Position numbers and translations under genes: made by a program. Shown one piece after another: positions 1 through 53,847 of a stretch of 53,847 nucleotides of DNA. How positions within the stretch are numbered: position 1 is the stretch's first letter; every line of letters begins with the position of its first letter. This DNA comes from Cyclobacteriaceae bacterium (GTDB taxonomy: Bacteria; Bacteroidota; Bacteroidia; Cytophagales; Cyclobacteriaceae), in assembly GCA_019638285.1 (NCBI GenBank), contig JAHBUB010000023.1, forward strand, positions 1 through 53,847, read 5' to 3'. Under the pieces are notes generated by a model. It worked only from the letters and a program-made list of their open reading frames with translations, was not told where the DNA came from and made no database searches.

Positions 1-524
1 AAAAGTTACAAAAATAATGTTTGCCTGCAACCATTGCCTGAATCAGATTTGAAAGCGAAATAATGATCCTATTACAAACCACAATCTCAGCGCTTAAATT
101 TTTTTGACTGAAAGATTAAAAAGGTTGATATGAACGTAAGAATCGTTCAAGTAGGGTTCGATTATTGACAAGCGAATCCCATGTGACCTTAAACCCACAA
201 TTATTAAAACTGAAACATATTATCGCTCAATCTTGCTTCATTATTGGATATCAGATTGGTCACTCTCAAAGCAAAGTCAACCGGAATTCAGATGGACATT
301 TATATTCCGGATTAGAAAGCATTGAATTAGTTCAACACGCCTTCAACACTTAAAAGAACCACTTCGATGAGGAAACCGATCTGATTCTAAAAAAACAATA
401 GAAGACGGCTCACAAGTGGTTTTAATAAAAATGAGAGACGAACCTAAAAGCACCACAGAACAATAAATTGGCATGACTTTACGAGGACAACAAACCATGT
501 CAGAAACCCAATTTTCGTTAATGC
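1..524. other. stretch with no convincing gene
   Basis: About 520 bases without a coding region I can support. A 62-codon open frame at 165-353 starts with TTG and resembles no family I know; an antisense frame covers 343-534. A short run around 400-465 on the plus strand reads like the end of a protein (ending KSTTEQ and a stop), so this could be the decayed remnant of a gene lying further left. Nothing firmer can be said. Confidence 0.4.
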
Positions 525-559
525 AAAAAGGCAATGCTAAAATTTAGCATTGCCTTTTT
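525..559. terminator. bidirectional hairpin terminator
   Basis: A perfect inverted repeat with 17-base arms (AAAAAGGCAATGCTAAA and its complement) and an almost absent loop. It has A-runs on the left and T-runs on the right, so it reads as a rho-independent terminator in both directions. It separates the empty left end from the tRNA that follows on the minus strand. Confidence 0.75.
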
Positions 560-579
560 ATAAATTCATCCAATAAGAG

Positions 580-654
<75 letters not shown>

Positions 655-769
655 GATTATGCCAAGTACTGTAGCCCTTATTACTGTTTAAACTGGTTGG
701 ATACAGCCTTTTCAATTTAAAGTGCAAATATATTTCAATTTATTAAGCCAGCAAATGGATTTTAAAATC

Positions 770-1492
770 TCAGCTTCCGCCCAACAATTGATTATTATCT
801 ACCCACTCCTTAAAACTTTTTTTATAGGAGTCACTTATCGGCAAACGCACCGCCCCTATCTGAACTTCGTTTTTATAGATGGCGTTAATTGCATCTAAAG
901 CAATGATGTATGAGTTATGAATCCGTATGAATTTCTCGGTCGGGAGCTGTTCTTCTAATGCCTTTAGCCTTTGAAGGCTAACGATTTTTTGTTGTCTGGT
1001 GTGGATAGTCACATAATCCTTCAATCCTTCCACGTACAAAATTTCCTCCAAATTTACTTTTACCAACTTGGTGCCATCTTTTACAAATACAAATGCGGGG
1101 GGTATTTCAATCGCAGGATCAGGCCCAACATTATTTGGAAGTCGTAGATTTACTTTTTCCAGTGCTTTTAAAAAGCGTTCAAAAGTGATTGGCTTCAGAA
1201 GATAATCCAATACATCTAATTCGTAACTCTCTAACGCATATTCAGAATAGGCGGTAGTAAGAATAACCATTGGTTTTTTTTGCAAAGCTTTAAGCATATT
1301 AATACCTGTGAGTTCAGGCATCTGAATATCCAACAAAATCAGGTCAATTGTATTTTCTCGAAGGATGCTCATGGCGCTGATTGCATTTCCGGTCGTACCT
1401 ATCAGGTTGAGATATGGGATTTTCTTTACATAATCACTAAGCAAATTACGTGCGAGTGGCTCATCGTCAACGATCAGGCAATTAATCATCAA
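770..1492 (-). CDS. LytTR-family response regulator
   Basis: A 240-residue two-domain regulator. Residues 1-120 are a receiver domain with the acidic pair D9-D10, the likely phospho-acceptor D55 in LLDIQMPE, and the conserved Lys in LLKPI. Residues about 140-240 are a LytTR DNA-binding domain (FVKDGTKLVKVNLEEILYVE, then FIRIHNSYIIAL). Its start codon overlaps the stop of the upstream kinase by four bases, so the two are translated together and are cognate partners. In this family the kinase phosphorylates the receiver and the LytTR domain binds direct repeats. The target genes are not visible here; the adjacent divergent outer-membrane gene is a candidate by position only. Confidence 0.95.
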   Translation of the reverse strand: MMINCLIVDDEPLARNLLSDYVKKIPYLNLIGTTGNAISAMSILRENTIDLILLDIQMPELTGINMLKALQKKPMVILTTAYSEYALESYELDVLDYLLKPITFERFLKALEKVNLRLPNNVGPDPAIEIPPAFVFVKDGTKLVKVNLEEILYVEGLKDYVTIHTRQQKIVSLQRLKALEEQLPTEKFIRIHNSYIIALDAINAIYKNEVQIGAVRLPISDSYKKSFKEWVDNNQLLGGS

Positions 1493-2526
1493 ATCAGGTT
1501 AAGTTTTAGCTGAACCATATATCTATCTTCTAATTCCTTTATTTGAAGCTCGTGATCTTCGGGGTAGCTAAGTTCAAGCCTTCTCTTAATATTGGCTAAA
1601 CCAATTCCTGATTTGCTTTCTTCCTTATGACCCTCCACTTTACTATTCTCTACCGTATAGGTACACTCTTTGCCATTTACCTCTATCAACACTTTTACCC
1701 AACAATCATCTTTCGCATTACTTACTCCGTGTTTAAAAGCATTCTCAAGAAAAGCAATAAAAATCAATGGGGCAATTCTACAATCATTTAGATCCCCTTT
1801 TACTTCAAATTCAATGGGAATCTCATTATTCAGTCTTAATCTTTCCAGGCTGATATAGTTTTTCATGTATTCAATCTCCTTACTCAATAGCACTTTAGGA
1901 TGATTAGAATCATATATCATATATCGCATCATCTTCGAAAGCTTGTCAATTACCTCGGTGGTATTATCTGATTTAGAATAAGCGAGATAATAAAGATTAT
2001 TGAGTGTGTTAAAAAGAAAATGAGGGTTGATTTGTGCTTTTAAAAAATTAAGCTCTGCAATTAACTTTTCATGCTCAATCTCCTTGCGCCTTGCATCCAA
2101 CTCAAACCAATCCTGAGCAAAACGGAGCATTCCTACAAAAATGACAATAAATAAATTGCTTGCAACCACCTGCACAACAAATCGTGTACTATCCATATAA
2201 TGTGTTTTGTAATCAAACACTTCAAATAGGTACCGATTTAGTGTCATGCGCAAGGCGATTACCAACGAAAAAAGTACAATGAACTTGATCAGATATCCAA
2301 GCACTTTTTTTCGCGAAAGCAACTGAGGTAGCAGATAGAAATAGTTTACATACGAAATAACTGCAGCAAAAAAGACCTGGGTAAAAACGGTAATAAACAC
2401 ACGATTCCAATCCACCTCCTCACCCCGCTGATAAAAGCTTACCTGGTACAAAAAGAAGGAAAGGTATACGCTCCAGAAAGAAAGATGTAAAAGCAGCACC
2501 CTGTTGCGACTGTCTTTTAATGTCAT
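1489..2526 (-). CDS. LytS/YehU-type sensor histidine kinase
   Basis: 345 residues. Four hydrophobic segments occupy roughly residues 10-28, 44-66, 77-97 and 115-135, with no large extracellular loop. A short cytoplasmic linker (ELDARRKEIEHEKLIAELN) leads into the His_kinase domain with LKAQINPHFLFNTLNNL, phospho-acceptor H169. A C-terminal HATPase_c domain follows, with the N-box FLENAFKHG and a G-box GIGLANIKRRL. It lacks PAS or periplasmic sensor domains, so the signal is probably sensed in or at the membrane. It forms a two-gene operon with the LytTR regulator downstream (ATGA overlap). A TATCTTTG promoter element sits just upstream of the start. Confidence 0.95.
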   Translation of the reverse strand: MTLKDSRNRVLLLHLSFWSVYLSFFLYQVSFYQRGEEVDWNRVFITVFTQVFFAAVISYVNYFYLLPQLLSRKKVLGYLIKFIVLFSLVIALRMTLNRYLFEVFDYKTHYMDSTRFVVQVVASNLFIVIFVGMLRFAQDWFELDARRKEIEHEKLIAELNFLKAQINPHFLFNTLNNLYYLAYSKSDNTTEVIDKLSKMMRYMIYDSNHPKVLLSKEIEYMKNYISLERLRLNNEIPIEFEVKGDLNDCRIAPLIFIAFLENAFKHGVSNAKDDCWVKVLIEVNGKECTYTVENSKVEGHKEESKSGIGLANIKRRLELSYPEDHELQIKELEDRYMVQLKLNLI

Positions 2527-2548
2527 TATGATTTGTGTTTTTAGCTAT

Positions 2549-2556
2549 CAAAGATA
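2549..2556 (-). promoter_or_regulatory. candidate -7 promoter element for the LytS/LytTR operon
   Basis: The minus strand reads TATCTTTG, an exact match to the Bacteroidota -7 consensus TAnnTTTG, about 23 bases upstream of the kinase ATG. No clear -33 TTG is seen at the usual spacing, so this is a candidate only. Confidence 0.45.
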
Positions 2557-2728
2557 ACTCATCCATTAGAATGGAAGCACGAATAAAAACCTCATTTATA
2601 CCAAAAGGCTCCTACCCTCGATAACTTCATTTTTTTTGAGACAAACCCACATTTTGAAGAAAAATCGCCAATGGTCTAGGAAAACACGGTAACCATCTAA
2701 TAGTACTACCAAAGGCCAAACTATTTTT

Positions 2729-2736
2729 CACCTTTG
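2729..2736 (+). promoter_or_regulatory. candidate -7 element for the outer-membrane receptor gene
   Basis: CACCTTTG followed by C matches TAnnTTTG with one mismatch. It would put transcription start near 2743, about 30 bases before the ATG at 2773. This argues against the in-frame TTG at 2734 as the translation start, because that codon lies inside the promoter element. Confidence 0.4.
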
Positions 2737-2772
2737 CGGTTTAATAACCAGTACATAATCATTTACAATTTA

Positions 2773-5646
2773 ATGAAACGACTACTTTTATTTGGATTTG
2801 GCTTAATAATGTTCAATCTCGCCATCGGGCAGACAACCACCGGGAAAGGAAAGCTTTCTGGGACAATTATTGACCCAACCACAGATCAACCGGTAGAATA
2901 CGCAACCATTGCAATAATCGATCCGTCTACCAGCAAACCCATAAATCGAACTGTGGCAGATGGAAAAGGTAAGTTTTTAGTAAAAGACATTCCAAATGGC
3001 AAGTTTAACGTAGCCATATCATTTATTGGTTTCGAAACCGTTAATAAAGGCATTGAAATTACAGATGGAAACAATAATATCGATTTTGGAAAAGTGCTTT
3101 TAAACCCTTCTGTAAAAGTGCTAAATGAAATCACTGTACAAGGCGAAAAGTCGTTGATTGAAGAGCGGGTAGATCGCATGATCTACAATGCAGAGAACGA
3201 CATTACTTCCAAAGGAGGTGATGCCTCCGATGTCCTTAAGCGGGTACCATTACTCACCGTAGATCTGGATGGTAATATCTCCATTCGCGGTAGTGAAAAC
3301 ATTCGTGTGTTGATCAATAACCGGCCCTCTACCATTACAGCGGGTAGCGTGGCTGATGCACTTAAACAAATCCCGGCCGATGAAATTAAATCGGTAGAGG
3401 TAATTACCTCTCCCTCATCAAAATATGATGCGGAAGGCACATCAGGGATTATCAACATTATTACAAAGAAGACTGTATTGGAGGGTGCAACTATGAATAT
3501 CTTTAGCAGCTTTGGAAACCGGGGTTCAAACCTTGGAATGCGTGGTGGATACAGGAAAGGGAAATTGGGATTATCTCTCGGTGGCTGGGGCAGGTACGGA
3601 TACAATACCTTGGGTAGCTTCGAAAACAAACAAACCACCTTTTTGCCAAGCCTGGATCAAATCACTTCTATTCAAAGCGCAGACACCAAAAGCAATAACT
3701 TGAGGGCCAGCTATACTTTAGGGCTTGATTATGATTTTAACAATAAAAATTACTTCACCTCTTCCGTCCGATTCGGAACCCGAGGATCAAAGGATTATCA
3801 AGACAGATTACTGACAGAGCGATTTCTTAATAATACTCTTGATGAAACCAGCCTTCGTAATGCCTTTTCAAACAACACCTCCAACTCAATAGATCTGAAC
3901 TTTAACTATACCCATCTTTATACACAGAAAGATAAGGAACTAAGTATTTTAGGACTGTATAGTAATGATGACGGCTCTAATGATTTTGAAAATAAGTTAC
4001 TGAACATGAATGATTTCTCCATTGCAAGCAGGGTGAAGAATATAAATGGCAATTCTAATGAAGAGTATGCTATACAAACTGACTTCCAAACTCCCATTGG
4101 TGACAAACAATTACTGGAAATTGGAGGAAAACAAACCATAAGAAAAGCCCTTAGCAACTATCAATACTTTAATGCTATTGGCACTGGCCCATATATCTTT
4201 GATACAAACACCAATCTATCAAATGCATTTAATTATCGTCAAGATATAAGTGCAGGATATCTGGCCTATACATTAAATTTAAGTAAGTATTCTTTTAAAG
4301 CAGGCGGCCGATATGAATACACTACCATTAATGCATTTTTTCAGGATGAGGTGGGTATCACAATCCCCTCTTATGGCGTATTTGTTCCCAGCGTTAACAT
4401 TGGAAGAAAGCTTAAGAACAATAACATGATAAAGGCGGCTTTCAACAGAAGGATTCAACGGCCATCAATCCGCTACCTCAATCCAAATATTCAAGCCTCA
4501 AACCCACTCAATATCTCTATAGGAAATCCGTCACTTGACCCCGAGTATACCGACAATTATGAATTGAGCTACAGTACTCGTGTAAAAGCTGCAAACTTAA
4601 ACTTCACTGGTTTCGTGCGCAACACCAACAATTCCATTCAACGCTTGAGTGATACTGTCGGTGACACGGTAAGAACAACCTATTATAATATTGGTGATGA
4701 AAGAGCCTATGGAATGGGGCTAAATCTCAACTTGATATTAAATGATAAATTCACCTTTAATGGAGGCACCGAGGTTTATTACCTTACTTTGGGTAATAAT
4801 GTGCCTGATCCCAAGTTCAATGCCTCCAATACAGGTTGGGTGGTCAGCGGAAGATTATTTGGAAGTTATAAGATGACTGATACATGGAATTTACAATTCT
4901 TTAGTTACGCCAGAGGCAGTCGGGTTCAGCTTCAAGGGTTCTCCGGTGGATATGGCATGTATTCCCTTGGCATCAGTAAGGACCTCCCCAACAAAAGAGG
5001 AAGCATTGGATTTGGCGCTGAAAACTTTTTAGGAAATAGCATTACGATCAAAAGCGAGACCATTTCCCCGATCATCAACCAACAGAGCACCAGTGTACGG
5101 CAAAATTTGAATTTTAAAGTCAATGTAAACCTAAGATTTGGAAAAATAGGAGGAACCCCACGTACCACTACTCCTCGCAGAAGCCGCAGAACTATCTCCA
5201 GTGATGACGTAAAAGGCATAGACGGAGGAGGTGATCAGGACGCAGGAGGTGAGCAACCACAGGGAGCTACTCCTTCTCGACAAAGTGGTAACTCAAAAAC
5301 AAAGCCTTCAAAAGCAAAATCTGATCCAACTGCAGAAGTAAATCCAGCAGGCGTTTGGTCATATACTGTCGAATCTCCCCAAGGAGGCACCGGAACCCTC
5401 AATTTAGTGAAGGACGGTGATACTTATACTGGAACCATTATAAACAATAGAGACAATAAAGAGACGCCATTAAAAAATATAATCCTTGAGGGTAACGGAT
5501 TATCTTTCGAATATGAAACCACCTCTGGACCAAACACCAACACTGCTAATGTGCAATTGGTGGTAAAAGAGGATTCCTTTGAAGGAAACATGACCATTAG
5601 TCAATTTGGAACCTTCCCGATGAAGGGGAGTAAAATAGATAAGTAA
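2773..5646 (+). CDS. TonB-receptor-like outer-membrane beta-barrel protein with extra C-terminal domain
   Basis: 957 residues from the chosen ATG, which begins a clear signal peptide (MKRLLLFGFGLIMFNLAIGQ). An in-frame TTG 39 bases upstream is rejected because it falls in the promoter. Residues about 27-112 are a CarboxypepD_reg-like domain (LSGTIIDPTTDQPVEYATI). Residues about 115-220 are a plug domain (ITVQGEKSLIEERVDRMIYN; VEVITSPSSKYDAEGTSGII). The rest to about 800 is an aromatic-rich beta barrel of the OMP_b-brl family, including the typical NPNIQASNPLNISIGNPSLD stretch. It then departs from the family: a low-complexity Gly/Gln/Ser linker leads into a separate domain from residue 857 (VWSYTVESPQGGTGTLNLVK) resembling small beta domains of Bacteroidota hydrolases. 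No SusD partner lies nearby, so the substrate is unknown. Confidence 0.88.
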   Translation: MKRLLLFGFGLIMFNLAIGQTTTGKGKLSGTIIDPTTDQPVEYATIAIIDPSTSKPINRTVADGKGKFLVKDIPNGKFNVAISFIGFETVNKGIEITDGNNNIDFGKVLLNPSVKVLNEITVQGEKSLIEERVDRMIYNAENDITSKGGDASDVLKRVPLLTVDLDGNISIRGSENIRVLINNRPSTITAGSVADALKQIPADEIKSVEVITSPSSKYDAEGTSGIINIITKKTVLEGATMNIFSSFGNRGSNLGMRGGYRKGKLGLSLGGWGRYGYNTLGSFENKQTTFLPSLDQITSIQSADTKSNNLRASYTLGLDYDFNNKNYFTSSVRFGTRGSKDYQDRLLTERFLNNTLDETSLRNAFSNNTSNSIDLNFNYTHLYTQKDKELSILGLYSNDDGSNDFENKLLNMNDFSIASRVKNINGNSNEEYAIQTDFQTPIGDKQLLEIGGKQTIRKALSNYQYFNAIGTGPYIFDTNTNLSNAFNYRQDISAGYLAYTLNLSKYSFKAGGRYEYTTINAFFQDEVGITIPSYGVFVPSVNIGRKLKNNNMIKAAFNRRIQRPSIRYLNPNIQASNPLNISIGNPSLDPEYTDNYELSYSTRVKAANLNFTGFVRNTNNSIQRLSDTVGDTVRTTYYNIGDERAYGMGLNLNLILNDKFTFNGGTEVYYLTLGNNVPDPKFNASNTGWVVSGRLFGSYKMTDTWNLQFFSYARGSRVQLQGFSGGYGMYSLGISKDLPNKRGSIGFGAENFLGNSITIKSETISPIINQQSTSVRQNLNFKVNVNLRFGKIGGTPRTTTPRRSRRTISSDDVKGIDGGGDQDAGGEQPQGATPSRQSGNSKTKPSKAKSDPTAEVNPAGVWSYTVESPQGGTGTLNLVKDGDTYTGTIINNRDNKETPLKNIILEGNGLSFEYETTSGPNTNTANVQLVVKEDSFEGNMTISQFGTFPMKGSKIDK

Positions 5647-5721
5647 ATTTTATACAAGAGAGGTAAGAGTTATACAACTCATCTTTCCTTCTGATCTACA
5701 TCATGTTTTTCTACTGTCTTA

Positions 5722-5758
5722 AGTTCTATTTTTGGAGTAATCCTCTAAAAATAGAACT
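5722..5758. promoter_or_regulatory. 12-bp inverted repeat overlapping a -7 element, abutting the usp start codon
   Basis: AGTTCTATTTTT at 5722-5733 is perfectly inverted as AAAAATAGAACT at 5747-5758, directly touching the ATG at 5759. The left arm contains TATTTTTG (5727-5734), an exact TAnnTTTG promoter match. It may be an operator that blocks the promoter when bound, or, if transcribed whole, a hairpin that hides the translation start. The sequence does not decide between the two. Confidence 0.5.
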
Positions 5759-6592
5759 ATGAAGACCATTCTAGTACCTACTGATTTTTCTGAAAATGCA
5801 AACACTGCCATTGAGTATGCCTGTGAGTTGGCTAAATCACTTGGTGCTGAGGTGTTGATCATCAACATATTTACTCCTCCGGTTACACAATACAATGTTA
5901 TCAGTCCGCTTATTGAGGAGGAGACTGGGCGTGCCCGTAAATTGGCAAAGGAGAAATTGGCCTCCATTTCCAAGGTGGTTCAGAGCCAATACAAATCTAT
6001 TATTTGTAATACTAACTTTTTTGTAGGTACCATCGTAGGCATTATTGAGCAACTAATAAGTGAAGACAAAGCCGATCTAGTGGTAATGGGCACAAAAGGT
6101 GCCAGCGGGTTGGACAAAATGCTATTTGGAAGCAACACCGCCCATGTGATTGAAAAGGTGAAATGCCCTGTGTTGGCAATTCCCCGATATTGCCCCTATA
6201 AGGCCCCCGAGCGTATTGTATATGCGACAGACTTTAATAATGAAGAGTTGGATCATATCGAAACACTTGTCTCCTTTTCCAAAGCCTTTCATGCAGAGCT
6301 GATGATAACACACATCACTACTGATAAGTCGGCATTAATGTCAGAGGAAATGTTGAAAAGAAATTTCGCCAAGCGTGTGAGCACAATAACAGAATATCCA
6401 AGCATCGCTTACTTTGTTGGGTATGAAGAAAATATCAACAAGGCACTGGAGTCATTTTCTACAAGGGTAAACGCTGACTGGATTGCCATGTACACAAGGG
6501 AAAGAAAGATGTTTGAGAGGTTGTACAATCCGAGCCTCACGAAAGCGATGGCTTATCAAACCAAAATCCCTCTTTTGGCTATCAAAGGCTAG
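5759..6592 (+). CDS. tandem universal stress protein (UspA family)
   Basis: 277 residues carrying two Usp domains, the usual architecture in Bacteroidota. Domain 1 (1-142) starts with KTILVPTDFSENANTAIEYA and keeps the nucleotide-binding pattern G-2X-G-9X-G-S as GTKGASGLDKMLFGS (111-125), so it probably binds ATP. Domain 2 (about 150-277) starts with RIVYATDFNNEELDHIE but lacks a clear glycine motif, so it is probably structural. It is cytoplasmic. The 3' end overlaps the convergent cutC gene by 11 bases. An inverted repeat overlapping the probable promoter lies immediately before the ATG, suggesting tight control. Usp proteins act in stress survival; the specific role here is unknown. Confidence 0.93.
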   Translation: MKTILVPTDFSENANTAIEYACELAKSLGAEVLIINIFTPPVTQYNVISPLIEEETGRARKLAKEKLASISKVVQSQYKSIICNTNFFVGTIVGIIEQLISEDKADLVVMGTKGASGLDKMLFGSNTAHVIEKVKCPVLAIPRYCPYKAPERIVYATDFNNEELDHIETLVSFSKAFHAELMITHITTDKSALMSEEMLKRNFAKRVSTITEYPSIAYFVGYEENINKALESFSTRVNADWIAMYTRERKMFERLYNPSLTKAMAYQTKIPLLAIKG

Positions 6593-7328
6593 CCGCTTCT
6601 GCAAGTGAGCGGATGTTGCGCACTCGATCTGGGTCGACTGTTCGGTAATTAAACTCAGCCCCTGCCTCCTCTCCCATGGCAGCGATATGAGGATTCCTAA
6701 ATTGCATGGAGCTATTCAGAAATGAGGTAGCAGAGAAATGAATTTCATTCACACCAGCAGTCTTGACTATTTCAGTCACCGTATTCTCGTTGACTCCCGA
6801 TCCCGCCATAATAGCAATACGACCATTCGCTCTTTTTGTAAGTTCCGAAATTAAACTCACCCCATCAAGAGCTTTAGGACGCTGCCCGGAAGTAAGAATT
6901 CGATCAAATCCTATTTCAATACAATCTTCCAGTGCCTCAAACGGATCGCGCGTCATATCAAATGCGCGGTGACACGTAACTTTTAGCGGACGGGTTTTGT
7001 CAATCAATTCTTTACATCTTTTTTTATCGATGCGTCCCTCTTCTGTAAGTATTCCAAAGACCAAGCCATCCACACTTAATCGTTGGCATTGCGATAAGTC
7101 TCGTTTCATAATATGAAACTCGTAATTGTTATAGCAGAAATCGCCTCCCCTAGGCCGAAGCATTACATATACATCTATACTGATATTTTTTCGTACTTGT
7201 TCAATCATTCCAAAAGAAGGGGTGGTTCCTCCTTCTGCAGGATTGTCACAAAGCTCAATACGATCAGCGTCTCCCTCTTGCGCCCTAAGGGCCGAATCGA
7301 TATTATAAACGACTACTTCACAAGTCAT
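6582..7328 (-). CDS. cutC: CutC family TIM-barrel protein
   Basis: 248 residues, the normal full length for CutC. Hallmarks are the N-terminal CEVVVYNIDSALRAQEGDAD, RIELCDN, the EGGTTPS loop, the VMLRPRGGDFCY strand, the VTCHRAFDMT segment, ILTSGQRPKALDG and IMAGSGVN. The family has a TIM-barrel fold and has been linked to copper homeostasis in bacteria, though the direct biochemical role is disputed. It is the last gene of a leftward cluster, with its ATG overlapping the stop of the glycosylasparaginase gene by one base. Its distance from the metal-resistance island (over 12 kb) and its linkage to catabolic hydrolases give no local support for a copper role. Confidence 0.92.
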   Translation of the reverse strand: MTCEVVVYNIDSALRAQEGDADRIELCDNPAEGGTTPSFGMIEQVRKNISIDVYVMLRPRGGDFCYNNYEFHIMKRDLSQCQRLSVDGLVFGILTEEGRIDKKRCKELIDKTRPLKVTCHRAFDMTRDPFEALEDCIEIGFDRILTSGQRPKALDGVSLISELTKRANGRIAIMAGSGVNENTVTEIVKTAGVNEIHFSATSFLNSSMQFRNPHIAAMGEEAGAEFNYRTVDPDRVRNIRSLAEAASL

Positions 7329-8299
7329 TAATAATAACTTTTAGCATCAAACAATTTATTAGGAATGTCTGGAGAATAAACCGCATAAGTAAATCCTTTT
7401 TGTAAAGCGTAAGCACCATACTCACCGCTTTTATTAATTGCCAAAAAGCCAACTTGGATTTGTTTCGAATTTTCTGGTTGATTCTTTACAATTCTTTTTA
7501 CTGCCATTTCACAAGCCGCTTGCGGAGAATTGCCTTGCCGCATTAATTCCACTACCAAATGAGAGCCCACTATTCGTATCACTTCCTCTCCCACCCCGGT
7601 AGAGGTCGCAGCACCAATTTCATTGTCAACAAACAAGCCTGCACCGATGATGGGTGAATCCCCTACTCTGCCACGCATTTTGTAGGCCATGCCACTGGTC
7701 GTACATCCCCCTGAAATATTAGCATTTATATCCATAGCGACCATGCCTATGGTATCATGGTTCTCAATGTTGGCAATGGGTTTATACTTGGAGGTTTTTA
7801 ACCATTCCTTCCACGCCTTTTCTGATTCTTTGGTGAGTAACTTTTCCTTTTTAAATCCCTTCTCCAACGCAAACTGCAATGCTCCATCTCCAACCAACAT
7901 GACGTGAGGCGTGTCTTCCATTACCTTTCTGGCCACTGAAATGGGATGAACAATATGCTCCAAACAAACTACTGCTCCACAATTGGCTTTCTCATCCATA
8001 ATGCAGGCATCCAATGTTACTTTACCTTCGCGATCTGGCAGTCCACCCAGGCCCACGGTATTTTCTGTAGGGTCACCTTCGGGTACTTGAACCCCCTTTT
8101 CGATCGCATCTAGCGATCTGCCATTGGCGGATAATACTTTCCAAGCTTCTTTATTGGCTTCAATCCCAAAATTCCAGGTGGATACCACAATAGGTTTTGC
8201 CACCAAATTACTTTTGGCCTTACCCCATGACTTAACGAATGGGAAGGCCGATAATGCAGCAGCACCAAGGCCAATAAACTTTCTTCTGGAAGTCTTCAT
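7328..8299 (-). CDS. N4-(beta-N-acetylglucosaminyl)-L-asparaginase (glycosylasparaginase), Tat-exported
   Basis: 323 residues of the Ntn-hydrolase family that cleaves the GlcNAc-Asn bond of N-glycoproteins. The N-terminus is a twin-arginine signal (SRRKFIGLGAAALSAFPFV), indicating folded export to the periplasm. The autocleavage site and nucleophile are visible as HDTIGMV with T183, which becomes the new N-terminus of the beta chain. Substrate-pocket segments MRGRVGDSPIIGAGLFVDN and GAATSTGVGEE follow. It sits between the NlpC/P60 lipoprotein (9 bases upstream) and cutC (1-base overlap), implying one transcript. Role inferred: breakdown of glycopeptides or glycosyl-asparagine in the periplasm. 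Confidence 0.94.
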   Translation of the reverse strand: MKTSRRKFIGLGAAALSAFPFVKSWGKAKSNLVAKPIVVSTWNFGIEANKEAWKVLSANGRSLDAIEKGVQVPEGDPTENTVGLGGLPDREGKVTLDACIMDEKANCGAVVCLEHIVHPISVARKVMEDTPHVMLVGDGALQFALEKGFKKEKLLTKESEKAWKEWLKTSKYKPIANIENHDTIGMVAMDINANISGGCTTSGMAYKMRGRVGDSPIIGAGLFVDNEIGAATSTGVGEEVIRIVGSHLVVELMRQGNSPQAACEMAVKRIVKNQPENSKQIQVGFLAINKSGEYGAYALQKGFTYAVYSPDIPNKLFDAKSYY

Positions 8300-8308
8300 A
8301 AAATGGAG

Positions 8309-8818
8309 TTAGTCAATTATTCTTCTACCAAAACGGAAACGCTTCAGATAATATTCGGAATACAAGTTAGTTTCAATAACACCTAATGATGTGGATGCAT
8401 GAATAAACTTTATGTTTTCTTTTCCTTTCGCCTGAGTGACCAAACCTACATGAGTGATCTCTCTTCTCTTTTTACCAGTAGCAAAAAAAACAAGATCACC
8501 CTCCTTCAATTGTTTCATTTTAACCTTCTCTCCCATTAACGCCTGATCGGCAGACTGACGTGGCAAAGAAATATTGATGGTGCGAAATGAATTGATCAAA
8601 AGCCCTGAACAGTCCATTCCGGAACGTGTGGTACCACCCCACTTATAAGGCGTGCCCGTATAGGTTCTTGCCGTTTCAATCACTTGATCAATTTGTTTGG
8701 CTTTTAATTTGGCCCTTCGGGAAGCTGCACACCCGGAAATCAGAACGAAAAGGAGTATAAAAACCCCGAGCCTTTGAAAATAGAATTGCGTAATTTTGGG
8801 TTTACCAGATGAATACAC
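8309..8818 (-). CDS. NlpC/P60 cell-wall hydrolase lipoprotein
   Basis: 169 residues. The N-terminus has a hydrophobic stretch ending in lipobox LISG-C30, so the mature protein is probably lipid-anchored. The NlpC/P60 domain holds catalytic C70 (GMDCSG), H123 (THVGL) and a third polar residue H140 (FIHAS). The family cleaves D-Glu-diaminopimelate or related bonds in peptidoglycan stem peptides. It is the first gene of a leftward cluster with glycosylasparaginase and cutC. A perfect TATCTTTG promoter element lies only five bases upstream of the ATG, so either the transcript is nearly leaderless or translation begins further in. Confidence 0.93.
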
Positions 8819-8822
8819 AATT

Positions 8823-8830
8823 CAAAGATA
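8823..8830 (-). promoter_or_regulatory. candidate -7 element very close to the nlpC-family start codon
   Basis: The minus strand reads TATCTTTG, an exact TAnnTTTG match. The ATG at 8818 is where transcription would be expected to begin, suggesting a leaderless or near-leaderless message. Confidence 0.45.
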
Positions 8831-8839
8831 CATAATTCG

Positions 8840-10282
8840 ATGGCTTACCGAAAAAAAAATGAGATGTTAGATTCAGTGCTACTGAATGACGAAATCATTA
8901 ACAAGTTCAGTGCCATTGTGGGCAAGGAAAATCTTTTTATGGATAAAGATCACCTGACCGAATATGGACACGACAGAACTGAAGACTTGGTGTTTCTACC
9001 GGATGTGGTACTTAAACCTGGCTCCACCCAGGAGGTAAGTGAAATATTAAAAGTTTGTAATCAACATAAAATCCCAATTACCCCAAGGGGAGCAGGTACA
9101 GGATTGGCGGGAGGGGCGCTACCTGTTAAAAAGGGTGTAATACTTTCTATGGAGCGATTCAATAAGATTTTGAATATAGATGAATTGAATTTGCAAGCTA
9201 CTGTAGAGCCAGGAGTGATTACCGAGGTTTTTCAAAACACAGTTAGAGAGAAAGGGCTTTTCTATCCGCCTGACCCTGCAAGCAAAGGCTCTTGCTTTTT
9301 GGGTGGGAACCTAGCCAACAACTCAGGAGGACCAAAAGCTGTGAAGTATGGGGTAACCCGTGACTACGTGCTTAACATGGAGGTAGTGTTACCCACAGGA
9401 GAAATCATTTGGACAGGTGCCAATGTGATGAAGAATTCAACTGGGTACAACCTTACTCAGCTTATGTGTGGCAGTGAAGGTACATTGGGCGTTATTACTA
9501 AAATCGTTTTTAAACTTCGTGGATACCCACAAAAGAATGTGCTGCTTCTCATTCCTTTCACTACCAATGAGGAAGCCTGTAAAGCAATAGCCGCCATTTT
9601 TATAGAAGGCATTACTCCTTCTGGCGTTGAATTTTTTGAAAGGGAAGCGGGTACAAAGACGATCGAGTACTGTGAAAAAGTTTTAAACAGTCCCGTCACT
9701 ACTCAACTACCAGAAAATATGGGAGCTTATCTACTCTGCGAATTGGATGGCAATGATGAGGATGTGTTGATGAAAGATGCGGAACGCATAATGGCAGTAG
9801 TCGAAAAGTATGATATAGGGGAAACACTGTTTGCAGATAGTGCGCTTCAAAAAGAGGAGCTATGGAAAGTAAGAAAAAATATCTCTCCAGCCGTAAACTG
9901 GAAAACAGTGACTAAATCAGATGATGTAGTCGTTCCCAGGTCTCAATTGCCAAAATTGATCACTGGCATTAAAGAGATTGGCAAGCAATACAATTTTAGT
10001 ACGGTCTGCTTTGGACATTTGGGTGATGGAAACCTTCACGTTAATTTCCTGAGAGATGGCATGAGTGATCACGATTGGGAAAACAAAGTACCGGAAGGAA
10101 TTGGAGAGGTTTTTAAATTGGTGGTAAGCCTTGGTGGAACTCTGTCAGGGGAACATGGAATTGGAATTACTAAACGACCCTACATGGCCATCGCCATGGA
10201 CGAGGTGAATCTTAATCTGATGCGGGGAATAAAAAAAGTATTCGACCCCAATGGCATATTGAATCCTGGTAAAATATTTTGA
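8840..10282 (+). CDS. glcD: FAD-linked oxidase, GlcD/D-lactate dehydrogenase type
   Basis: 480 residues. The FAD_binding_4 (PCMH/VAO-type) domain covers about 50-230, with TPRGAGTGLAGGALP, PPDPASKGSCFLGGNLANNS and CGSEGTLGVITKIVFKL as flavin-contacting motifs. The FAD-oxidase C-terminal domain (about 235-478) contains CFGHLGDGNLHVN and SGEHGIGITKRPYM. Length fits the glycolate oxidase GlcD and D-lactate dehydrogenase families, which oxidise 2-hydroxy acids. No GlcE or GlcF subunits are adjacent, so it may act alone on D-lactate or D-2-hydroxyglutarate. A downstream in-frame ATG (residue 9) is an alternative start. It is transcribed divergently from the nlpC cluster, 21 bases away. Confidence 0.9.
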   Translation: MAYRKKNEMLDSVLLNDEIINKFSAIVGKENLFMDKDHLTEYGHDRTEDLVFLPDVVLKPGSTQEVSEILKVCNQHKIPITPRGAGTGLAGGALPVKKGVILSMERFNKILNIDELNLQATVEPGVITEVFQNTVREKGLFYPPDPASKGSCFLGGNLANNSGGPKAVKYGVTRDYVLNMEVVLPTGEIIWTGANVMKNSTGYNLTQLMCGSEGTLGVITKIVFKLRGYPQKNVLLLIPFTTNEEACKAIAAIFIEGITPSGVEFFEREAGTKTIEYCEKVLNSPVTTQLPENMGAYLLCELDGNDEDVLMKDAERIMAVVEKYDIGETLFADSALQKEELWKVRKNISPAVNWKTVTKSDDVVVPRSQLPKLITGIKEIGKQYNFSTVCFGHLGDGNLHVNFLRDGMSDHDWENKVPEGIGEVFKLVVSLGGTLSGEHGIGITKRPYMAIAMDEVNLNLMRGIKKVFDPNGILNPGKIF

Positions 10283-10324
10283 GCGACCTTTCTCTTTTCC
10301 CAAATTCACTAACCTGCCTTTAAT

Positions 10325-12229
10325 GTGTGTGGTATAACCGGAGTATTTGCGTTTAACCTGATTGGCAAGTTCAGCATGATCAATGTAACTGCCGCCACAC
10401 AGGCTTTGGCAAAGCGTGGTCCGGATTTTCAGGATATTTATACAGATGCCTTTGTTGGACTAGGTCACAGAAGACTATCAATCATTGATACAAGTGATGC
10501 CGGCAATCAACCCATGTGGGACGAAAGCAAAAGGTATTGTATTGTTTTTAACGGAGAAATTTTCAACTTCAAAGAACTTAGATCTGAGTTGCAGTCCAAA
10601 GGAGCTTTGTTCCAATCTGAATCAGACACCGAAGTTCTTCTTCAACTTTATATACGCGAGAAAGAAAACTGCCTTCACCAACTCAACGGCTTTTTTTCAT
10701 TTTGTATTTACGATAAACAAGAACAATCTTTCTTCCTCACCAGAGATAGGTATGGAATCAAGCCCCTGCTGTATTTAATAGACGAAGATAAGTTTCTGTT
10801 TGCCTCCGAGATGAAAAGCATGCTGTGCTATGGCATCGACAAAACCATTGATTACGCTTCACTCCATTCCTACCTTCAACTCAACTACACTCCTGCACCT
10901 CACACCATTTTCACTCATGTAAAAAAATTGAATCCCGGGCACTATATGAAAGTGGCAAAGGGCAAGATGGAAACACATTCCTACTATGATATTCCATTTT
11001 CGAAGAACCAGATCGATCGAAGCATATCTTACGAACAGGCAAAATCTAAATTCAGAGACTTGCTGGAAGCCTCCGTACAACGCAGATTAATTGCCGATGT
11101 TCCCCTTGGCTCCTTTTTAAGCGGAGGTTTGGATTCATCGGTAGTAGTCGGTTTGGCTAGTAAACACCAACCTAATCTTCACACGTTTAGTATTGGATTC
11201 AAAGACGAGCCTTTCTTCGATGAAACGGACTATGCGAGATTGGTAGCCAAACATTTTAACACTGAGCATACCGTATTTTCATTAACGAATAACGATCTAT
11301 ACGGACACGTTCACGATATACTGGACTACATCGATGAACCTTTTGCAGATTCCTCTGCCATTGCGGTCTACATCTTAAGCAAAGAAACACGCAAGCATGC
11401 TACCGTTGCACTTTCTGGAGATGGTGCTGATGAATTATTGGCGGGGTACAACAAGCATGAAGCAATGTATAGAATGCTACATCCTGGCTTTAAAGAAAAT
11501 CTTGTTGGTAGCCTAAGTGGGCTTTGGAAAACGCTCCCCCACTCTCGCAATAACCCAATGTTTAATAAGTTCAGGCAATTGAGCCGATTTGCACAGGGCA
11601 TACAGCTAGATGCCAAAGAGCGATATTGGCAAATGGCAGGATTTGCCACCGAATCGGAATCTCGTCAATTGTTCTCTCCCGCTGCTCTAAATCAATTTGA
11701 ACAGCAACAGTTTCTGGAAAGGAAAAAAGAAATATTAGAAACAGTCGGTTCGGGGTCAATTAATGAAACCTTGTTAACAGATATGAAATTGGTGTTACCC
11801 AATGATATGCTTACCAAAGTAGATCTCATGTCAATGGCAAATAGTCTGGAGGTAAGAACACCGTTTTTAGATTACGAATTGGTCAATTTCATTTTTAGCC
11901 TACCGGATGATTTTAAAATCAATTCATCCCTTAGAAAAAGAATTGCTCAGGATGCATTCAAAGAAATGCTACCTGCAAAGCTTTATAACCGTCCTAAGAA
12001 AGGTTTTGAAGTCCCTTTACTAAAATGGTTTAGACGTGAAATGAAATCGATGATCATGGATGATTTGCTTTCAAAGACTTTTGTAGAAGAACAAAACATT
12101 TTCAACTACACTGAAATAACCAAACTCAAAAAACAACTATTTTCTTCTAACCCTGGGGACGTACATGCGCGAATCTGGGGATTGATTGTATTTCAATGGT
12201 GGTGGAAGAAAAATTGCAAGAACAAATAA
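10325..12229 (+). CDS. asnB: asparagine synthase, glutamine-hydrolysing
   Basis: 634 residues starting at GTG. The start is fixed because Cys2 (M-CGITGVFAF) must become the N-terminal nucleophile of the class II glutaminase domain, and the ATG two bases upstream is out of frame. The glutaminase domain (2 to about 215) contains LAKRGPD, GLGHRRLSIID, VFNGEIFN and SDTEVLL. The synthetase domain has the PP-loop SGGLDSS (266-272) and LSGDGADELLAGY. The enzyme uses glutamine and ATP to amidate aspartate or, in related proteins, other carboxylates. Length and architecture match the larger AsnB form common in exopolysaccharide and general loci; with no polysaccharide genes beside it, plain asparagine synthesis is most likely. 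Confidence 0.95.
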   Translation: MCGITGVFAFNLIGKFSMINVTAATQALAKRGPDFQDIYTDAFVGLGHRRLSIIDTSDAGNQPMWDESKRYCIVFNGEIFNFKELRSELQSKGALFQSESDTEVLLQLYIREKENCLHQLNGFFSFCIYDKQEQSFFLTRDRYGIKPLLYLIDEDKFLFASEMKSMLCYGIDKTIDYASLHSYLQLNYTPAPHTIFTHVKKLNPGHYMKVAKGKMETHSYYDIPFSKNQIDRSISYEQAKSKFRDLLEASVQRRLIADVPLGSFLSGGLDSSVVVGLASKHQPNLHTFSIGFKDEPFFDETDYARLVAKHFNTEHTVFSLTNNDLYGHVHDILDYIDEPFADSSAIAVYILSKETRKHATVALSGDGADELLAGYNKHEAMYRMLHPGFKENLVGSLSGLWKTLPHSRNNPMFNKFRQLSRFAQGIQLDAKERYWQMAGFATESESRQLFSPAALNQFEQQQFLERKKEILETVGSGSINETLLTDMKLVLPNDMLTKVDLMSMANSLEVRTPFLDYELVNFIFSLPDDFKINSSLRKRIAQDAFKEMLPAKLYNRPKKGFEVPLLKWFRREMKSMIMDDLLSKTFVEEQNIFNYTEITKLKKQLFSSNPGDVHARIWGLIVFQWWWKKNCKNK

Positions 12230-12257
12230 CATATTATTAATTAATAGCATCCAGCCT

Positions 12258-12614
12258 ATGAAAAACTTAATCCGATTTGAAGAATTGGCGTTATTCGCAT
12301 TGGCCATTTACCTCAATTCATTCTTGCCATTTCCTACTTGGCTGTTCTGGGCTTTATTTCTTGTTCCCGATATCGGCATGTTGGGTTATTTGGTGAATTC
12401 CAAAGTAGGCGCTATCACCTACAATATCCTGCATCACAAAGGGATTGCGGTCGCCTGTTATTTCCTTGGTTACTATCTTATCATTCATGAGCTCACCTTT
12501 GTAGGTGTGCTGCTACTCGGCCACAGTTCTTTTGATAGAATTTTTGGTTATGGTCTAAAATACCCAGATGCGTTTAACCATACCCACTTGGGAGTGATTG
12601 GTAAAAATCGGTAA
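12258..12614 (+). CDS. DUF4260 small membrane protein
   Basis: 118 residues from the ATG preceding KNLIRFEELALFAL; an earlier in-frame codon inside the end of asnB is rejected. There are three to four hydrophobic helices. The signature portion (FLVPDIGMLGYLV, YNILHHKGIAVACYF, GHSSFDRIFGYGLKYPDAF) matches the DUF4260 family as I remember it. Function unknown. The conserved His and Asp residues (YNILHHK, GHSSFDR, FNHTHLG) lie near membrane edges and could bind a metal, but that is speculation. It follows asnB by 28 bases and converges on glnS. Confidence 0.8.
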   Translation: MKNLIRFEELALFALAIYLNSFLPFPTWLFWALFLVPDIGMLGYLVNSKVGAITYNILHHKGIAVACYFLGYYLIIHELTFVGVLLLGHSSFDRIFGYGLKYPDAFNHTHLGVIGKNR

Positions 12615-12647
12615 TCTCGATCATTGGTACCGAATACTGATTGCCCG

Positions 12648-14309
12648 CTAATCCTTCTTCTGTTCCTTTGACCACATATCACGCAGTGTGGTGGTACGGT
12701 TAAAGACCAGCTTATCCTTCGTAGAATCAAGGTCCAAACAGAAATAACCAATCCGCATAAACTGGAAGCGATCTTTCGTCTCGGCATTCACAAGCTCAGG
12801 TTCTGCATAAGCGTGTTGTACTTTCAATGACTCAGGATTCAAATGATTAGTAAAATCATCATCGATAGCTCCCAAGTCTTCGGTATTGAATAATCGGTCA
12901 TACAATCTTACTTCCGCAGGAATGGCATGCTTAGCGCTTACCCAATGGATCACACCTTTTACTTTTAATCCTGAGCTATCAGATCCGCTTTTACTTTCTG
13001 GAAAATAAGTACAACGGAGTTCTACTACCTCTCCACTCGCATTTTTAATCACCTCATCACATTGAATAATGTAAGCACTTTTCAATCGTACCATGCCCCC
13101 TGGAAACAACCGAAAGTATTTCTTAGGAGGGTTCTCCATAAAATCATCTCTCTCTATATAGAGTTCCTTGCAAAATGGAAGGTCTCTAGATCCTGCGGCA
13201 TCATCTTCAGGATTGTTTTCACTAGGAAGAAGTTCCTCCTTATCACTTTCGTAGTTTGTGACCACTACCTTAATCGGATCAAGCACCATCATCCGCCTAA
13301 GGGCAACCTTGTTTAAGTGATCACGCACGCAGAACTCAAGCAAACCGAAGTCAATCAGGTTATCTCTCTTTGCCACCCCAATACGCTCACAGAAATCGCG
13401 AATGCTTTCAGGCGTAAACCCTCTTCTTCTCATGGCACTGATGGTAGGCATCCGTGGATCATCCCATCCATTCACGTGCTTTTCATTTACCAGCTGAAGC
13501 AATTTGCGTTTGCTCATCATGGTATAGGTCATGTTAAGCCTGGCAAACTCATATTGCTTTGAAGGAAATATCTCCAATTTCTGAATGAACCAATCGTACA
13601 ATTCACGATGAGGCACAAACTCCAACGTACATATGCTATGGGTCACTCCTTCAATAGCATCGCTTTGTCCATGCGCAAAATCATACATTGGGTAAATACA
13701 CCATTTGTCTCCCGTACGGTGGTGATGTGCATGTTTGATACGATATATCAGCGGATCACGCATAAGCATATTCACATGCTTCATATCAACCTTTGCGCGA
13801 AGTACCTTTGCTCCATCCTGGTATTTACCCTCTTTCATCTCTTCAAAGAGTTTTAGGTTCTCTTCAACAGAACGGCTGCGGAACTCATTGTCTGTCCCAG
13901 GCTTGGTGGGCGTTCCTTTTTGCAGTGCTATTTCCTCACTGGTGCTATCATCTACATAGGCTAAGCCTTTACTGATGAGCTTAACCGCAAATTCATAGAG
14001 TTGATCAAAATAATCGGAAGCATATAATTCATTGGCCCAATCAAAACCTAACCACCTTACATCACTTTTAATATTATCAACATATTCTGTCTCCTCGGTT
14101 ACTGGATTGGTGTCGTCAAAACGAAGATTCGTCTTGCCGTTGTAGTCATTTGCTAATCCAAAGTTGAGGCAAATGCTTTTGGCATGGCCCAGATGCAAGT
14201 AGCCATTGGGTTCCGGAGGGAATCGGGTGATGATCTGCTGGTACTTTCCAGATTTCAGATCCCTTTCAACAATCTCTTCTATAAAATTAAGCCCTTTTTC
14301 GTCCGCCAT
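12648..14309 (-). CDS. glnS: glutaminyl-tRNA synthetase
   Basis: 553 residues, full length for a class I GlnRS, which charges tRNA-Gln with glutamine. The HIGH motif is in PPEPNGYLHLGHAKS (HLGH at 39-42) and the KMSKS-type loop is MSKRK (265-269). The E. coli-like catalytic core segments LRFDDTNPVTEE, YPMYDFAHGQSDAIEG and DPRMPTISAMRRRG are intact, followed by the anticodon-binding beta barrels. Having GlnRS means the cell can charge tRNA-Gln directly. Monocistronic on the minus strand, with a TAGATTTG promoter element 23 bases upstream. Confidence 0.97.
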   Translation of the reverse strand: MADEKGLNFIEEIVERDLKSGKYQQIITRFPPEPNGYLHLGHAKSICLNFGLANDYNGKTNLRFDDTNPVTEETEYVDNIKSDVRWLGFDWANELYASDYFDQLYEFAVKLISKGLAYVDDSTSEEIALQKGTPTKPGTDNEFRSRSVEENLKLFEEMKEGKYQDGAKVLRAKVDMKHVNMLMRDPLIYRIKHAHHHRTGDKWCIYPMYDFAHGQSDAIEGVTHSICTLEFVPHRELYDWFIQKLEIFPSKQYEFARLNMTYTMMSKRKLLQLVNEKHVNGWDDPRMPTISAMRRRGFTPESIRDFCERIGVAKRDNLIDFGLLEFCVRDHLNKVALRRMMVLDPIKVVVTNYESDKEELLPSENNPEDDAAGSRDLPFCKELYIERDDFMENPPKKYFRLFPGGMVRLKSAYIIQCDEVIKNASGEVVELRCTYFPESKSGSDSSGLKVKGVIHWVSAKHAIPAEVRLYDRLFNTEDLGAIDDDFTNHLNPESLKVQHAYAEPELVNAETKDRFQFMRIGYFCLDLDSTKDKLVFNRTTTLRDMWSKEQKKD

Positions 14310-14331
14310 GGTGTCTACATAGATTGAAGGG

Positions 14332-14339
14332 CAAATCTA
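14332..14339 (-). promoter_or_regulatory. candidate -7 element for glnS
   Basis: The minus strand reads TAGATTTG, an exact TAnnTTTG match, 22 bases upstream of the glnS ATG. No -33 TTG is obvious at the usual spacing. Confidence 0.4.
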
Positions 14340-14449
14340 GGCAGGGTTGCTTAAACATTAATATTTAGAATGGCTTTTATTGCAGTAAGAGCTACATTTT
14401 GAGTGCCTCAAATGGGTTGATTTAACTCCGAAACTTAATTCAACATATC

Positions 14450-15141
14450 GTCCCTACGGGACTCACGGAAAACCTTGACTTTTACCTACCAACATTTAGT
14501 CCCTATGGGACTACAGCTCAAAACGAACGCTGAGTCTCAAAGTGGAAAAGTCGTATTCTCCTTACTAACAAGTCCCGTAGAGACGAAAGATCGGTAACTA
14601 CCAAAACCCTCTGGGCTTAAGTCCCATAGGGACGAGATGTTGAAAACACCTAAAGAAAGGTGGAGAGAAAGGCAAATAAACCACTACGAGATTTGCCCCG
14701 AAGGGTAAGAGACAGTTTTCCTTCCACTAATATGCTACGTCCCGTAGGGACGAAAGCTCCGTAACCACCCAAACCTTCTAAGCTTCAAGTCCCGTAGGGA
14801 CGGGATGTTGAAAACTCCTAAAGAAAGTTGGACAAAAGGATAACATATAACGTCTCGTCCCCAGAGAACAACAACTCAAAAGGAGGGCTGAGTTTCAATA
14901 TGGGAAAGTCGTATTCTCCATACTAACAAGTCCCGTAGGGACGAAAGATCGGTAATCACCCAAACTCTCTGGGCTTAAGTCCCGTAGGGACGACACATTG
15001 AAAACACTCTAAAAAAAGATGGGCAAAAGGATAACATATAATATCTCGTCCCCAGAGAACGGCAACTCAAAAGGAGGTACTTAGCCTCAGAATGGGTGAT
15101 TTAACTACAAAGTTGGTTTTAACATTCCGTCTCTACAGGAC
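14450..15141. repeat. array of nine REP-like palindromes (GTCCCGTAGGGAC and variants)
   Basis: Between glnS and the IS200-like gene lie nine copies of a 13-base palindrome with core GTCCCnTAnGGAC. They start at 14450, 14499, 14572, 14621, 14739, 14789, 14940, 14989 and 15129. Five have the exact GTCCCGTAGGGAC or its reverse complement; the others carry one to three changes. Copies 3-8 form pairs 49-50 bases apart, and the pairs recur at steps of 167 and 201 bases. This fills the 919-base gap, in which I see no gene. The short imperfect palindromes in paired arrangement next to an IS200-like transposase match the REP/BIME pattern. Confidence 0.85.
14833..15077 (+). repeat. 54-bp direct repeat, two copies, inside the REP array
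   Basis: The segment 14833-14886 recurs at 15024-15077 with about four substitutions in 54 bases, including the shared core CTCGTCCCCAGAGAAC. With the paired palindromes it shows that the whole 170-200-base unit has been tandemly duplicated and has since diverged. Confidence 0.8.
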
Positions 15142-15228
15142 TCAGATCGGTATTTCCCAAAATAATATAGAGGTGGGCTAAAAAAATAATAAATTAGAAT
15201 CTAGTAAAAGCGAAATCTAAAAAGCATC

Positions 15229-15690
15229 ATGGCTAATACCTACACCCAAATTCATATCCACGCAATTTTTGTGGTGAAGTATCGTGCTGGAATAATCTTA
15301 AATGAATGGAAGGAAGAACTATACAAATACACCACTGGAATAATTCAATCTCATCACCACAAGCTTTTAATAATTAATGGGATGTCCGATCACATCCATG
15401 TACTATTTGGCATGCGCCCCACCCAATCGCTGTCCGATCTCATGCAAGACATCAAAGGAAGTTCTTCAAAGTGGATCAATGACAAAAGATTTACAAAGTG
15501 TCATTTTGAATGGCAACAAGGCTATGGGGCGTTTTCCTATAGCAAGTCTGATCTCCAAAGTGTAATCTCTTACATCCAAAATCAAGAAGCACACCACAAG
15601 AAAAAAACATTCGTTGAGGAATACACTGACTTATTAAATGACTTTTCAATCCAATACGATGAAAAGTTCCTTTTCCGGCCATTGGAATAA
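15229..15690 (+). mobile_element. IS200-like Y1 transposase of the REP-associated (RAYT) type
   Basis: 153 residues, an intact single-domain Transposase_IS200-like (PF01797) protein. The HUH motif is H55-I-H57 (DHIHVLFGM). The likely catalytic tyrosine is Y115 in SYIQNQ, with Q119 four residues later as in IS608 TnpA helix D. The family ending QEAHHKKKTFVEEY is present. Proteins of this group nick single-stranded DNA at hairpins. No TnpB or IS ends are visible; instead it sits right beside the palindrome array, so it fits a domesticated RAYT that recognises those palindromes better than a free insertion sequence. All catalytic residues are present. Confidence 0.9.
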
Positions 15691-15737
15691 GTAGGTCACT
15701 GCCACTTTCATAAAATACATTACTGCAAATCCCTCAA

Positions 15738-17921
15738 CTATTTATCTGCTGTCCTTGGATCAGGGTCGATCTTGATCAGATACTCTTTCGGGGGTGTAGC
15801 CTTCAATAGATGCTGTATGAAGTAATCCCAGCGCCTCCGCATAATGTAGTCGCTATCCGACCCATATCCATGACGGGCATTGGGCAACAATATAAAATCA
15901 AAATCTTTGTTTGCTTTAATCAAAGCATCTGCCACCAAGTAAGCATTGTAAGGCGGCACATTATCATCCATCCCACCATGCATTAGCAAAAGTTTACCTT
16001 TTAGGTTCTTAGCAAAAACCTGATTGCCCTGTTGCTCATAATTGGACACCCCATTACTGTCTTTGATTTCAAGTCCATTGTATCGCTCGCCCCAATCATC
16101 TTCATAGTTTCTATTATCATGATTGCCCGACTCGGAGATTCCAACCTTAAAAAAGTCAGGATACTTGAACATGGCGGAAGCGGTGGCAAAGCCTCCACCT
16201 GAGTGTCCCCAAATTCCTACGCGCTCCAAATCAAGAAACGCGTGCCTCTCGGCCAGTTGTTTTAATCCTGCTATCTGATCGGGCAAAGTATTCTCTGCCA
16301 TGTTGCCATAGCAGGCATCATGAAAAGATTTGGATCGGTTGGGGTTGCAACTTCCCTCCAGCTGCACTACCACAAACCCTAACTCTGCCAATGCCTGGTT
16401 GTCCCTTCTTGCGGCACTGAAACTCCACGAACCCACACTGCCTCCTTGTGGGCCGGGGTAGATGTAAACAATAACCGGATATTTTTCATCCGCCTTCATT
16501 GCAGTAGGCGTAAACATAAGTCCGTATAGGTCCCACTGGTTGTTGGCCGACTTCACAGTAAATGGGATAGTGGGTTTCCAACCGCTGGCCCTCAACCGTG
16601 AAACATCCGCTTTTTCCAAAGTGCTAATTAGCTTGCCTTTTGTATCCCTTACTTCATACACGGGGGGCACATCGGGTTGAGAATACGTATCCGTAAAATA
16701 TTTTCTATCCGGTGAAAACTCAACGGCATGGTCTCCTATGGCTGGCGTTAGAAGTGATAATTTTTTGCCACTGAAATCTACGCTGTACAAATACCGATAG
16801 TAAGGATTGCCACTTTCTTTTCCACCGGCATTGAAGTAGATCATACGATTTTTCTCATCTACATTCAGAACTTGTCTCACTACAAAATCTCCGGAGGTAA
16901 TCTGATTTTTCAGCTTTCCTGTGCCTGCATCGTATAGATACAAATGCCCCCAGTCGCTGCGCTCTGAATACCACATGATCTCGTTTGTCTTTGAAAAGTA
17001 TCTCCAGTTGATGGTACCCCGTCCCGATTCATATTGAGTGGCCACCTTCTCTTCAAAAATATCTTTCACCTCGCCTGTATCACAATTGGCAATTCGCATA
17101 TTCTCCTGTTTATGATCACGACTCGTAGACACAAAAACAAGTTGCCTGCTGTCCTCACTCCACGCTACATCATCAAATCCACCTTCGCAAGAAATGTCAT
17201 CGCATTGTGTCCCTCTTCGGGCGTCTGCGCTCATTCTTAAGCGAACAGTCTTTGGCGCTCCGCTGATGTCAATAATGACCCGATGAATTCGAATGATATC
17301 TTCATCTCCTGGCAGGGGATACTTCCATTGCTGTAGCTCAGGCGCTCCTACTTTTGTTTTCACCAAGTACATGTCGCTGACATGTCGCTGATCCTGTTGA
17401 AACGTAGCGATCCTTTTTGAATCAGGCGACCAACTGAGTATAGGTCTATCAGTATGCTTCCAACCCGCATTATCCGTAGCATAGCCAAAGTCTTTTATCC
17501 CATCGGTGGTAAGTGCTTTTTCATTTCCAGTTGCGACCTCTTTTATCCATAGATTCCAATCCCTAATAAACGCTGCATACTTGCCATCAGGCGACAGCAC
17601 CTCATTGGGGGAGCTCGTTTCCATTTCTTCCGTTATGGATGCTTGTTCAAACAGTGCCTTTTTTGAATCTGCCGTTATTGTTTTTTTATCTGCTGGGTTA
17701 AATAATTTATACACCGCTTTGTTGGGTGTCAATGATTGGTACCAAAGCCTGCCATCTGGAAGCCATCGAGGTTGAATGGCGTTGTCTACCAGTTTATTTA
17801 CATTATCGCTCAGCATGGAGGCTGCGCGTCCATAGTCTGTATCAGTCAGCATTTTTTGATTTTGTGCGTTGGCCGCCAAGCAAGCTATGGCTAAAACAAT
17901 TACAATGATGATTTTTTTCAT
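15738..17921 (-). CDS. S9B-family dipeptidyl peptidase (DPP IV-like)
   Basis: 727 residues with signal peptide (KKIIIVIVLAIACLAANA), so periplasmic or exported. Residues about 100-450 are the DPPIV_N beta-propeller (LSPDGKYAAFIRDWNLWI; LSWSPDSKRIATFQQD; INWRYFSKTNEIMWYSERSD). The alpha/beta-hydrolase peptidase S9 domain covers about 480-710, with nucleophile S574 in GIWGHSGGGF, D652 in GGMDDNVPP and H684 in NARHGYG. The usual DPP IV nucleophile elbow GWSYGG is here GHSGGG, as in some bacterial S9 members, so strict post-proline specificity is uncertain. It probably releases N-terminal dipeptides during peptide nutrition. Monocistronic. Confidence 0.93.
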   Translation of the reverse strand: MKKIIIVIVLAIACLAANAQNQKMLTDTDYGRAASMLSDNVNKLVDNAIQPRWLPDGRLWYQSLTPNKAVYKLFNPADKKTITADSKKALFEQASITEEMETSSPNEVLSPDGKYAAFIRDWNLWIKEVATGNEKALTTDGIKDFGYATDNAGWKHTDRPILSWSPDSKRIATFQQDQRHVSDMYLVKTKVGAPELQQWKYPLPGDEDIIRIHRVIIDISGAPKTVRLRMSADARRGTQCDDISCEGGFDDVAWSEDSRQLVFVSTSRDHKQENMRIANCDTGEVKDIFEEKVATQYESGRGTINWRYFSKTNEIMWYSERSDWGHLYLYDAGTGKLKNQITSGDFVVRQVLNVDEKNRMIYFNAGGKESGNPYYRYLYSVDFSGKKLSLLTPAIGDHAVEFSPDRKYFTDTYSQPDVPPVYEVRDTKGKLISTLEKADVSRLRASGWKPTIPFTVKSANNQWDLYGLMFTPTAMKADEKYPVIVYIYPGPQGGSVGSWSFSAARRDNQALAELGFVVVQLEGSCNPNRSKSFHDACYGNMAENTLPDQIAGLKQLAERHAFLDLERVGIWGHSGGGFATASAMFKYPDFFKVGISESGNHDNRNYEDDWGERYNGLEIKDSNGVSNYEQQGNQVFAKNLKGKLLLMHGGMDDNVPPYNAYLVADALIKANKDFDFILLPNARHGYGSDSDYIMRRRWDYFIQHLLKATPPKEYLIKIDPDPRTADK

Positions 17922-18054
17922 GTTGATTCTTTGACAAGATGAAGTAGAGTGCTTTTTGTTGGGTTAAGTTAGAGTTATTTCTAAATATCTGCGCAAAAGA
18001 ATCATGTAAATCCCTTATCCCTATCCGCTGGAAACAGGCACGATAGCCCTTGCG

Positions 18055-18396
18055 CTAATTGTACCACACGGCATATCTTTTCCGCCTCAACTCCAAGGCC
18101 AGTTGTTCTTCCATCTTGAGGGCTTCGGCCCTCGTCTTCATAGGTTTTATGTGATTGTAAAGTCCAGGGCGAAGATACCGACCATACTTTTGCACGATAT
18201 TGGAAGACAGCTTGTGACCTTTTTTGTTTCTATACCCCGACCGGTGCTGCTCAAACCGTTCTTGGGGAGTCTTACTGGTCATGCCCACGTACAAACACTC
18301 CAGCACCCCATTGAATTGTGGGTTCGCCTCCCTGAATTTGGTACTTTCGGTAAATACCTTTCGGGATAATTCTATGACGTAGACTACGTAGGACAA
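18055..18396 (-). CDS. small GIY-YIG-like protein
   Basis: 113 residues. The N-terminal strand VVYVIEL and the later CLYVGMTSKTPQERFEQHRSG resemble the two halves of the GIY-YIG nuclease core: the second Tyr strand LYVG, the Arg of PQERFEQH, and a downstream acidic helix RAEALKMEEQLALELR. The first strand reads YVI in place of GIY, and there is a longer than usual insertion between the strands. Whether it is an active nuclease is unclear. No operon partner. It overlaps no other gene, and both flanks are non-coding. Confidence 0.65.
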   Translation of the reverse strand: MSYVVYVIELSRKVFTESTKFREANPQFNGVLECLYVGMTSKTPQERFEQHRSGYRNKKGHKLSSNIVQKYGRYLRPGLYNHIKPMKTRAEALKMEEQLALELRRKRYAVWYN

Positions 18397-18603
18397 TTTA
18401 TATTATTTTAAAATGGAGGTAAGATTCTCAATCACCTATATCCTCAATCTATTAAACCTAAATAAAATTAAAGTTATCAGATAACTTTCTGAGCATGCCC
18501 TTTAGTGAAAATCACAACGAGCGGAAAAACAATGGGAACAGATTTAAAAAACTATACTGAGTCTATTCTTTAGTCCTTGAAATTTATCAAATTTGGGCCA
18601 CAA

Positions 18604-18676
18604 GCGGGAGTAGCTCAGTTGGTAGAGCATCAGCTTCCCAAGCTGAGGGTCGCGGGTTCGAATCCCGTTTCCCGCT
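18604..18676 (+). tRNA. tRNA-Gly (anticodon CCC)
   Basis: A full cloverleaf: acceptor stem GCGGGAG/TTCCCGC, D arm GCTCAGTTGGTAGAGC, anticodon stem TCAGC/GCTGA with loop TTCCCAA giving CCC, T arm GCGGGTTCGAATCCCGT, discriminator T. CCA is not encoded. Length 73 nt. Confidence 0.95.
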
Positions 18677-18767
18677 CATAAGTAATCGTATAATAGTCTT
18701 ATGCTGTCCTGAGTTCCTGCCTGCGGCAAGATGGCGCAACTCCAGAAACACTTAACTATTATTGGAA

Positions 18768-19151
18768 ATGGATCGGATGTACCTGATGATAAAAAAGCCA
18801 GCCTATCAGGCACTTTTATTTTTCCTCCTAACACTGGTTATTATTCTTGTATTTCAACCCCGAGATGCCGACAAGGCGTGGCTCATCGCCAGCTATATGT
18901 TCATCCTGTTTCTAGTCATCAATGCAGGTCTTTTATGGTTTAACAATAATTCGTGGCCCTACTTCTTTTATTCTATCTGTTTTGCCATGGTCTATATGCT
19001 ACTCATTGCCTTCATTATGCCCGGTTTGCTAAATGCTTTACAATTGAAAGGTTCGGGGGAGAGTGCAATGGGCTTTTTAATTATGATCTATCAACCTCCT
19101 GTATTGCTTGTGGTGATGTTGGCAAAATGGATGATGGCCAAGTGGCTTTAA
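18768..19151 (+). CDS. hypothetical small integral membrane protein
   Basis: 127 residues from the ATG of MDRMYLMIKKPAYQALLF; an ATG three codons later is equally possible. Four hydrophobic helices (about 12-30, 38-56, 64-85 and 103-124) cover most of the protein. I do not recognise the family and see no catalytic motif. Composition (LLFFLLTLVIILV; FFYSICFAMVYMLLIAFIM) is that of a real membrane protein and not of a chance frame. It stands alone after tRNA-Gly. Confidence 0.6.
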   Translation: MDRMYLMIKKPAYQALLFFLLTLVIILVFQPRDADKAWLIASYMFILFLVINAGLLWFNNNSWPYFFYSICFAMVYMLLIAFIMPGLLNALQLKGSGESAMGFLIMIYQPPVLLVVMLAKWMMAKWL

Positions 19152-19328
19152 GTAATGGTGATCGCTAATGATTTGGTGAAGAACACCAACGAGGGCTAGT
19201 GTAAAGGTCATCACATACCATATCTACATCACAGCATTAACCAATTCCGATAATCCTATAACTCTTTCCCACAATCCTGTAACAACCATTTTATACAAAA
19301 AACCGTATCTTAGCATATTGAATAACAC

Positions 19329-19739
19329 TTGAAAGTCCTAAAATCCATATTCTCAGCTCTTTTGGCCCTTATTGTGGTGCTGTCGTCTTTTAGCCTGACC
19401 ATCGACAAGCACATCTGTATGGGTAGGGTTCATAGCGTGGCCATCCTGAAAGATGCCCCTACCTGTGGCATGGAACTGTTTGCCCAGAGTGGCGAAAACC
19501 TTTCTAAAATGGGGGGCTGTTGCCAGAATGAACAAACCGTGATTGAAGGCAATAACCTTCTGGCAAAGATCATCAATCCTGTTTCGGTCGAATATCAAAG
19601 CCTGTGGGTGGCCGAACTTCCCAGAATAATCGAAACTTTCGATTTTAAAAGCATCTCCGCATTTGCCCCACGTCCCCATTACAAACCACCTTTGATTGAA
19701 AGAGAGATTCCCATTCTCGTTCAATCCTTCCTGATCTGA
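19329..19739 (+). CDS. HYC_CC_PP family metal-island protein
   Basis: 136 residues; translation must begin at TTG because a stop precedes it in frame and no other start precedes the signal sequence. The N-terminus is a signal peptide or anchor. The family hallmarks are visible in order: H28-I-C30 (DKHICMG, the HYC position), C64-C65 (GGCCQNE) and P120-P121 (HYKPPLI). These proteins usually sit in Bacteroidota heavy-metal efflux loci, and here the gene directly precedes the CusA-like pump. The paired Cys and His residues suggest periplasmic metal binding. The biochemical function is not established. Confidence 0.85.
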   Translation: MKVLKSIFSALLALIVVLSSFSLTIDKHICMGRVHSVAILKDAPTCGMELFAQSGENLSKMGGCCQNEQTVIEGNNLLAKIINPVSVEYQSLWVAELPRIIETFDFKSISAFAPRPHYKPPLIEREIPILVQSFLI

Positions 19740-19758
19740 TCAATTATTGAATTAGTTA

Positions 19759-19784
19759 CATCCGCCTTCTAAAAAGGCAGGATG
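19759..19784. promoter_or_regulatory. hairpin between the HYC_CC_PP gene and cusA
   Basis: CATCCGCCTT and AAGGCAGGATG form a stem with one bulged base and a 5-base loop, 42 bases before the cusA ATG. No T-tract follows, so it is more likely an RNA processing or attenuation structure than a strong terminator. Confidence 0.35.
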
Positions 19785-19825
19785 TCTTAAGCTATTGCTT
19801 ATTCCCTATTTCAAATTATTGATCT

Positions 19826-22800
19826 ATGTTAAATAAAATCATTCGTTACTTTCTCGAGAACAAACTCGTTACGTTTCTCGTCCTGCTTGTCTTTATCGGT
19901 TGGGGTCTCGTCACCGCTCCCTTTGGATGGAATACCGGCTTTCTTCCTTCCGATCCCGTACCAGTGGACGCTATTCCCGACTTGGGCGAAAATCAGCAGA
20001 TCGTTTTTGCCGACTGGCCAGGACGCAGTCCGCAGGACATTGAAGATCAGATCACCTATCCGCTCACTACCTCACTGTTGGGAATATCAGGTGTAAAATC
20101 CATTCGATCGACTTCCATGTTTGGCTTTGCCAGCATCTACATCATCTTCGATGAGCAAACAGAATTCTACTGGTCGCGCTCTCGTATTCTGGAAAAGCTA
20201 AACTCACTCCCCTCAGGACTTTTGCCCGAGGGCGTACAACCTTCTCTGGGGCCGGATGCCACCGCATTGGGGCAAGTATATTGGTATACGCTGGAAGGTC
20301 GCGATCCACAAGGCAACGTAACCGGAGGTTGGGACCTGCATGAGATCCGCAGTGTACAAGATTTTTATGTTAAATACGGGCTCAATGCCGTAGAGGGAGT
20401 TTCTGAGGTAGCCTCCATCGGTGGTTTTGTAAGGGAGTACCAGGTAGATGTAAACCCTGATGCACTGAAGGCCTACAACATTGGGCTTGACCAGGTGATG
20501 TTGGCGGTAAAGAATTCTAACCGTGATGTGGGCGCACAGACCATTGAGATCAACAAGGCAGAATACCTTGTTCGTGGACTGGGATACATCAAAAAAGTAG
20601 AAGACCTGGAAAAAGCAGTAGTTACCGTAAACAACAATGTACCCATCCGTATCAAAGATATTGCCGTGGTTACGCTGGGGCCGGCCACACGCAGGGGTAT
20701 GCTGGACAAAGAGGGTGCTGAGGTAGTAGGCGGTGTGGTGGTAGCCCGGTACGGCTCCAATCCACTGGCAGTGATCAATAGGGTGAAAGAAAAAATTGCA
20801 ACCATCGCATCCGGCCTTCCAAAAAAAGTACTGGACGATGGCACTATTAGTCAACTCACCATTGTACCCTTCTACGATCGCACCGAATTAATAAACGAAA
20901 CGATTGGTACACTGGAAGAAGCACTCTCGCTCGAGGTGCTGATCACCATCATTGTAGTGATTGTGTTGGTGCTCAATCTGCGCGCCTCTCTGCTGATCTC
21001 CAGCTTGCTGCCCGTAGCTGTGCTGATGTCGTTCATTATCATGCGCTATACAGGTGTGGATGCTAACATTGTGGCGCTCTCGGGAATTGCCATTGCCATC
21101 GGTGTGATGGTGGACGTGGGTATAGTGTTTGTAGAGAATATCCTCCGGCACATGGAGTTTGAAGAAAACAAAAACGCCAAAGGCAAACAACTACTTGAAA
21201 TCATTTATAGGGCTACGGCAGAAGTTTCCGGGGCAGTCACCACGGCCTTGGCTACCACCGTAGTAAGTTTCCTTCCTGTTTTCTTTATGGAAGCAGCAGA
21301 GGGGAAGCTTTTCAAGCCATTGGCCTTCACCAAAACATTTGCATTGCTGGCCACCTTTGTGTTGGGCATTGCCATCTTGCCCACATTGGCTCACCTTATG
21401 TTCTCCATCGACTACAATAAGAAGAGAGTACGGAGGTTCTGGAACATCGTTCTTATTGCTGCGGGCATCGCGTTATCCATTTACACAAAAATGTGGCTAC
21501 CACTGGTTTTTGTGGCTATTGGCATCAACAATATCTTCGAAAGCAGGTGGCCAGAAAAATACAAGTGGGCACCCAATTACATCAACATTGGAGTGATGGT
21601 ACTGATTGCCTCCTTCTTTCTCACTACGAAATGGATGCCATTGGGTCATCAGAATTGGATTATCGTCAATTATCTTTTTGTGTTAGCGTTGCTGCTGATC
21701 GTATTAGGCGCCCTAATGTCGGTGGTGTATTTCTATGAACCTATTCTGAAGTGGTGTTTGGTCAACAAGGGTAAATTTTTACTTGTCCCTGTGATTACAA
21801 TTGTATTTGGCCTCATCTGCTGGATAGGATTCAGCAGCACCTTTGGTTTTGTGGCAAAGGGATTTGATGTGGTAAACTGGAATGTGCGAACTACTGCCCC
21901 GTGGTCGACTATGTCGCATACTTTTCCCGGTGTGGGCAAGGAGTTTATGCCGAGTCTGAATGAAGGAAGTTTTCTATTGATGCCCACCGCCATGCCACAT
22001 GTAGGAGTGGAAGAAAGCAAGCGCATTGTTCAGCTTTTAGACATGCGTCTTTCTGGTATCCCTGAAGTAGCGATGGCCGTAGGCAAAATGGGGCGTGTTG
22101 AATCTGCATTGGATCCGGCTCCCATTTCTATGTATGAAAACATAATCAACTACAAGCCTGAGTTTGTAGTGGATAAAAGAGGACATCGTCTTACGTTTAA
22201 GGCAGACAGCAAAGGACGCTTCCTTTTGTCCAACCAGCAAAAACTGACCAACGAAGAAGCACTGGCACTGAACATCAATTCGGACTTACTGATTCCTGAT
22301 GAAGATGGAAAGTATTTTAGAAACTGGCGGGCACACATTAAAACTCCGGACGACATCTGGAATGAGATCGTCAAGGTCACAAAAATTCCCGGTGTTACTT
22401 CAGCGCCAAAGTTACAGCCCATAGAAACCAGGCTGGTAATGTTGCAAACTGGTATGCGTGCGCCTATGGGAATAAAGGTATATGGGCATGACTTGAAAGT
22501 GATCGAACAATTTGGAATGGAGCTGGAAGCCATTCTAAAACAGGTTCCCTCCGTAAAGGCGGAGGCTGCCTTCGCTGATCGTATTGTGGGTAAACCTTAC
22601 CTTAATCTAAATATCAATCGTGATGCCATTGCCCGATATGGATTAAGTGTTGAAGCACTCCAGCAATCTATTGAAACTGCAATCGGTGGAATTAAAATCA
22701 CCACTACCCTGGAAGGAAGAGAAAGGTATCCCGTGCGGGTGCGCTATCCTCGTGAGTTGCGCGATGATCCTGAGATGATCAAGAAAATCCTTATTCCCAC

Positions 22801-23647
22801 CCCTACCGGTGCGCAAGTGCCACTAGGTGACCTAGTAAAATTGGAATACCTACGCGGCCCCCAAATGATAAAAAGTGAAGATACCTTTTTAGTGGGCTAT
22901 GTATTGTTTGACAAAAAGGAGGGCTATGCTGAGGTGGATGTAGTAAACGAAGCACAACGGTTCATCCAACAAAAAATTGACAGCAAAGAACTGGTGGTAC
23001 CTGCAGGCATCAACTACAAATTCTCTGGCAGTTATGAAAATCAGGTAAGGGCCATGAAAAGACTGGCGATTGTAATTCCGCTAAGTCTGATGATCATATT
23101 CTTGTTATTGTTTTTTCAATTCAAAACAGTGATTGCCTCCTCCATTCACTTTTCAGGAGTGTTTGTGGCTTTCGCAGGAGGTTTCATTATGATCTGGCTC
23201 TACGGTCAAGATTGGTTTATGAATTTTGGAGTTGCCGGTGTGAACATGCGCAACCTGTTTCAAATGCAAACCATCAATCTCAGTGTAGCAGTGTGGGTGG
23301 GCTTCATCGCCTTGTTCGGCATTGCCACCGATGATGGTGTGATCATGGGAACTTACATCCATCAAGTGTTTGAAGAGCGAAAGCCATCCACAGTGGCAGA
23401 AGTAAGAGATGCTGTATTGATCGCAGGAAAGAAACGGGTGCGCCCCGCCATGATGACGGCAGCGACCACTTTAATTGCACTGATACCGATACTCACCTCC
23501 ACAGGAAAAGGGTCAGATATTATGGGGCCTATGGCAATCCCAACTTTTGGTGGCATGGCCATTCAGCTGATGACCATTTTTGTAGTACCGGTACTGCAAG
23601 CGTATTGGAGAGAGACGGTTGTTAAAAAAGAATCTAAATCGAATTGA
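19826..23647 (+). CDS. cusA: CusA/CzcA-type RND heavy-metal efflux pump
   Basis: 1273 residues, inner-membrane proton-driven pump of a tripartite efflux complex. It begins with the HME-RND signature VDAIPDLGENQQIVFADWPG and PQDIEDQITYPLTTSLLG. The proton-relay Asp is D430 in GVMVDVGIVFVEN, and the C-terminal half has GIATDDGVIMGTY. It is about 225 residues longer than E. coli CusA. One insertion near the middle (around 540-660) looks like two to four additional hydrophobic helices (FWNIVLIAAGIALSIYT; YINIGVMVLIASFFLTT), and there is a hydrophilic insert around 775-850. Similar enlarged forms are common in Bacteroidota. The 3' end is separated by two bases from the TolC-like gene; HMBD-bearing adaptor and ATPase genes nearby favour Cu/Ag as substrate. 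Confidence 0.95.
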   Translation: MLNKIIRYFLENKLVTFLVLLVFIGWGLVTAPFGWNTGFLPSDPVPVDAIPDLGENQQIVFADWPGRSPQDIEDQITYPLTTSLLGISGVKSIRSTSMFGFASIYIIFDEQTEFYWSRSRILEKLNSLPSGLLPEGVQPSLGPDATALGQVYWYTLEGRDPQGNVTGGWDLHEIRSVQDFYVKYGLNAVEGVSEVASIGGFVREYQVDVNPDALKAYNIGLDQVMLAVKNSNRDVGAQTIEINKAEYLVRGLGYIKKVEDLEKAVVTVNNNVPIRIKDIAVVTLGPATRRGMLDKEGAEVVGGVVVARYGSNPLAVINRVKEKIATIASGLPKKVLDDGTISQLTIVPFYDRTELINETIGTLEEALSLEVLITIIVVIVLVLNLRASLLISSLLPVAVLMSFIIMRYTGVDANIVALSGIAIAIGVMVDVGIVFVENILRHMEFEENKNAKGKQLLEIIYRATAEVSGAVTTALATTVVSFLPVFFMEAAEGKLFKPLAFTKTFALLATFVLGIAILPTLAHLMFSIDYNKKRVRRFWNIVLIAAGIALSIYTKMWLPLVFVAIGINNIFESRWPEKYKWAPNYINIGVMVLIASFFLTTKWMPLGHQNWIIVNYLFVLALLLIVLGALMSVVYFYEPILKWCLVNKGKFLLVPVITIVFGLICWIGFSSTFGFVAKGFDVVNWNVRTTAPWSTMSHTFPGVGKEFMPSLNEGSFLLMPTAMPHVGVEESKRIVQLLDMRLSGIPEVAMAVGKMGRVESALDPAPISMYENIINYKPEFVVDKRGHRLTFKADSKGRFLLSNQQKLTNEEALALNINSDLLIPDEDGKYFRNWRAHIKTPDDIWNEIVKVTKIPGVTSAPKLQPIETRLVMLQTGMRAPMGIKVYGHDLKVIEQFGMELEAILKQVPSVKAEAAFADRIVGKPYLNLNINRDAIARYGLSVEALQQSIETAIGGIKITTTLEGRERYPVRVRYPRELRDDPEMIKKILIPTPTGAQVPLGDLVKLEYLRGPQMIKSEDTFLVGYVLFDKKEGYAEVDVVNEAQRFIQQKIDSKELVVPAGINYKFSGSYENQVRAMKRLAIVIPLSLMIIFLLLFFQFKTVIASSIHFSGVFVAFAGGFIMIWLYGQDWFMNFGVAGVNMRNLFQMQTINLSVAVWVGFIALFGIATDDGVIMGTYIHQVFEERKPSTVAEVRDAVLIAGKKRVRPAMMTAATTLIALIPILTSTGKGSDIMGPMAIPTFGGMAIQLMTIFVVPVLQAYWRETVVKKESKSN

Positions 23648-23649
23648 TC

Positions 23650-24870
23650 ATGAATCGATATATTATTTATCTATTGGTATTGTTGGCATCCATCCATATA
23701 AGTTTCGGACAGCCGGCACTGGATGGTTATCTTGAAGAAGCCGTTCAAAATAATCCAGGATTGAAGGCGCGCTATGCCGAGTTTGAGGCAGCCATGCAGC
23801 GAGCTGTTCAGGTGAGCACTTTGGAAGACCCTACCTTTCGCGTTTCTGCTTTTGGGCAAATGGTGGAAACCCGAACAGGAGCGCAGATGGCCAATTTCTC
23901 GTTGGAACAGATGTTTCCATGGTTTGGAACACTTAGAGAGCAAAGAAATGCTACGGCCTTAAATGCAGAGGCAGTATTCGAATCTTATAAACTTGAACGG
24001 AACGAACTGCTACTTAAGGTAAAAGAGCTGTACTACCCTCTGTATGAATTGGATGAATCCATCCGACTCAATGAATCGAATTTGGAAATACTGAAGACGT
24101 TAAAGACTTTGGCCATTTCAAAGTTTCAAAATGGCAATGGTAAGTTGAGTGATGCATTGCGGGTGGATATTATGATCAATGAAATTCATACGGACATCAA
24201 TATACTTACAGAAAAAAGGAAATCATTGGTCATCGCTTTCAATAAATCGCTCAACCGCGATGCATTGGCAGAAGTATTAGTTGATGAACCCGTTGAACTA
24301 ACAACTCCGCTCATCAATAGAGATAGCCTTACAAACAATCCACAACTGGAGGCATTGCGTAAAAAGGTATCAGCATCAAAAGCAGCGGAGCGGGTAGCTG
24401 TTAAACAAGGTATGCCCAAATTAGGAGTGGGTGTACAATACATAGTAACTCAAAAGCGCCCCGAGATGACTTTTGCCGATAATGGGCAGGATGCTTATAT
24501 GGCCATGTTCTCTGTCTCATTGCCTATTTACAGAAAAAAATATAAGGCGGCAATCAAAGAGTCACAACTGATGCAAACGTCATTCACCGAAATGCAAACA
24601 GAAGTAGAGAACAACCTCATTGCTCAATACGAGATGGCAAGCTTCGAGTTATCACGTGTGAAACAACAAGTGAATTTATACGGTAAACAAGTTGCGCAAA
24701 CAAAACAAGTTATCACTTTGCTTACGACAGCCTATGGAAATGATGAAGCAGACTTCGGAGAGATACTTTCTATGCAGCAGATGCTATTGAAGTATGAACT
24801 GTTAGAAATTACTGCGAAGAAGGAATACGCGATGGCAATTGCGAAGCTTGAATATTTAACAGCTAATTAA
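23650..24870 (+). CDS. cusC: TolC-family outer-membrane efflux protein
   Basis: 406 residues starting at the ATG of NRYIIYLLVLLASIHISFGQ, a signal peptide. The remainder is largely alpha-helical coiled coil typical of OEP domains, with the two internal repeats starting near EAVQNNPGLKARYAEFEAAM and PQLEALRKKVSASKAAERVA. It forms the outer-membrane exit duct of the RND complex and follows cusA by two bases. The CusC symbol reflects its role in this operon only; sequence alone cannot give metal specificity. Its natural partner, the adaptor gene, is displaced downstream by an inserted four-helix-bundle gene. Confidence 0.9.
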   Translation: MNRYIIYLLVLLASIHISFGQPALDGYLEEAVQNNPGLKARYAEFEAAMQRAVQVSTLEDPTFRVSAFGQMVETRTGAQMANFSLEQMFPWFGTLREQRNATALNAEAVFESYKLERNELLLKVKELYYPLYELDESIRLNESNLEILKTLKTLAISKFQNGNGKLSDALRVDIMINEIHTDINILTEKRKSLVIAFNKSLNRDALAEVLVDEPVELTTPLINRDSLTNNPQLEALRKKVSASKAAERVAVKQGMPKLGVGVQYIVTQKRPEMTFADNGQDAYMAMFSVSLPIYRKKYKAAIKESQLMQTSFTEMQTEVENNLIAQYEMASFELSRVKQQVNLYGKQVAQTKQVITLLTTAYGNDEADFGEILSMQQMLLKYELLEITAKKEYAMAIAKLEYLTAN

Positions 24871-24874
24871 TATG

Positions 24875-25314
24875 GTGATGAGGTAATGTGGTGATGGGAG
24901 TTTGTATGATTTTAGATAAAACACAAAAATAAAAGATATGGAAAAGGAGGGTAATTTAATACTGGATTTAACCTTTGATTTTGCTATCAAGATAATTGAC
25001 TTCTGTGAGTTGTTGGAGGAGAAAAGGAAGTACGTCATAGCAAAACAATTGCTTCGATCAGGAACAGCCGTTGGATCAATAGCAAATGAAGCACACGATG
25101 CTGAAAGTAAAGCCGACTTCATTCATAAATTAAAAATCGGAGCGAAGGAAGCGAGAGAAACTCGATATTGGTTAAGGCTATGTCAATACAGTAAGTCTTA
25201 TCCATTTGATGAGTCATTGCTTACTGATCTTGATTCAATCCAAAAAGTCCTTAATAAAATAATAGCAACAAGCAAAAAAAATAAAATGTGATGATGAGCC
25301 GATGTGGTAGTGTG
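24875..25314 (+). repeat. GTGATG-rich imperfect direct repeats flanking the four-helix-bundle gene
   Basis: TGATGAGGTAATGTGGTG (from 24875) lies just left of the gene, and TGATGAGCCGATGTGGTA (from 25292) overlaps its last base and continues to the right; about 17 of 23 positions agree. An inverted 12-base copy also exists: AATGTGGTGATG at 24885-24896 and CATCACCACATT at 25465-25476. The repeats bracket a gene that is foreign to the efflux operon and may mark the limits of an inserted unit. Confidence 0.6.
24938..25291 (+). CDS. four-helix-bundle protein (S23/IVP family)
   Basis: 117 residues matching the small four-helix-bundle family first seen in 23S rRNA intervening sequences: DLTFDFAIKIIDFCELLEEK, AKQLLRSGTAVGSIANEAHD, ADFIHKLKIGAKEARETRYW, LRLCQY. 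The four predicted amphipathic helices and the SGTAVGSIANEA core are diagnostic. Members are widespread in Bacteroidota, often isolated between repeats; relatives include the Avd subunit of diversity-generating retroelements, which bind nucleic acid. No reverse transcriptase or variable repeat is present here. It sits inside the efflux operon between the outer-membrane and adaptor genes, flanked by GTGATG-rich repeats, so it is probably an insertion unrelated to metal export. Confidence 0.88.
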   Translation: MEKEGNLILDLTFDFAIKIIDFCELLEEKRKYVIAKQLLRSGTAVGSIANEAHDAESKADFIHKLKIGAKEARETRYWLRLCQYSKSYPFDESLLTDLDSIQKVLNKIIATSKKNKM

Positions 25315-25348
25315 ATGATTCTTAAAATGATTAAAATTTTAAACTTGT

Positions 25349-25483
25349 ATGAACATGGAAAAGCAAACTAACCAAAAAAAGTATCTAGTCCCATATATAA
25401 TGTTAGCTGTTGGTTTGGTTATCGGATGGGCAATTAGCACATCAACAGATCAGCTTCATCAGCACATCACCACATTAAACTAA
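25349..25483 (+). pseudogene. truncated duplicate of the adaptor gene 5' end
   Basis: A 44-codon frame, MNMEKQTNQKKYLVPYIMLA and on through VGLVIGWAISTS, mirrors the first 30 residues of the following adaptor (MEKQNKNYRKYLIPILMLII through GLLIGWAINSS) but then changes to DQLHQHITTLN and stops. It ends seven bases before the intact adaptor ATG. The conserved part is the cytoplasmic tip and membrane anchor. It has no metal-binding domain. It looks like a tandem duplication remnant created when the flanking repeats recombined; a function as a free membrane peptide cannot be excluded. Confidence 0.7.
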
Positions 25484-25489
25484 TTGATT

Positions 25490-27277
25490 ATGGAAAAGCA
25501 AAATAAAAACTACAGAAAATATTTAATACCAATTCTAATGTTGATCATTGGGCTATTAATTGGGTGGGCAATCAACTCATCCCCTAATCAACCCATTCCC
25601 ACATCATCACATCAAGAAATCAACACATCAGAAGTGTGGACTTGTTCTATGCATCCACAAATTCGTCAATCTCAACCCGGACTATGCCCGATTTGTGGAA
25701 TGGATCTAATTCCGCTGGGCAATGATGACGATGGCGGTGATCCCATGGAAGTGAAAATGAGTGAAACGGCCATGAGGCTGGCCAACATTCAGACCAGTGT
25801 TGTGGGTTTAGGAAATTCAATTAAAGAACTACGACTCAATGGAAAAGTACAGGCAGATGAAAGAAGAAAGTCGTCACAAGCCGCACACATCCCCGGCAGG
25901 ATTGAACAATTGCTGGTCAACTTCACAGGAGAGTACGTGCAAAAGGGGCAAACCATTGCACAGGTATATTCACCTGAGCTTGTAACAGCACAACAGGAAT
26001 TGTTCGAGACCAATAAGATTAAAGAGGTGCAGCCGGGGTTGTACAATGCAGCGCGTGAAAAGCTCAAAAATTGGAAACTAACAGACAAACAAATTGACAA
26101 CATCCTGACCACAGGAAAACCAATGGAAAGATTTCCCATTCATGCAGATGTGTCTGGTGTAGTATTGGAAAGACGAGTAAGCGTTGGTGATTATGTAATG
26201 CGCGGTGCGCCTATTTACGATGTGGCTGACTTATCCAGCGTATGGGTATTGTTTGATGTTTATGAAAGCGATATGCAATGGATTAAAAAGAACAGCGACA
26301 TTGAATTTACCATTAAGTCATTGCCTGGGAAAACATTTAGAGAAAAGATTTCATTCATCGATCCAGTTATCAATCCAGAAACACGTGTCGCCACCGCAAG
26401 GGTAGAAATGGCCAACTCAGGCATGCGCTTAAAGCCAGAAATGTTTGCCTCTGGAGTTGTGAAGAGTAATTTAAAAGTCGAGTGGGGTATTGTGGTTCCC
26501 AAGTCTGCAGTCATGTGGACCGGAGAAAGATCCGTTGTTTATGTCAAAAATGTAAATGACAATAAAGTAAGCTTTAGAATGACAGAGGTAACACTTGGAC
26601 CATCATTGGGTGACACTTACCTTATTCAAGATGGACTAACCGCTGGGCAAGAAGTGGTGACCAACGGAACATTCACCATTGATGCAGCAGCACAACTTGC
26701 CGGCAAACCCAGCATGATGAGCCCGGAAGGTGGTGCGGTAATGACCAGCCATCAACATGGCGAAATGAATGCGATCCCGCAATCACCTGAGGATCACAGC
26801 AAGCACCAAATGGGAGCCACTTTTGAAGTCAATGATAAATTCAAAAATCAAATTAGTGCCGTTCTCAGCCCGTATCTGGAATTAAAAGATGCACTTGTAA
26901 AAACCAATATAAGTGAAGCTGCCAACGCAGCAAAAGAAGTAAAAGCAGCCCTTGGTAAGATAGATATGAAGCTGGTAAAAGGGGATGTGCACACTGCCTG
27001 GATGAGTCTGCTGGAAATATTAAATTCATCCGTAGCAGTAATAAGCACCTCAAATTCTATAGAGGTGCAACGTCAATCTTTTTCAGATTTTAGTAATGCA
27101 TTCTACACTGCCATCCAGCAATTTAATGTTACAGGTTTAGACGCTTATTATCAATATTGCCCTATGGTTTTCAACAATAAAGGAGCATACTGGATAAGTC
27201 GAAACAAACAAATCAAAAATCCCTATTTTGGGAAAAAGATGATGAATTGCGGAGAAACCAAATCAGAACTTAAATAA
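25490..27277 (+). CDS. cusB: CusB-type periplasmic adaptor with N-terminal metal-binding and C-terminal DUF3347 domains
   Basis: 595 residues from the ATG of MEKQNKNYRK; an in-frame TTG two codons earlier is less likely. One N-terminal membrane anchor (11-28). A heavy-metal-binding domain (HMBD) at 50-76 carries C52-x-M54-H55 and C66-P-I-C69-GM. The adaptor core has two halves of a lipoyl/barrel hybrid motif (HIPGRIEQLLVNFTGEYVQK; SGVVLERRVSVGDYVMRGAP) and membrane-proximal strands. From about residue 445 a DUF3347 domain follows (FKNQISAVLSPYLELKDALV to the end, with QYCPMVFNNKGAYW). It links the CusA-like pump to the TolC-like channel and probably delivers Cu or Ag ions to the pump. It follows an inserted gene and a partial duplicate of its own 5' end. 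Confidence 0.94.
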   Translation: MEKQNKNYRKYLIPILMLIIGLLIGWAINSSPNQPIPTSSHQEINTSEVWTCSMHPQIRQSQPGLCPICGMDLIPLGNDDDGGDPMEVKMSETAMRLANIQTSVVGLGNSIKELRLNGKVQADERRKSSQAAHIPGRIEQLLVNFTGEYVQKGQTIAQVYSPELVTAQQELFETNKIKEVQPGLYNAAREKLKNWKLTDKQIDNILTTGKPMERFPIHADVSGVVLERRVSVGDYVMRGAPIYDVADLSSVWVLFDVYESDMQWIKKNSDIEFTIKSLPGKTFREKISFIDPVINPETRVATARVEMANSGMRLKPEMFASGVVKSNLKVEWGIVVPKSAVMWTGERSVVYVKNVNDNKVSFRMTEVTLGPSLGDTYLIQDGLTAGQEVVTNGTFTIDAAAQLAGKPSMMSPEGGAVMTSHQHGEMNAIPQSPEDHSKHQMGATFEVNDKFKNQISAVLSPYLELKDALVKTNISEAANAAKEVKAALGKIDMKLVKGDVHTAWMSLLEILNSSVAVISTSNSIEVQRQSFSDFSNAFYTAIQQFNVTGLDAYYQYCPMVFNNKGAYWISRNKQIKNPYFGKKMMNCGETKSELK

Positions 27278-27312
27278 TAAATAAACGCTAATCATAAATT
27301 AAATTTACACTC

Positions 27313-27540
27313 ATGAAAAATTCACTATTCTCAATTCTTATTGCATTTGCATTGGCAATCACCTTTTCATTTTCTTTAACCTCATGTGGGGGTCAGAAAA
27401 CTGAACAAACTGAAGAAATTGCTTATGCTTGTCCTATGCATCCAGATGTGACGGGCAAAAAAGGTGACACTTGTTCAAAATGTGGAATGGCACTTGAGAA
27501 ACTTGATGCGGAAACAGAGATGAACCACGAACAACATTAA
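27313..27540 (+). CDS. small HMBD lipoprotein (periplasmic metal-binding)
   Basis: 75 residues. Lipobox LTS-C25 after a hydrophobic signal, then almost only a heavy-metal-binding domain: ACPMHPDVTGKKGDTCSKCG (C40-PMH43 and C54-SKC57-GM), and a C-terminal MNHEQH tail that adds Met and His ligands. A lipid-anchored mini-chaperone for copper or silver, placed between the adaptor and a thioredoxin. Same motif as in the adaptor and the P-type ATPase. Confidence 0.85.
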   Translation: MKNSLFSILIAFALAITFSFSLTSCGGQKTEQTEEIAYACPMHPDVTGKKGDTCSKCGMALEKLDAETEMNHEQH

Positions 27541-27543
27541 TCA

Positions 27544-28011
27544 ATGATAAGCACATTAAAACAAATTTTACTATTGGTGATCTTCTGTGTTCCATTACTG
27601 AATTGTACTGGAAATCAATCAGAGCTTGATAAGATTGAATTGCAAACACTTGACGGAACTCCCATTGATATGAGTGATTTCAAAAACAAAACTGTCTTTA
27701 TTAACTTCTGGGCTACCTGGTGCAAGCCATGTATACAGGAGATGCCCACTATCGCGAAAGCACAGGAGTTACTAAAGGATAAGAATGTAGTATTTATTTT
27801 CCCTTCTAATGAATCTGTGGATTTGATTGAAGGGTTTAAAGAGAGAAAAAGTTTCGATTTCAACTATGTGCAAAGTAAAAACCTGGAAGCGCTAAATATT
27901 GTGGCGCTTCCAACCACCTTTATTTTCAACCCAAAGGGAGAACTGGTTTTCTCTGAAGCAGGTTTTAGGGACTGGAGTACCGAAGAGAACCTGGCATTAA
28001 TCACCCACTAA
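27544..28011 (+). CDS. TlpA-like thioredoxin lipoprotein
   Basis: 155 residues. Lipobox LLN-C21 places it on the periplasmic face of a membrane. Thioredoxin-fold motifs: FINFWATWCKPCIQEMPTIA with redox pair C60/C63, and the cis-proline loop ALPTTFIFNPKGELV. TlpA-type proteins reduce disulfides or deliver electrons to copper-binding proteins. In this operon it could keep the CPMH/CxxC metal sites of its neighbours reduced. It starts three bases after the preceding lipoprotein stop and is followed after four bases by the next gene, so it is co-transcribed. Confidence 0.92.
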   Translation: MISTLKQILLLVIFCVPLLNCTGNQSELDKIELQTLDGTPIDMSDFKNKTVFINFWATWCKPCIQEMPTIAKAQELLKDKNVVFIFPSNESVDLIEGFKERKSFDFNYVQSKNLEALNIVALPTTFIFNPKGELVFSEAGFRDWSTEENLALITH

Positions 28012-28015
28012 ACCT

Positions 28016-29242
28016 ATGCTCATGAATCGCATTATAATACTCACAGTTTTTACGGTTGCCCTTTTTTCCTGTTCCAGTAAAAAGAGCAATACTGAAACAG
28101 CATTGGTAATTGGTTTGCAAGAATCGCCTACAAGCTTAGAAAGTGCTGAACCTTTTCTGTTCACAGACAAAAATGGAATGACCTATTTATCGTGGATTGA
28201 AAAAAGGGATTCAGTACATCAATTTAAATATGCAACACGCAATGCTGGTTCATGGTCTGCACCCACTTTAATCGCAGAAAGTAACAATTGGTTTGTCAAC
28301 TGGGCCGATTATCCCATGATTGCCTCTGATGGTAATCAAAACCTTGTTTCTCATGTATTGAGTAAAAGTGGTTCTGGCACTTTTGCTTATAATATAAAAA
28401 TGTTTGCATCCAACGATGGTGGAAAGGATTGGAGTAATTCATTTGTCATTCACGATGACGGCAAACAAGCGGAGCACGGGTTTGTAACCATGGTTCCCTA
28501 TAAAGAAAATCTATTCGTTTCGTGGTTGGACGGGAGGAACACCGTTATGGAGGGAATGGATAATGCGGATACTGAAGATAGTCATGGCGGTCACCATGGT
28601 GCCATGAGCTTGCGGGGTGCCATTGTAGATTATAAGGGAAATAAAATCGATGAGTGGGAGTTGGACAACAAAACTTGTGACTGCTGCCAGACAGGGGCCA
28701 CCATCACCGACAATGGCCCCATCGTTGTGTATCGCGACCGATCGGATGAGGAGATCAGAGACATGTCCATCGTAAGGTTAGTAAAGGGAGAATGGACAGC
28801 CCCCAAAACTATTTTCCCTGACAACTGGAAGATCAAAGCTTGCCCGGTGAATGGTCCACGCGTAGATGCCATTGGCAACACTTTGGCCATTGCCTGGTTT
28901 ACAGTTAGCAAAAAAATAGCGCAGGTTAACGTCCTCTTTTCAACGGATGGCGGTGCCACCTTCGAAAAACCAATAAGAATAGATGGAGGTAAGGCCATTG
29001 GACGTGTGGATTTAGTAATGCTGGATACTGACCATGCCATGGTGAGTTGGATGGAAGGCACCGACATCAAAGCGATGAAAGTAAATCGTGACGGATCGAA
29101 AGGAACACCTGTTGTTGTGGCTACTTCTTCAGAATCGCGCTCCAGCGGATTTCCACAAATGACTAAGTCTGGTAATGAATTAATTTTTGCATGGACAGAT
29201 GATACGGAGAAGAAGGTGAAGGTGGCTAGCCTCAAATTGTAA
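28016..29242 (+). CDS. BNR-repeat (sialidase-fold) lipoprotein with Cys/His motifs
   Basis: 408 residues with lipobox LFS-C19; a second ATG two codons in is possible. The body is a six-bladed propeller-like series of BNR/Asp-box repeats (SNDGGKDWS at 132-140 and STDGGATFE further on). It lacks a recognisable sialidase arginine triad, so I do not call it a sialidase. Two motifs stand out: His-rich DSHGGHHGAM (H190, H193, H194) and Cys-rich CDCCQTG (C221, C223, C224). Both lie on the same part of the fold and could form a metal site. As the last gene of the efflux operon it is plausibly a periplasmic or surface metal sensor or scavenger; that is inference. Confidence 0.8.
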   Translation: MLMNRIIILTVFTVALFSCSSKKSNTETALVIGLQESPTSLESAEPFLFTDKNGMTYLSWIEKRDSVHQFKYATRNAGSWSAPTLIAESNNWFVNWADYPMIASDGNQNLVSHVLSKSGSGTFAYNIKMFASNDGGKDWSNSFVIHDDGKQAEHGFVTMVPYKENLFVSWLDGRNTVMEGMDNADTEDSHGGHHGAMSLRGAIVDYKGNKIDEWELDNKTCDCCQTGATITDNGPIVVYRDRSDEEIRDMSIVRLVKGEWTAPKTIFPDNWKIKACPVNGPRVDAIGNTLAIAWFTVSKKIAQVNVLFSTDGGATFEKPIRIDGGKAIGRVDLVMLDTDHAMVSWMEGTDIKAMKVNRDGSKGTPVVVATSSESRSSGFPQMTKSGNELIFAWTDDTEKKVKVASLKL

Positions 29243-29275
29243 GCAGGTATCTTCGCTAAAATCCCCTTGTGGTTG

Positions 29276-29289
29276 AACCGAATTCGGTT
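29276..29289. terminator. perfect palindrome AACCGAATTCGGTT between the efflux operon and copA
   Basis: A 14-base perfect palindrome, extendable to 22 bases with four mismatches, 34 bases after the BNR lipoprotein stop. It is followed by TTGACTTTTTAC. It may be a short terminator hairpin with a T-tract or an operator for the ATPase gene that follows. Confidence 0.4.
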
Positions 29290-29400
29290 TGACTTTTTAC
29301 TCTTAAAACTCTTTGTAAAACATATAAACTATTCATCGAATTGTGTAACAAGAACTGATTCGAAAGTGGTGAATTTTGGCTAACAAAAAATATTAAAATA

Positions 29401-31902
29401 ATGCAGCACACTTATCAAATATCCGGAATGACCTGCAATGGTTGTCGAAGTCATGTGGAAAAAACGCTTAGCCAGGTAGATGGGATCGAAAAAGCGGCTG
29501 TGGATTTAAAATCTGGTGAAGCTGTACTGACAATGAGCAGCCACGTGCCCTTGGAGACATTGCAAAAAGCACTAAAAGACGATGGCGACCGATATGGAAT
29601 TTCCCTGGAGGGTGATCATTCAAATCACAACCATCATCAGAAGAAAACACCTCAAAAAGCCAAAGGAAAGGGTACAAGTACTTACTACTGTCCTATGCAT
29701 TGCGAGGGTGAAAAAACCTACGATCAACCTGGAGATTGTCCGGTCTGCGGAATGGATTTGATAGAGGAGATCAACTTGAGCAGTAAAAGCAGTACGCAAT
29801 ACACCTGCCCCATGCATCCTGAAATAGTGAAGGATGAGCCTGGAAGTTGTCCCATATGCGGGATGGACCTAGTACCATTGGAGGTGGATGAATCGGCCGA
29901 GAGTAAAACCTACAACGCATTACTTAAAAAATTCTGGATTGCTGTAAGCTTCACATTCCCCATATTTCTGATTGCTATGTCAGAGATGATCCCTAACAAT
30001 CCTTTATATGAAATATTAGATATAAAATACTGGAACTGGATACAATTTGTTTTATCCATTCCAGTGGTTTTCTATGCCACATGGATGTTCTTCGAACGCG
30101 CTTATAAATCCATCGCGACATGGAATCTCAACATGTTTACGCTGATTGGAATAGGTGCAGGTGCAGCCTGGTTGTTTAGTCTTTTCGGAATGTTTTTCCC
30201 TGATATCTTTCCTGACCAATTCAAATCGGAGACTGGTACAGTACATGTGTACTTTGAAGCAGCTACTGTTATTCTAACACTTGTATTGGTGGGTCAACTG
30301 CTGGAAGCACGAGCGCACAGCAAGACCAATACCGCAGTAAAAGAATTATTGAAATTGGCTCCCAATAAAGCAGTAAGGATAAAAAATGGTGAAGAAGAAG
30401 AGATATCCATTGATGATATTGTAATAGGTGATTTGTTGCGTGTGAAGCCCGGAGATAAAATTCCTGTAGATGGCGTTGTTGAGGAAGGTGAAAGTCATGT
30501 GGATGAATCGATGATTACCGGTGAACCCATACCAGTGAGTAAAGTTCAGGGAGATAAGGTGAGCTCGGGTACCATCAATGGAAACCAATCTTTTACCATG
30601 AGGGCCCAAAAAGTAGGTGCCGATACGCTGCTCTCCCAAATCATTGAGATGGTGAACAAAGCAAGCAGAAGTCGCGCGCCCATTCAAAAATTAGCCGATC
30701 AAATTTCAGGTTATTTTGTGCCCATAGTGGTGGTGGTGGCTGTTATCACTTTCGCTATTTGGGTATTCTTCGGCCCTGAGCCAAGGTATGTGTATGCTTT
30801 TGTCAATGCAATCGCTGTGTTGATTATTGCATGCCCTTGTGCATTGGGACTTGCTACCCCCATGTCCGTTATGGTAGGCGTGGGCAAAGGTGCAGGCATG
30901 GGCGTATTAATAAAAAATGCGGAAGCATTGGAAACACTGAATAAAATAGATGTATTGATCGTAGATAAAACGGGCACACTTACCGAAGGAAGACCTTCCG
31001 TGGAGAAAGTCACCTCCACCTCTGAAAAATTCTCTGACAAGGAAATACTTCAATATATCGCTTCACTGAATCAGCTCAGTGAACACCCACTGGCCGAAGC
31101 TACTGTCAGGTTTGGAAAAGAACAAGGGATCGATTTTCTAAAAACGGAAAACTTCAAATCCACCACTGGAAAAGGTGTATCAGCCATTGTCAACGGTAAA
31201 GAGGTGGCCCTGGGTAATGAAAAAATGATGGAGAAAATAGCTGCATCGTTAACTGATGAAGTTCGTCTCAAGGGAGAAGAGTTTCAAAAGAAAGGCAAAA
31301 CTGTTTCCTACCTGGCCATTGATGTTGAAGTAGTTGGCTTCATTGCAATCGGAGATGCGATCAAAAAAAATACTAAAGAAGCAATAAGGGAGCTGCAAGC
31401 GAAGGGTATCGAAGTGATTATGCTTACAGGTGATAATGTCAATACCGCCAGAGCCGTTGCCTCCGAGTTGAACCTTGTCCATTTCAAAGCAGGCATGCTA
31501 CCAGAAGATAAACTGGAGGAGGTTAAACGCTTACAATCAGAAGGTAAAAAAGTAGCGATGGCCGGTGATGGTATTAACGACTCTCCCGCCCTTGCACAAA
31601 GTGACGTAGGTATTGCCATGGGTACTGGTACTGATGTGGCTATTGAAAGTGCCGGTGTAACCTTGGTCAAAGGGGACTTGAAGGGTATCCTTAAAGCATT
31701 TAACCTAAGTAAAAAGGTAATGGGTAACATCAAACAAAACCTATTCTTTGCCATGATCTACAACACAGCAGGAATACCCATTGCAGCCGGGTTGCTATTT
31801 CCCTTCTTTGGTATCTTATTGAGTCCAATGATTGCGGCAGCGGCTATGAGTTTGAGCTCAGTATCAGTAATTGCAAATAGTCTAAGGCTGAAAGGAGACT
31901 AG
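29401..31902 (+). CDS. copA: copper-translocating P1B-type ATPase
   Basis: 833 residues. N-terminal HMA domain with GMTCNGC (C12, C15), then two consecutive HMBD modules (CPMHCEG...CPVCGM at 97-118; CPMHPEI...CPICGM at 136-155), then the P-type pump. The pump has the TGEPIPVSK actuator loop, the transmembrane metal site CPC (C478-P-C480), the phosphorylation site D522 in [17 protein letters not shown] in the nucleotide domain, and TGDNVNTA plus [10 protein letters not shown] in the hinge. The CPC motif and HMA domain indicate Cu(I)/Ag(I) export from the cytosol. A GAATTTTG box about 23 bases upstream and the palindrome before it suggest a promoter separate from the efflux operon. Confidence 0.97.
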
Positions 31903-31932
31903 AAATACATATAGAATCTATAAATAATCATT

Positions 31933-32544
31933 ATGAGAATACTTCTAGTAATAACTTACCTGGCCCTCATAACAGCATGTACCAATTCAAATAAAGAAGC
32001 CGCTACAACCAGTGAAGAATTAAAAGCAAGAAAGCCTGCAATTCCAGAAGGTGTTATCATTCAACCACAAACCGAAGTCGACACTTTAAAAGGAAGTCTC
32101 AAAGCTTATGCTGTTGGTAAGATCGGTAATGCAACTTTTACCATCAACTACTACTCCCCTGCTACACGGGGCAGGATGATCTGGGGCGGACTGGTTGCTT
32201 ACGGAAATGTTTGGGTGACGGGCGCACATAAGGCCACGAGTATCGAATTTGACAAGGATATTAAAATCGGTGAAACTTTAATATCAAAAGGCAAGTATGC
32301 CATCTTTACTATTCCCGGTGAGGATCAATGGACCATCATCCTCAACAAAAACTGGAACCAACACCTTGTGGATGATTATACTGAAGCGGAAGATGTTGTA
32401 CGATTTCAAATTACTCCCGAAGTCAATGAGTCACATCAGGAAAGGTTGCGCTATGCGATTGAATCTGAAAGCGAAGCACAGGGAGAGATAGTGATGAATT
32501 GGGATAAAGTTGAAGTTGCTATACCCATATTGATAGTTAGCTAA
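31933..32544 (+). CDS. DUF2911 lipoprotein
   Basis: 203 residues. Lipobox ITA-C16, then a DUF2911 domain recognised by INYYSPATRGRMIWGGLVAY, GNVWVTGAHKATSIEFDKDI and KGKYAIFTIPGEDQWTIILN. The family is abundant in Bacteroidota, periplasmic or surface-exposed, function unknown. It starts 30 bases after copA and is probably co-transcribed as the last gene of the metal island. It is followed by a strong hairpin terminator. Confidence 0.87.
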   Translation: MRILLVITYLALITACTNSNKEAATTSEELKARKPAIPEGVIIQPQTEVDTLKGSLKAYAVGKIGNATFTINYYSPATRGRMIWGGLVAYGNVWVTGAHKATSIEFDKDIKIGETLISKGKYAIFTIPGEDQWTIILNKNWNQHLVDDYTEAEDVVRFQITPEVNESHQERLRYAIESESEAQGEIVMNWDKVEVAIPILIVS

Positions 32545-32562
32545 GCCCTAACTTCAAGCATT

Positions 32563-32600
32563 CCAGATAAAAGGAGTTCCGAATGACTCCTTTCATCTGG
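32563..32600. terminator. hairpin between convergent genes
   Basis: CCAGATAAAAGGAGT and ACTCCTTTCATCTGG form a 15-base stem with one mismatch and an 8-base loop. It lies between the DUF2911 stop and the stop of the convergent small gene, so it can serve both transcripts, though no long T-tract follows. Confidence 0.6.
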
Positions 32601-32607
32601 AAGAAAA

Positions 32608-32721
32608 TTACCCCCCTCTTTTCTTGGCTTCCTTTTTAGCTTTCTTCTCGGCCCTCTTTTCTTTCAGGGTTTTGGTAGCTTCCTTTTTACCTTCTTTTCT
32701 AGCGTCTTGTGCTTTTGCCAT
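32608..32721 (-). CDS. 37-residue Lys/Ala/Glu-rich basic small protein
   Basis: The minus strand encodes 37 residues beginning MAKAQDARKEGKKEATKTLK and ending AKKRGG. About 40 percent are Lys or Arg, mixed with Ala and Glu, which predicts one continuous amphipathic charged helix. No hydrophobic segment. Similar tiny MAKAQDxKKExKK proteins are, as far as I remember, common and well conserved in Bacteroidota, which argues for a real gene; the function is unknown. Ribosome or nucleic-acid association is a guess from charge. It faces the metal island and shares the hairpin terminator. Confidence 0.7.
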   Translation of the reverse strand: MAKAQDARKEGKKEATKTLKEKRAEKKAKKEAKKRGG

Positions 32722-32842
32722 AATCGTAAAGTTTATAGGGCTAAAATAGGGCAAAATTAGGTCTGAAAACAATCACCCTTTTCCAAAATCTTATTAGCTG
32801 GTCTATCCATTAGAGCCTGTTAAAGCACTCAAAAGCAATACT

Positions 32843-32885
32843 ACTAATATTTTTAGTTTTTAATAGTAATGCTATAAATATTAGT
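32843..32885. promoter_or_regulatory. AT-rich 10-bp inverted repeat upstream of the 122-aa gene
   Basis: ACTAATATTT at 32843-32852 is perfectly inverted as AAATATTAGT at 32876-32885, 34 bases before the ATG at 32920. The position suits an operator or leader hairpin. AT-richness makes chance pairing possible. Confidence 0.3.
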
Positions 32886-32919
32886 ATTACTTTTAGGTAT
32901 TCTTTTAAACGAACAGATT

Positions 32920-33288
32920 ATGAAGATCATACGGTCCAGTTTTTTGGGAGCCAGAGTGGTGAGGGCGCAGGATCCCAACATTCAGTTTTTTCAGATCCGG
33001 TCTCTCTTCAATTTACATAGGGATGCGCTGGTCGATCGTGTTTTGTCAGATCTACCCACTTACATAGAGTATAAGTTTGGCCGGGTCTCCAATCGACAGG
33101 AATTAATCCACATCGGTGAAGGCTTATTGGAATTAAAGCAACACGATATAGATATTGATTTCTATGCTCCCGTACTAAAGATGCTTAAGCGCAAAGACGA
33201 GATAAAGTTGACTAACGAGTATTTCTTTCTTGAACTGGATGAGAAAATTCGCACACGTCTAAGCAGACAGCTACATTTTGCTGCATGA
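32920..33288 (+). CDS. hypothetical protein, 122 aa
   Basis: I do not recognise this family. It has no signal peptide or membrane segment and is predicted mostly helical, with alternating charged and hydrophobic residues (LHRDALVDRVLSDLPTYIEY; IHIGEGLLELKQHDIDIDFY). The ATG at the 5' end is preceded by an AT-rich inverted repeat. The coding pattern and composition match neighbouring genes, so it is likely real. The next gene, a Crp/Fnr regulator, starts 66 bases downstream on the same strand; a shared transcript is possible. Confidence 0.6.
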   Translation: MKIIRSSFLGARVVRAQDPNIQFFQIRSLFNLHRDALVDRVLSDLPTYIEYKFGRVSNRQELIHIGEGLLELKQHDIDIDFYAPVLKMLKRKDEIKLTNEYFFLELDEKIRTRLSRQLHFAA

Positions 33289-33354
33289 CTGAATTTATTA
33301 CCCCATCACTGTATCCCTTGAAAGCAATCGTTATTTTTACGATGATTGAACCCT

Positions 33355-33936
33355 ATGGACACTTTTCAGTTATTTAAATCAATATCAAGCCATATCACAC
33401 TCGATGCGGAAGAAGAGACATACCTAAAATCTATCCTGCTTCCCATGAAGATAAAGCAAAACGAGTTTATTGAACATATTAATGAAGTAACTCGTTATTT
33501 CATTAATGTCAACGAGGGTTGCCTGATGACGTATTACACGGATAATGAGGCCAATGACCATGTTCTTCAATTTGCCACAGCCGGTTGGTGGACAGGTGAT
33601 CTGAACAGTTTTACTTATGGAGCGCCTTCAATCTTTTCAACCAAAGCACTTACTGATAGCAGTGTACTACTGATTCCCAAGGTTCAGATGGATGAGTTAC
33701 TCACACGATATCCAAAATTTGAAAAGTACTTTCGGGTTATCTTTCAAAACTCACTCATCACCCACCAACAGCGCATCCTCCAAAACTTTTCCATGTCAGC
33801 CGAAGGGCGTTATCAATACTTCCTTGAAAAATATCCTACCCTGGAACAGTTTGTGCCCCAAAAGCACATTGCTTCCTACCTTGGCATTACTCCTGAATTC
33901 CTCAGCAAGATTCGTAGAAAACTGATGGAGAAATAG
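33355..33936 (+). CDS. Crp/Fnr-family transcriptional regulator
   Basis: 193 residues from the ATG of MDTFQLFKSISSHITLD; a TTG three codons upstream is rejected. Residues about 10-120 are a cyclic-nucleotide-binding-like beta roll (VTRYFINVNEGCLMTYYTD; VLQFATAGWWTGDLNSFTYG), without the conserved Arg-Ser phosphate-binding pair, so cAMP binding is unlikely. The C-terminus is a short winged-helix HTH with recognition segment HIASYLGITPEFLSKIRRKL. This matches the Bacteroidota Crp-like group with unknown effectors. No Cys cluster for an Fe-S centre. A palindrome right after its stop and before yceI is a possible binding site. Confidence 0.92.
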   Translation: MDTFQLFKSISSHITLDAEEETYLKSILLPMKIKQNEFIEHINEVTRYFINVNEGCLMTYYTDNEANDHVLQFATAGWWTGDLNSFTYGAPSIFSTKALTDSSVLLIPKVQMDELLTRYPKFEKYFRVIFQNSLITHQQRILQNFSMSAEGRYQYFLEKYPTLEQFVPQKHIASYLGITPEFLSKIRRKLMEK

Positions 33937-33937
33937 A

Positions 33938-33955
33938 ACTTAATCTAGGTTAAGT
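33938..33955. promoter_or_regulatory. near-perfect 18-bp palindrome between crp-like and yceI genes
   Basis: ACTTAATCTAGGTTAAGT is its own reverse complement at 16 of 18 positions. It lies about 54 bases upstream of the yceI -7 element, so its centre is about 75 bases from the probable transcription start, a plausible activator position for a Crp-type dimer. Confidence 0.45.
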
Positions 33956-34008
33956 CAATCTCTTGTATTCCTTAAACTGGTTCAAGCAATCCTAGCTTAC
34001 CCGTACCC

Positions 34009-34016
34009 TACCTTTG
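34009..34016 (+). promoter_or_regulatory. candidate -7 element for yceI
   Basis: TACCTTTG is an exact TAnnTTTG match, 43 bases before the yceI ATG. No -33 TTG is seen at 17-23 bases upstream, consistent with a promoter that needs an activator. Confidence 0.5.
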
Positions 34017-34059
34017 TATCGTCAACAAGGGCAAAACGGAAAATTAAATTTATTATAAT

Positions 34060-34596
34060 ATGGAAACAGCAACAAAAACTACATGGGCAATTGACCCAAC
34101 ACACACTGAAGTTCAATTTAAGGTGAAACACCTGGTAATTTCAACGGTAACTGGATTCTTTAAAAAATTCAGTGGAGTGATTGAAAGTGATGGTGATGAT
34201 TTTGATGGTGCATCAGCCACCTTCAGTCTTGACATCAACAGTATCGACACCAATCAAGCTGACCGCGACAAACACTTAAAATCAGCTGATTTCTTTGCGG
34301 CAGAAGAGCATCCAACAATGGATTTTTCTGGTGAGCTAAAGAAAGTATCAGGCGATGATTACAAACTCATTGGTGACCTTACCATTCGTGGTAACACCAA
34401 GAAAATAGAGATGGATGTGGAGTATGGCGGAACAATGGATGACCCTTATGGAAATACTAAAAGCGGATTTGAAATCAATGGTAAGATCAATCGCAAAGAC
34501 TTTGGCTTAAACTGGAACGCAGTGACTGAAGCAGGTGGCATTGTGGTAAGTGATGAAGTAAAACTTCACCTTAATGTCCAAGTGATAAAAGGATAA
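34060..34596 (+). CDS. YceI-family lipocalin-like protein
   Basis: 178 residues, complete YceI domain. Recognisable stretches are WAIDPTHTEVQFKVKHLVIS, GFFKKFSGVIE, NQADRDKHLKSADFFAAEEH, LTIRGNTKKIEMDVEYGGT and RKDFGLNWNA. The family forms an eight-strand barrel that binds isoprenoid or other amphipathic ligands. No signal peptide is present, so this copy is cytoplasmic, unlike E. coli YceI. It has its own promoter element, and the upstream Crp-like gene and palindrome suggest local control. It ends at a hairpin terminator shared with the convergent S1/P1 nuclease. Confidence 0.95.
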   Translation: METATKTTWAIDPTHTEVQFKVKHLVISTVTGFFKKFSGVIESDGDDFDGASATFSLDINSIDTNQADRDKHLKSADFFAAEEHPTMDFSGELKKVSGDDYKLIGDLTIRGNTKKIEMDVEYGGTMDDPYGNTKSGFEINGKINRKDFGLNWNAVTEAGGIVVSDEVKLHLNVQVIKG

Positions 34597-34608
34597 AAAA
34601 ACAGTACA

Positions 34609-34655
34609 ACCGTCATTCTGATCTTCAATAAAGAAGAATCACAATGGCGGTTTTT
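34609..34655. terminator. terminator hairpin after yceI
   Basis: ACCGTCATTCTGATCTTC pairs imperfectly with GAAGAATCACAATGGCGGT around a short A/T loop, followed by a run of five T on the plus strand. Suited to ending the yceI transcript. Confidence 0.6.
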
Positions 34656-34680
34656 CCATTTTACTCACCTCGCAAAAAAC

Positions 34681-35475
34681 TTAACCATACATCTCATTTA
34701 GTAACCCTGCCAATCTAACTCCTGCCTCCAGTAATCTTTTGTAAACATTATCTATATTTTTATTGAAATATCCATATCCCAAGTTTCCATCACCAATTTG
34801 ATAAACTTGCTTGCGTAAATCCATCGATTCTTTTGCCCAGGTAAAGATTGATGCCTTTTGAAGTTTCTCTACTTCATATTTTTTTAACTTATCCAATGAT
34901 AGCGCCAATTCCCCATAACTGAGTTTGGTGGCATCAATCATATTACTATCCCACACCCTATGCAAGTTGGATGCTTTTCCAAACCATTTTACCTTGGTTT
35001 CGTTACCCCCTTTGTCATTACCCGCACCCACATGGAGTGGTTGATGCATATCTCCTACCAAATGAATCAATAGTTTAATATGCTCCCTCTCTTTTGCTTT
35101 CGTTAATTGTTTTGAACGCAATTCTTCCACCAGGCGCTCAATCACTTCAAGGATGTCGCCATGCGGGTTCTTTTCTGACTGAGCATACGTATTTCCATCA
35201 GGAATAGTCACCCAATGCCAGTCCGCCATATAACGGTATCTTCTATTGAATCTTACTTCATCCATCCATGTACTCGCCATGACCAAGGACTCCCCGTTCA
35301 TTATTTCATTAAGTTTCTCTTTTGTCTTTGAGTTAAGGTGGTCTTCTGCAACCATCCCAATAACCCGATGTCCAGTTTGGCCCCATGCGCCAGCAGGCTG
35401 AGAAATAAACATTAATAGGAGCGTAGCAGAAAACACCCCCCCTACCCAATTAATAAATGGAATAAGCCTGCGCAT
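34681..35475 (-). CDS. S1/P1-type nuclease
   Basis: 264 residues. The signal peptide ends at PAGA-W31, giving a mature N-terminal Trp, which in this family coordinates zinc through its amino group; W31-GQTGH36 is the expected start. Other zinc ligands appear in MASTWMDEVR, ADWHWVTIP, HLVGDMHQPLHVG and NLHRVWDSNM. Exported three-zinc nucleases of this type degrade single-stranded DNA and RNA and remove 3' phosphates. Probably nutrient or phosphate scavenging. Monocistronic, divergent from the peptide-conjugation operon. Confidence 0.95.
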   Translation of the reverse strand: MRRLIPFINWVGGVFSATLLLMFISQPAGAWGQTGHRVIGMVAEDHLNSKTKEKLNEIMNGESLVMASTWMDEVRFNRRYRYMADWHWVTIPDGNTYAQSEKNPHGDILEVIERLVEELRSKQLTKAKEREHIKLLIHLVGDMHQPLHVGAGNDKGGNETKVKWFGKASNLHRVWDSNMIDATKLSYGELALSLDKLKKYEVEKLQKASIFTWAKESMDLRKQVYQIGDGNLGYGYFNKNIDNVYKRLLEAGVRLAGLLNEMYG

Positions 35476-35502
35476 TGTTCGGAATATTTTCCGCTAATTT
35501 TG
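35475..35502 (+). promoter_or_regulatory. promoter of the C39/ATP-grasp operon
   Basis: TTG at 35475-35477, a 17-base spacer, then TAATTTTG at 35495-35502, an exact -7 match. This is the best complete Bacteroidota-type promoter in the window. It lies 47 bases before the first ATG of the operon and overlaps the start of the divergent nuclease gene. Confidence 0.6.
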
Positions 35503-35549
35503 TCCTTCTAACGAAAATGACCTAATTAAATTATTATCAATTTTTCACT

Positions 35550-36263
35550 ATGCCCAATCGTCAGGCACTTTTTCTTAATTTCGATATTGAAGCGCAACCC
35601 GATGAAGTAACGTGCGGCCCCACTTGCCTGCATGCTCTTTACCAACATTATGACAACGACATATCCCTAAAGCAGGTTATTCAGGAGGTAAGGCAAATAA
35701 AGACCGGGGGTACACTTGCCGTAATGTTGGGTGAACATGCATTGCAAAGAGGATACAAGGCCCACATTTATACCTACAATCTGAATGTCTTTGATCCTAC
35801 CTGGTTTCAATACTCTTCTGGCAAAATCATCGAATTGTTAAAGAAACAAATGCGCTATAAGAAGACCAAGCGCAAATTACTGACCGAGTGTGATGCCTAT
35901 ATTAAGTTCTTGGAGGCTGGAGGAAAAGTAAAATACTCAGAACTCAATAAGGATTTGATCAAAGGATATTTACAAAAATCCATTCCTATCCTTACCGGAT
36001 TAAGTGCAACCTATTTATATGGAACACCCAGGGAAATTGGAGCCACTAATAAATACCATAGCATAAAAGGAGAACCCGTTGGGCACTTCGTAGTTATCAA
36101 TGGATTCGATGGAAAAGGGGATTATGTCTATTTGGCTGATCCCTTGAATCCAAATCCATTAAAGAGTCAATATTACAAGGTTAAGTTTGATAGACTTATA
36201 AATAGTATATTACTAGGCATAATGACCTACGATGCCAATTTATTAATTATTGAACCCAAGTAA
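35550..36263 (+). CDS. papain-fold C39-like peptidase or transferase
   Basis: 237 residues, cytoplasmic by lack of a signal. The papain-fold active site is visible: oxyanion Q16, nucleophile C22 six residues later in QPDEVTCGPTC, H179 in GEPVGHFVVINGFD and D197 in YLADPLNPN. The layout matches C39-type peptidases (Peptidase_C39_2). It lacks transport or membrane domains. Its stop is two bases from the ATP-grasp gene. As I recall, the RLAN-type ATP-grasp enzymes next door usually neighbour papain-like peptidases fused to a GNAT acetyltransferase; here no GNAT portion is present. Likely role: processing or transferring a peptide made by the adjacent ligases. Confidence 0.8.
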   Translation: MPNRQALFLNFDIEAQPDEVTCGPTCLHALYQHYDNDISLKQVIQEVRQIKTGGTLAVMLGEHALQRGYKAHIYTYNLNVFDPTWFQYSSGKIIELLKKQMRYKKTKRKLLTECDAYIKFLEAGGKVKYSELNKDLIKGYLQKSIPILTGLSATYLYGTPREIGATNKYHSIKGEPVGHFVVINGFDGKGDYVYLADPLNPNPLKSQYYKVKFDRLINSILLGIMTYDANLLIIEPK

Positions 36264-36265
36264 CC

Positions 36266-37714
36266 ATGCCCAAACTTATTGTTGCCGAAAAACCTGATAA
36301 TTGGGAGCTCAGTCTCAAGGACGTGGAAGTAATTACACCTAATACTTACATTACATCGGAAGTATATCAAAACGTACGCAACATCAAAGTACTCAACCTT
36401 TGTAAATCCTATCAGTACCAAAGCGAAGGGTATTATGTATCTCTTTTGGCCGAGGCACGAGGGCACAAAGTGCTTCCGGGGGTTTCCACCATTCAGAATT
36501 TTCGGTTTCCCTCTATCATCAGATATGATTCTCAGGATTTTGACGAATTGATTCAAAGTACGTTTAAAAATATTTCAGGTGATCGGATTGAGTTCAACGT
36601 GTATTTTGGTTCTACCAGCAATGAGCATCTCAATAAGCTTGGAAAACAATTGTTTCAATTGGTTCAAGCCCCATTCCTCAGAGCTGTTTTTTCTAAAAAA
36701 ACAAAATGGGTGCTTCAAAGCTTACGCCCTCCCAGTTTAGGAGAGATGCTTCCAGAGGATAAGCCTTTGTTTATGAGTGCGCTTGAGAAATATTTCTCAA
36801 GAAAGAGAGATTACCGTCACGATAGGAAGAAATATGATCTTGCAATTCTTATCAATCCTGAAGATGATAATCCTCCTTCCAATGATCGCGCTTTGAAAAA
36901 ATTTTACAAAGCAGCCATGGAAACAGGTTTTAACGTAGAGTTTATCACTAAAAATGACTTTGACCAGCTCATTCAATATGATGCGCTTTTTATTAGAGAA
37001 ACTACCAATGTCAATCACCATTCATTTCGTTTCGCAAAAAAAGCCGCCTCATTGGGTTTGGTAGTTATCGATGATCCTGTTTCCATTCTAAAATGTACCA
37101 ACAAGGTATACCTCCACGAGCTATTAACAGCCAATAAAATACTCACTCCAAAAGCCAATGTAATTACTGAGGATAATTGTGATGCCCTTACTGATAAAAT
37201 GGAGTTTCCATTCATTTTAAAACAACCTGATGGGGCCTTTTCTAAAGGGGTACATAAAATCACTGACCTGGACCAATTTAAGAAAATTCGAAAAAGTATG
37301 TTTGAAAAATCGGATCTACTAATTGCCCAGGAATTTCTACCCACTCCATTCGATTGGCGAGTAGGCATTATAGATGGTCAGGTGATCTATGTGTGCAAAT
37401 ACTTTATGGCCTCCCAACATTGGCAAATAGTGAATTGGAGTGCCAAAAAAGAGGATTTAAAAGAAGGTTTGTTTGAATCCTTCTCTGTAGACCAGGCTCC
37501 TTCTGGACTTTTAAAGACCGCACTTAAAGCAACCAGCCTTATAGGCAGAGGACTTTATGGTGTAGATATGAAAGAGGTAGATGGAAAATTTTACGTGATT
37601 GAGATCAATGACAATCCAAATATTGATGCTGGGGTAGAAGACAAAGCATTAAAAGAAAAATTATACACTACAATAATGGAAGTATTTTTAAATCGCATTA
37701 AAGCAGAAAAATGA
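36266..37714 (+). CDS. RimK-like ATP-grasp ligase with RLAN-type N-terminal domain
   Basis: 482 residues. The N-terminal half (about 1-190) resembles the RLAN domain that precedes certain RimK-like ATP-grasps (LNLCKSYQYQSEGYYVSLLA; EARGHKVLPGVSTIQNFRFP). The C-terminal half (about 265-480) is an ATP-grasp fold: IDDPVSILKCTNKVYLHELL, the nucleotide-binding FPFILKQPDGAFSKGVHKI, AQEFLPTPFDWRVGIIDGQV, and the metal-binding GVDMKEVDGKFYVIEINDNP. Enzymes of this fold join a carboxylate to an amine through an acyl phosphate, as RimK adds glutamates. It overlaps the next gene by ATGA. Together with a GCS2 ligase and two hydrolases it forms a compact peptide-conjugation operon; the substrate is unknown. 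Confidence 0.88.
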   Translation: MPKLIVAEKPDNWELSLKDVEVITPNTYITSEVYQNVRNIKVLNLCKSYQYQSEGYYVSLLAEARGHKVLPGVSTIQNFRFPSIIRYDSQDFDELIQSTFKNISGDRIEFNVYFGSTSNEHLNKLGKQLFQLVQAPFLRAVFSKKTKWVLQSLRPPSLGEMLPEDKPLFMSALEKYFSRKRDYRHDRKKYDLAILINPEDDNPPSNDRALKKFYKAAMETGFNVEFITKNDFDQLIQYDALFIRETTNVNHHSFRFAKKAASLGLVVIDDPVSILKCTNKVYLHELLTANKILTPKANVITEDNCDALTDKMEFPFILKQPDGAFSKGVHKITDLDQFKKIRKSMFEKSDLLIAQEFLPTPFDWRVGIIDGQVIYVCKYFMASQHWQIVNWSAKKEDLKEGLFESFSVDQAPSGLLKTALKATSLIGRGLYGVDMKEVDGKFYVIEINDNPNIDAGVEDKALKEKLYTTIMEVFLNRIKAEK

Positions 37715-38955
37715 CGCACCCATCCCGCATCCATCTTTTTCAGGGCTACGGAATAGAACTGGAATACATGTTAGTAGACAAAGATACGCTTGCCGTAAAA
37801 TCTGTTACCGATGAGTTATTAAAACACGAGTTGGGAGAATACGGGAGTGATTTTGAAAACGGCATCGTTACCTGGTCCAACGAATTGGTACTGCACGTTG
37901 TGGAAATAAAATCCACAAATCCAGAATCCAATTTCAACGCATTGGGAAATGCCTTTGCGGAAAATGTAAAAAGGATAAATGCAAATCTGGACAGATGGAA
38001 TGCCATGCTAATGCCAAGTGCTGCGCATCCATTTATGAATCCGATGGAAGAAACCAAGTTGTGGCCTCACGACAACAACGAAGTCTATCAGATTTATGAT
38101 AAAATATTCAATTCCAAAGGTCACGGATGGTCTAACCTGCAGAGTACCCACCTCAATTTGCCTTTCTATGATGATGAGGAGTTTGCCAAACTTCATGCCG
38201 CAGTGAGAATAGTATTGCCTATTCTTCCAGCGTTGTGCGCTTCCTCACCGATTTTGGATGGAAAACTTACAGGAATGGTGGACACCCGATTAAAATATTA
38301 TAAAACAAACCAGGCTCGAATACCATCCATTACGGGTAAAGTAATTCCAGAAGCCATATTTTCTAAGCGAAATTATCTCAACTCCATTTATGAAAAGATA
38401 AAAACAGACATAGCCCCTTTTGATCCAAACAAAGTGCTTAATCCCATCTGGGTAAATTCCCGAGGCGCCATTCCTCGTTTTGATCGAGGATCCATCGAAA
38501 TCAGATTAATGGATATTCAGGAGTGCCCTACTGCGGATATGGCAATTATCAGCCTGGTGATCGAAACCATTAAAGCTTTTGTAGGCGAAAAATTCATTAG
38601 CCTCGATGATCAAATGAAAATTAAGACCGAACCAATGGCAGGGTTGTTTGAAAAGTGCATAGTTACAGGGCAGAAAACAGAAGTAACCAACCCTGAATTT
38701 CTTACTGCATTTGGTATACAAAACAACACCCTAACAGCCATTGAAGTTTGGAGAACTGTCATGGATAACCTTGTCAAGTCTGGAAATTCTGCATTGGAAA
38801 AATGGAAACCAGAACTTTCAGTTATTCTGAATGAAGGAACGCTGTCTGATAGAATCATAAGGTCTTTAGAAGAGGATAATACAGAAGAATCAATAAAGAG
38901 TGTATATCGCAGATTGTGTGGGTGTCTTGAACAAGACAAGATGTTTATCCCTTAG
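37711..38955 (+). CDS. GCS2-type carboxylate-amine ligase
   Basis: 414 residues of the glutamine-synthetase-like/GCS2 superfamily. Metal and nucleotide motifs are GYGIELEYMLVD near the N-terminus, STHLNLPFYDDEEF in the middle and DRGSIEIRLMDIQECPTAD near residue 270. The family makes gamma-glutamyl or similar amide bonds using ATP. It shares an ATGA overlap with the ATP-grasp gene, so both ligases are made in equal amounts and probably act in sequence. It is not a standard glutathione enzyme by context: no glutathione synthetase of GshB type is present. Confidence 0.88.
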   Translation: MTHPSRIHLFQGYGIELEYMLVDKDTLAVKSVTDELLKHELGEYGSDFENGIVTWSNELVLHVVEIKSTNPESNFNALGNAFAENVKRINANLDRWNAMLMPSAAHPFMNPMEETKLWPHDNNEVYQIYDKIFNSKGHGWSNLQSTHLNLPFYDDEEFAKLHAAVRIVLPILPALCASSPILDGKLTGMVDTRLKYYKTNQARIPSITGKVIPEAIFSKRNYLNSIYEKIKTDIAPFDPNKVLNPIWVNSRGAIPRFDRGSIEIRLMDIQECPTADMAIISLVIETIKAFVGEKFISLDDQMKIKTEPMAGLFEKCIVTGQKTEVTNPEFLTAFGIQNNTLTAIEVWRTVMDNLVKSGNSALEKWKPELSVILNEGTLSDRIIRSLEEDNTEESIKSVYRRLCGCLEQDKMFIP

Positions 38956-38966
38956 TAGTCTCTGCT

Positions 38967-39647
38967 ATGCACTACTCAATAATCATCACTTGCGAGCATG
39001 CCGGAAACACAGTTCCTGAAAAATACAAATCATTATTTAATGATTTAGAAGATGTATTAAATTCTCATGAGGGTTGGGATCCAGGGGCCTGGGAGGTTGC
39101 TACTTACCTCGGAAATCATTTCCAGATAGTGCCGATAGGTTGTCACACCACCCGGTTGCTCATTGAAGCAAATCGCGCTTTGGATAGCAGTCAGCTCTTC
39201 TCACGTTACTCCATTTTATTAAGCGATGAAGAAAAGAAAAATCTCATTGATGAAATCTATAATCCTTACAGGCAACTTGTTAAACTAAAAATTGAACAAT
39301 TACAGCAACCCGTCCTCCATCTATCCATACATTCCTTTACTCCTATTTATTATGGAACAAAAAGAAATGTTGAACTGGGGCTGCTCTTTGATCCGGACAG
39401 GAGATTAGAATCGCATTTTTGTCAAGAATTTCAAGATGCACTGAAACTTAGTCTACCCGAGACAAATGTGCGGTTTAACGAACCCTATTTAGGCATCGAT
39501 GATGGACTCACCAGTTATTTAAGAACCCAATACAGCAATAGCCAATATGCAGGTGTAGAAATTGAGATCAATCAGAAATTCATCTCTGATATGAAGAAAA
39601 TAAAGGTATCCCTAGCCGATGGGCTTAAAAAAGTTCTTTTTCCTTAA
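38967..39647 (+). CDS. N-formylglutamate amidohydrolase family protein
   Basis: 226 residues. Family motifs in order: ITCEHAGNTVP, the HEGWDPGAWEVA segment, the TRLLIEANRALDS strand, LHLSIHSFTPIYYG and AGVEIEINQKF. The fold is zinc-dependent, related to M14 carboxypeptidases, and hydrolyses N-acyl amino acids such as N-formylglutamate. It lies 12 bases after the GCS2-type gene and no histidine-degradation genes are nearby, so a role in trimming or recycling the conjugate made by this operon is more likely than Hut catabolism (inference). Confidence 0.88.
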   Translation: MHYSIIITCEHAGNTVPEKYKSLFNDLEDVLNSHEGWDPGAWEVATYLGNHFQIVPIGCHTTRLLIEANRALDSSQLFSRYSILLSDEEKKNLIDEIYNPYRQLVKLKIEQLQQPVLHLSIHSFTPIYYGTKRNVELGLLFDPDRRLESHFCQEFQDALKLSLPETNVRFNEPYLGIDDGLTSYLRTQYSNSQYAGVEIEINQKFISDMKKIKVSLADGLKKVLFP

Positions 39648-39710
39648 ATTTTCTGAATAATATTTAATTACAACTCAGCAATTTCCTATTTTTAAGAAGG
39701 CGATATTCCC

Positions 39711-40607
39711 ATGCAACGTCTTCGGCTTTGGATAAGAAATATATTCGGATTCTCACGGAGTGAGGCCAATGGGCTTTTAGTTTTACTCCCTACCATGCTC
39801 TTAATACTATTTTCATATCCGATTTACCGCACCTTCTTCTACCATCCTGAAATTTCTAATATCAATGAACAGGCTAAAATAGATAGTCTTATCGCTCAAT
39901 GGAATTTTAACCCGGTACAAGACATAGAAAGTAGTGTTACTACCTTGTTTCCATTTGATCCCAACACTGCCACTCGTAAAGACTTTGATTCACTGGGAAT
40001 ACCTCCCCATTTGTCCGATCGAATTATAAACTATCGCTCCAAAGGTGGAAGTTTCAGAAAACCAAACGACCTCCTTAAAATCTATAGCATGGACTCCGAT
40101 CTATTTGAACAGCTTTACCCATTCATTAATATCGCTTCACCAAAGGAAAGGTCAAACGGACGTAACATTACCAAGAAATCAAAAAATAATATAAGTGAGC
40201 CCCTTGCACTGCAAGATTTAAATTTAGCCGATACCTCACAATTAAAACGAATCAAAGGAATAGGCACGGTTCTGGCCAGCAGGATAGTAAAGTACAGAGA
40301 CGCATTAGGTGGTTTTATAGATCAAAATCAGTTAAAAGAAGTTTATGGCTTAGATACCGCGGTAATAAATAGGGTCAAGACTAAATTCTACATCGACTCA
40401 AAATTCAAGCCTGATCAGCTGAATATCAATACAGTCAATGAATCTGGCCTATCCAATCACCCATATATTCGGTCAAAAATCGCAAAATCTATTGTGGCGT
40501 ATCGTTTTCAGCATGGAAGTTTCATCGAGATTGCCGACCTTTTGAAAATTGATTTGATCGACCAAACTGTATTTGATCGCATAAGACCTTATTTGAGTAT
40601 AGAGTAA
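39711..40607 (+). CDS. membrane-anchored helix-hairpin-helix protein
   Basis: 298 residues. A single membrane segment at about 22-40 (GLLVLLPTMLLILFSYPIY) follows a short basic N-terminus. Outside the anchor are three ComEA-type HhH units: FDPNTATRKDFDSLGIPPHL, LNLADTSQLKRIKGIGTVLA, and LNINTVNESGLSNHPYIRSK. HhH repeats bind the DNA backbone without sequence specificity, and ComEA-like proteins take part in DNA uptake. The gene ends three bases before the large SF1 helicase gene, suggesting a paired function in handling DNA. No ComEC partner is in the window. Confidence 0.88.
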   Translation: MQRLRLWIRNIFGFSRSEANGLLVLLPTMLLILFSYPIYRTFFYHPEISNINEQAKIDSLIAQWNFNPVQDIESSVTTLFPFDPNTATRKDFDSLGIPPHLSDRIINYRSKGGSFRKPNDLLKIYSMDSDLFEQLYPFINIASPKERSNGRNITKKSKNNISEPLALQDLNLADTSQLKRIKGIGTVLASRIVKYRDALGGFIDQNQLKEVYGLDTAVINRVKTKFYIDSKFKPDQLNINTVNESGLSNHPYIRSKIAKSIVAYRFQHGSFIEIADLLKIDLIDQTVFDRIRPYLSIE

Positions 40608-40610
40608 TAG

Positions 40611-43600
40611 ATGGCACGTAAAGAACACCCCATATTAAGTTCGTATCTGCGAAAGCTCACCAATCTTTCAGGAAACAGTCGCTCTATTTATCTACCCAGG
40701 ACAAATTCAGAACAATTCATAGACCTACACACACTGAGTCAACTTAATGGGGAGAAATCGTTCTCTATCATTGAGGCCCTTATTGCAGGGAAAGGTAAAT
40801 TACTCTGCCCCCTGATTGACACACGAATGAAGGTGAGCAATGAGGCAAGCAAAAGAATAAAGCGCATTCAGCGATTGGATCAATTGATTTTTGAGGAGCG
40901 TGGCTCAAAAGATTTACATATTGGTTGGCCTTTTGCACGAGGTAAATTCATGGATGGAACCAAGGTACGAGCTCCCTTACTCTTTATTCCGGTCGAAATA
41001 AAATCGGAAAACAATAATTGGATAATCCACCAACGGAAAGATGCAGATATTACGTTCAACAAATCTTTCCTTCTCGCCTATTCTTTCTATAATAAGATTC
41101 AGGTAGAAGATTTTATAATGGAAGAAACTTTTGAAGAGATGGACGTTGACAGCACGGTCTTTCGAACTACACTTTATCAGCTACTGCAAAAGAGTTCTAT
41201 CGATATTCATTTTAACCCAGACAATTACAGGGATGAATTAGATTTTTTTAAACACTTCACCCAACCCGAGTTTGATGAACTTCACGGCAATGGAGAACTA
41301 AAGCTATTTCCCGAGGCAGTTTTGGGTATTTTTCCGCAAGCCGGTTCTTACCTGGTTCCTGATTATGTTGAGTTGATTGAGCATCGTAAAATTGGAAGTC
41401 TGGAAGAGTTCTTTATGAGTAAGAATCAGACAGAACAACAATCATTACTCTTCTCTAACTTCATTCAGCTCGTAAAGGAGGAAAAAATATTTACGGGATT
41501 TCCCATGGACGCATGGCAAGAAAATATTCTCAAGGCTACCAAAATTGGTTACTCTGTTGTAGTACAAGGCCCTCCGGGTACCGGTAAATCACAGTTGATC
41601 TGTAATCTCATATCAGATGCCATCGCTACTGGAAAAAAGGTATTGGTCGTATGTCAAAAAAGAGCGGCCCTTGATGTAGTGTATGCCCGTCTTAAAGAGT
41701 TACAACTCTCAGATTTTTTGGCTTTAGTTCATGATTTTAAAAATGACAGAAAAGAAATTTATGCAAAAGGAGCTCGACAAATAGATCGTGTGGAGGAATA
41801 CAGATTGAAGAACAATAGCCTGGACGCCATACAGCTCAATCGAAAGTTTCTACAAGTAAGCCATCGCATCGACCAAATAGTTGAAGAACTTGACGAGTTC
41901 AAGAGGGCACTTTTTAATGATTCAGAATGTGGGGTAAGTGTAAAAGAGCTTTATCTAAGATCTGACCCCACAGCTACCTTCATTAACCTAAAACAAGAGT
42001 ACCAGAATTTTCCTATAAACAGCATAGATACTTTCTACACTCGCCTAAAGTCATATGCCTACTATGCCCAAACCTTTAGTAAAGATGATTATCTATGGCG
42101 CGATAGAAAGTCGTTTGTCGGCTTAGGCATAAATGATCTAAAGGAAATAGAAAAAATTCTTATTGAACTTCCCCTATTGCTCAACGATCTCTTCATTCAA
42201 TTAGAGACACAGATAGGTGCAAAACTAGATTGGAAACAATGTGAAGAGTTGCTAGAGCGAGAAGAAGAGATAAACGAAATGATGCGGCAACTGGATAACG
42301 AAAATACTTTTTCGTTTTTCCGGGAAATGATTGGAAAAGACGATGACGAAACCAGTACGCTTTGGTTGGCTAACGTTGAACGTCTGATACTATCCTGTTT
42401 TGAAGAAGAGGGACTGGAATCATCGCTTCCTTCCAATCAATTAGGCGCATTGCAACAGGCACTCCATAGAAGTATGAAGGCGCGAAGAAGCCTAATCGGG
42501 CTGATTCGCTGGGAGCTCTTTTCCAAAGATAAGTTTTTAATAAAGCGTGCGTTGGTTGGAAATGCACTTGAAAACAATCGTGAGGGATTTAAAAAATTAG
42601 AAGCCAAACTTGACAGAAGACTCAACCTCGAACACAACCTGTCGAAACTGAAGACAAAATCGTGGCTCAAGAATATACCTGAAAAAATTGATGAAAATGA
42701 ATTGAAGCGCTGGTTCAACAGTCAAAAAAATGCAATAAAAGCCAAATTGATTTTTAGATCCATAAGGAGCATAAGCAATTTTATTGACCTCTCCACATTG
42801 AGTCACTTAGAAATGGAATTACGAATAAAAAGACTATTTCAAAAGCTTGCTTCACTACCTGTTATAAAAATCAAATGGAATGCTTACCTGAGCCAAAACC
42901 AAATTAATTATCTTACTCAACAGCCTGAAAAAAGTGACAGCTTACGGATCATCCTTCTCAATGATTTCGATGCACTCTGTGAATTTGATAATATTAAAGA
43001 AGGGCTCACACCAGATGAAAGAAACAGCATCTCCAAGTTACATGAGGCCCATACAGACTGGCAGCCGGAAGCCATTCAAAAAACATTTATCAACAGCCTT
43101 GTTCTGGCTTGGATTGATCACATGGAAACCAAGTTTCCTATTTTAAGAATGGTGTCATCCGGTAAACTTCCCCTACTGGAATCGGAGTTGCAGGATCTTA
43201 TCGTTGAAAAACAAAAAATCAGCAATGAGATTATTTTACTACGAGCGAGAGAGCGAGTTGCCGATGACCTCGAATTTAACAGGCTCAACAACAGAGTAAC
43301 ATATAGAGATCTCCATCATCAACTTACCAAGAAGAAAAGAATTTGGCCAATCCGAAAATTAATATCTGAATTTGAAAGTGAGACCTTTAGATTACTTCCA
43401 TGCTGGCTTGCTTCGCCAGAATCAGTATCAGCAATATTTCCATTAAAGGAAATGTTTGATCTCGTGATTTTTGATGAAGCTTCTCAATGTTTTACAGAGC
43501 GCGGTATCCCTGCCATGTACCGCGGCAAGCAATCCATCGTTGCTGGTGATGATAAACAATTAAAACCCAGTGATTTATACCGTATCCGTTGGCAAGATGA

Positions 43601-44627
43601 AACTGAAGATGATCCAGATCTTGAAGTAGATTCATTGTTGGCACTTTCGAGCCGGTATCTTATGCAGCTTCCACTGCGCAGTCACTATAGAAGCAAATCG
43701 TTGGAGTTAATTGATTTCTCCAATCAACATTTTTATGACGGAAAGTTGATTCTTTTACCAGATTCGGATCACATCAACCAAACTGAACCACCTGTTGCCT
43801 ATCATAAAGTGGATGGAATATGGGAAGACAACACCAATGAAGTTGAAGCGGATGAAATAGTGTCCATGGTTTTAGGAATGGTGAAGTCCAATCCGGATAA
43901 GGAAATAGGTATAGTCTGCTTCAATGCGCCCCAGCAAATGCTCATTCTGGATTTGATCGAGACAAATTTCAGTGCGCACAATATTCAACTTCCAGAAACA
44001 TTAATTGTGAAAAATATAGAAAATGTTCAGGGAGACGAGAAGGACATTATCATTTTCTCTATAGGATATGCACCCGACAAAAGGGGGAAACTGCATTTCA
44101 ATTTTGGGAGTTTGAGTATAGCGGGTGGTGAAAACAGATTGAATGTGGCCATTACTAGAGCAAGAGAAAAGATTATTGTCGTTACCAGCATTTTTCCAGA
44201 ACAGCTTCAGGTGGATGAAACAAAAAATGATGGTCCGAAGCTGCTAAAAAAATATCTTCAATATATTCAGGAAACTGCCAATGGTCAATTCAAACCATTT
44301 GTCAACGTCCATGCAAATACAAAAACAAGTTGGTATCTGAAAGATATTATTGAATCATGGGGAACCGAGAAGTTCCCTGGCAAACAATTTTTGAAAGATG
44401 CGCTTCCATTCGCTGATGTCTCAGCGCACATGGAAAATAATAAAGTAGGCCTCATTCTCACCGATGATGAATTGTACCGACAAAACCCTTCTGTGAAAGA
44501 TCTTCATGCCTCTATAATCAATCTATTTGAACAAAAAAAATGGAAGCACTTAAGAACATACAGCAGAAACTACTGGCAAGATCATGAAAAATTTTTCAAT
44601 GAAGTAGCAAAGTTTGTTACCCTATAA
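40611..44627 (+). CDS. DUF4011-type SF1 helicase with C-terminal Vsr-like domain
   Basis: 1338 residues. The N-terminal DUF4011-like region (about 1-250) includes HIGWPFARGKF and VRAPLLFIPVEI. The SF1 (UPF1-like) motor has Walker A GPPGTGKS (320-327), a long helical insertion (about 440-840), Walker B FDEASQ (D955-E956), motif III GDDKQL (979-984), SHYRSKS, NVQGDEKDIIIFS and NVAITRARE. The final 95 residues (from about 1240) resemble the Vsr/DUF559 nuclease tail of large DUF4011 helicases, but the usual IECDG strand reads ILTDD, so one catalytic acid seems lost. Such helicase-Vsr proteins include the antiviral Hhe family. It is transcribed with the HhH protein. Confidence 0.85.
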   Translation: MARKEHPILSSYLRKLTNLSGNSRSIYLPRTNSEQFIDLHTLSQLNGEKSFSIIEALIAGKGKLLCPLIDTRMKVSNEASKRIKRIQRLDQLIFEERGSKDLHIGWPFARGKFMDGTKVRAPLLFIPVEIKSENNNWIIHQRKDADITFNKSFLLAYSFYNKIQVEDFIMEETFEEMDVDSTVFRTTLYQLLQKSSIDIHFNPDNYRDELDFFKHFTQPEFDELHGNGELKLFPEAVLGIFPQAGSYLVPDYVELIEHRKIGSLEEFFMSKNQTEQQSLLFSNFIQLVKEEKIFTGFPMDAWQENILKATKIGYSVVVQGPPGTGKSQLICNLISDAIATGKKVLVVCQKRAALDVVYARLKELQLSDFLALVHDFKNDRKEIYAKGARQIDRVEEYRLKNNSLDAIQLNRKFLQVSHRIDQIVEELDEFKRALFNDSECGVSVKELYLRSDPTATFINLKQEYQNFPINSIDTFYTRLKSYAYYAQTFSKDDYLWRDRKSFVGLGINDLKEIEKILIELPLLLNDLFIQLETQIGAKLDWKQCEELLEREEEINEMMRQLDNENTFSFFREMIGKDDDETSTLWLANVERLILSCFEEEGLESSLPSNQLGALQQALHRSMKARRSLIGLIRWELFSKDKFLIKRALVGNALENNREGFKKLEAKLDRRLNLEHNLSKLKTKSWLKNIPEKIDENELKRWFNSQKNAIKAKLIFRSIRSISNFIDLSTLSHLEMELRIKRLFQKLASLPVIKIKWNAYLSQNQINYLTQQPEKSDSLRIILLNDFDALCEFDNIKEGLTPDERNSISKLHEAHTDWQPEAIQKTFINSLVLAWIDHMETKFPILRMVSSGKLPLLESELQDLIVEKQKISNEIILLRARERVADDLEFNRLNNRVTYRDLHHQLTKKKRIWPIRKLISEFESETFRLLPCWLASPESVSAIFPLKEMFDLVIFDEASQCFTERGIPAMYRGKQSIVAGDDKQLKPSDLYRIRWQDETEDDPDLEVDSLLALSSRYLMQLPLRSHYRSKSLELIDFSNQHFYDGKLILLPDSDHINQTEPPVAYHKVDGIWEDNTNEVEADEIVSMVLGMVKSNPDKEIGIVCFNAPQQMLILDLIETNFSAHNIQLPETLIVKNIENVQGDEKDIIIFSIGYAPDKRGKLHFNFGSLSIAGGENRLNVAITRAREKIIVVTSIFPEQLQVDETKNDGPKLLKKYLQYIQETANGQFKPFVNVHANTKTSWYLKDIIESWGTEKFPGKQFLKDALPFADVSAHMENNKVGLILTDDELYRQNPSVKDLHASIINLFEQKKWKHLRTYSRNYWQDHEKFFNEVAKFVTL

Positions 44628-44633
44628 ACTAAG

Positions 44634-46055
44634 TTACTTTCGGTAGTCCAGTACTGGCGGCCTATCACCAATCAACGCTTCATATTTAAAACCTTCTGTT
44701 TTAACTCTAAATTCTTTCCATGACTCTGTAAGAAGGTTTGGATTTGAAAATAGATCGATTGCGGTGAGTGCCATAGACTTTGCGGCTATTATCATTCCTT
44801 TTGTTCCAATAGTGGTGCCCCCAGCTGCAACAGCCTGCCAACTGTGTGCTGCAGTACCGGGTACCCAAGTAGCCGCAGACATACCTACAGTGGGAACGAC
44901 CCAGCTTACATCACCCACATCTGTGGAGGCTGTACCCGCCCTAAGCTGGTATTCTGCCACTTCTTGTGTCGAACTTAAAGGAGGAATTTTACCTGTAAAA
45001 GTTTTTTGGATCTCTGTCCCAAAGGCTCTTTCATCATCTGTCATCGTATAGCCACCCACTTCTTTAAGATTGGCATACATCGCCTTGGCCAAGGTTTCAT
45101 TAGGAAGTAAATCATGAACACCGCCTGTTATTTCAATCTCCACTTTGGTATCCGTACCCAATGCTGCTCCTTTGGCCGCATTCACTATCCTTTCCCACAC
45201 ATCCTTCACTTCGGAACGATCCGGGTGACGAACGTAGTAATACACTTCAGCAAACGCTGGCACAACATTGGGCGCCTCTCCTCCTTTCGTGATCACATAA
45301 TGAATTCTTGTTTCCTGAGTAACGTGTTCACGCATCATGTTTACCATGGCGTCCATTGCCTCCACACCGTCCAGTGCAGACCTGCCACGATGGGGAGCTG
45401 CGGCTGCATGAGAAGCCACACCATAAAATCTGAATTTACCTGTTTTATTTGCTAAAGAAGTTCCGGGGCTGGCACTATTTCCGGCTCCTGGGTGCCAGTT
45501 GATAACGGCATCCACATCTTTAAATAATCCTTCACGAACCATATATACTTTCCCGGAACCACCTTCTTCAGCTGGAGTGCCATAAAATCTAATAGTTCCT
45601 TGTTTCTTATTCGCAATCAACCAATCCTTCGCAGCAATTGCTGCTGCTGTCGATGCAGTGCCAAACAGATGATGGCCACAGGCGTGACCTGCTACCTGGC
45701 CCTCAATTATTTTTTTTTCAGGAACTGCTTCCTGGGCAAGTCCAGGCAAAGCATCAAACTCTCCAAGTATTGCAATTACTGGCTTCCCTTGGCCATAGCT
45801 TGCAATAAAAGCTGTTGGCATTCCTCCAACCCCTTTCTCTACTTTAAATCCAGCCTTAGCCAACGTCTCCTGCAACAAAGTGGAACTTTGCATCTCCTGA
45901 AATCCTACTTCTGCATAGTTCCAGATTTGTCCTGCTATGGCAGAATACTCTTCACTCTTTGAGTCAATTGCCTGAATCACTTCTTTCTTAGATTTTTGGG
46001 CCATTGTTGACAAAGACAACATGATCAGTAATAGAATCAGAATGATATTCTTCAT
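44634..46055 (-). CDS. M20-family amidohydrolase (AbgB-like), exported
   Basis: 473 residues with signal peptide (KNIILILLLIMLSLSTMAQ). M20D-type metallo-hydrolase: metal-binding GHACGHHLFG (about 124-133), catalytic Glu in PAEEGGSGK, NWHPGAGNSAS, and the dimerisation domain with GVASHAAAAPHRGRSALDG. The closest architecture I know is AbgB, the p-aminobenzoyl-glutamate hydrolase subunit, though no AbgA partner is adjacent. It removes acyl or aroyl groups from amino acids. It is convergent with the helicase gene, six bases apart. M20 peptidases are said to neighbour RLAN ligases in other genomes, so a link to the upstream operon is possible but not shown. Confidence 0.9.
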   Translation of the reverse strand: MKNIILILLLIMLSLSTMAQKSKKEVIQAIDSKSEEYSAIAGQIWNYAEVGFQEMQSSTLLQETLAKAGFKVEKGVGGMPTAFIASYGQGKPVIAILGEFDALPGLAQEAVPEKKIIEGQVAGHACGHHLFGTASTAAAIAAKDWLIANKKQGTIRFYGTPAEEGGSGKVYMVREGLFKDVDAVINWHPGAGNSASPGTSLANKTGKFRFYGVASHAAAAPHRGRSALDGVEAMDAMVNMMREHVTQETRIHYVITKGGEAPNVVPAFAEVYYYVRHPDRSEVKDVWERIVNAAKGAALGTDTKVEIEITGGVHDLLPNETLAKAMYANLKEVGGYTMTDDERAFGTEIQKTFTGKIPPLSSTQEVAEYQLRAGTASTDVGDVSWVVPTVGMSAATWVPGTAAHSWQAVAAGGTTIGTKGMIIAAKSMALTAIDLFSNPNLLTESWKEFRVKTEGFKYEALIGDRPPVLDYRK

Positions 46056-46230
46056 AATTCTTAAGGTTTTGACATAAAAATAATTAAAAGTATCTTATAA
46101 TGTTTCGTTAAAAGATAACCTTATGCTGGAAATCAAAATGAACCGATCACGAATTATCATTTTATTTATTCAAAAAGGTTGGCTAGCTTAAAGTTTGTAA
46201 AATAGAATTACCCATTTTCTTTAAAAAGAT

Positions 46231-47178
46231 ATGAGAAAAATCGCATTGACCGTTATAATAATTTCACTATTAATCTCTTGTGGAGCACCTAAAGACAAAG
46301 AAATTGATAAAGCACCAGAGGTAGTATCATTGCTCGGCACCACTTACTTTGAACCTGAAAGAAGTCCTGAACTGCAACAAAAACTGGATAGCAGTCTCGC
46401 CATTGCCAAAGAAAACTTTAATAATGACCCATCTGAAGAAAACTACATTTGGTATGCGCGCAGACTTGGATACCTGTCCAGATTTAACGAAGCCATTGAA
46501 GTACTTAGCGAGGGAATTGGAAAATATCCGCAATCCTATAAACTGCTAAGGCATCGCGGTCATCGCTTTATTTCTATGCGTTTGTTTGATCGCGCAATTG
46601 ATGATTTAATAAAGGCATCTCAATTGATGACACCCTACCCGCCTGAAATTGAACCGGATGGGAGCCCCAATAAACTTAACCAACCCTTATCCTCTACACA
46701 GTTTAATATATGGTATCACCTTGGATTGGCACATTACCTTAAAGGTGACTTCGAAAAAGCCGAGCAAGCCTATATTGAATGCCTGAAAGCAAGTTATAAT
46801 GATGACTTATTAGTTGCCACCATCGATTGGTTTTATATGACTTATAAACGTCAGGGAAAAGATGAATTGGCTGAAGGATTGTTAGGAAACATAACTGATT
46901 CAATGACAATTATTGAAAACGATTCTTATTATAAACGCTTAAGAATGTATCAGGGCAAACTGCAACCAGAAGATGTGTTGACGGTAAATCCCAGTGCAGA
47001 AGATTACGACCTTTCACTTGCAACGCAAGGTTATGGAGTTGGCAACTGGTATTTTTATAATGGGGATACTACCAGGGCGGTAGATATATTCGAAAAAGTA
47101 GTTTCTGGAAATAGTTTTGCTTCGTTTGGGTTCATCGCATCAGAAGTCGAACTGGCAAGACTTAGGAATTCCAAGTAA
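46231..47178 (+). CDS. TPR-repeat lipoprotein
   Basis: 315 residues. Lipobox LIS-C17 after a hydrophobic N-terminus. Tetratricopeptide-like helical pairs: NYIWYARRLGYLSRFNEAIE, YKLLRHRGHRFISMRLFDRA, and FNIWYHLGLAHYLKGDFEKA with later degenerate copies near WYFYNGDTTRAVDIFEKV. No enzyme domain, so a scaffold for protein contact at a membrane. The family is unknown to me beyond the repeat. It has 175 non-coding bases on its left, shared with the divergent amidohydrolase. Confidence 0.82.
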   Translation: MRKIALTVIIISLLISCGAPKDKEIDKAPEVVSLLGTTYFEPERSPELQQKLDSSLAIAKENFNNDPSEENYIWYARRLGYLSRFNEAIEVLSEGIGKYPQSYKLLRHRGHRFISMRLFDRAIDDLIKASQLMTPYPPEIEPDGSPNKLNQPLSSTQFNIWYHLGLAHYLKGDFEKAEQAYIECLKASYNDDLLVATIDWFYMTYKRQGKDELAEGLLGNITDSMTIIENDSYYKRLRMYQGKLQPEDVLTVNPSAEDYDLSLATQGYGVGNWYFYNGDTTRAVDIFEKVVSGNSFASFGFIASEVELARLRNSK

Positions 47179-47224
47179 GGAGTGCTTTTATTTTAATCTG
47201 ATTATTCCTGTACAGAAATGCGTT

Positions 47225-47232
47225 TATCTTTG
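47225..47232 (+). promoter_or_regulatory. candidate -7 element for thrBC
   Basis: TATCTTTG followed by C is an exact TAnnTTTG match, 36 bases before the thrB ATG. No -33 TTG is found at the usual spacing. No leader peptide or attenuator is evident. Confidence 0.5.
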
Positions 47233-47268
47233 CGGCAGTTAAGAGAATAAATGCGTTTTAACTAAATC

Positions 47269-48204
47269 ATGAGTAAATCAATAAGGGTTTATAGTCCTGC
47301 ATCAGTTTCCAATGTAACGTGTGGCTTTGATGTGCTCGGTTTTGCAATCGAGAAGCCGGGGGATATTATACTTGCTGAGCAAGGTGGAAAACCAGGCGTG
47401 CGGATTAAAGAAATTGTTGGAAGTGACTCCATCCCTCTTAATCCGTTAGAAAATGTAGCTTCAGTTGCAGCTCAGGCTTTGGTAAATCATATCGATCCTA
47501 AAATTGGTATAGACCTTACTATCTATAAAAATATAAAACCAGGCAGCGGAATAGGATCCAGCGCATCAAGTGCAGTAGCTGCAACTTTTGCAGCAAACCA
47601 ATTACTTGGAACTCCCATTAAAAATACGTTTGATCTTATTCCGTTTGCCATGCAAGGTGAACAAATTGCTAGTGGCGCTTTTCACGCAGACAATGTAGCC
47701 CCGGCCCTACTGGGTGGTTTTATCATAGTACGTAGTAACGACCCACTGGATGTGGTACAATTAGGGGCACCGCCAGACCTGTATACTGTAGTTATCCATC
47801 CCGATGTGCAAATAAAAACCTCTGAATCCAGAAAGCTTCTTCCTGGTCAAGTACCTCTTAAAAGTTTAGTGACACAAACAGGAAATTTGGCAGGACTTGT
47901 AGCTGGCCTATTGCAGCATGATTACAGTCTAATTGGCAGGTCAATGCATGATGTGATTATAGAACCTGTAAGAGCTTCAACCATACCCGGATTTGTGGAA
48001 TTAAAATCCGCTGCGCTTCATGCAGGGGCATTGGGCGCAGGTATCTCTGGTTCTGGCCCATCGGTTTTTGCATTGTGCAAAGGAGAAATATCAGCACACA
48101 AAGTACATGATGAAATGAAAATTGCTTATGAAAGTTTTAATATAAAGTTTGATTCCTACATCTCCCCTATTAACAAGAAAGGAACAATTCAAATCATTGA
48201 CTGA
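47269..48204 (+). CDS. thrB: homoserine kinase
   Basis: 311 residues of the GHMP kinase superfamily. The start reads KSIRVYSPASVSNVTCGFD and the ATP-binding glycine motif is PGSGIGSSAS (91-100). The C-terminal ISGSGPSVFALCKG is typical. It phosphorylates L-homoserine using ATP, the first committed step of threonine synthesis. Its stop overlaps the thrC start by one base, so the pair is translationally coupled. The thrA (aspartokinase/homoserine dehydrogenase) gene that often leads this operon in Bacteroidota is not here; a TPR lipoprotein gene lies upstream in its place. Confidence 0.96.
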   Translation: MSKSIRVYSPASVSNVTCGFDVLGFAIEKPGDIILAEQGGKPGVRIKEIVGSDSIPLNPLENVASVAAQALVNHIDPKIGIDLTIYKNIKPGSGIGSSASSAVAATFAANQLLGTPIKNTFDLIPFAMQGEQIASGAFHADNVAPALLGGFIIVRSNDPLDVVQLGAPPDLYTVVIHPDVQIKTSESRKLLPGQVPLKSLVTQTGNLAGLVAGLLQHDYSLIGRSMHDVIIEPVRASTIPGFVELKSAALHAGALGAGISGSGPSVFALCKGEISAHKVHDEMKIAYESFNIKFDSYISPINKKGTIQIID

Positions 48205-49502
48205 TGTTGTATTATAGTACCAATAGACGCTCACCAAAAGTCGGTTTTGAGGAAGCTGTATTGCAAGGGTTAGCACCAGACAATGGTTTATATTTCCCCG
48301 TATCCATTCCAAAATTATCTTCTTCATTTTTCAAAACAATAGAAGAATTAAACCCTGATGAAATTGCCTTTCTTGTTGCTAAACAATATGTAGGAGATGA
48401 AATTCCAGAAGATAAGCTCAAACAAATCGTAAAAGAGACATTAAATTTTCCTGTTCCATTGGTTGAGGTTAAAAAAGACATCTATTCATTGGAGCTTTTT
48501 CATGGCCCAACATTAGCCTTTAAAGATGTAGGGGCAAGGTTTATGGCGAGAATACTTCGTTTTTTCTTAGAAAAGGAATCAAAACCAGCAACCATCCTTG
48601 TTGCCACTTCTGGTGACACAGGTGGTGCAGTAGCCAGTGGATTTTATGATGTTGAAGGAATCAATGTAGTGATACTCTACCCTTCCGGAAAAATCAGCAC
48701 AACACAAGAAAAACAGCTCACAACATGGGGAAAGAACATCTTCGCATTAGAGATAGACGGAACTTTTGATGATTGTCAAAAATTAGTTAAAGAGGCCTTT
48801 GCCGACAGTGAGTTAAAGGCTAAGTACGGATTAACCTCAGCAAACTCGATTAATATCGCGCGGTTATTACCTCAATCATTTTATTACTTCCTTGCGTATC
48901 AACAGATCAAAGAAAAATCGAAACCCTTTATCGCATCTGTGCCCAGTGGCAACCTAGGTAACCTTACGGCCGGATTAATCGCGTGGCAAATGGGCTTACC
49001 TGTAAATCGATTTGTGGTTTCATCCAATAGTAATGATGTTATTACAAAATATCTCCACACCGGATTATTTGAAAGCAAACCATCGGTACTCACTGTGGCC
49101 AATGCTATGGATGTAGGCAATCCCAGCAATTTTGCCAGGATCCTTGAAATTTTCAATCACAACTATAATCGTGTAAAAGACAAACTCAAAGGGTATTCGT
49201 TTAGCGATATTGAAATCAGAAACTGTATTGCTGAGGTATATCAGAAAACGAAATATACGCTTGATCCACATGGAGCCTGTGCATACATGGGGCTTCAAAA
49301 AGAGTTAAAGGAATCGGAGACTGGCATATTTTTAGAAACAGCACATCCTGCAAAATTCAGAGAAACAGTAAATGAATCAATTGGACAATCGATTGCCATA
49401 CCTGATAGTCTAAATGCCATTATTGTGAAGAAGAAAGTAGCAATTCAAAGTCAGCCTTCACTTGATTCGATAAAAAAAATACTCAGCACCTTGCTCAAGT
49501 AA
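48204..49502 (+). CDS. thrC: threonine synthase
   Basis: 432 residues, a PLP enzyme that converts O-phosphohomoserine into threonine. The N-terminal MLYYSTNRRSPKVGFEEAVL is a typical start for this family. The PLP lysine is K107 in LFHGPTLAFKDVGARF; the phosphate-binding and substrate loops include LVATSGDTGGAVA, TSANSINIARLLPQ and VPSGNLGNLTAG. It is complete. It is the last gene of the thrBC operon. Confidence 0.96.
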   Translation: MLYYSTNRRSPKVGFEEAVLQGLAPDNGLYFPVSIPKLSSSFFKTIEELNPDEIAFLVAKQYVGDEIPEDKLKQIVKETLNFPVPLVEVKKDIYSLELFHGPTLAFKDVGARFMARILRFFLEKESKPATILVATSGDTGGAVASGFYDVEGINVVILYPSGKISTTQEKQLTTWGKNIFALEIDGTFDDCQKLVKEAFADSELKAKYGLTSANSINIARLLPQSFYYFLAYQQIKEKSKPFIASVPSGNLGNLTAGLIAWQMGLPVNRFVVSSNSNDVITKYLHTGLFESKPSVLTVANAMDVGNPSNFARILEIFNHNYNRVKDKLKGYSFSDIEIRNCIAEVYQKTKYTLDPHGACAYMGLQKELKESETGIFLETAHPAKFRETVNESIGQSIAIPDSLNAIIVKKKVAIQSQPSLDSIKKILSTLLK

Positions 49503-49705
49503 ATGCCCTAAGTAGTAGAGCACTTAATAGTGGCACACATACATCCATTTTTATTCAGAAAGGTTAACTTCACCACTTATTTCATTGAATATTCCTGTAG
49601 AAGATTTCCTTCAGCTATACTTTCTTTTCAGATTATTTGTCTCTAAGTGAGCCACCTTTGATAAAAAGGGTGTGTATATGGTCAGAAGAAAACTTTAAAC
49701 TACTT

Positions 49706-51148
49706 ATGAAACATTCAATTCAAATTTTTTGTCTAACCGTATTGGCTTTTGTTTACACTTCCTGCTCGGATGACGATCCACAACCCTCAAATAGTCAACC
49801 AACTATTGAGGTTAGTGATGATATCATAGGAATGACTGGGGAGGAGAAGGCCATCACCGTGATTGCTGCTGACCCTAATGGAGATGCACTTGATTTCTCG
49901 TGGAATATTATAGAATCGCCTAGTGGCGCTGGTGCAAATCTCACCAATACCAGTGATTTAAATGCCATCTTTACTACTGCAACAGCTGGTTTATACAAAG
50001 TAGAAATTGTAGTAGAGGACACACGAGGTGGAACCGCATCCGGAATAGTTACACTCTACATCGGAGGTAAGTTACCTACGTCAATAAACCAAAATACAGA
50101 CTACCCCAATCTCTTTGATGACCCCGCTTATCCCGATTACTATGCGCCCAATACCATACAAGTCACAGCGGGCGTTACATTTGCCCCTGGTGTAGTCGTA
50201 GAGTCTGGAGCAGATGTACGCTTATGGTTTAACGGAAACAGCTCTTATCTAAAAGCAGAAGGCACTAATTCCAAACATATCATATTTCGCGGTATCGATA
50301 AAGTAAAAGGCAGCTGGAGCGGCATTAGTATTGCTTCTAACAATGTGAATAATAAGTTTGATTATGTAGACATACTACATGCTGGTAGTTCTGAATTAAG
50401 CGGACAAAAAACAGCAATCCACTTACAAAGCAATGTTTCGGCTAAATTGAGCATTAAAAACACCAGCATCTCCCAATCAGCAGGCTATGCCTTTTACATT
50501 GATGGAAACACAGGCGTTATCTCTGCTTTTGAAAAAAATAATTTTAATAACAACGATAAAGCACCGATGCGTATAGGTGCTGAAAATCTTTATGTTTTGG
50601 ATAAGAATTCGGTATTTATAAACAATGGAATACAAGCTATAGAGGTGGCTGCTGCTGGAAATACCAACGCACGATTTAACAATGCAGGGGCCATTCCTGC
50701 ATTAAGCATCCCCTATCATTTTTATAGCAGCGCTGAACTTCGCACTACAGTTACCTTCGAAGCTGGAGTAACCTGTTTGTTCAATAGTGGGTTAAGGCTT
50801 TGGGTACCATCTGACGGTGCAATTATTGCAAACGGTACAGCATCCAATAAAATTAAATTTAGTGGATTGACCCCTACTGCCGGCGCTTGGCTTGGTTTTG
50901 AAATTGCCTCTCCCTCAACACAGAACCTAATTAATCATGCAGAAGTATCTTACGGTGGCAGCACTGGTGGACGTGGCGCTAATATCTACATGTTCGGCAG
51001 TAGTCCTGGGTCCAAACTAACCATAACCAACAGCACCATATCCAATAGTGAAACCTACGGAATATATGCAACATCTGGTTCCATTACATTAACTGAAAAT
51101 GGTAACACTTTTAACAACAATCCATCAGGGGATATTCAGCAGGATTAA
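49706..51148 (+). CDS. PKD/beta-helix surface lipoprotein
   Basis: 480 residues from the ATG of MKHSIQIFCLTVLAF; an upstream in-frame codon at 49637 is rejected because the lipoprotein signal begins at this ATG. Lipobox TS-C, followed by the acidic SDDD stretch that in Bacteroidota often acts as a surface-export signal. A PKD- or cadherin-like domain follows (about 35-120: GDALDFSWNIIESPSG; TAGLYKVEIVVEDTRGG). The rest is a right-handed beta-helix built of many short strands rich in Asn, Gly, Ser and Thr. No catalytic residues of a polysaccharide lyase are visible. Probably a cell-surface adhesin or glycan-binding protein. It ends just before a strong terminator. Confidence 0.85.
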   Translation: MKHSIQIFCLTVLAFVYTSCSDDDPQPSNSQPTIEVSDDIIGMTGEEKAITVIAADPNGDALDFSWNIIESPSGAGANLTNTSDLNAIFTTATAGLYKVEIVVEDTRGGTASGIVTLYIGGKLPTSINQNTDYPNLFDDPAYPDYYAPNTIQVTAGVTFAPGVVVESGADVRLWFNGNSSYLKAEGTNSKHIIFRGIDKVKGSWSGISIASNNVNNKFDYVDILHAGSSELSGQKTAIHLQSNVSAKLSIKNTSISQSAGYAFYIDGNTGVISAFEKNNFNNNDKAPMRIGAENLYVLDKNSVFINNGIQAIEVAAAGNTNARFNNAGAIPALSIPYHFYSSAELRTTVTFEAGVTCLFNSGLRLWVPSDGAIIANGTASNKIKFSGLTPTAGAWLGFEIASPSTQNLINHAEVSYGGSTGGRGANIYMFGSSPGSKLTITNSTISNSETYGIYATSGSITLTENGNTFNNNPSGDIQQD

Positions 51149-51206
51149 CAAATATTTGACAGGTCAAAACTAATTGCAATCATCGTTGCATTAGTTTTCT
51201 TCTGAG

Positions 51207-51234
51207 GCGGACTGTTTTACAGTCCGCTTTTTTA
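51207..51234 (+). terminator. rho-independent terminator
   Basis: GCGGACTGT and ACAGTCCGC form a perfect 9-base GC-rich stem with a 3-base loop, directly followed by TTTTTTT. It ends the beta-helix lipoprotein transcript and touches the 3' end of the convergent kinase gene. Confidence 0.9.
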
Positions 51235-53676
51235 TAATGGTGTTTTCCGCGTCATTAATGAGTCAACCTGTTCCAATGCTCTTTGTGCTTTCATCACCTG
51301 TCTATTATCGTTGGGCAAATAGGATTGGTATTCTGTTAATGACATTTGATAGTAATTCCTCGCAAGTGGATAATCCCGTAGTTGTTCGTAGAAAAACCCA
51401 GTCCACTTGTAGGTGTTTGATCGCTGTCTGGCATTGGTTTTGCCAGAAGCAGAAACGCTCAATGCTTTGCCTAGGTAAACTTTCGCAGAATCTTGTTCGC
51501 CTGTAGTTGCAAATAACGATAGCAAGTTATTATATGAAGAATGAGTTCTTATATTCAAATCATTGTTATACAATTTATTTCTAATGGAGAGTGCATTCCT
51601 AAAGTAATAATGTGCGCTGTCATATCGGGCAAGTTTAAAATGCGCAACTCCCAAATTGTCTATAATAGTGGCAGTTTCCTGATGAACAACTCCAAATAAT
51701 TTTAGCGCAATGTCCTTTGCCTTTATATTATAAGACAAAGCTTCTTCTAATTTACCTGCATTCGCCAGAATGCTTGACAACATGTTTAGGTTTGATAACG
51801 TACCAGGAAAGTACAAACCCATAAGTGATTCACATAAATCAAGTGATTTTGTCTGGTATTCTATTGCCTTTTCAAAATGACTTTGATCATTATAAATCGT
51901 GGCCAGTATATAATAGCTTTCAGCAAGATTTATATTATTATGATTAGGCCACAGTTGCTCCTCCAAATGAATTGCTTTCTCAATTATCTGCTTAGCTGTA
52001 TCCAATTTCTGTTCAGTCTTATAGACATAAGAAAGATATTTAAGGGATGCCGTATAAAGACTATCTACCTCTGGGTAGTTGATGTCTGCATACATGGACA
52101 AAACTTCGTTCAATAGGATACGTGCAGAATCATAGTGTCCTATGTCACGCTGGTAGAGCCCCAATTGCTCAACAGCGCGGATATAAGCCGGTGAAATTTG
52201 TAGTGATGAATCTTTAGCAACAGCATAAGCTTTATTAAGAGCCATTCTTGATTTTTTAAAATCTCCCATAGAACGGTACGATCTCCCAAGAGTAGTTAGT
52301 AATTCAAGTTTTATCTCTGCAGAACCTTTGTAGGTATCCGTTCTTTCATAGGCTTTATCAAGAAATTGATAAACGGTCATAGTATCCCCTTTTGCAATGG
52401 AAGGATTGGCTTCCATGAATAAGTCAATCAAAAAATCTCTATTGGCCGTAGCCACCTTTTCATTCCTAATGGACAGATCGCGTTGAATTTTGGTATTATT
52501 AGCTTGCCACAAGCTAAATCCAGTGCCAATCATCAGAGAAATAAAAATAAGTACCACACTGATTACCGCCATTCTGTTGCGCTTCAAATACTTTAATGCA
52601 GCGTAGCCGGATCCACGATTTACCGCAGTAACAGGATGATTCGACAAATAATTCTGAACATCCTGCAATAACCATACTACACTCTGGTATCTGTCTTGTG
52701 GATTTCTGGCCAGGCAACGCTCGATTACAGCCGTCAACTCAAAATTGATTTCCGTAGCAATTACTTTCTCTGTCGTTGCAGATGACAACTCCCTTCGAGT
52801 CACTTCGCGCTCCTCATTTTCGGTTGTTGCAATGGGTAGTTTGTCGGCAATAAGCTGATGCAACAATATGCCAAGTTGATATACATCTGTAGCAGCTGTT
52901 ACTTGTTGACCTACTATTTGTTCGGGTGCAGCTATAGAAGGTGTACCAACAAAAGCACTAGCACATTCTTCATTTACATCTATCGAAGAAGAAATACCAA
53001 AATCCAATAAACGGATTTGCCCTTCCTTGTTCACTAGTATATTGGATGGCTTAATATCAAGGTGAAGTATTAGGTGGCTATGCGCATAAGCCACAGATTC
53101 TGCAACCTGCTGAAAAATTAAAAGTCTTTGCTTAAGCTTAAAATTAGACTTTCGAACAAAAACATCAACAGGAATTCCATCAATGTATTCCATCATAAAA
53201 TATGGAACTCCATTTTGTGTTACCCCTGCATCCAGAATCCTGGCAATATTTGGGTGCTCCAATTTTGACAGAATTTGTTGCTCACCCTTCTTAACCAACT
53301 TGCTGCCCTCAGACACATCTTTACTTAAAAAGCATTTGACCGCAATCTGTTGTTCAAATTCTTCATCGGCTCGTTCGGCCAGATAAACATTACTCATGCC
53401 TCCGCTACCCAGTAGACGAACAATGCGGTACTTGCCCACTATTTCACCCTCGTTCAAAACAGGCTTTTGGTCAGACAATATACCTCCCATAATAGTCTTT
53501 TGTAATTCCTGAAAATGATGAACAGAGTCGTATCTATTCAGCAACATTTGAGTCAGAATAGCACGCAGTGGTTCATTGTTCTTGCAAACTTGTTTAATGT
53601 AAGTCTCACGTTCAGTTTCAGGTAGGGCCAGACATCGTTCGTAAGTGTCTTCCAGTTGCTCCATCGAATAAGACAT
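51232..53676 (-). CDS. Ser/Thr protein kinase with C-terminal TPR sensor region
   Basis: 814 residues. The kinase domain spans about 80-340: glycine loop LLGSGGMSNVYLAE, ATP lysine K114, catalytic HLDIKPSN with D207, metal-binding D225-FG and the GTPSIAAPEQ activation segment. In the catalytic loop the usual HRD arginine is Leu, so it is a non-RD kinase that may not need activation-loop phosphorylation. A membrane segment lies near 370-388, then a long extracytoplasmic array of TPR-like repeats. The N-terminal 70 residues are a short helical region found in kinases linked to ECF sigma factors. The sigma-factor gene ends 12 bases upstream, so kinase and sigma factor are probably one signalling unit. 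Confidence 0.93.
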   Translation of the reverse strand: MSYSMEQLEDTYERCLALPETERETYIKQVCKNNEPLRAILTQMLLNRYDSVHHFQELQKTIMGGILSDQKPVLNEGEIVGKYRIVRLLGSGGMSNVYLAERADEEFEQQIAVKCFLSKDVSEGSKLVKKGEQQILSKLEHPNIARILDAGVTQNGVPYFMMEYIDGIPVDVFVRKSNFKLKQRLLIFQQVAESVAYAHSHLILHLDIKPSNILVNKEGQIRLLDFGISSSIDVNEECASAFVGTPSIAAPEQIVGQQVTAATDVYQLGILLHQLIADKLPIATTENEEREVTRRELSSATTEKVIATEINFELTAVIERCLARNPQDRYQSVVWLLQDVQNYLSNHPVTAVNRGSGYAALKYLKRNRMAVISVVLIFISLMIGTGFSLWQANNTKIQRDLSIRNEKVATANRDFLIDLFMEANPSIAKGDTMTVYQFLDKAYERTDTYKGSAEIKLELLTTLGRSYRSMGDFKKSRMALNKAYAVAKDSSLQISPAYIRAVEQLGLYQRDIGHYDSARILLNEVLSMYADINYPEVDSLYTASLKYLSYVYKTEQKLDTAKQIIEKAIHLEEQLWPNHNNINLAESYYILATIYNDQSHFEKAIEYQTKSLDLCESLMGLYFPGTLSNLNMLSSILANAGKLEEALSYNIKAKDIALKLFGVVHQETATIIDNLGVAHFKLARYDSAHYYFRNALSIRNKLYNNDLNIRTHSSYNNLLSLFATTGEQDSAKVYLGKALSVSASGKTNARQRSNTYKWTGFFYEQLRDYPLARNYYQMSLTEYQSYLPNDNRQVMKAQRALEQVDSLMTRKTPL

Positions 53677-53688
53677 GATCAGAAAGGG

Positions 53689-53847
53689 TTATTTAGGAAG
53701 GTGTACGTAAAGCCAGTCGCGCGCCAGTTGCCATTTCCTCTTTACGGTAGCGGGGGATATCTGCAAAGCCTCAGCCGTCTCTTCTATGCTTAGTCCGGCA
53801 AAAAAACGACATTCAACAATTTTCCCATAGAGTAAATCTTTCTCCTC
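53689..53847 (-). CDS. ECF RNA polymerase sigma factor (C-terminal end only)
   Basis: The last 52 residues of a protein whose start lies beyond the window. The sequence CRFFAGLSIEETAEALQISP followed by ATVKRKWQLARDWL is the sigma region 4 helix-turn-helix of the ECF-like group often called PF07638. It would bind the -35-type element of its target promoters. Its stop codon lies 12 bases before the Ser/Thr kinase start, indicating one transcript. Sigma factors of this type are known to be genetically tied to Ser/Thr kinases and activated by them. Confidence 0.85.
   Translation of the reverse strand, partial: EEKDLLYGKIVECRFFAGLSIEETAEALQISPATVKRKWQLARDWLYVHLPK

Follow-up and report, generated by a model that had tools for sequence, protein, structure and literature searches.

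Four adjacent genes of a Cyclobacteriaceae bacterium, encoding a C39-like hydrolase (C39), an RLAN-RimK ATP-grasp ligase (RLAN), a GCS2-family ligase (GCS2) and an FGase-family hydrolase (FGase), stand in an arrangement that is more than chance and not a local accident, and GCS2 never shares an RLAN locus with GNAT among the 151 loci that we read. A ligase and hydrolase set this conserved, from Bacteroidota to Omnitrophota, most probably yields a metabolite or a protein mark that has so far gone unrecognised, and the alternation of GNAT and GCS2 provides a testable handle on its chemistry. Our preferred reading, plausible but still tentative, is that the enzymes form a non-ribosomal pathway in the cytoplasm, by which a short N-capped peptide is made and recycled.

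The operon and its four proteins

The operon lies in a stretch of 53,847 nucleotides, here called the window (GCA_019638285.1, contig JAHBUB010000023.1), with the following features:

35475..35502, + strand: promoter-like TTG-N17-TAATTTTG, read by eye only
35550..36263, + strand: C39-like papain-fold cysteine hydrolase, 237 aa, without a transporter part; Gln16, Cys22, His179 and Asp197 present
36266..37714, + strand: RLAN-RimK ATP-grasp amide ligase, 482 aa
36341..36775, + strand: RLAN domain (PF14401), codons 26-170, carrying the GYYxSLLAEARGH motif
36821..37711, + strand: RimK/LysX-like ATP-grasp part, about codons 186-482
37711..38955, + strand: GCS2-family carboxylate-amine ligase, 414 aa, under the NCBIfam GshA/YbdK cut-offs
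38967..39647, + strand: FGase-family (N-formylglutamate amidohydrolase-like) hydrolase, 226 aa
44634-46055, - strand: M20 gene, ORF present, export signal judged by eye

All four operon reading frames are intact and lie on the + strand, with gaps of 2, -4 and 11 bases that agree with the spacing given in the original prediction, and both these short or negative gaps and the keeping together of the set in distant genomes bear out its view of one operon-like run. The elements of the promoter that it proposed were all found in the sequence, with 17 bases between TTG (35475-35477) and TAATTTTG (35495-35502), and on an unscored reading by eye the string can be called promoter-like. The TTG touches the start codon of a divergent gene (34681-35475). 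No obvious signal peptide was seen by eye at the start of any of the four proteins, and the gene set was therefore taken as cytoplasmic.

The assignment to two ligase and two hydrolase families held in HMM searches of each protein, with all four Pfam matches over curated cut-offs. The C39 protein matched Peptidase_C39_2 at 42.9 bits (cut-off 24) and C39 at 32 bits (22), and its residues Q16, C22, H179 and D197, whose roles we assign by assumption, are invariant in 40 non-redundant rows and in 49 rows. It remained under the cut-off of DUF3335 (PF11814; 15.9 bits vs 25), the GNAT-fused papain-like family, and had no phytochelatin family match in Pfam at E 0.01, its likeness to phytochelatin synthase being in fold only. 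The RLAN protein matched RLAN at 149.3 bits (25) and RimK at 36 bits (21); its presumed catalytic residues K280, K319, D434, E446, N448 and N450 are invariant in 51 rows, invariant or at least 90% conserved in 20 rows, and at least 93% conserved in 52 non-redundant rows. By VIA-align and profile comparison the ATP-grasp part is nearest LysX/ArgX and RimK, LysX/ArgX being the closest solved structures in VIA-align, a comparison that left out the RLAN domain (residues 1-185).

The GCS2 protein matched GCS2 (PF04107) at 84.8 bits (21), with E16, E18, E65, H138, N142 and R251 invariant in 33 rows and at least 93% conserved in 58 non-redundant rows, and it reached none of nine NCBIfam GshA/YbdK models (highest scores 51.1 against 371 and 46.8 against 176.4 bits). 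For the fourth protein, FGase (PF05013) was matched at 76.2 bits (28.9), the FGase profile matches 2odf at 1.6e-37, and no NCBIfam match was found at E 0.1, hence none to a curated HutG-type N-formylglutamate amidohydrolase model. Elsewhere in the same genome, which holds one RLAN and one GCS2 match, lies a second, much stronger PF05013 gene, at 218.8 bits vs 73 for the copy in the operon, which is therefore not the main FGase-family gene of its genome.

Conservation of the set and its neighbours

Counting the genome of the window each time, RLAN was found in 26 of 58 genomes of a set of relatives and in 44 of 395 genomes drawn from the phylum (43 over cut-off). The 151 RLAN loci that we read comprise the window, 25 loci from relatives, 40 from the phylum, 5 plasmid records (of 11 matches) and 80 from named genomes; the 44 matching phylum genomes yielded 40 new loci once the window's genome, G415, G211 and G425 were left out, and the named-genome loci are the best 80 of 590 matches, so that this part of the sample leans towards the window's relatives. 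Four of the 151 loci are duplicates, leaving 147 unique.

C39, GCS2 and FGase all occur within 3.5 kb of RLAN and on its strand at 65 of the 151 loci, in keeping with the expectation that the set would be conserved in distant genomes. Among the best 80 of 590 named loci, all three partners are found at 42, in at least 11 named phyla, a phylum count that took matches anywhere in the locus at E 1e-6 and includes L180 by a partial FGase. The rest of the 151 loci hold C39 and GCS2 with room for FGase but none present (35), C39 and GCS2 on a contig that ends before the FGase place (8), GCS2 and FGase without C39 (5), the same pair with the C39 place off the contig (2), GCS2 alone (4), C39 only (2), C39 with both downstream places off the contig (2), GNAT-RLAN fusions without C39, GCS2 or FGase (15), GNAT in another frame of the locus (6), nothing recognised near RLAN (4), and others (3). 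Counted over the 147 unique loci, GCS2 is present at 117, C39 at 108 and all three partners at 62. A plasmid of Legionella adelaidensis carries RLAN, GCS2 and FGase in a row.

Median gaps are 3 bases between C39 and RLAN (108 loci), -4 between RLAN and GCS2 (117) and -14 between GCS2 and FGase (69), with the overlaps somewhat overstated because each frame was taken to begin at its earliest possible start codon. Across 59 loci the distance matrices of the four proteins correlate at r 0.62-0.82 (shuffled maximum 0.13), and at r 0.25-0.52 for distant pairs only, which fits genes that mostly travel as a set, FGase more loosely, with the shared descent of the hosts still contained in these values.

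Beyond the set itself, neighbours of RLAN include an S1/P1 nuclease (28 loci), DUF155 (21), an HHH protein (19), an ABC-type ATPase, so named by its sequence (15), and a DUF4011 helicase-like protein (14). DUF155, the RMND1/Sif2 family, which is linked to mitochondrial translation, lies near RLAN at 21 of the 147 unique loci, in 19 cases upstream in the same orientation, often immediately ahead of C39, and among the neighbours listed it is the only one that often abuts C39 in this way. They include loci of the window's genus and of other families and one gammaproteobacterial locus each way (L150, L173); beside the window operon itself no DUF155 was found.

The M20 hydrolase downstream of the operon, pointed out in the original prediction, exists as an ORF, and a role for it was not supported. 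As a part of the system it was rejected: of the 147 unique loci, clustering showed its family close to RLAN at 4 and a direct search at 5, all five from the window's genus, with 50 of the 147 loci holding at least 8.4 kb downstream, enough to show an M20 gene. A different M20 cluster lies near five loci, four of them from Pontibacter.

GNAT and GCS2 as alternatives

GCS2 is present at 121 of the 151 loci and GNAT (E <1e-15) at 21, with an overlap of zero. The 15 fusions and L125 served to build the GNAT profile and thus match it by construction; in Pfam, each of the 15 fusions passes the cut-offs of both GNAT and RLAN, and a GNAT domain is also present in L125, L126, L127, L168, L173 and L182. 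GNAT matches weaker than 1e-15 at GCS2 loci (L153, L177, L042, L204) were treated as unrelated acetyltransferases, and two of the counted GNAT loci are unsure, namely L127, where the GNAT is on the opposite strand, and L173, where it lies 2.3 kb upstream and is separated by other frames. The lack of a GNAT had been presented as an oddity of the window operon, a view that gives way here: since the two exclude each other across the loci read, its absence is the rule for the GCS2 type.

At the level of whole genomes, the operon-type GCS2 was found nowhere in 18 genomes of the GNAT type or in 2 plasmid records, in a search in which all five positive-control genomes matched, and GCS2 lies elsewhere in the genomes of the two loci with C39 and RLAN only (L189, L148). 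No GCS2 was found in four RLAN genomes (L164, L191, L193, L206), which speaks against a perfect rule. C39 was not found in the 11 GNAT-fusion genomes searched, nor in 4 genomes that keep RLAN, GCS2 and FGase. On an unrooted RLAN tree with long branches, computed by FastTree alone from 145 of the 147 unique loci (all but L050 and L083), the GCS2 or GNAT state needs three changes, or two without the unsure L127 and L173. Within the loci and genomes searched, the exclusivity of GNAT and GCS2 appears to be a new observation.

A fusion of GNAT with a papain-like protein beside RLAN, named in the original prediction, is real, as DUF3335 stands beside RLAN in Azospirillum, Tistrella and one Rhodocyclaceae genome; among 48 genomes searched it was found in two, neither GCS2-type, with G469 just over the cut-off. 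A 2023 review citing Iyer 2009 describes DUF3335 papain-like domains as often fused to GNAT (PMC10318531).

A possible pathway and competing explanations

Because GCS2 takes the place of GNAT, both types are most simply read together as N-capping and then lengthening at the carboxyl end. GCS2 would activate a carboxylate, in the simplest case the gamma-carboxylate of a glutamate, and link it to the amino group of an amino acid X; RLAN-RimK would then activate a carboxylate of this product and join it to another amino acid, in the simplest case glutamate, as the analogy with RimK/LysX suggests. FGase, as an enzyme of the N-acyl-glutamate amidohydrolase type, and C39 would cut the product back for recycling or maturation, and C39 might cut either the cap or the chain. 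FGase-type enzymes hydrolyse N-acyl-glutamate, which would fit the removal of a glutamate added by the RimK-like enzyme. We infer the substrates, the order of the steps, the product and its use, and likewise the role of building and trimming that had been suggested for the set. With greater reserve, we consider it possible that these loci make an undescribed, widespread class of intracellular capped peptides in many phyla, with a gamma-glutamyl cap from GCS2 or an acetyl cap from GNAT, a shared RLAN-RimK, and recycling by FGase and C39.

The main rival to a capped peptide is a reversible modification of cellular proteins, in which GNAT or GCS2 would cap an amine, RLAN-RimK would add a C-terminal glutamate, and C39 and FGase would erase the mark; it stands first among the alternatives on the grounds that RimK acts on a ribosomal protein, and RimI and LysX on proteins, yet we judge it rather unlikely. 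The nearness of the ATP-grasp part to LysX/ArgX and RimK speaks in its favor, as do the DUF155 neighbour family and the GNAT part, which is nearest RimI (88.2 bits for L125, cut-off 86.4; 64.7 for L113, below cut-off). So does a separate run in the window's genome (L208), where a true rimK, a retropepsin-like 142-aa frame that we take by its motif to be RimB-like, and an AstE/aspartoacylase-like hydrolase show a ligase-and-eraser layout. RimK is described as adding glutamate to ribosomal protein S6 (RpsF) and RimB as cleaving it off (PMC12239564). The RimB-RimK run likewise sets a RimK-fold ligase beside a reversing hydrolase, but unlike the window operon it has no RLAN, GCS2 or C39, and its hydrolases are of other families. 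Neighbour clustering found no target gene kept beside the operon in general, although a universal target would not need to lie there, and the GNAT-RLAN fusions occur at loci without C39 and FGase, in genomes where, as far as searched, C39 is missing, so that these erasers are not essential.

A glutathione- or phytochelatin-like route, with GCS2 as GshA, RLAN as GshB and C39 as a phytochelatin-synthase-like enzyme, would give a gamma-Glu-Cys-type thiol and would likewise unite a GCS fold, an ATP-grasp fold and a papain fold, but it is improbable given the cut-offs that GCS2 fails to reach, the missing phytochelatin match of C39, and the fact that a GNAT, which can replace GCS2, would not make a gamma-glutamyl thiol. 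Moreover, GshB is over its cut-off in 5 of 19 RLAN genomes tested (18 GCS2-type, one GNAT-type), all five GCS2-type, and the operon is therefore not simply the glutathione pathway of those five; two further genomes have full-length GshB matches of 200 and 220 bits, below cut-off. The narrower option that GCS2 is plain GshA paired with a distant GshB, raised in the original prediction, was rejected: the window's genome has no GshB over cut-off, its best match (70.8 bits vs 299.05) being RimK (371.1 bits vs a cut-off of 331), which is also its only GSH-S_ATP match. C39 peptidases and ATP-grasps also occur in clusters for ribosomal peptides, graspetide-like or similar, and here the ATP-grasp and GCS2 would modify such a peptide and C39 would cut it; we give this very little weight, as C39 is missing at some loci and genomes, neighbour clustering gave no universal transporter, and the earlier statement that no precursor gene is visible was borne out in the stretches searched. 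None of 922 short frames near the 147 loci recurs beyond close relatives except for one two-locus match, in a search that covered the coding strand with 500 bases to either side, from which very short, opposite-strand or unlinked frames could escape. Short frames recurring in the flanks and gaps of close relatives were mostly taken for frames inside neighbouring genes, and the sole cross-lineage match (L121 vs L171) is of low complexity. Equally remote is a pathway with a LysW-type amino-group carrier protein, in which RLAN-RimK would be the LysX-like ligase: LysX/ArgX are its closest solved fold in VIA-align, but LysW gave no match in 28 of the 30 RLAN genomes searched, the window's own (G000) among them, and a carrier of another family would have to be supposed.

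Among the titles listed in a literature search, no study of this four-gene set was found. Iyer, Abhiman, Burroughs and Aravind reportedly linked RLAN with papain-like/GNAT and GCS2 proteins in 2009, and a Pfam note on RLAN reportedly covers its neighbourhoods. The 2009 sets reportedly share with ours the RLAN-RimK ligase and papain-like, GCS2 and GNAT partners. In the present loci a fourth gene, FGase, is frequent, GNAT and GCS2 are exclusive as far as loci and genomes were searched, and M20 is not a regular partner. The present analysis adds FGase as a frequent member, this exclusivity and the range of phyla, and it speaks against M20, GshB and LysW as partners.

Returning to the capped peptide, the sister type with GNAT in the place of GCS2 would presumably add an acetyl cap, as the N-acetylglutaminylglutamine synthetase Ngg does. 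Ngg is a GNAT joined to a peptide-bond-forming part that acetylates one glutamine and joins a second to give N-acetyl-Gln-Gln, and the operon for the osmoprotectant NAGGN contains a peptidase gene (PMC8070244). By their families, the GNAT-RLAN fusions, whose single chain carries both of these kinds of domain, would likewise combine N-capping and peptide-bond formation. Ngg itself is distinct: the GNAT part of L125 reached 36.2 bits against an Ngg cut-off of 569, the Ngg model was not among the matches listed (25 of 26) for the RLAN protein, and the window operon has GCS2 and no GNAT in its four proteins. A single-chain GNAT-RLAN fusion may carry the whole synthetic pathway in one enzyme.

Genes neighbouring the RLAN loci

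Genes of the DUF155 (RMND1/Sif2-Sif3) family lie near the RLAN ATP-grasp ligase gene at 21 of the 147 unique RLAN loci, often on the same strand and abutting the gene of the papain-fold hydrolase C39; DUF155 is a possible extra part of the operon system. Family identity was checked against Pfam for a single member (at locus L028), and the operon in the window has no DUF155 gene beside it. The window operon is flanked by nuclease, HHH-repeat and helicase-like genes, which recur near RLAN mostly in close relatives (S1/P1 nuclease at 28 loci, HHH-repeat at 19, DUF4011/AAA helicase-like at 14).

DUF155 examples (18 further loci carry one) and window flanks
L030, 7912-8778: DUF155 gene
L043, 11001-11786: DUF155 gene
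L150, 12350-13174: DUF155 gene
Window, 34681-35475: S1/P1 nuclease gene, pointing away from the operon
Window, 39711-44627: HHH-repeat and DUF4011/AAA helicase-like genes, after the operon

Variant frames and plasmid records

At locus L155, the frame for the N-formylglutamate amidohydrolase-like hydrolase (FGase; 9705-10967, 420 aa) has an extra C-terminal part with a weak HD domain match (PF13328, E 0.00033, 20.9 bits, under the cut-off of 27.2) and may encode an FGase-HD fusion. The RLAN and GCS2 ligase frames are both split at the high-GC locus L083 (7270-9989), owing to a frameshift or sequencing error, and were kept unrepaired. On a Pseudomonas aeruginosa plasmid (L124), the RLAN gene (7902-9491) stands alone, with no C39, GCS2, FGase or GNAT acetyltransferase found within 8 kb. 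The 9-kb Legionella adelaidensis "plasmid" (L123, NZ_LR134436.1) carries RLAN, GCS2 and FGase along with fur and dapF, lacks C39, and appears to be a chromosomal fragment that has been circularised.

A separate RimK run in the same genome

The assembly that holds the window (GCA_019638285.1) has a separate run, alike to the window operon in its ligase-and-eraser layout:
L208 (contig C1), 336-2751: retropepsin-like frame, true RimK and AstE/aspartoacylase-like gene
The motif of the retropepsin-like frame is RimB-like.
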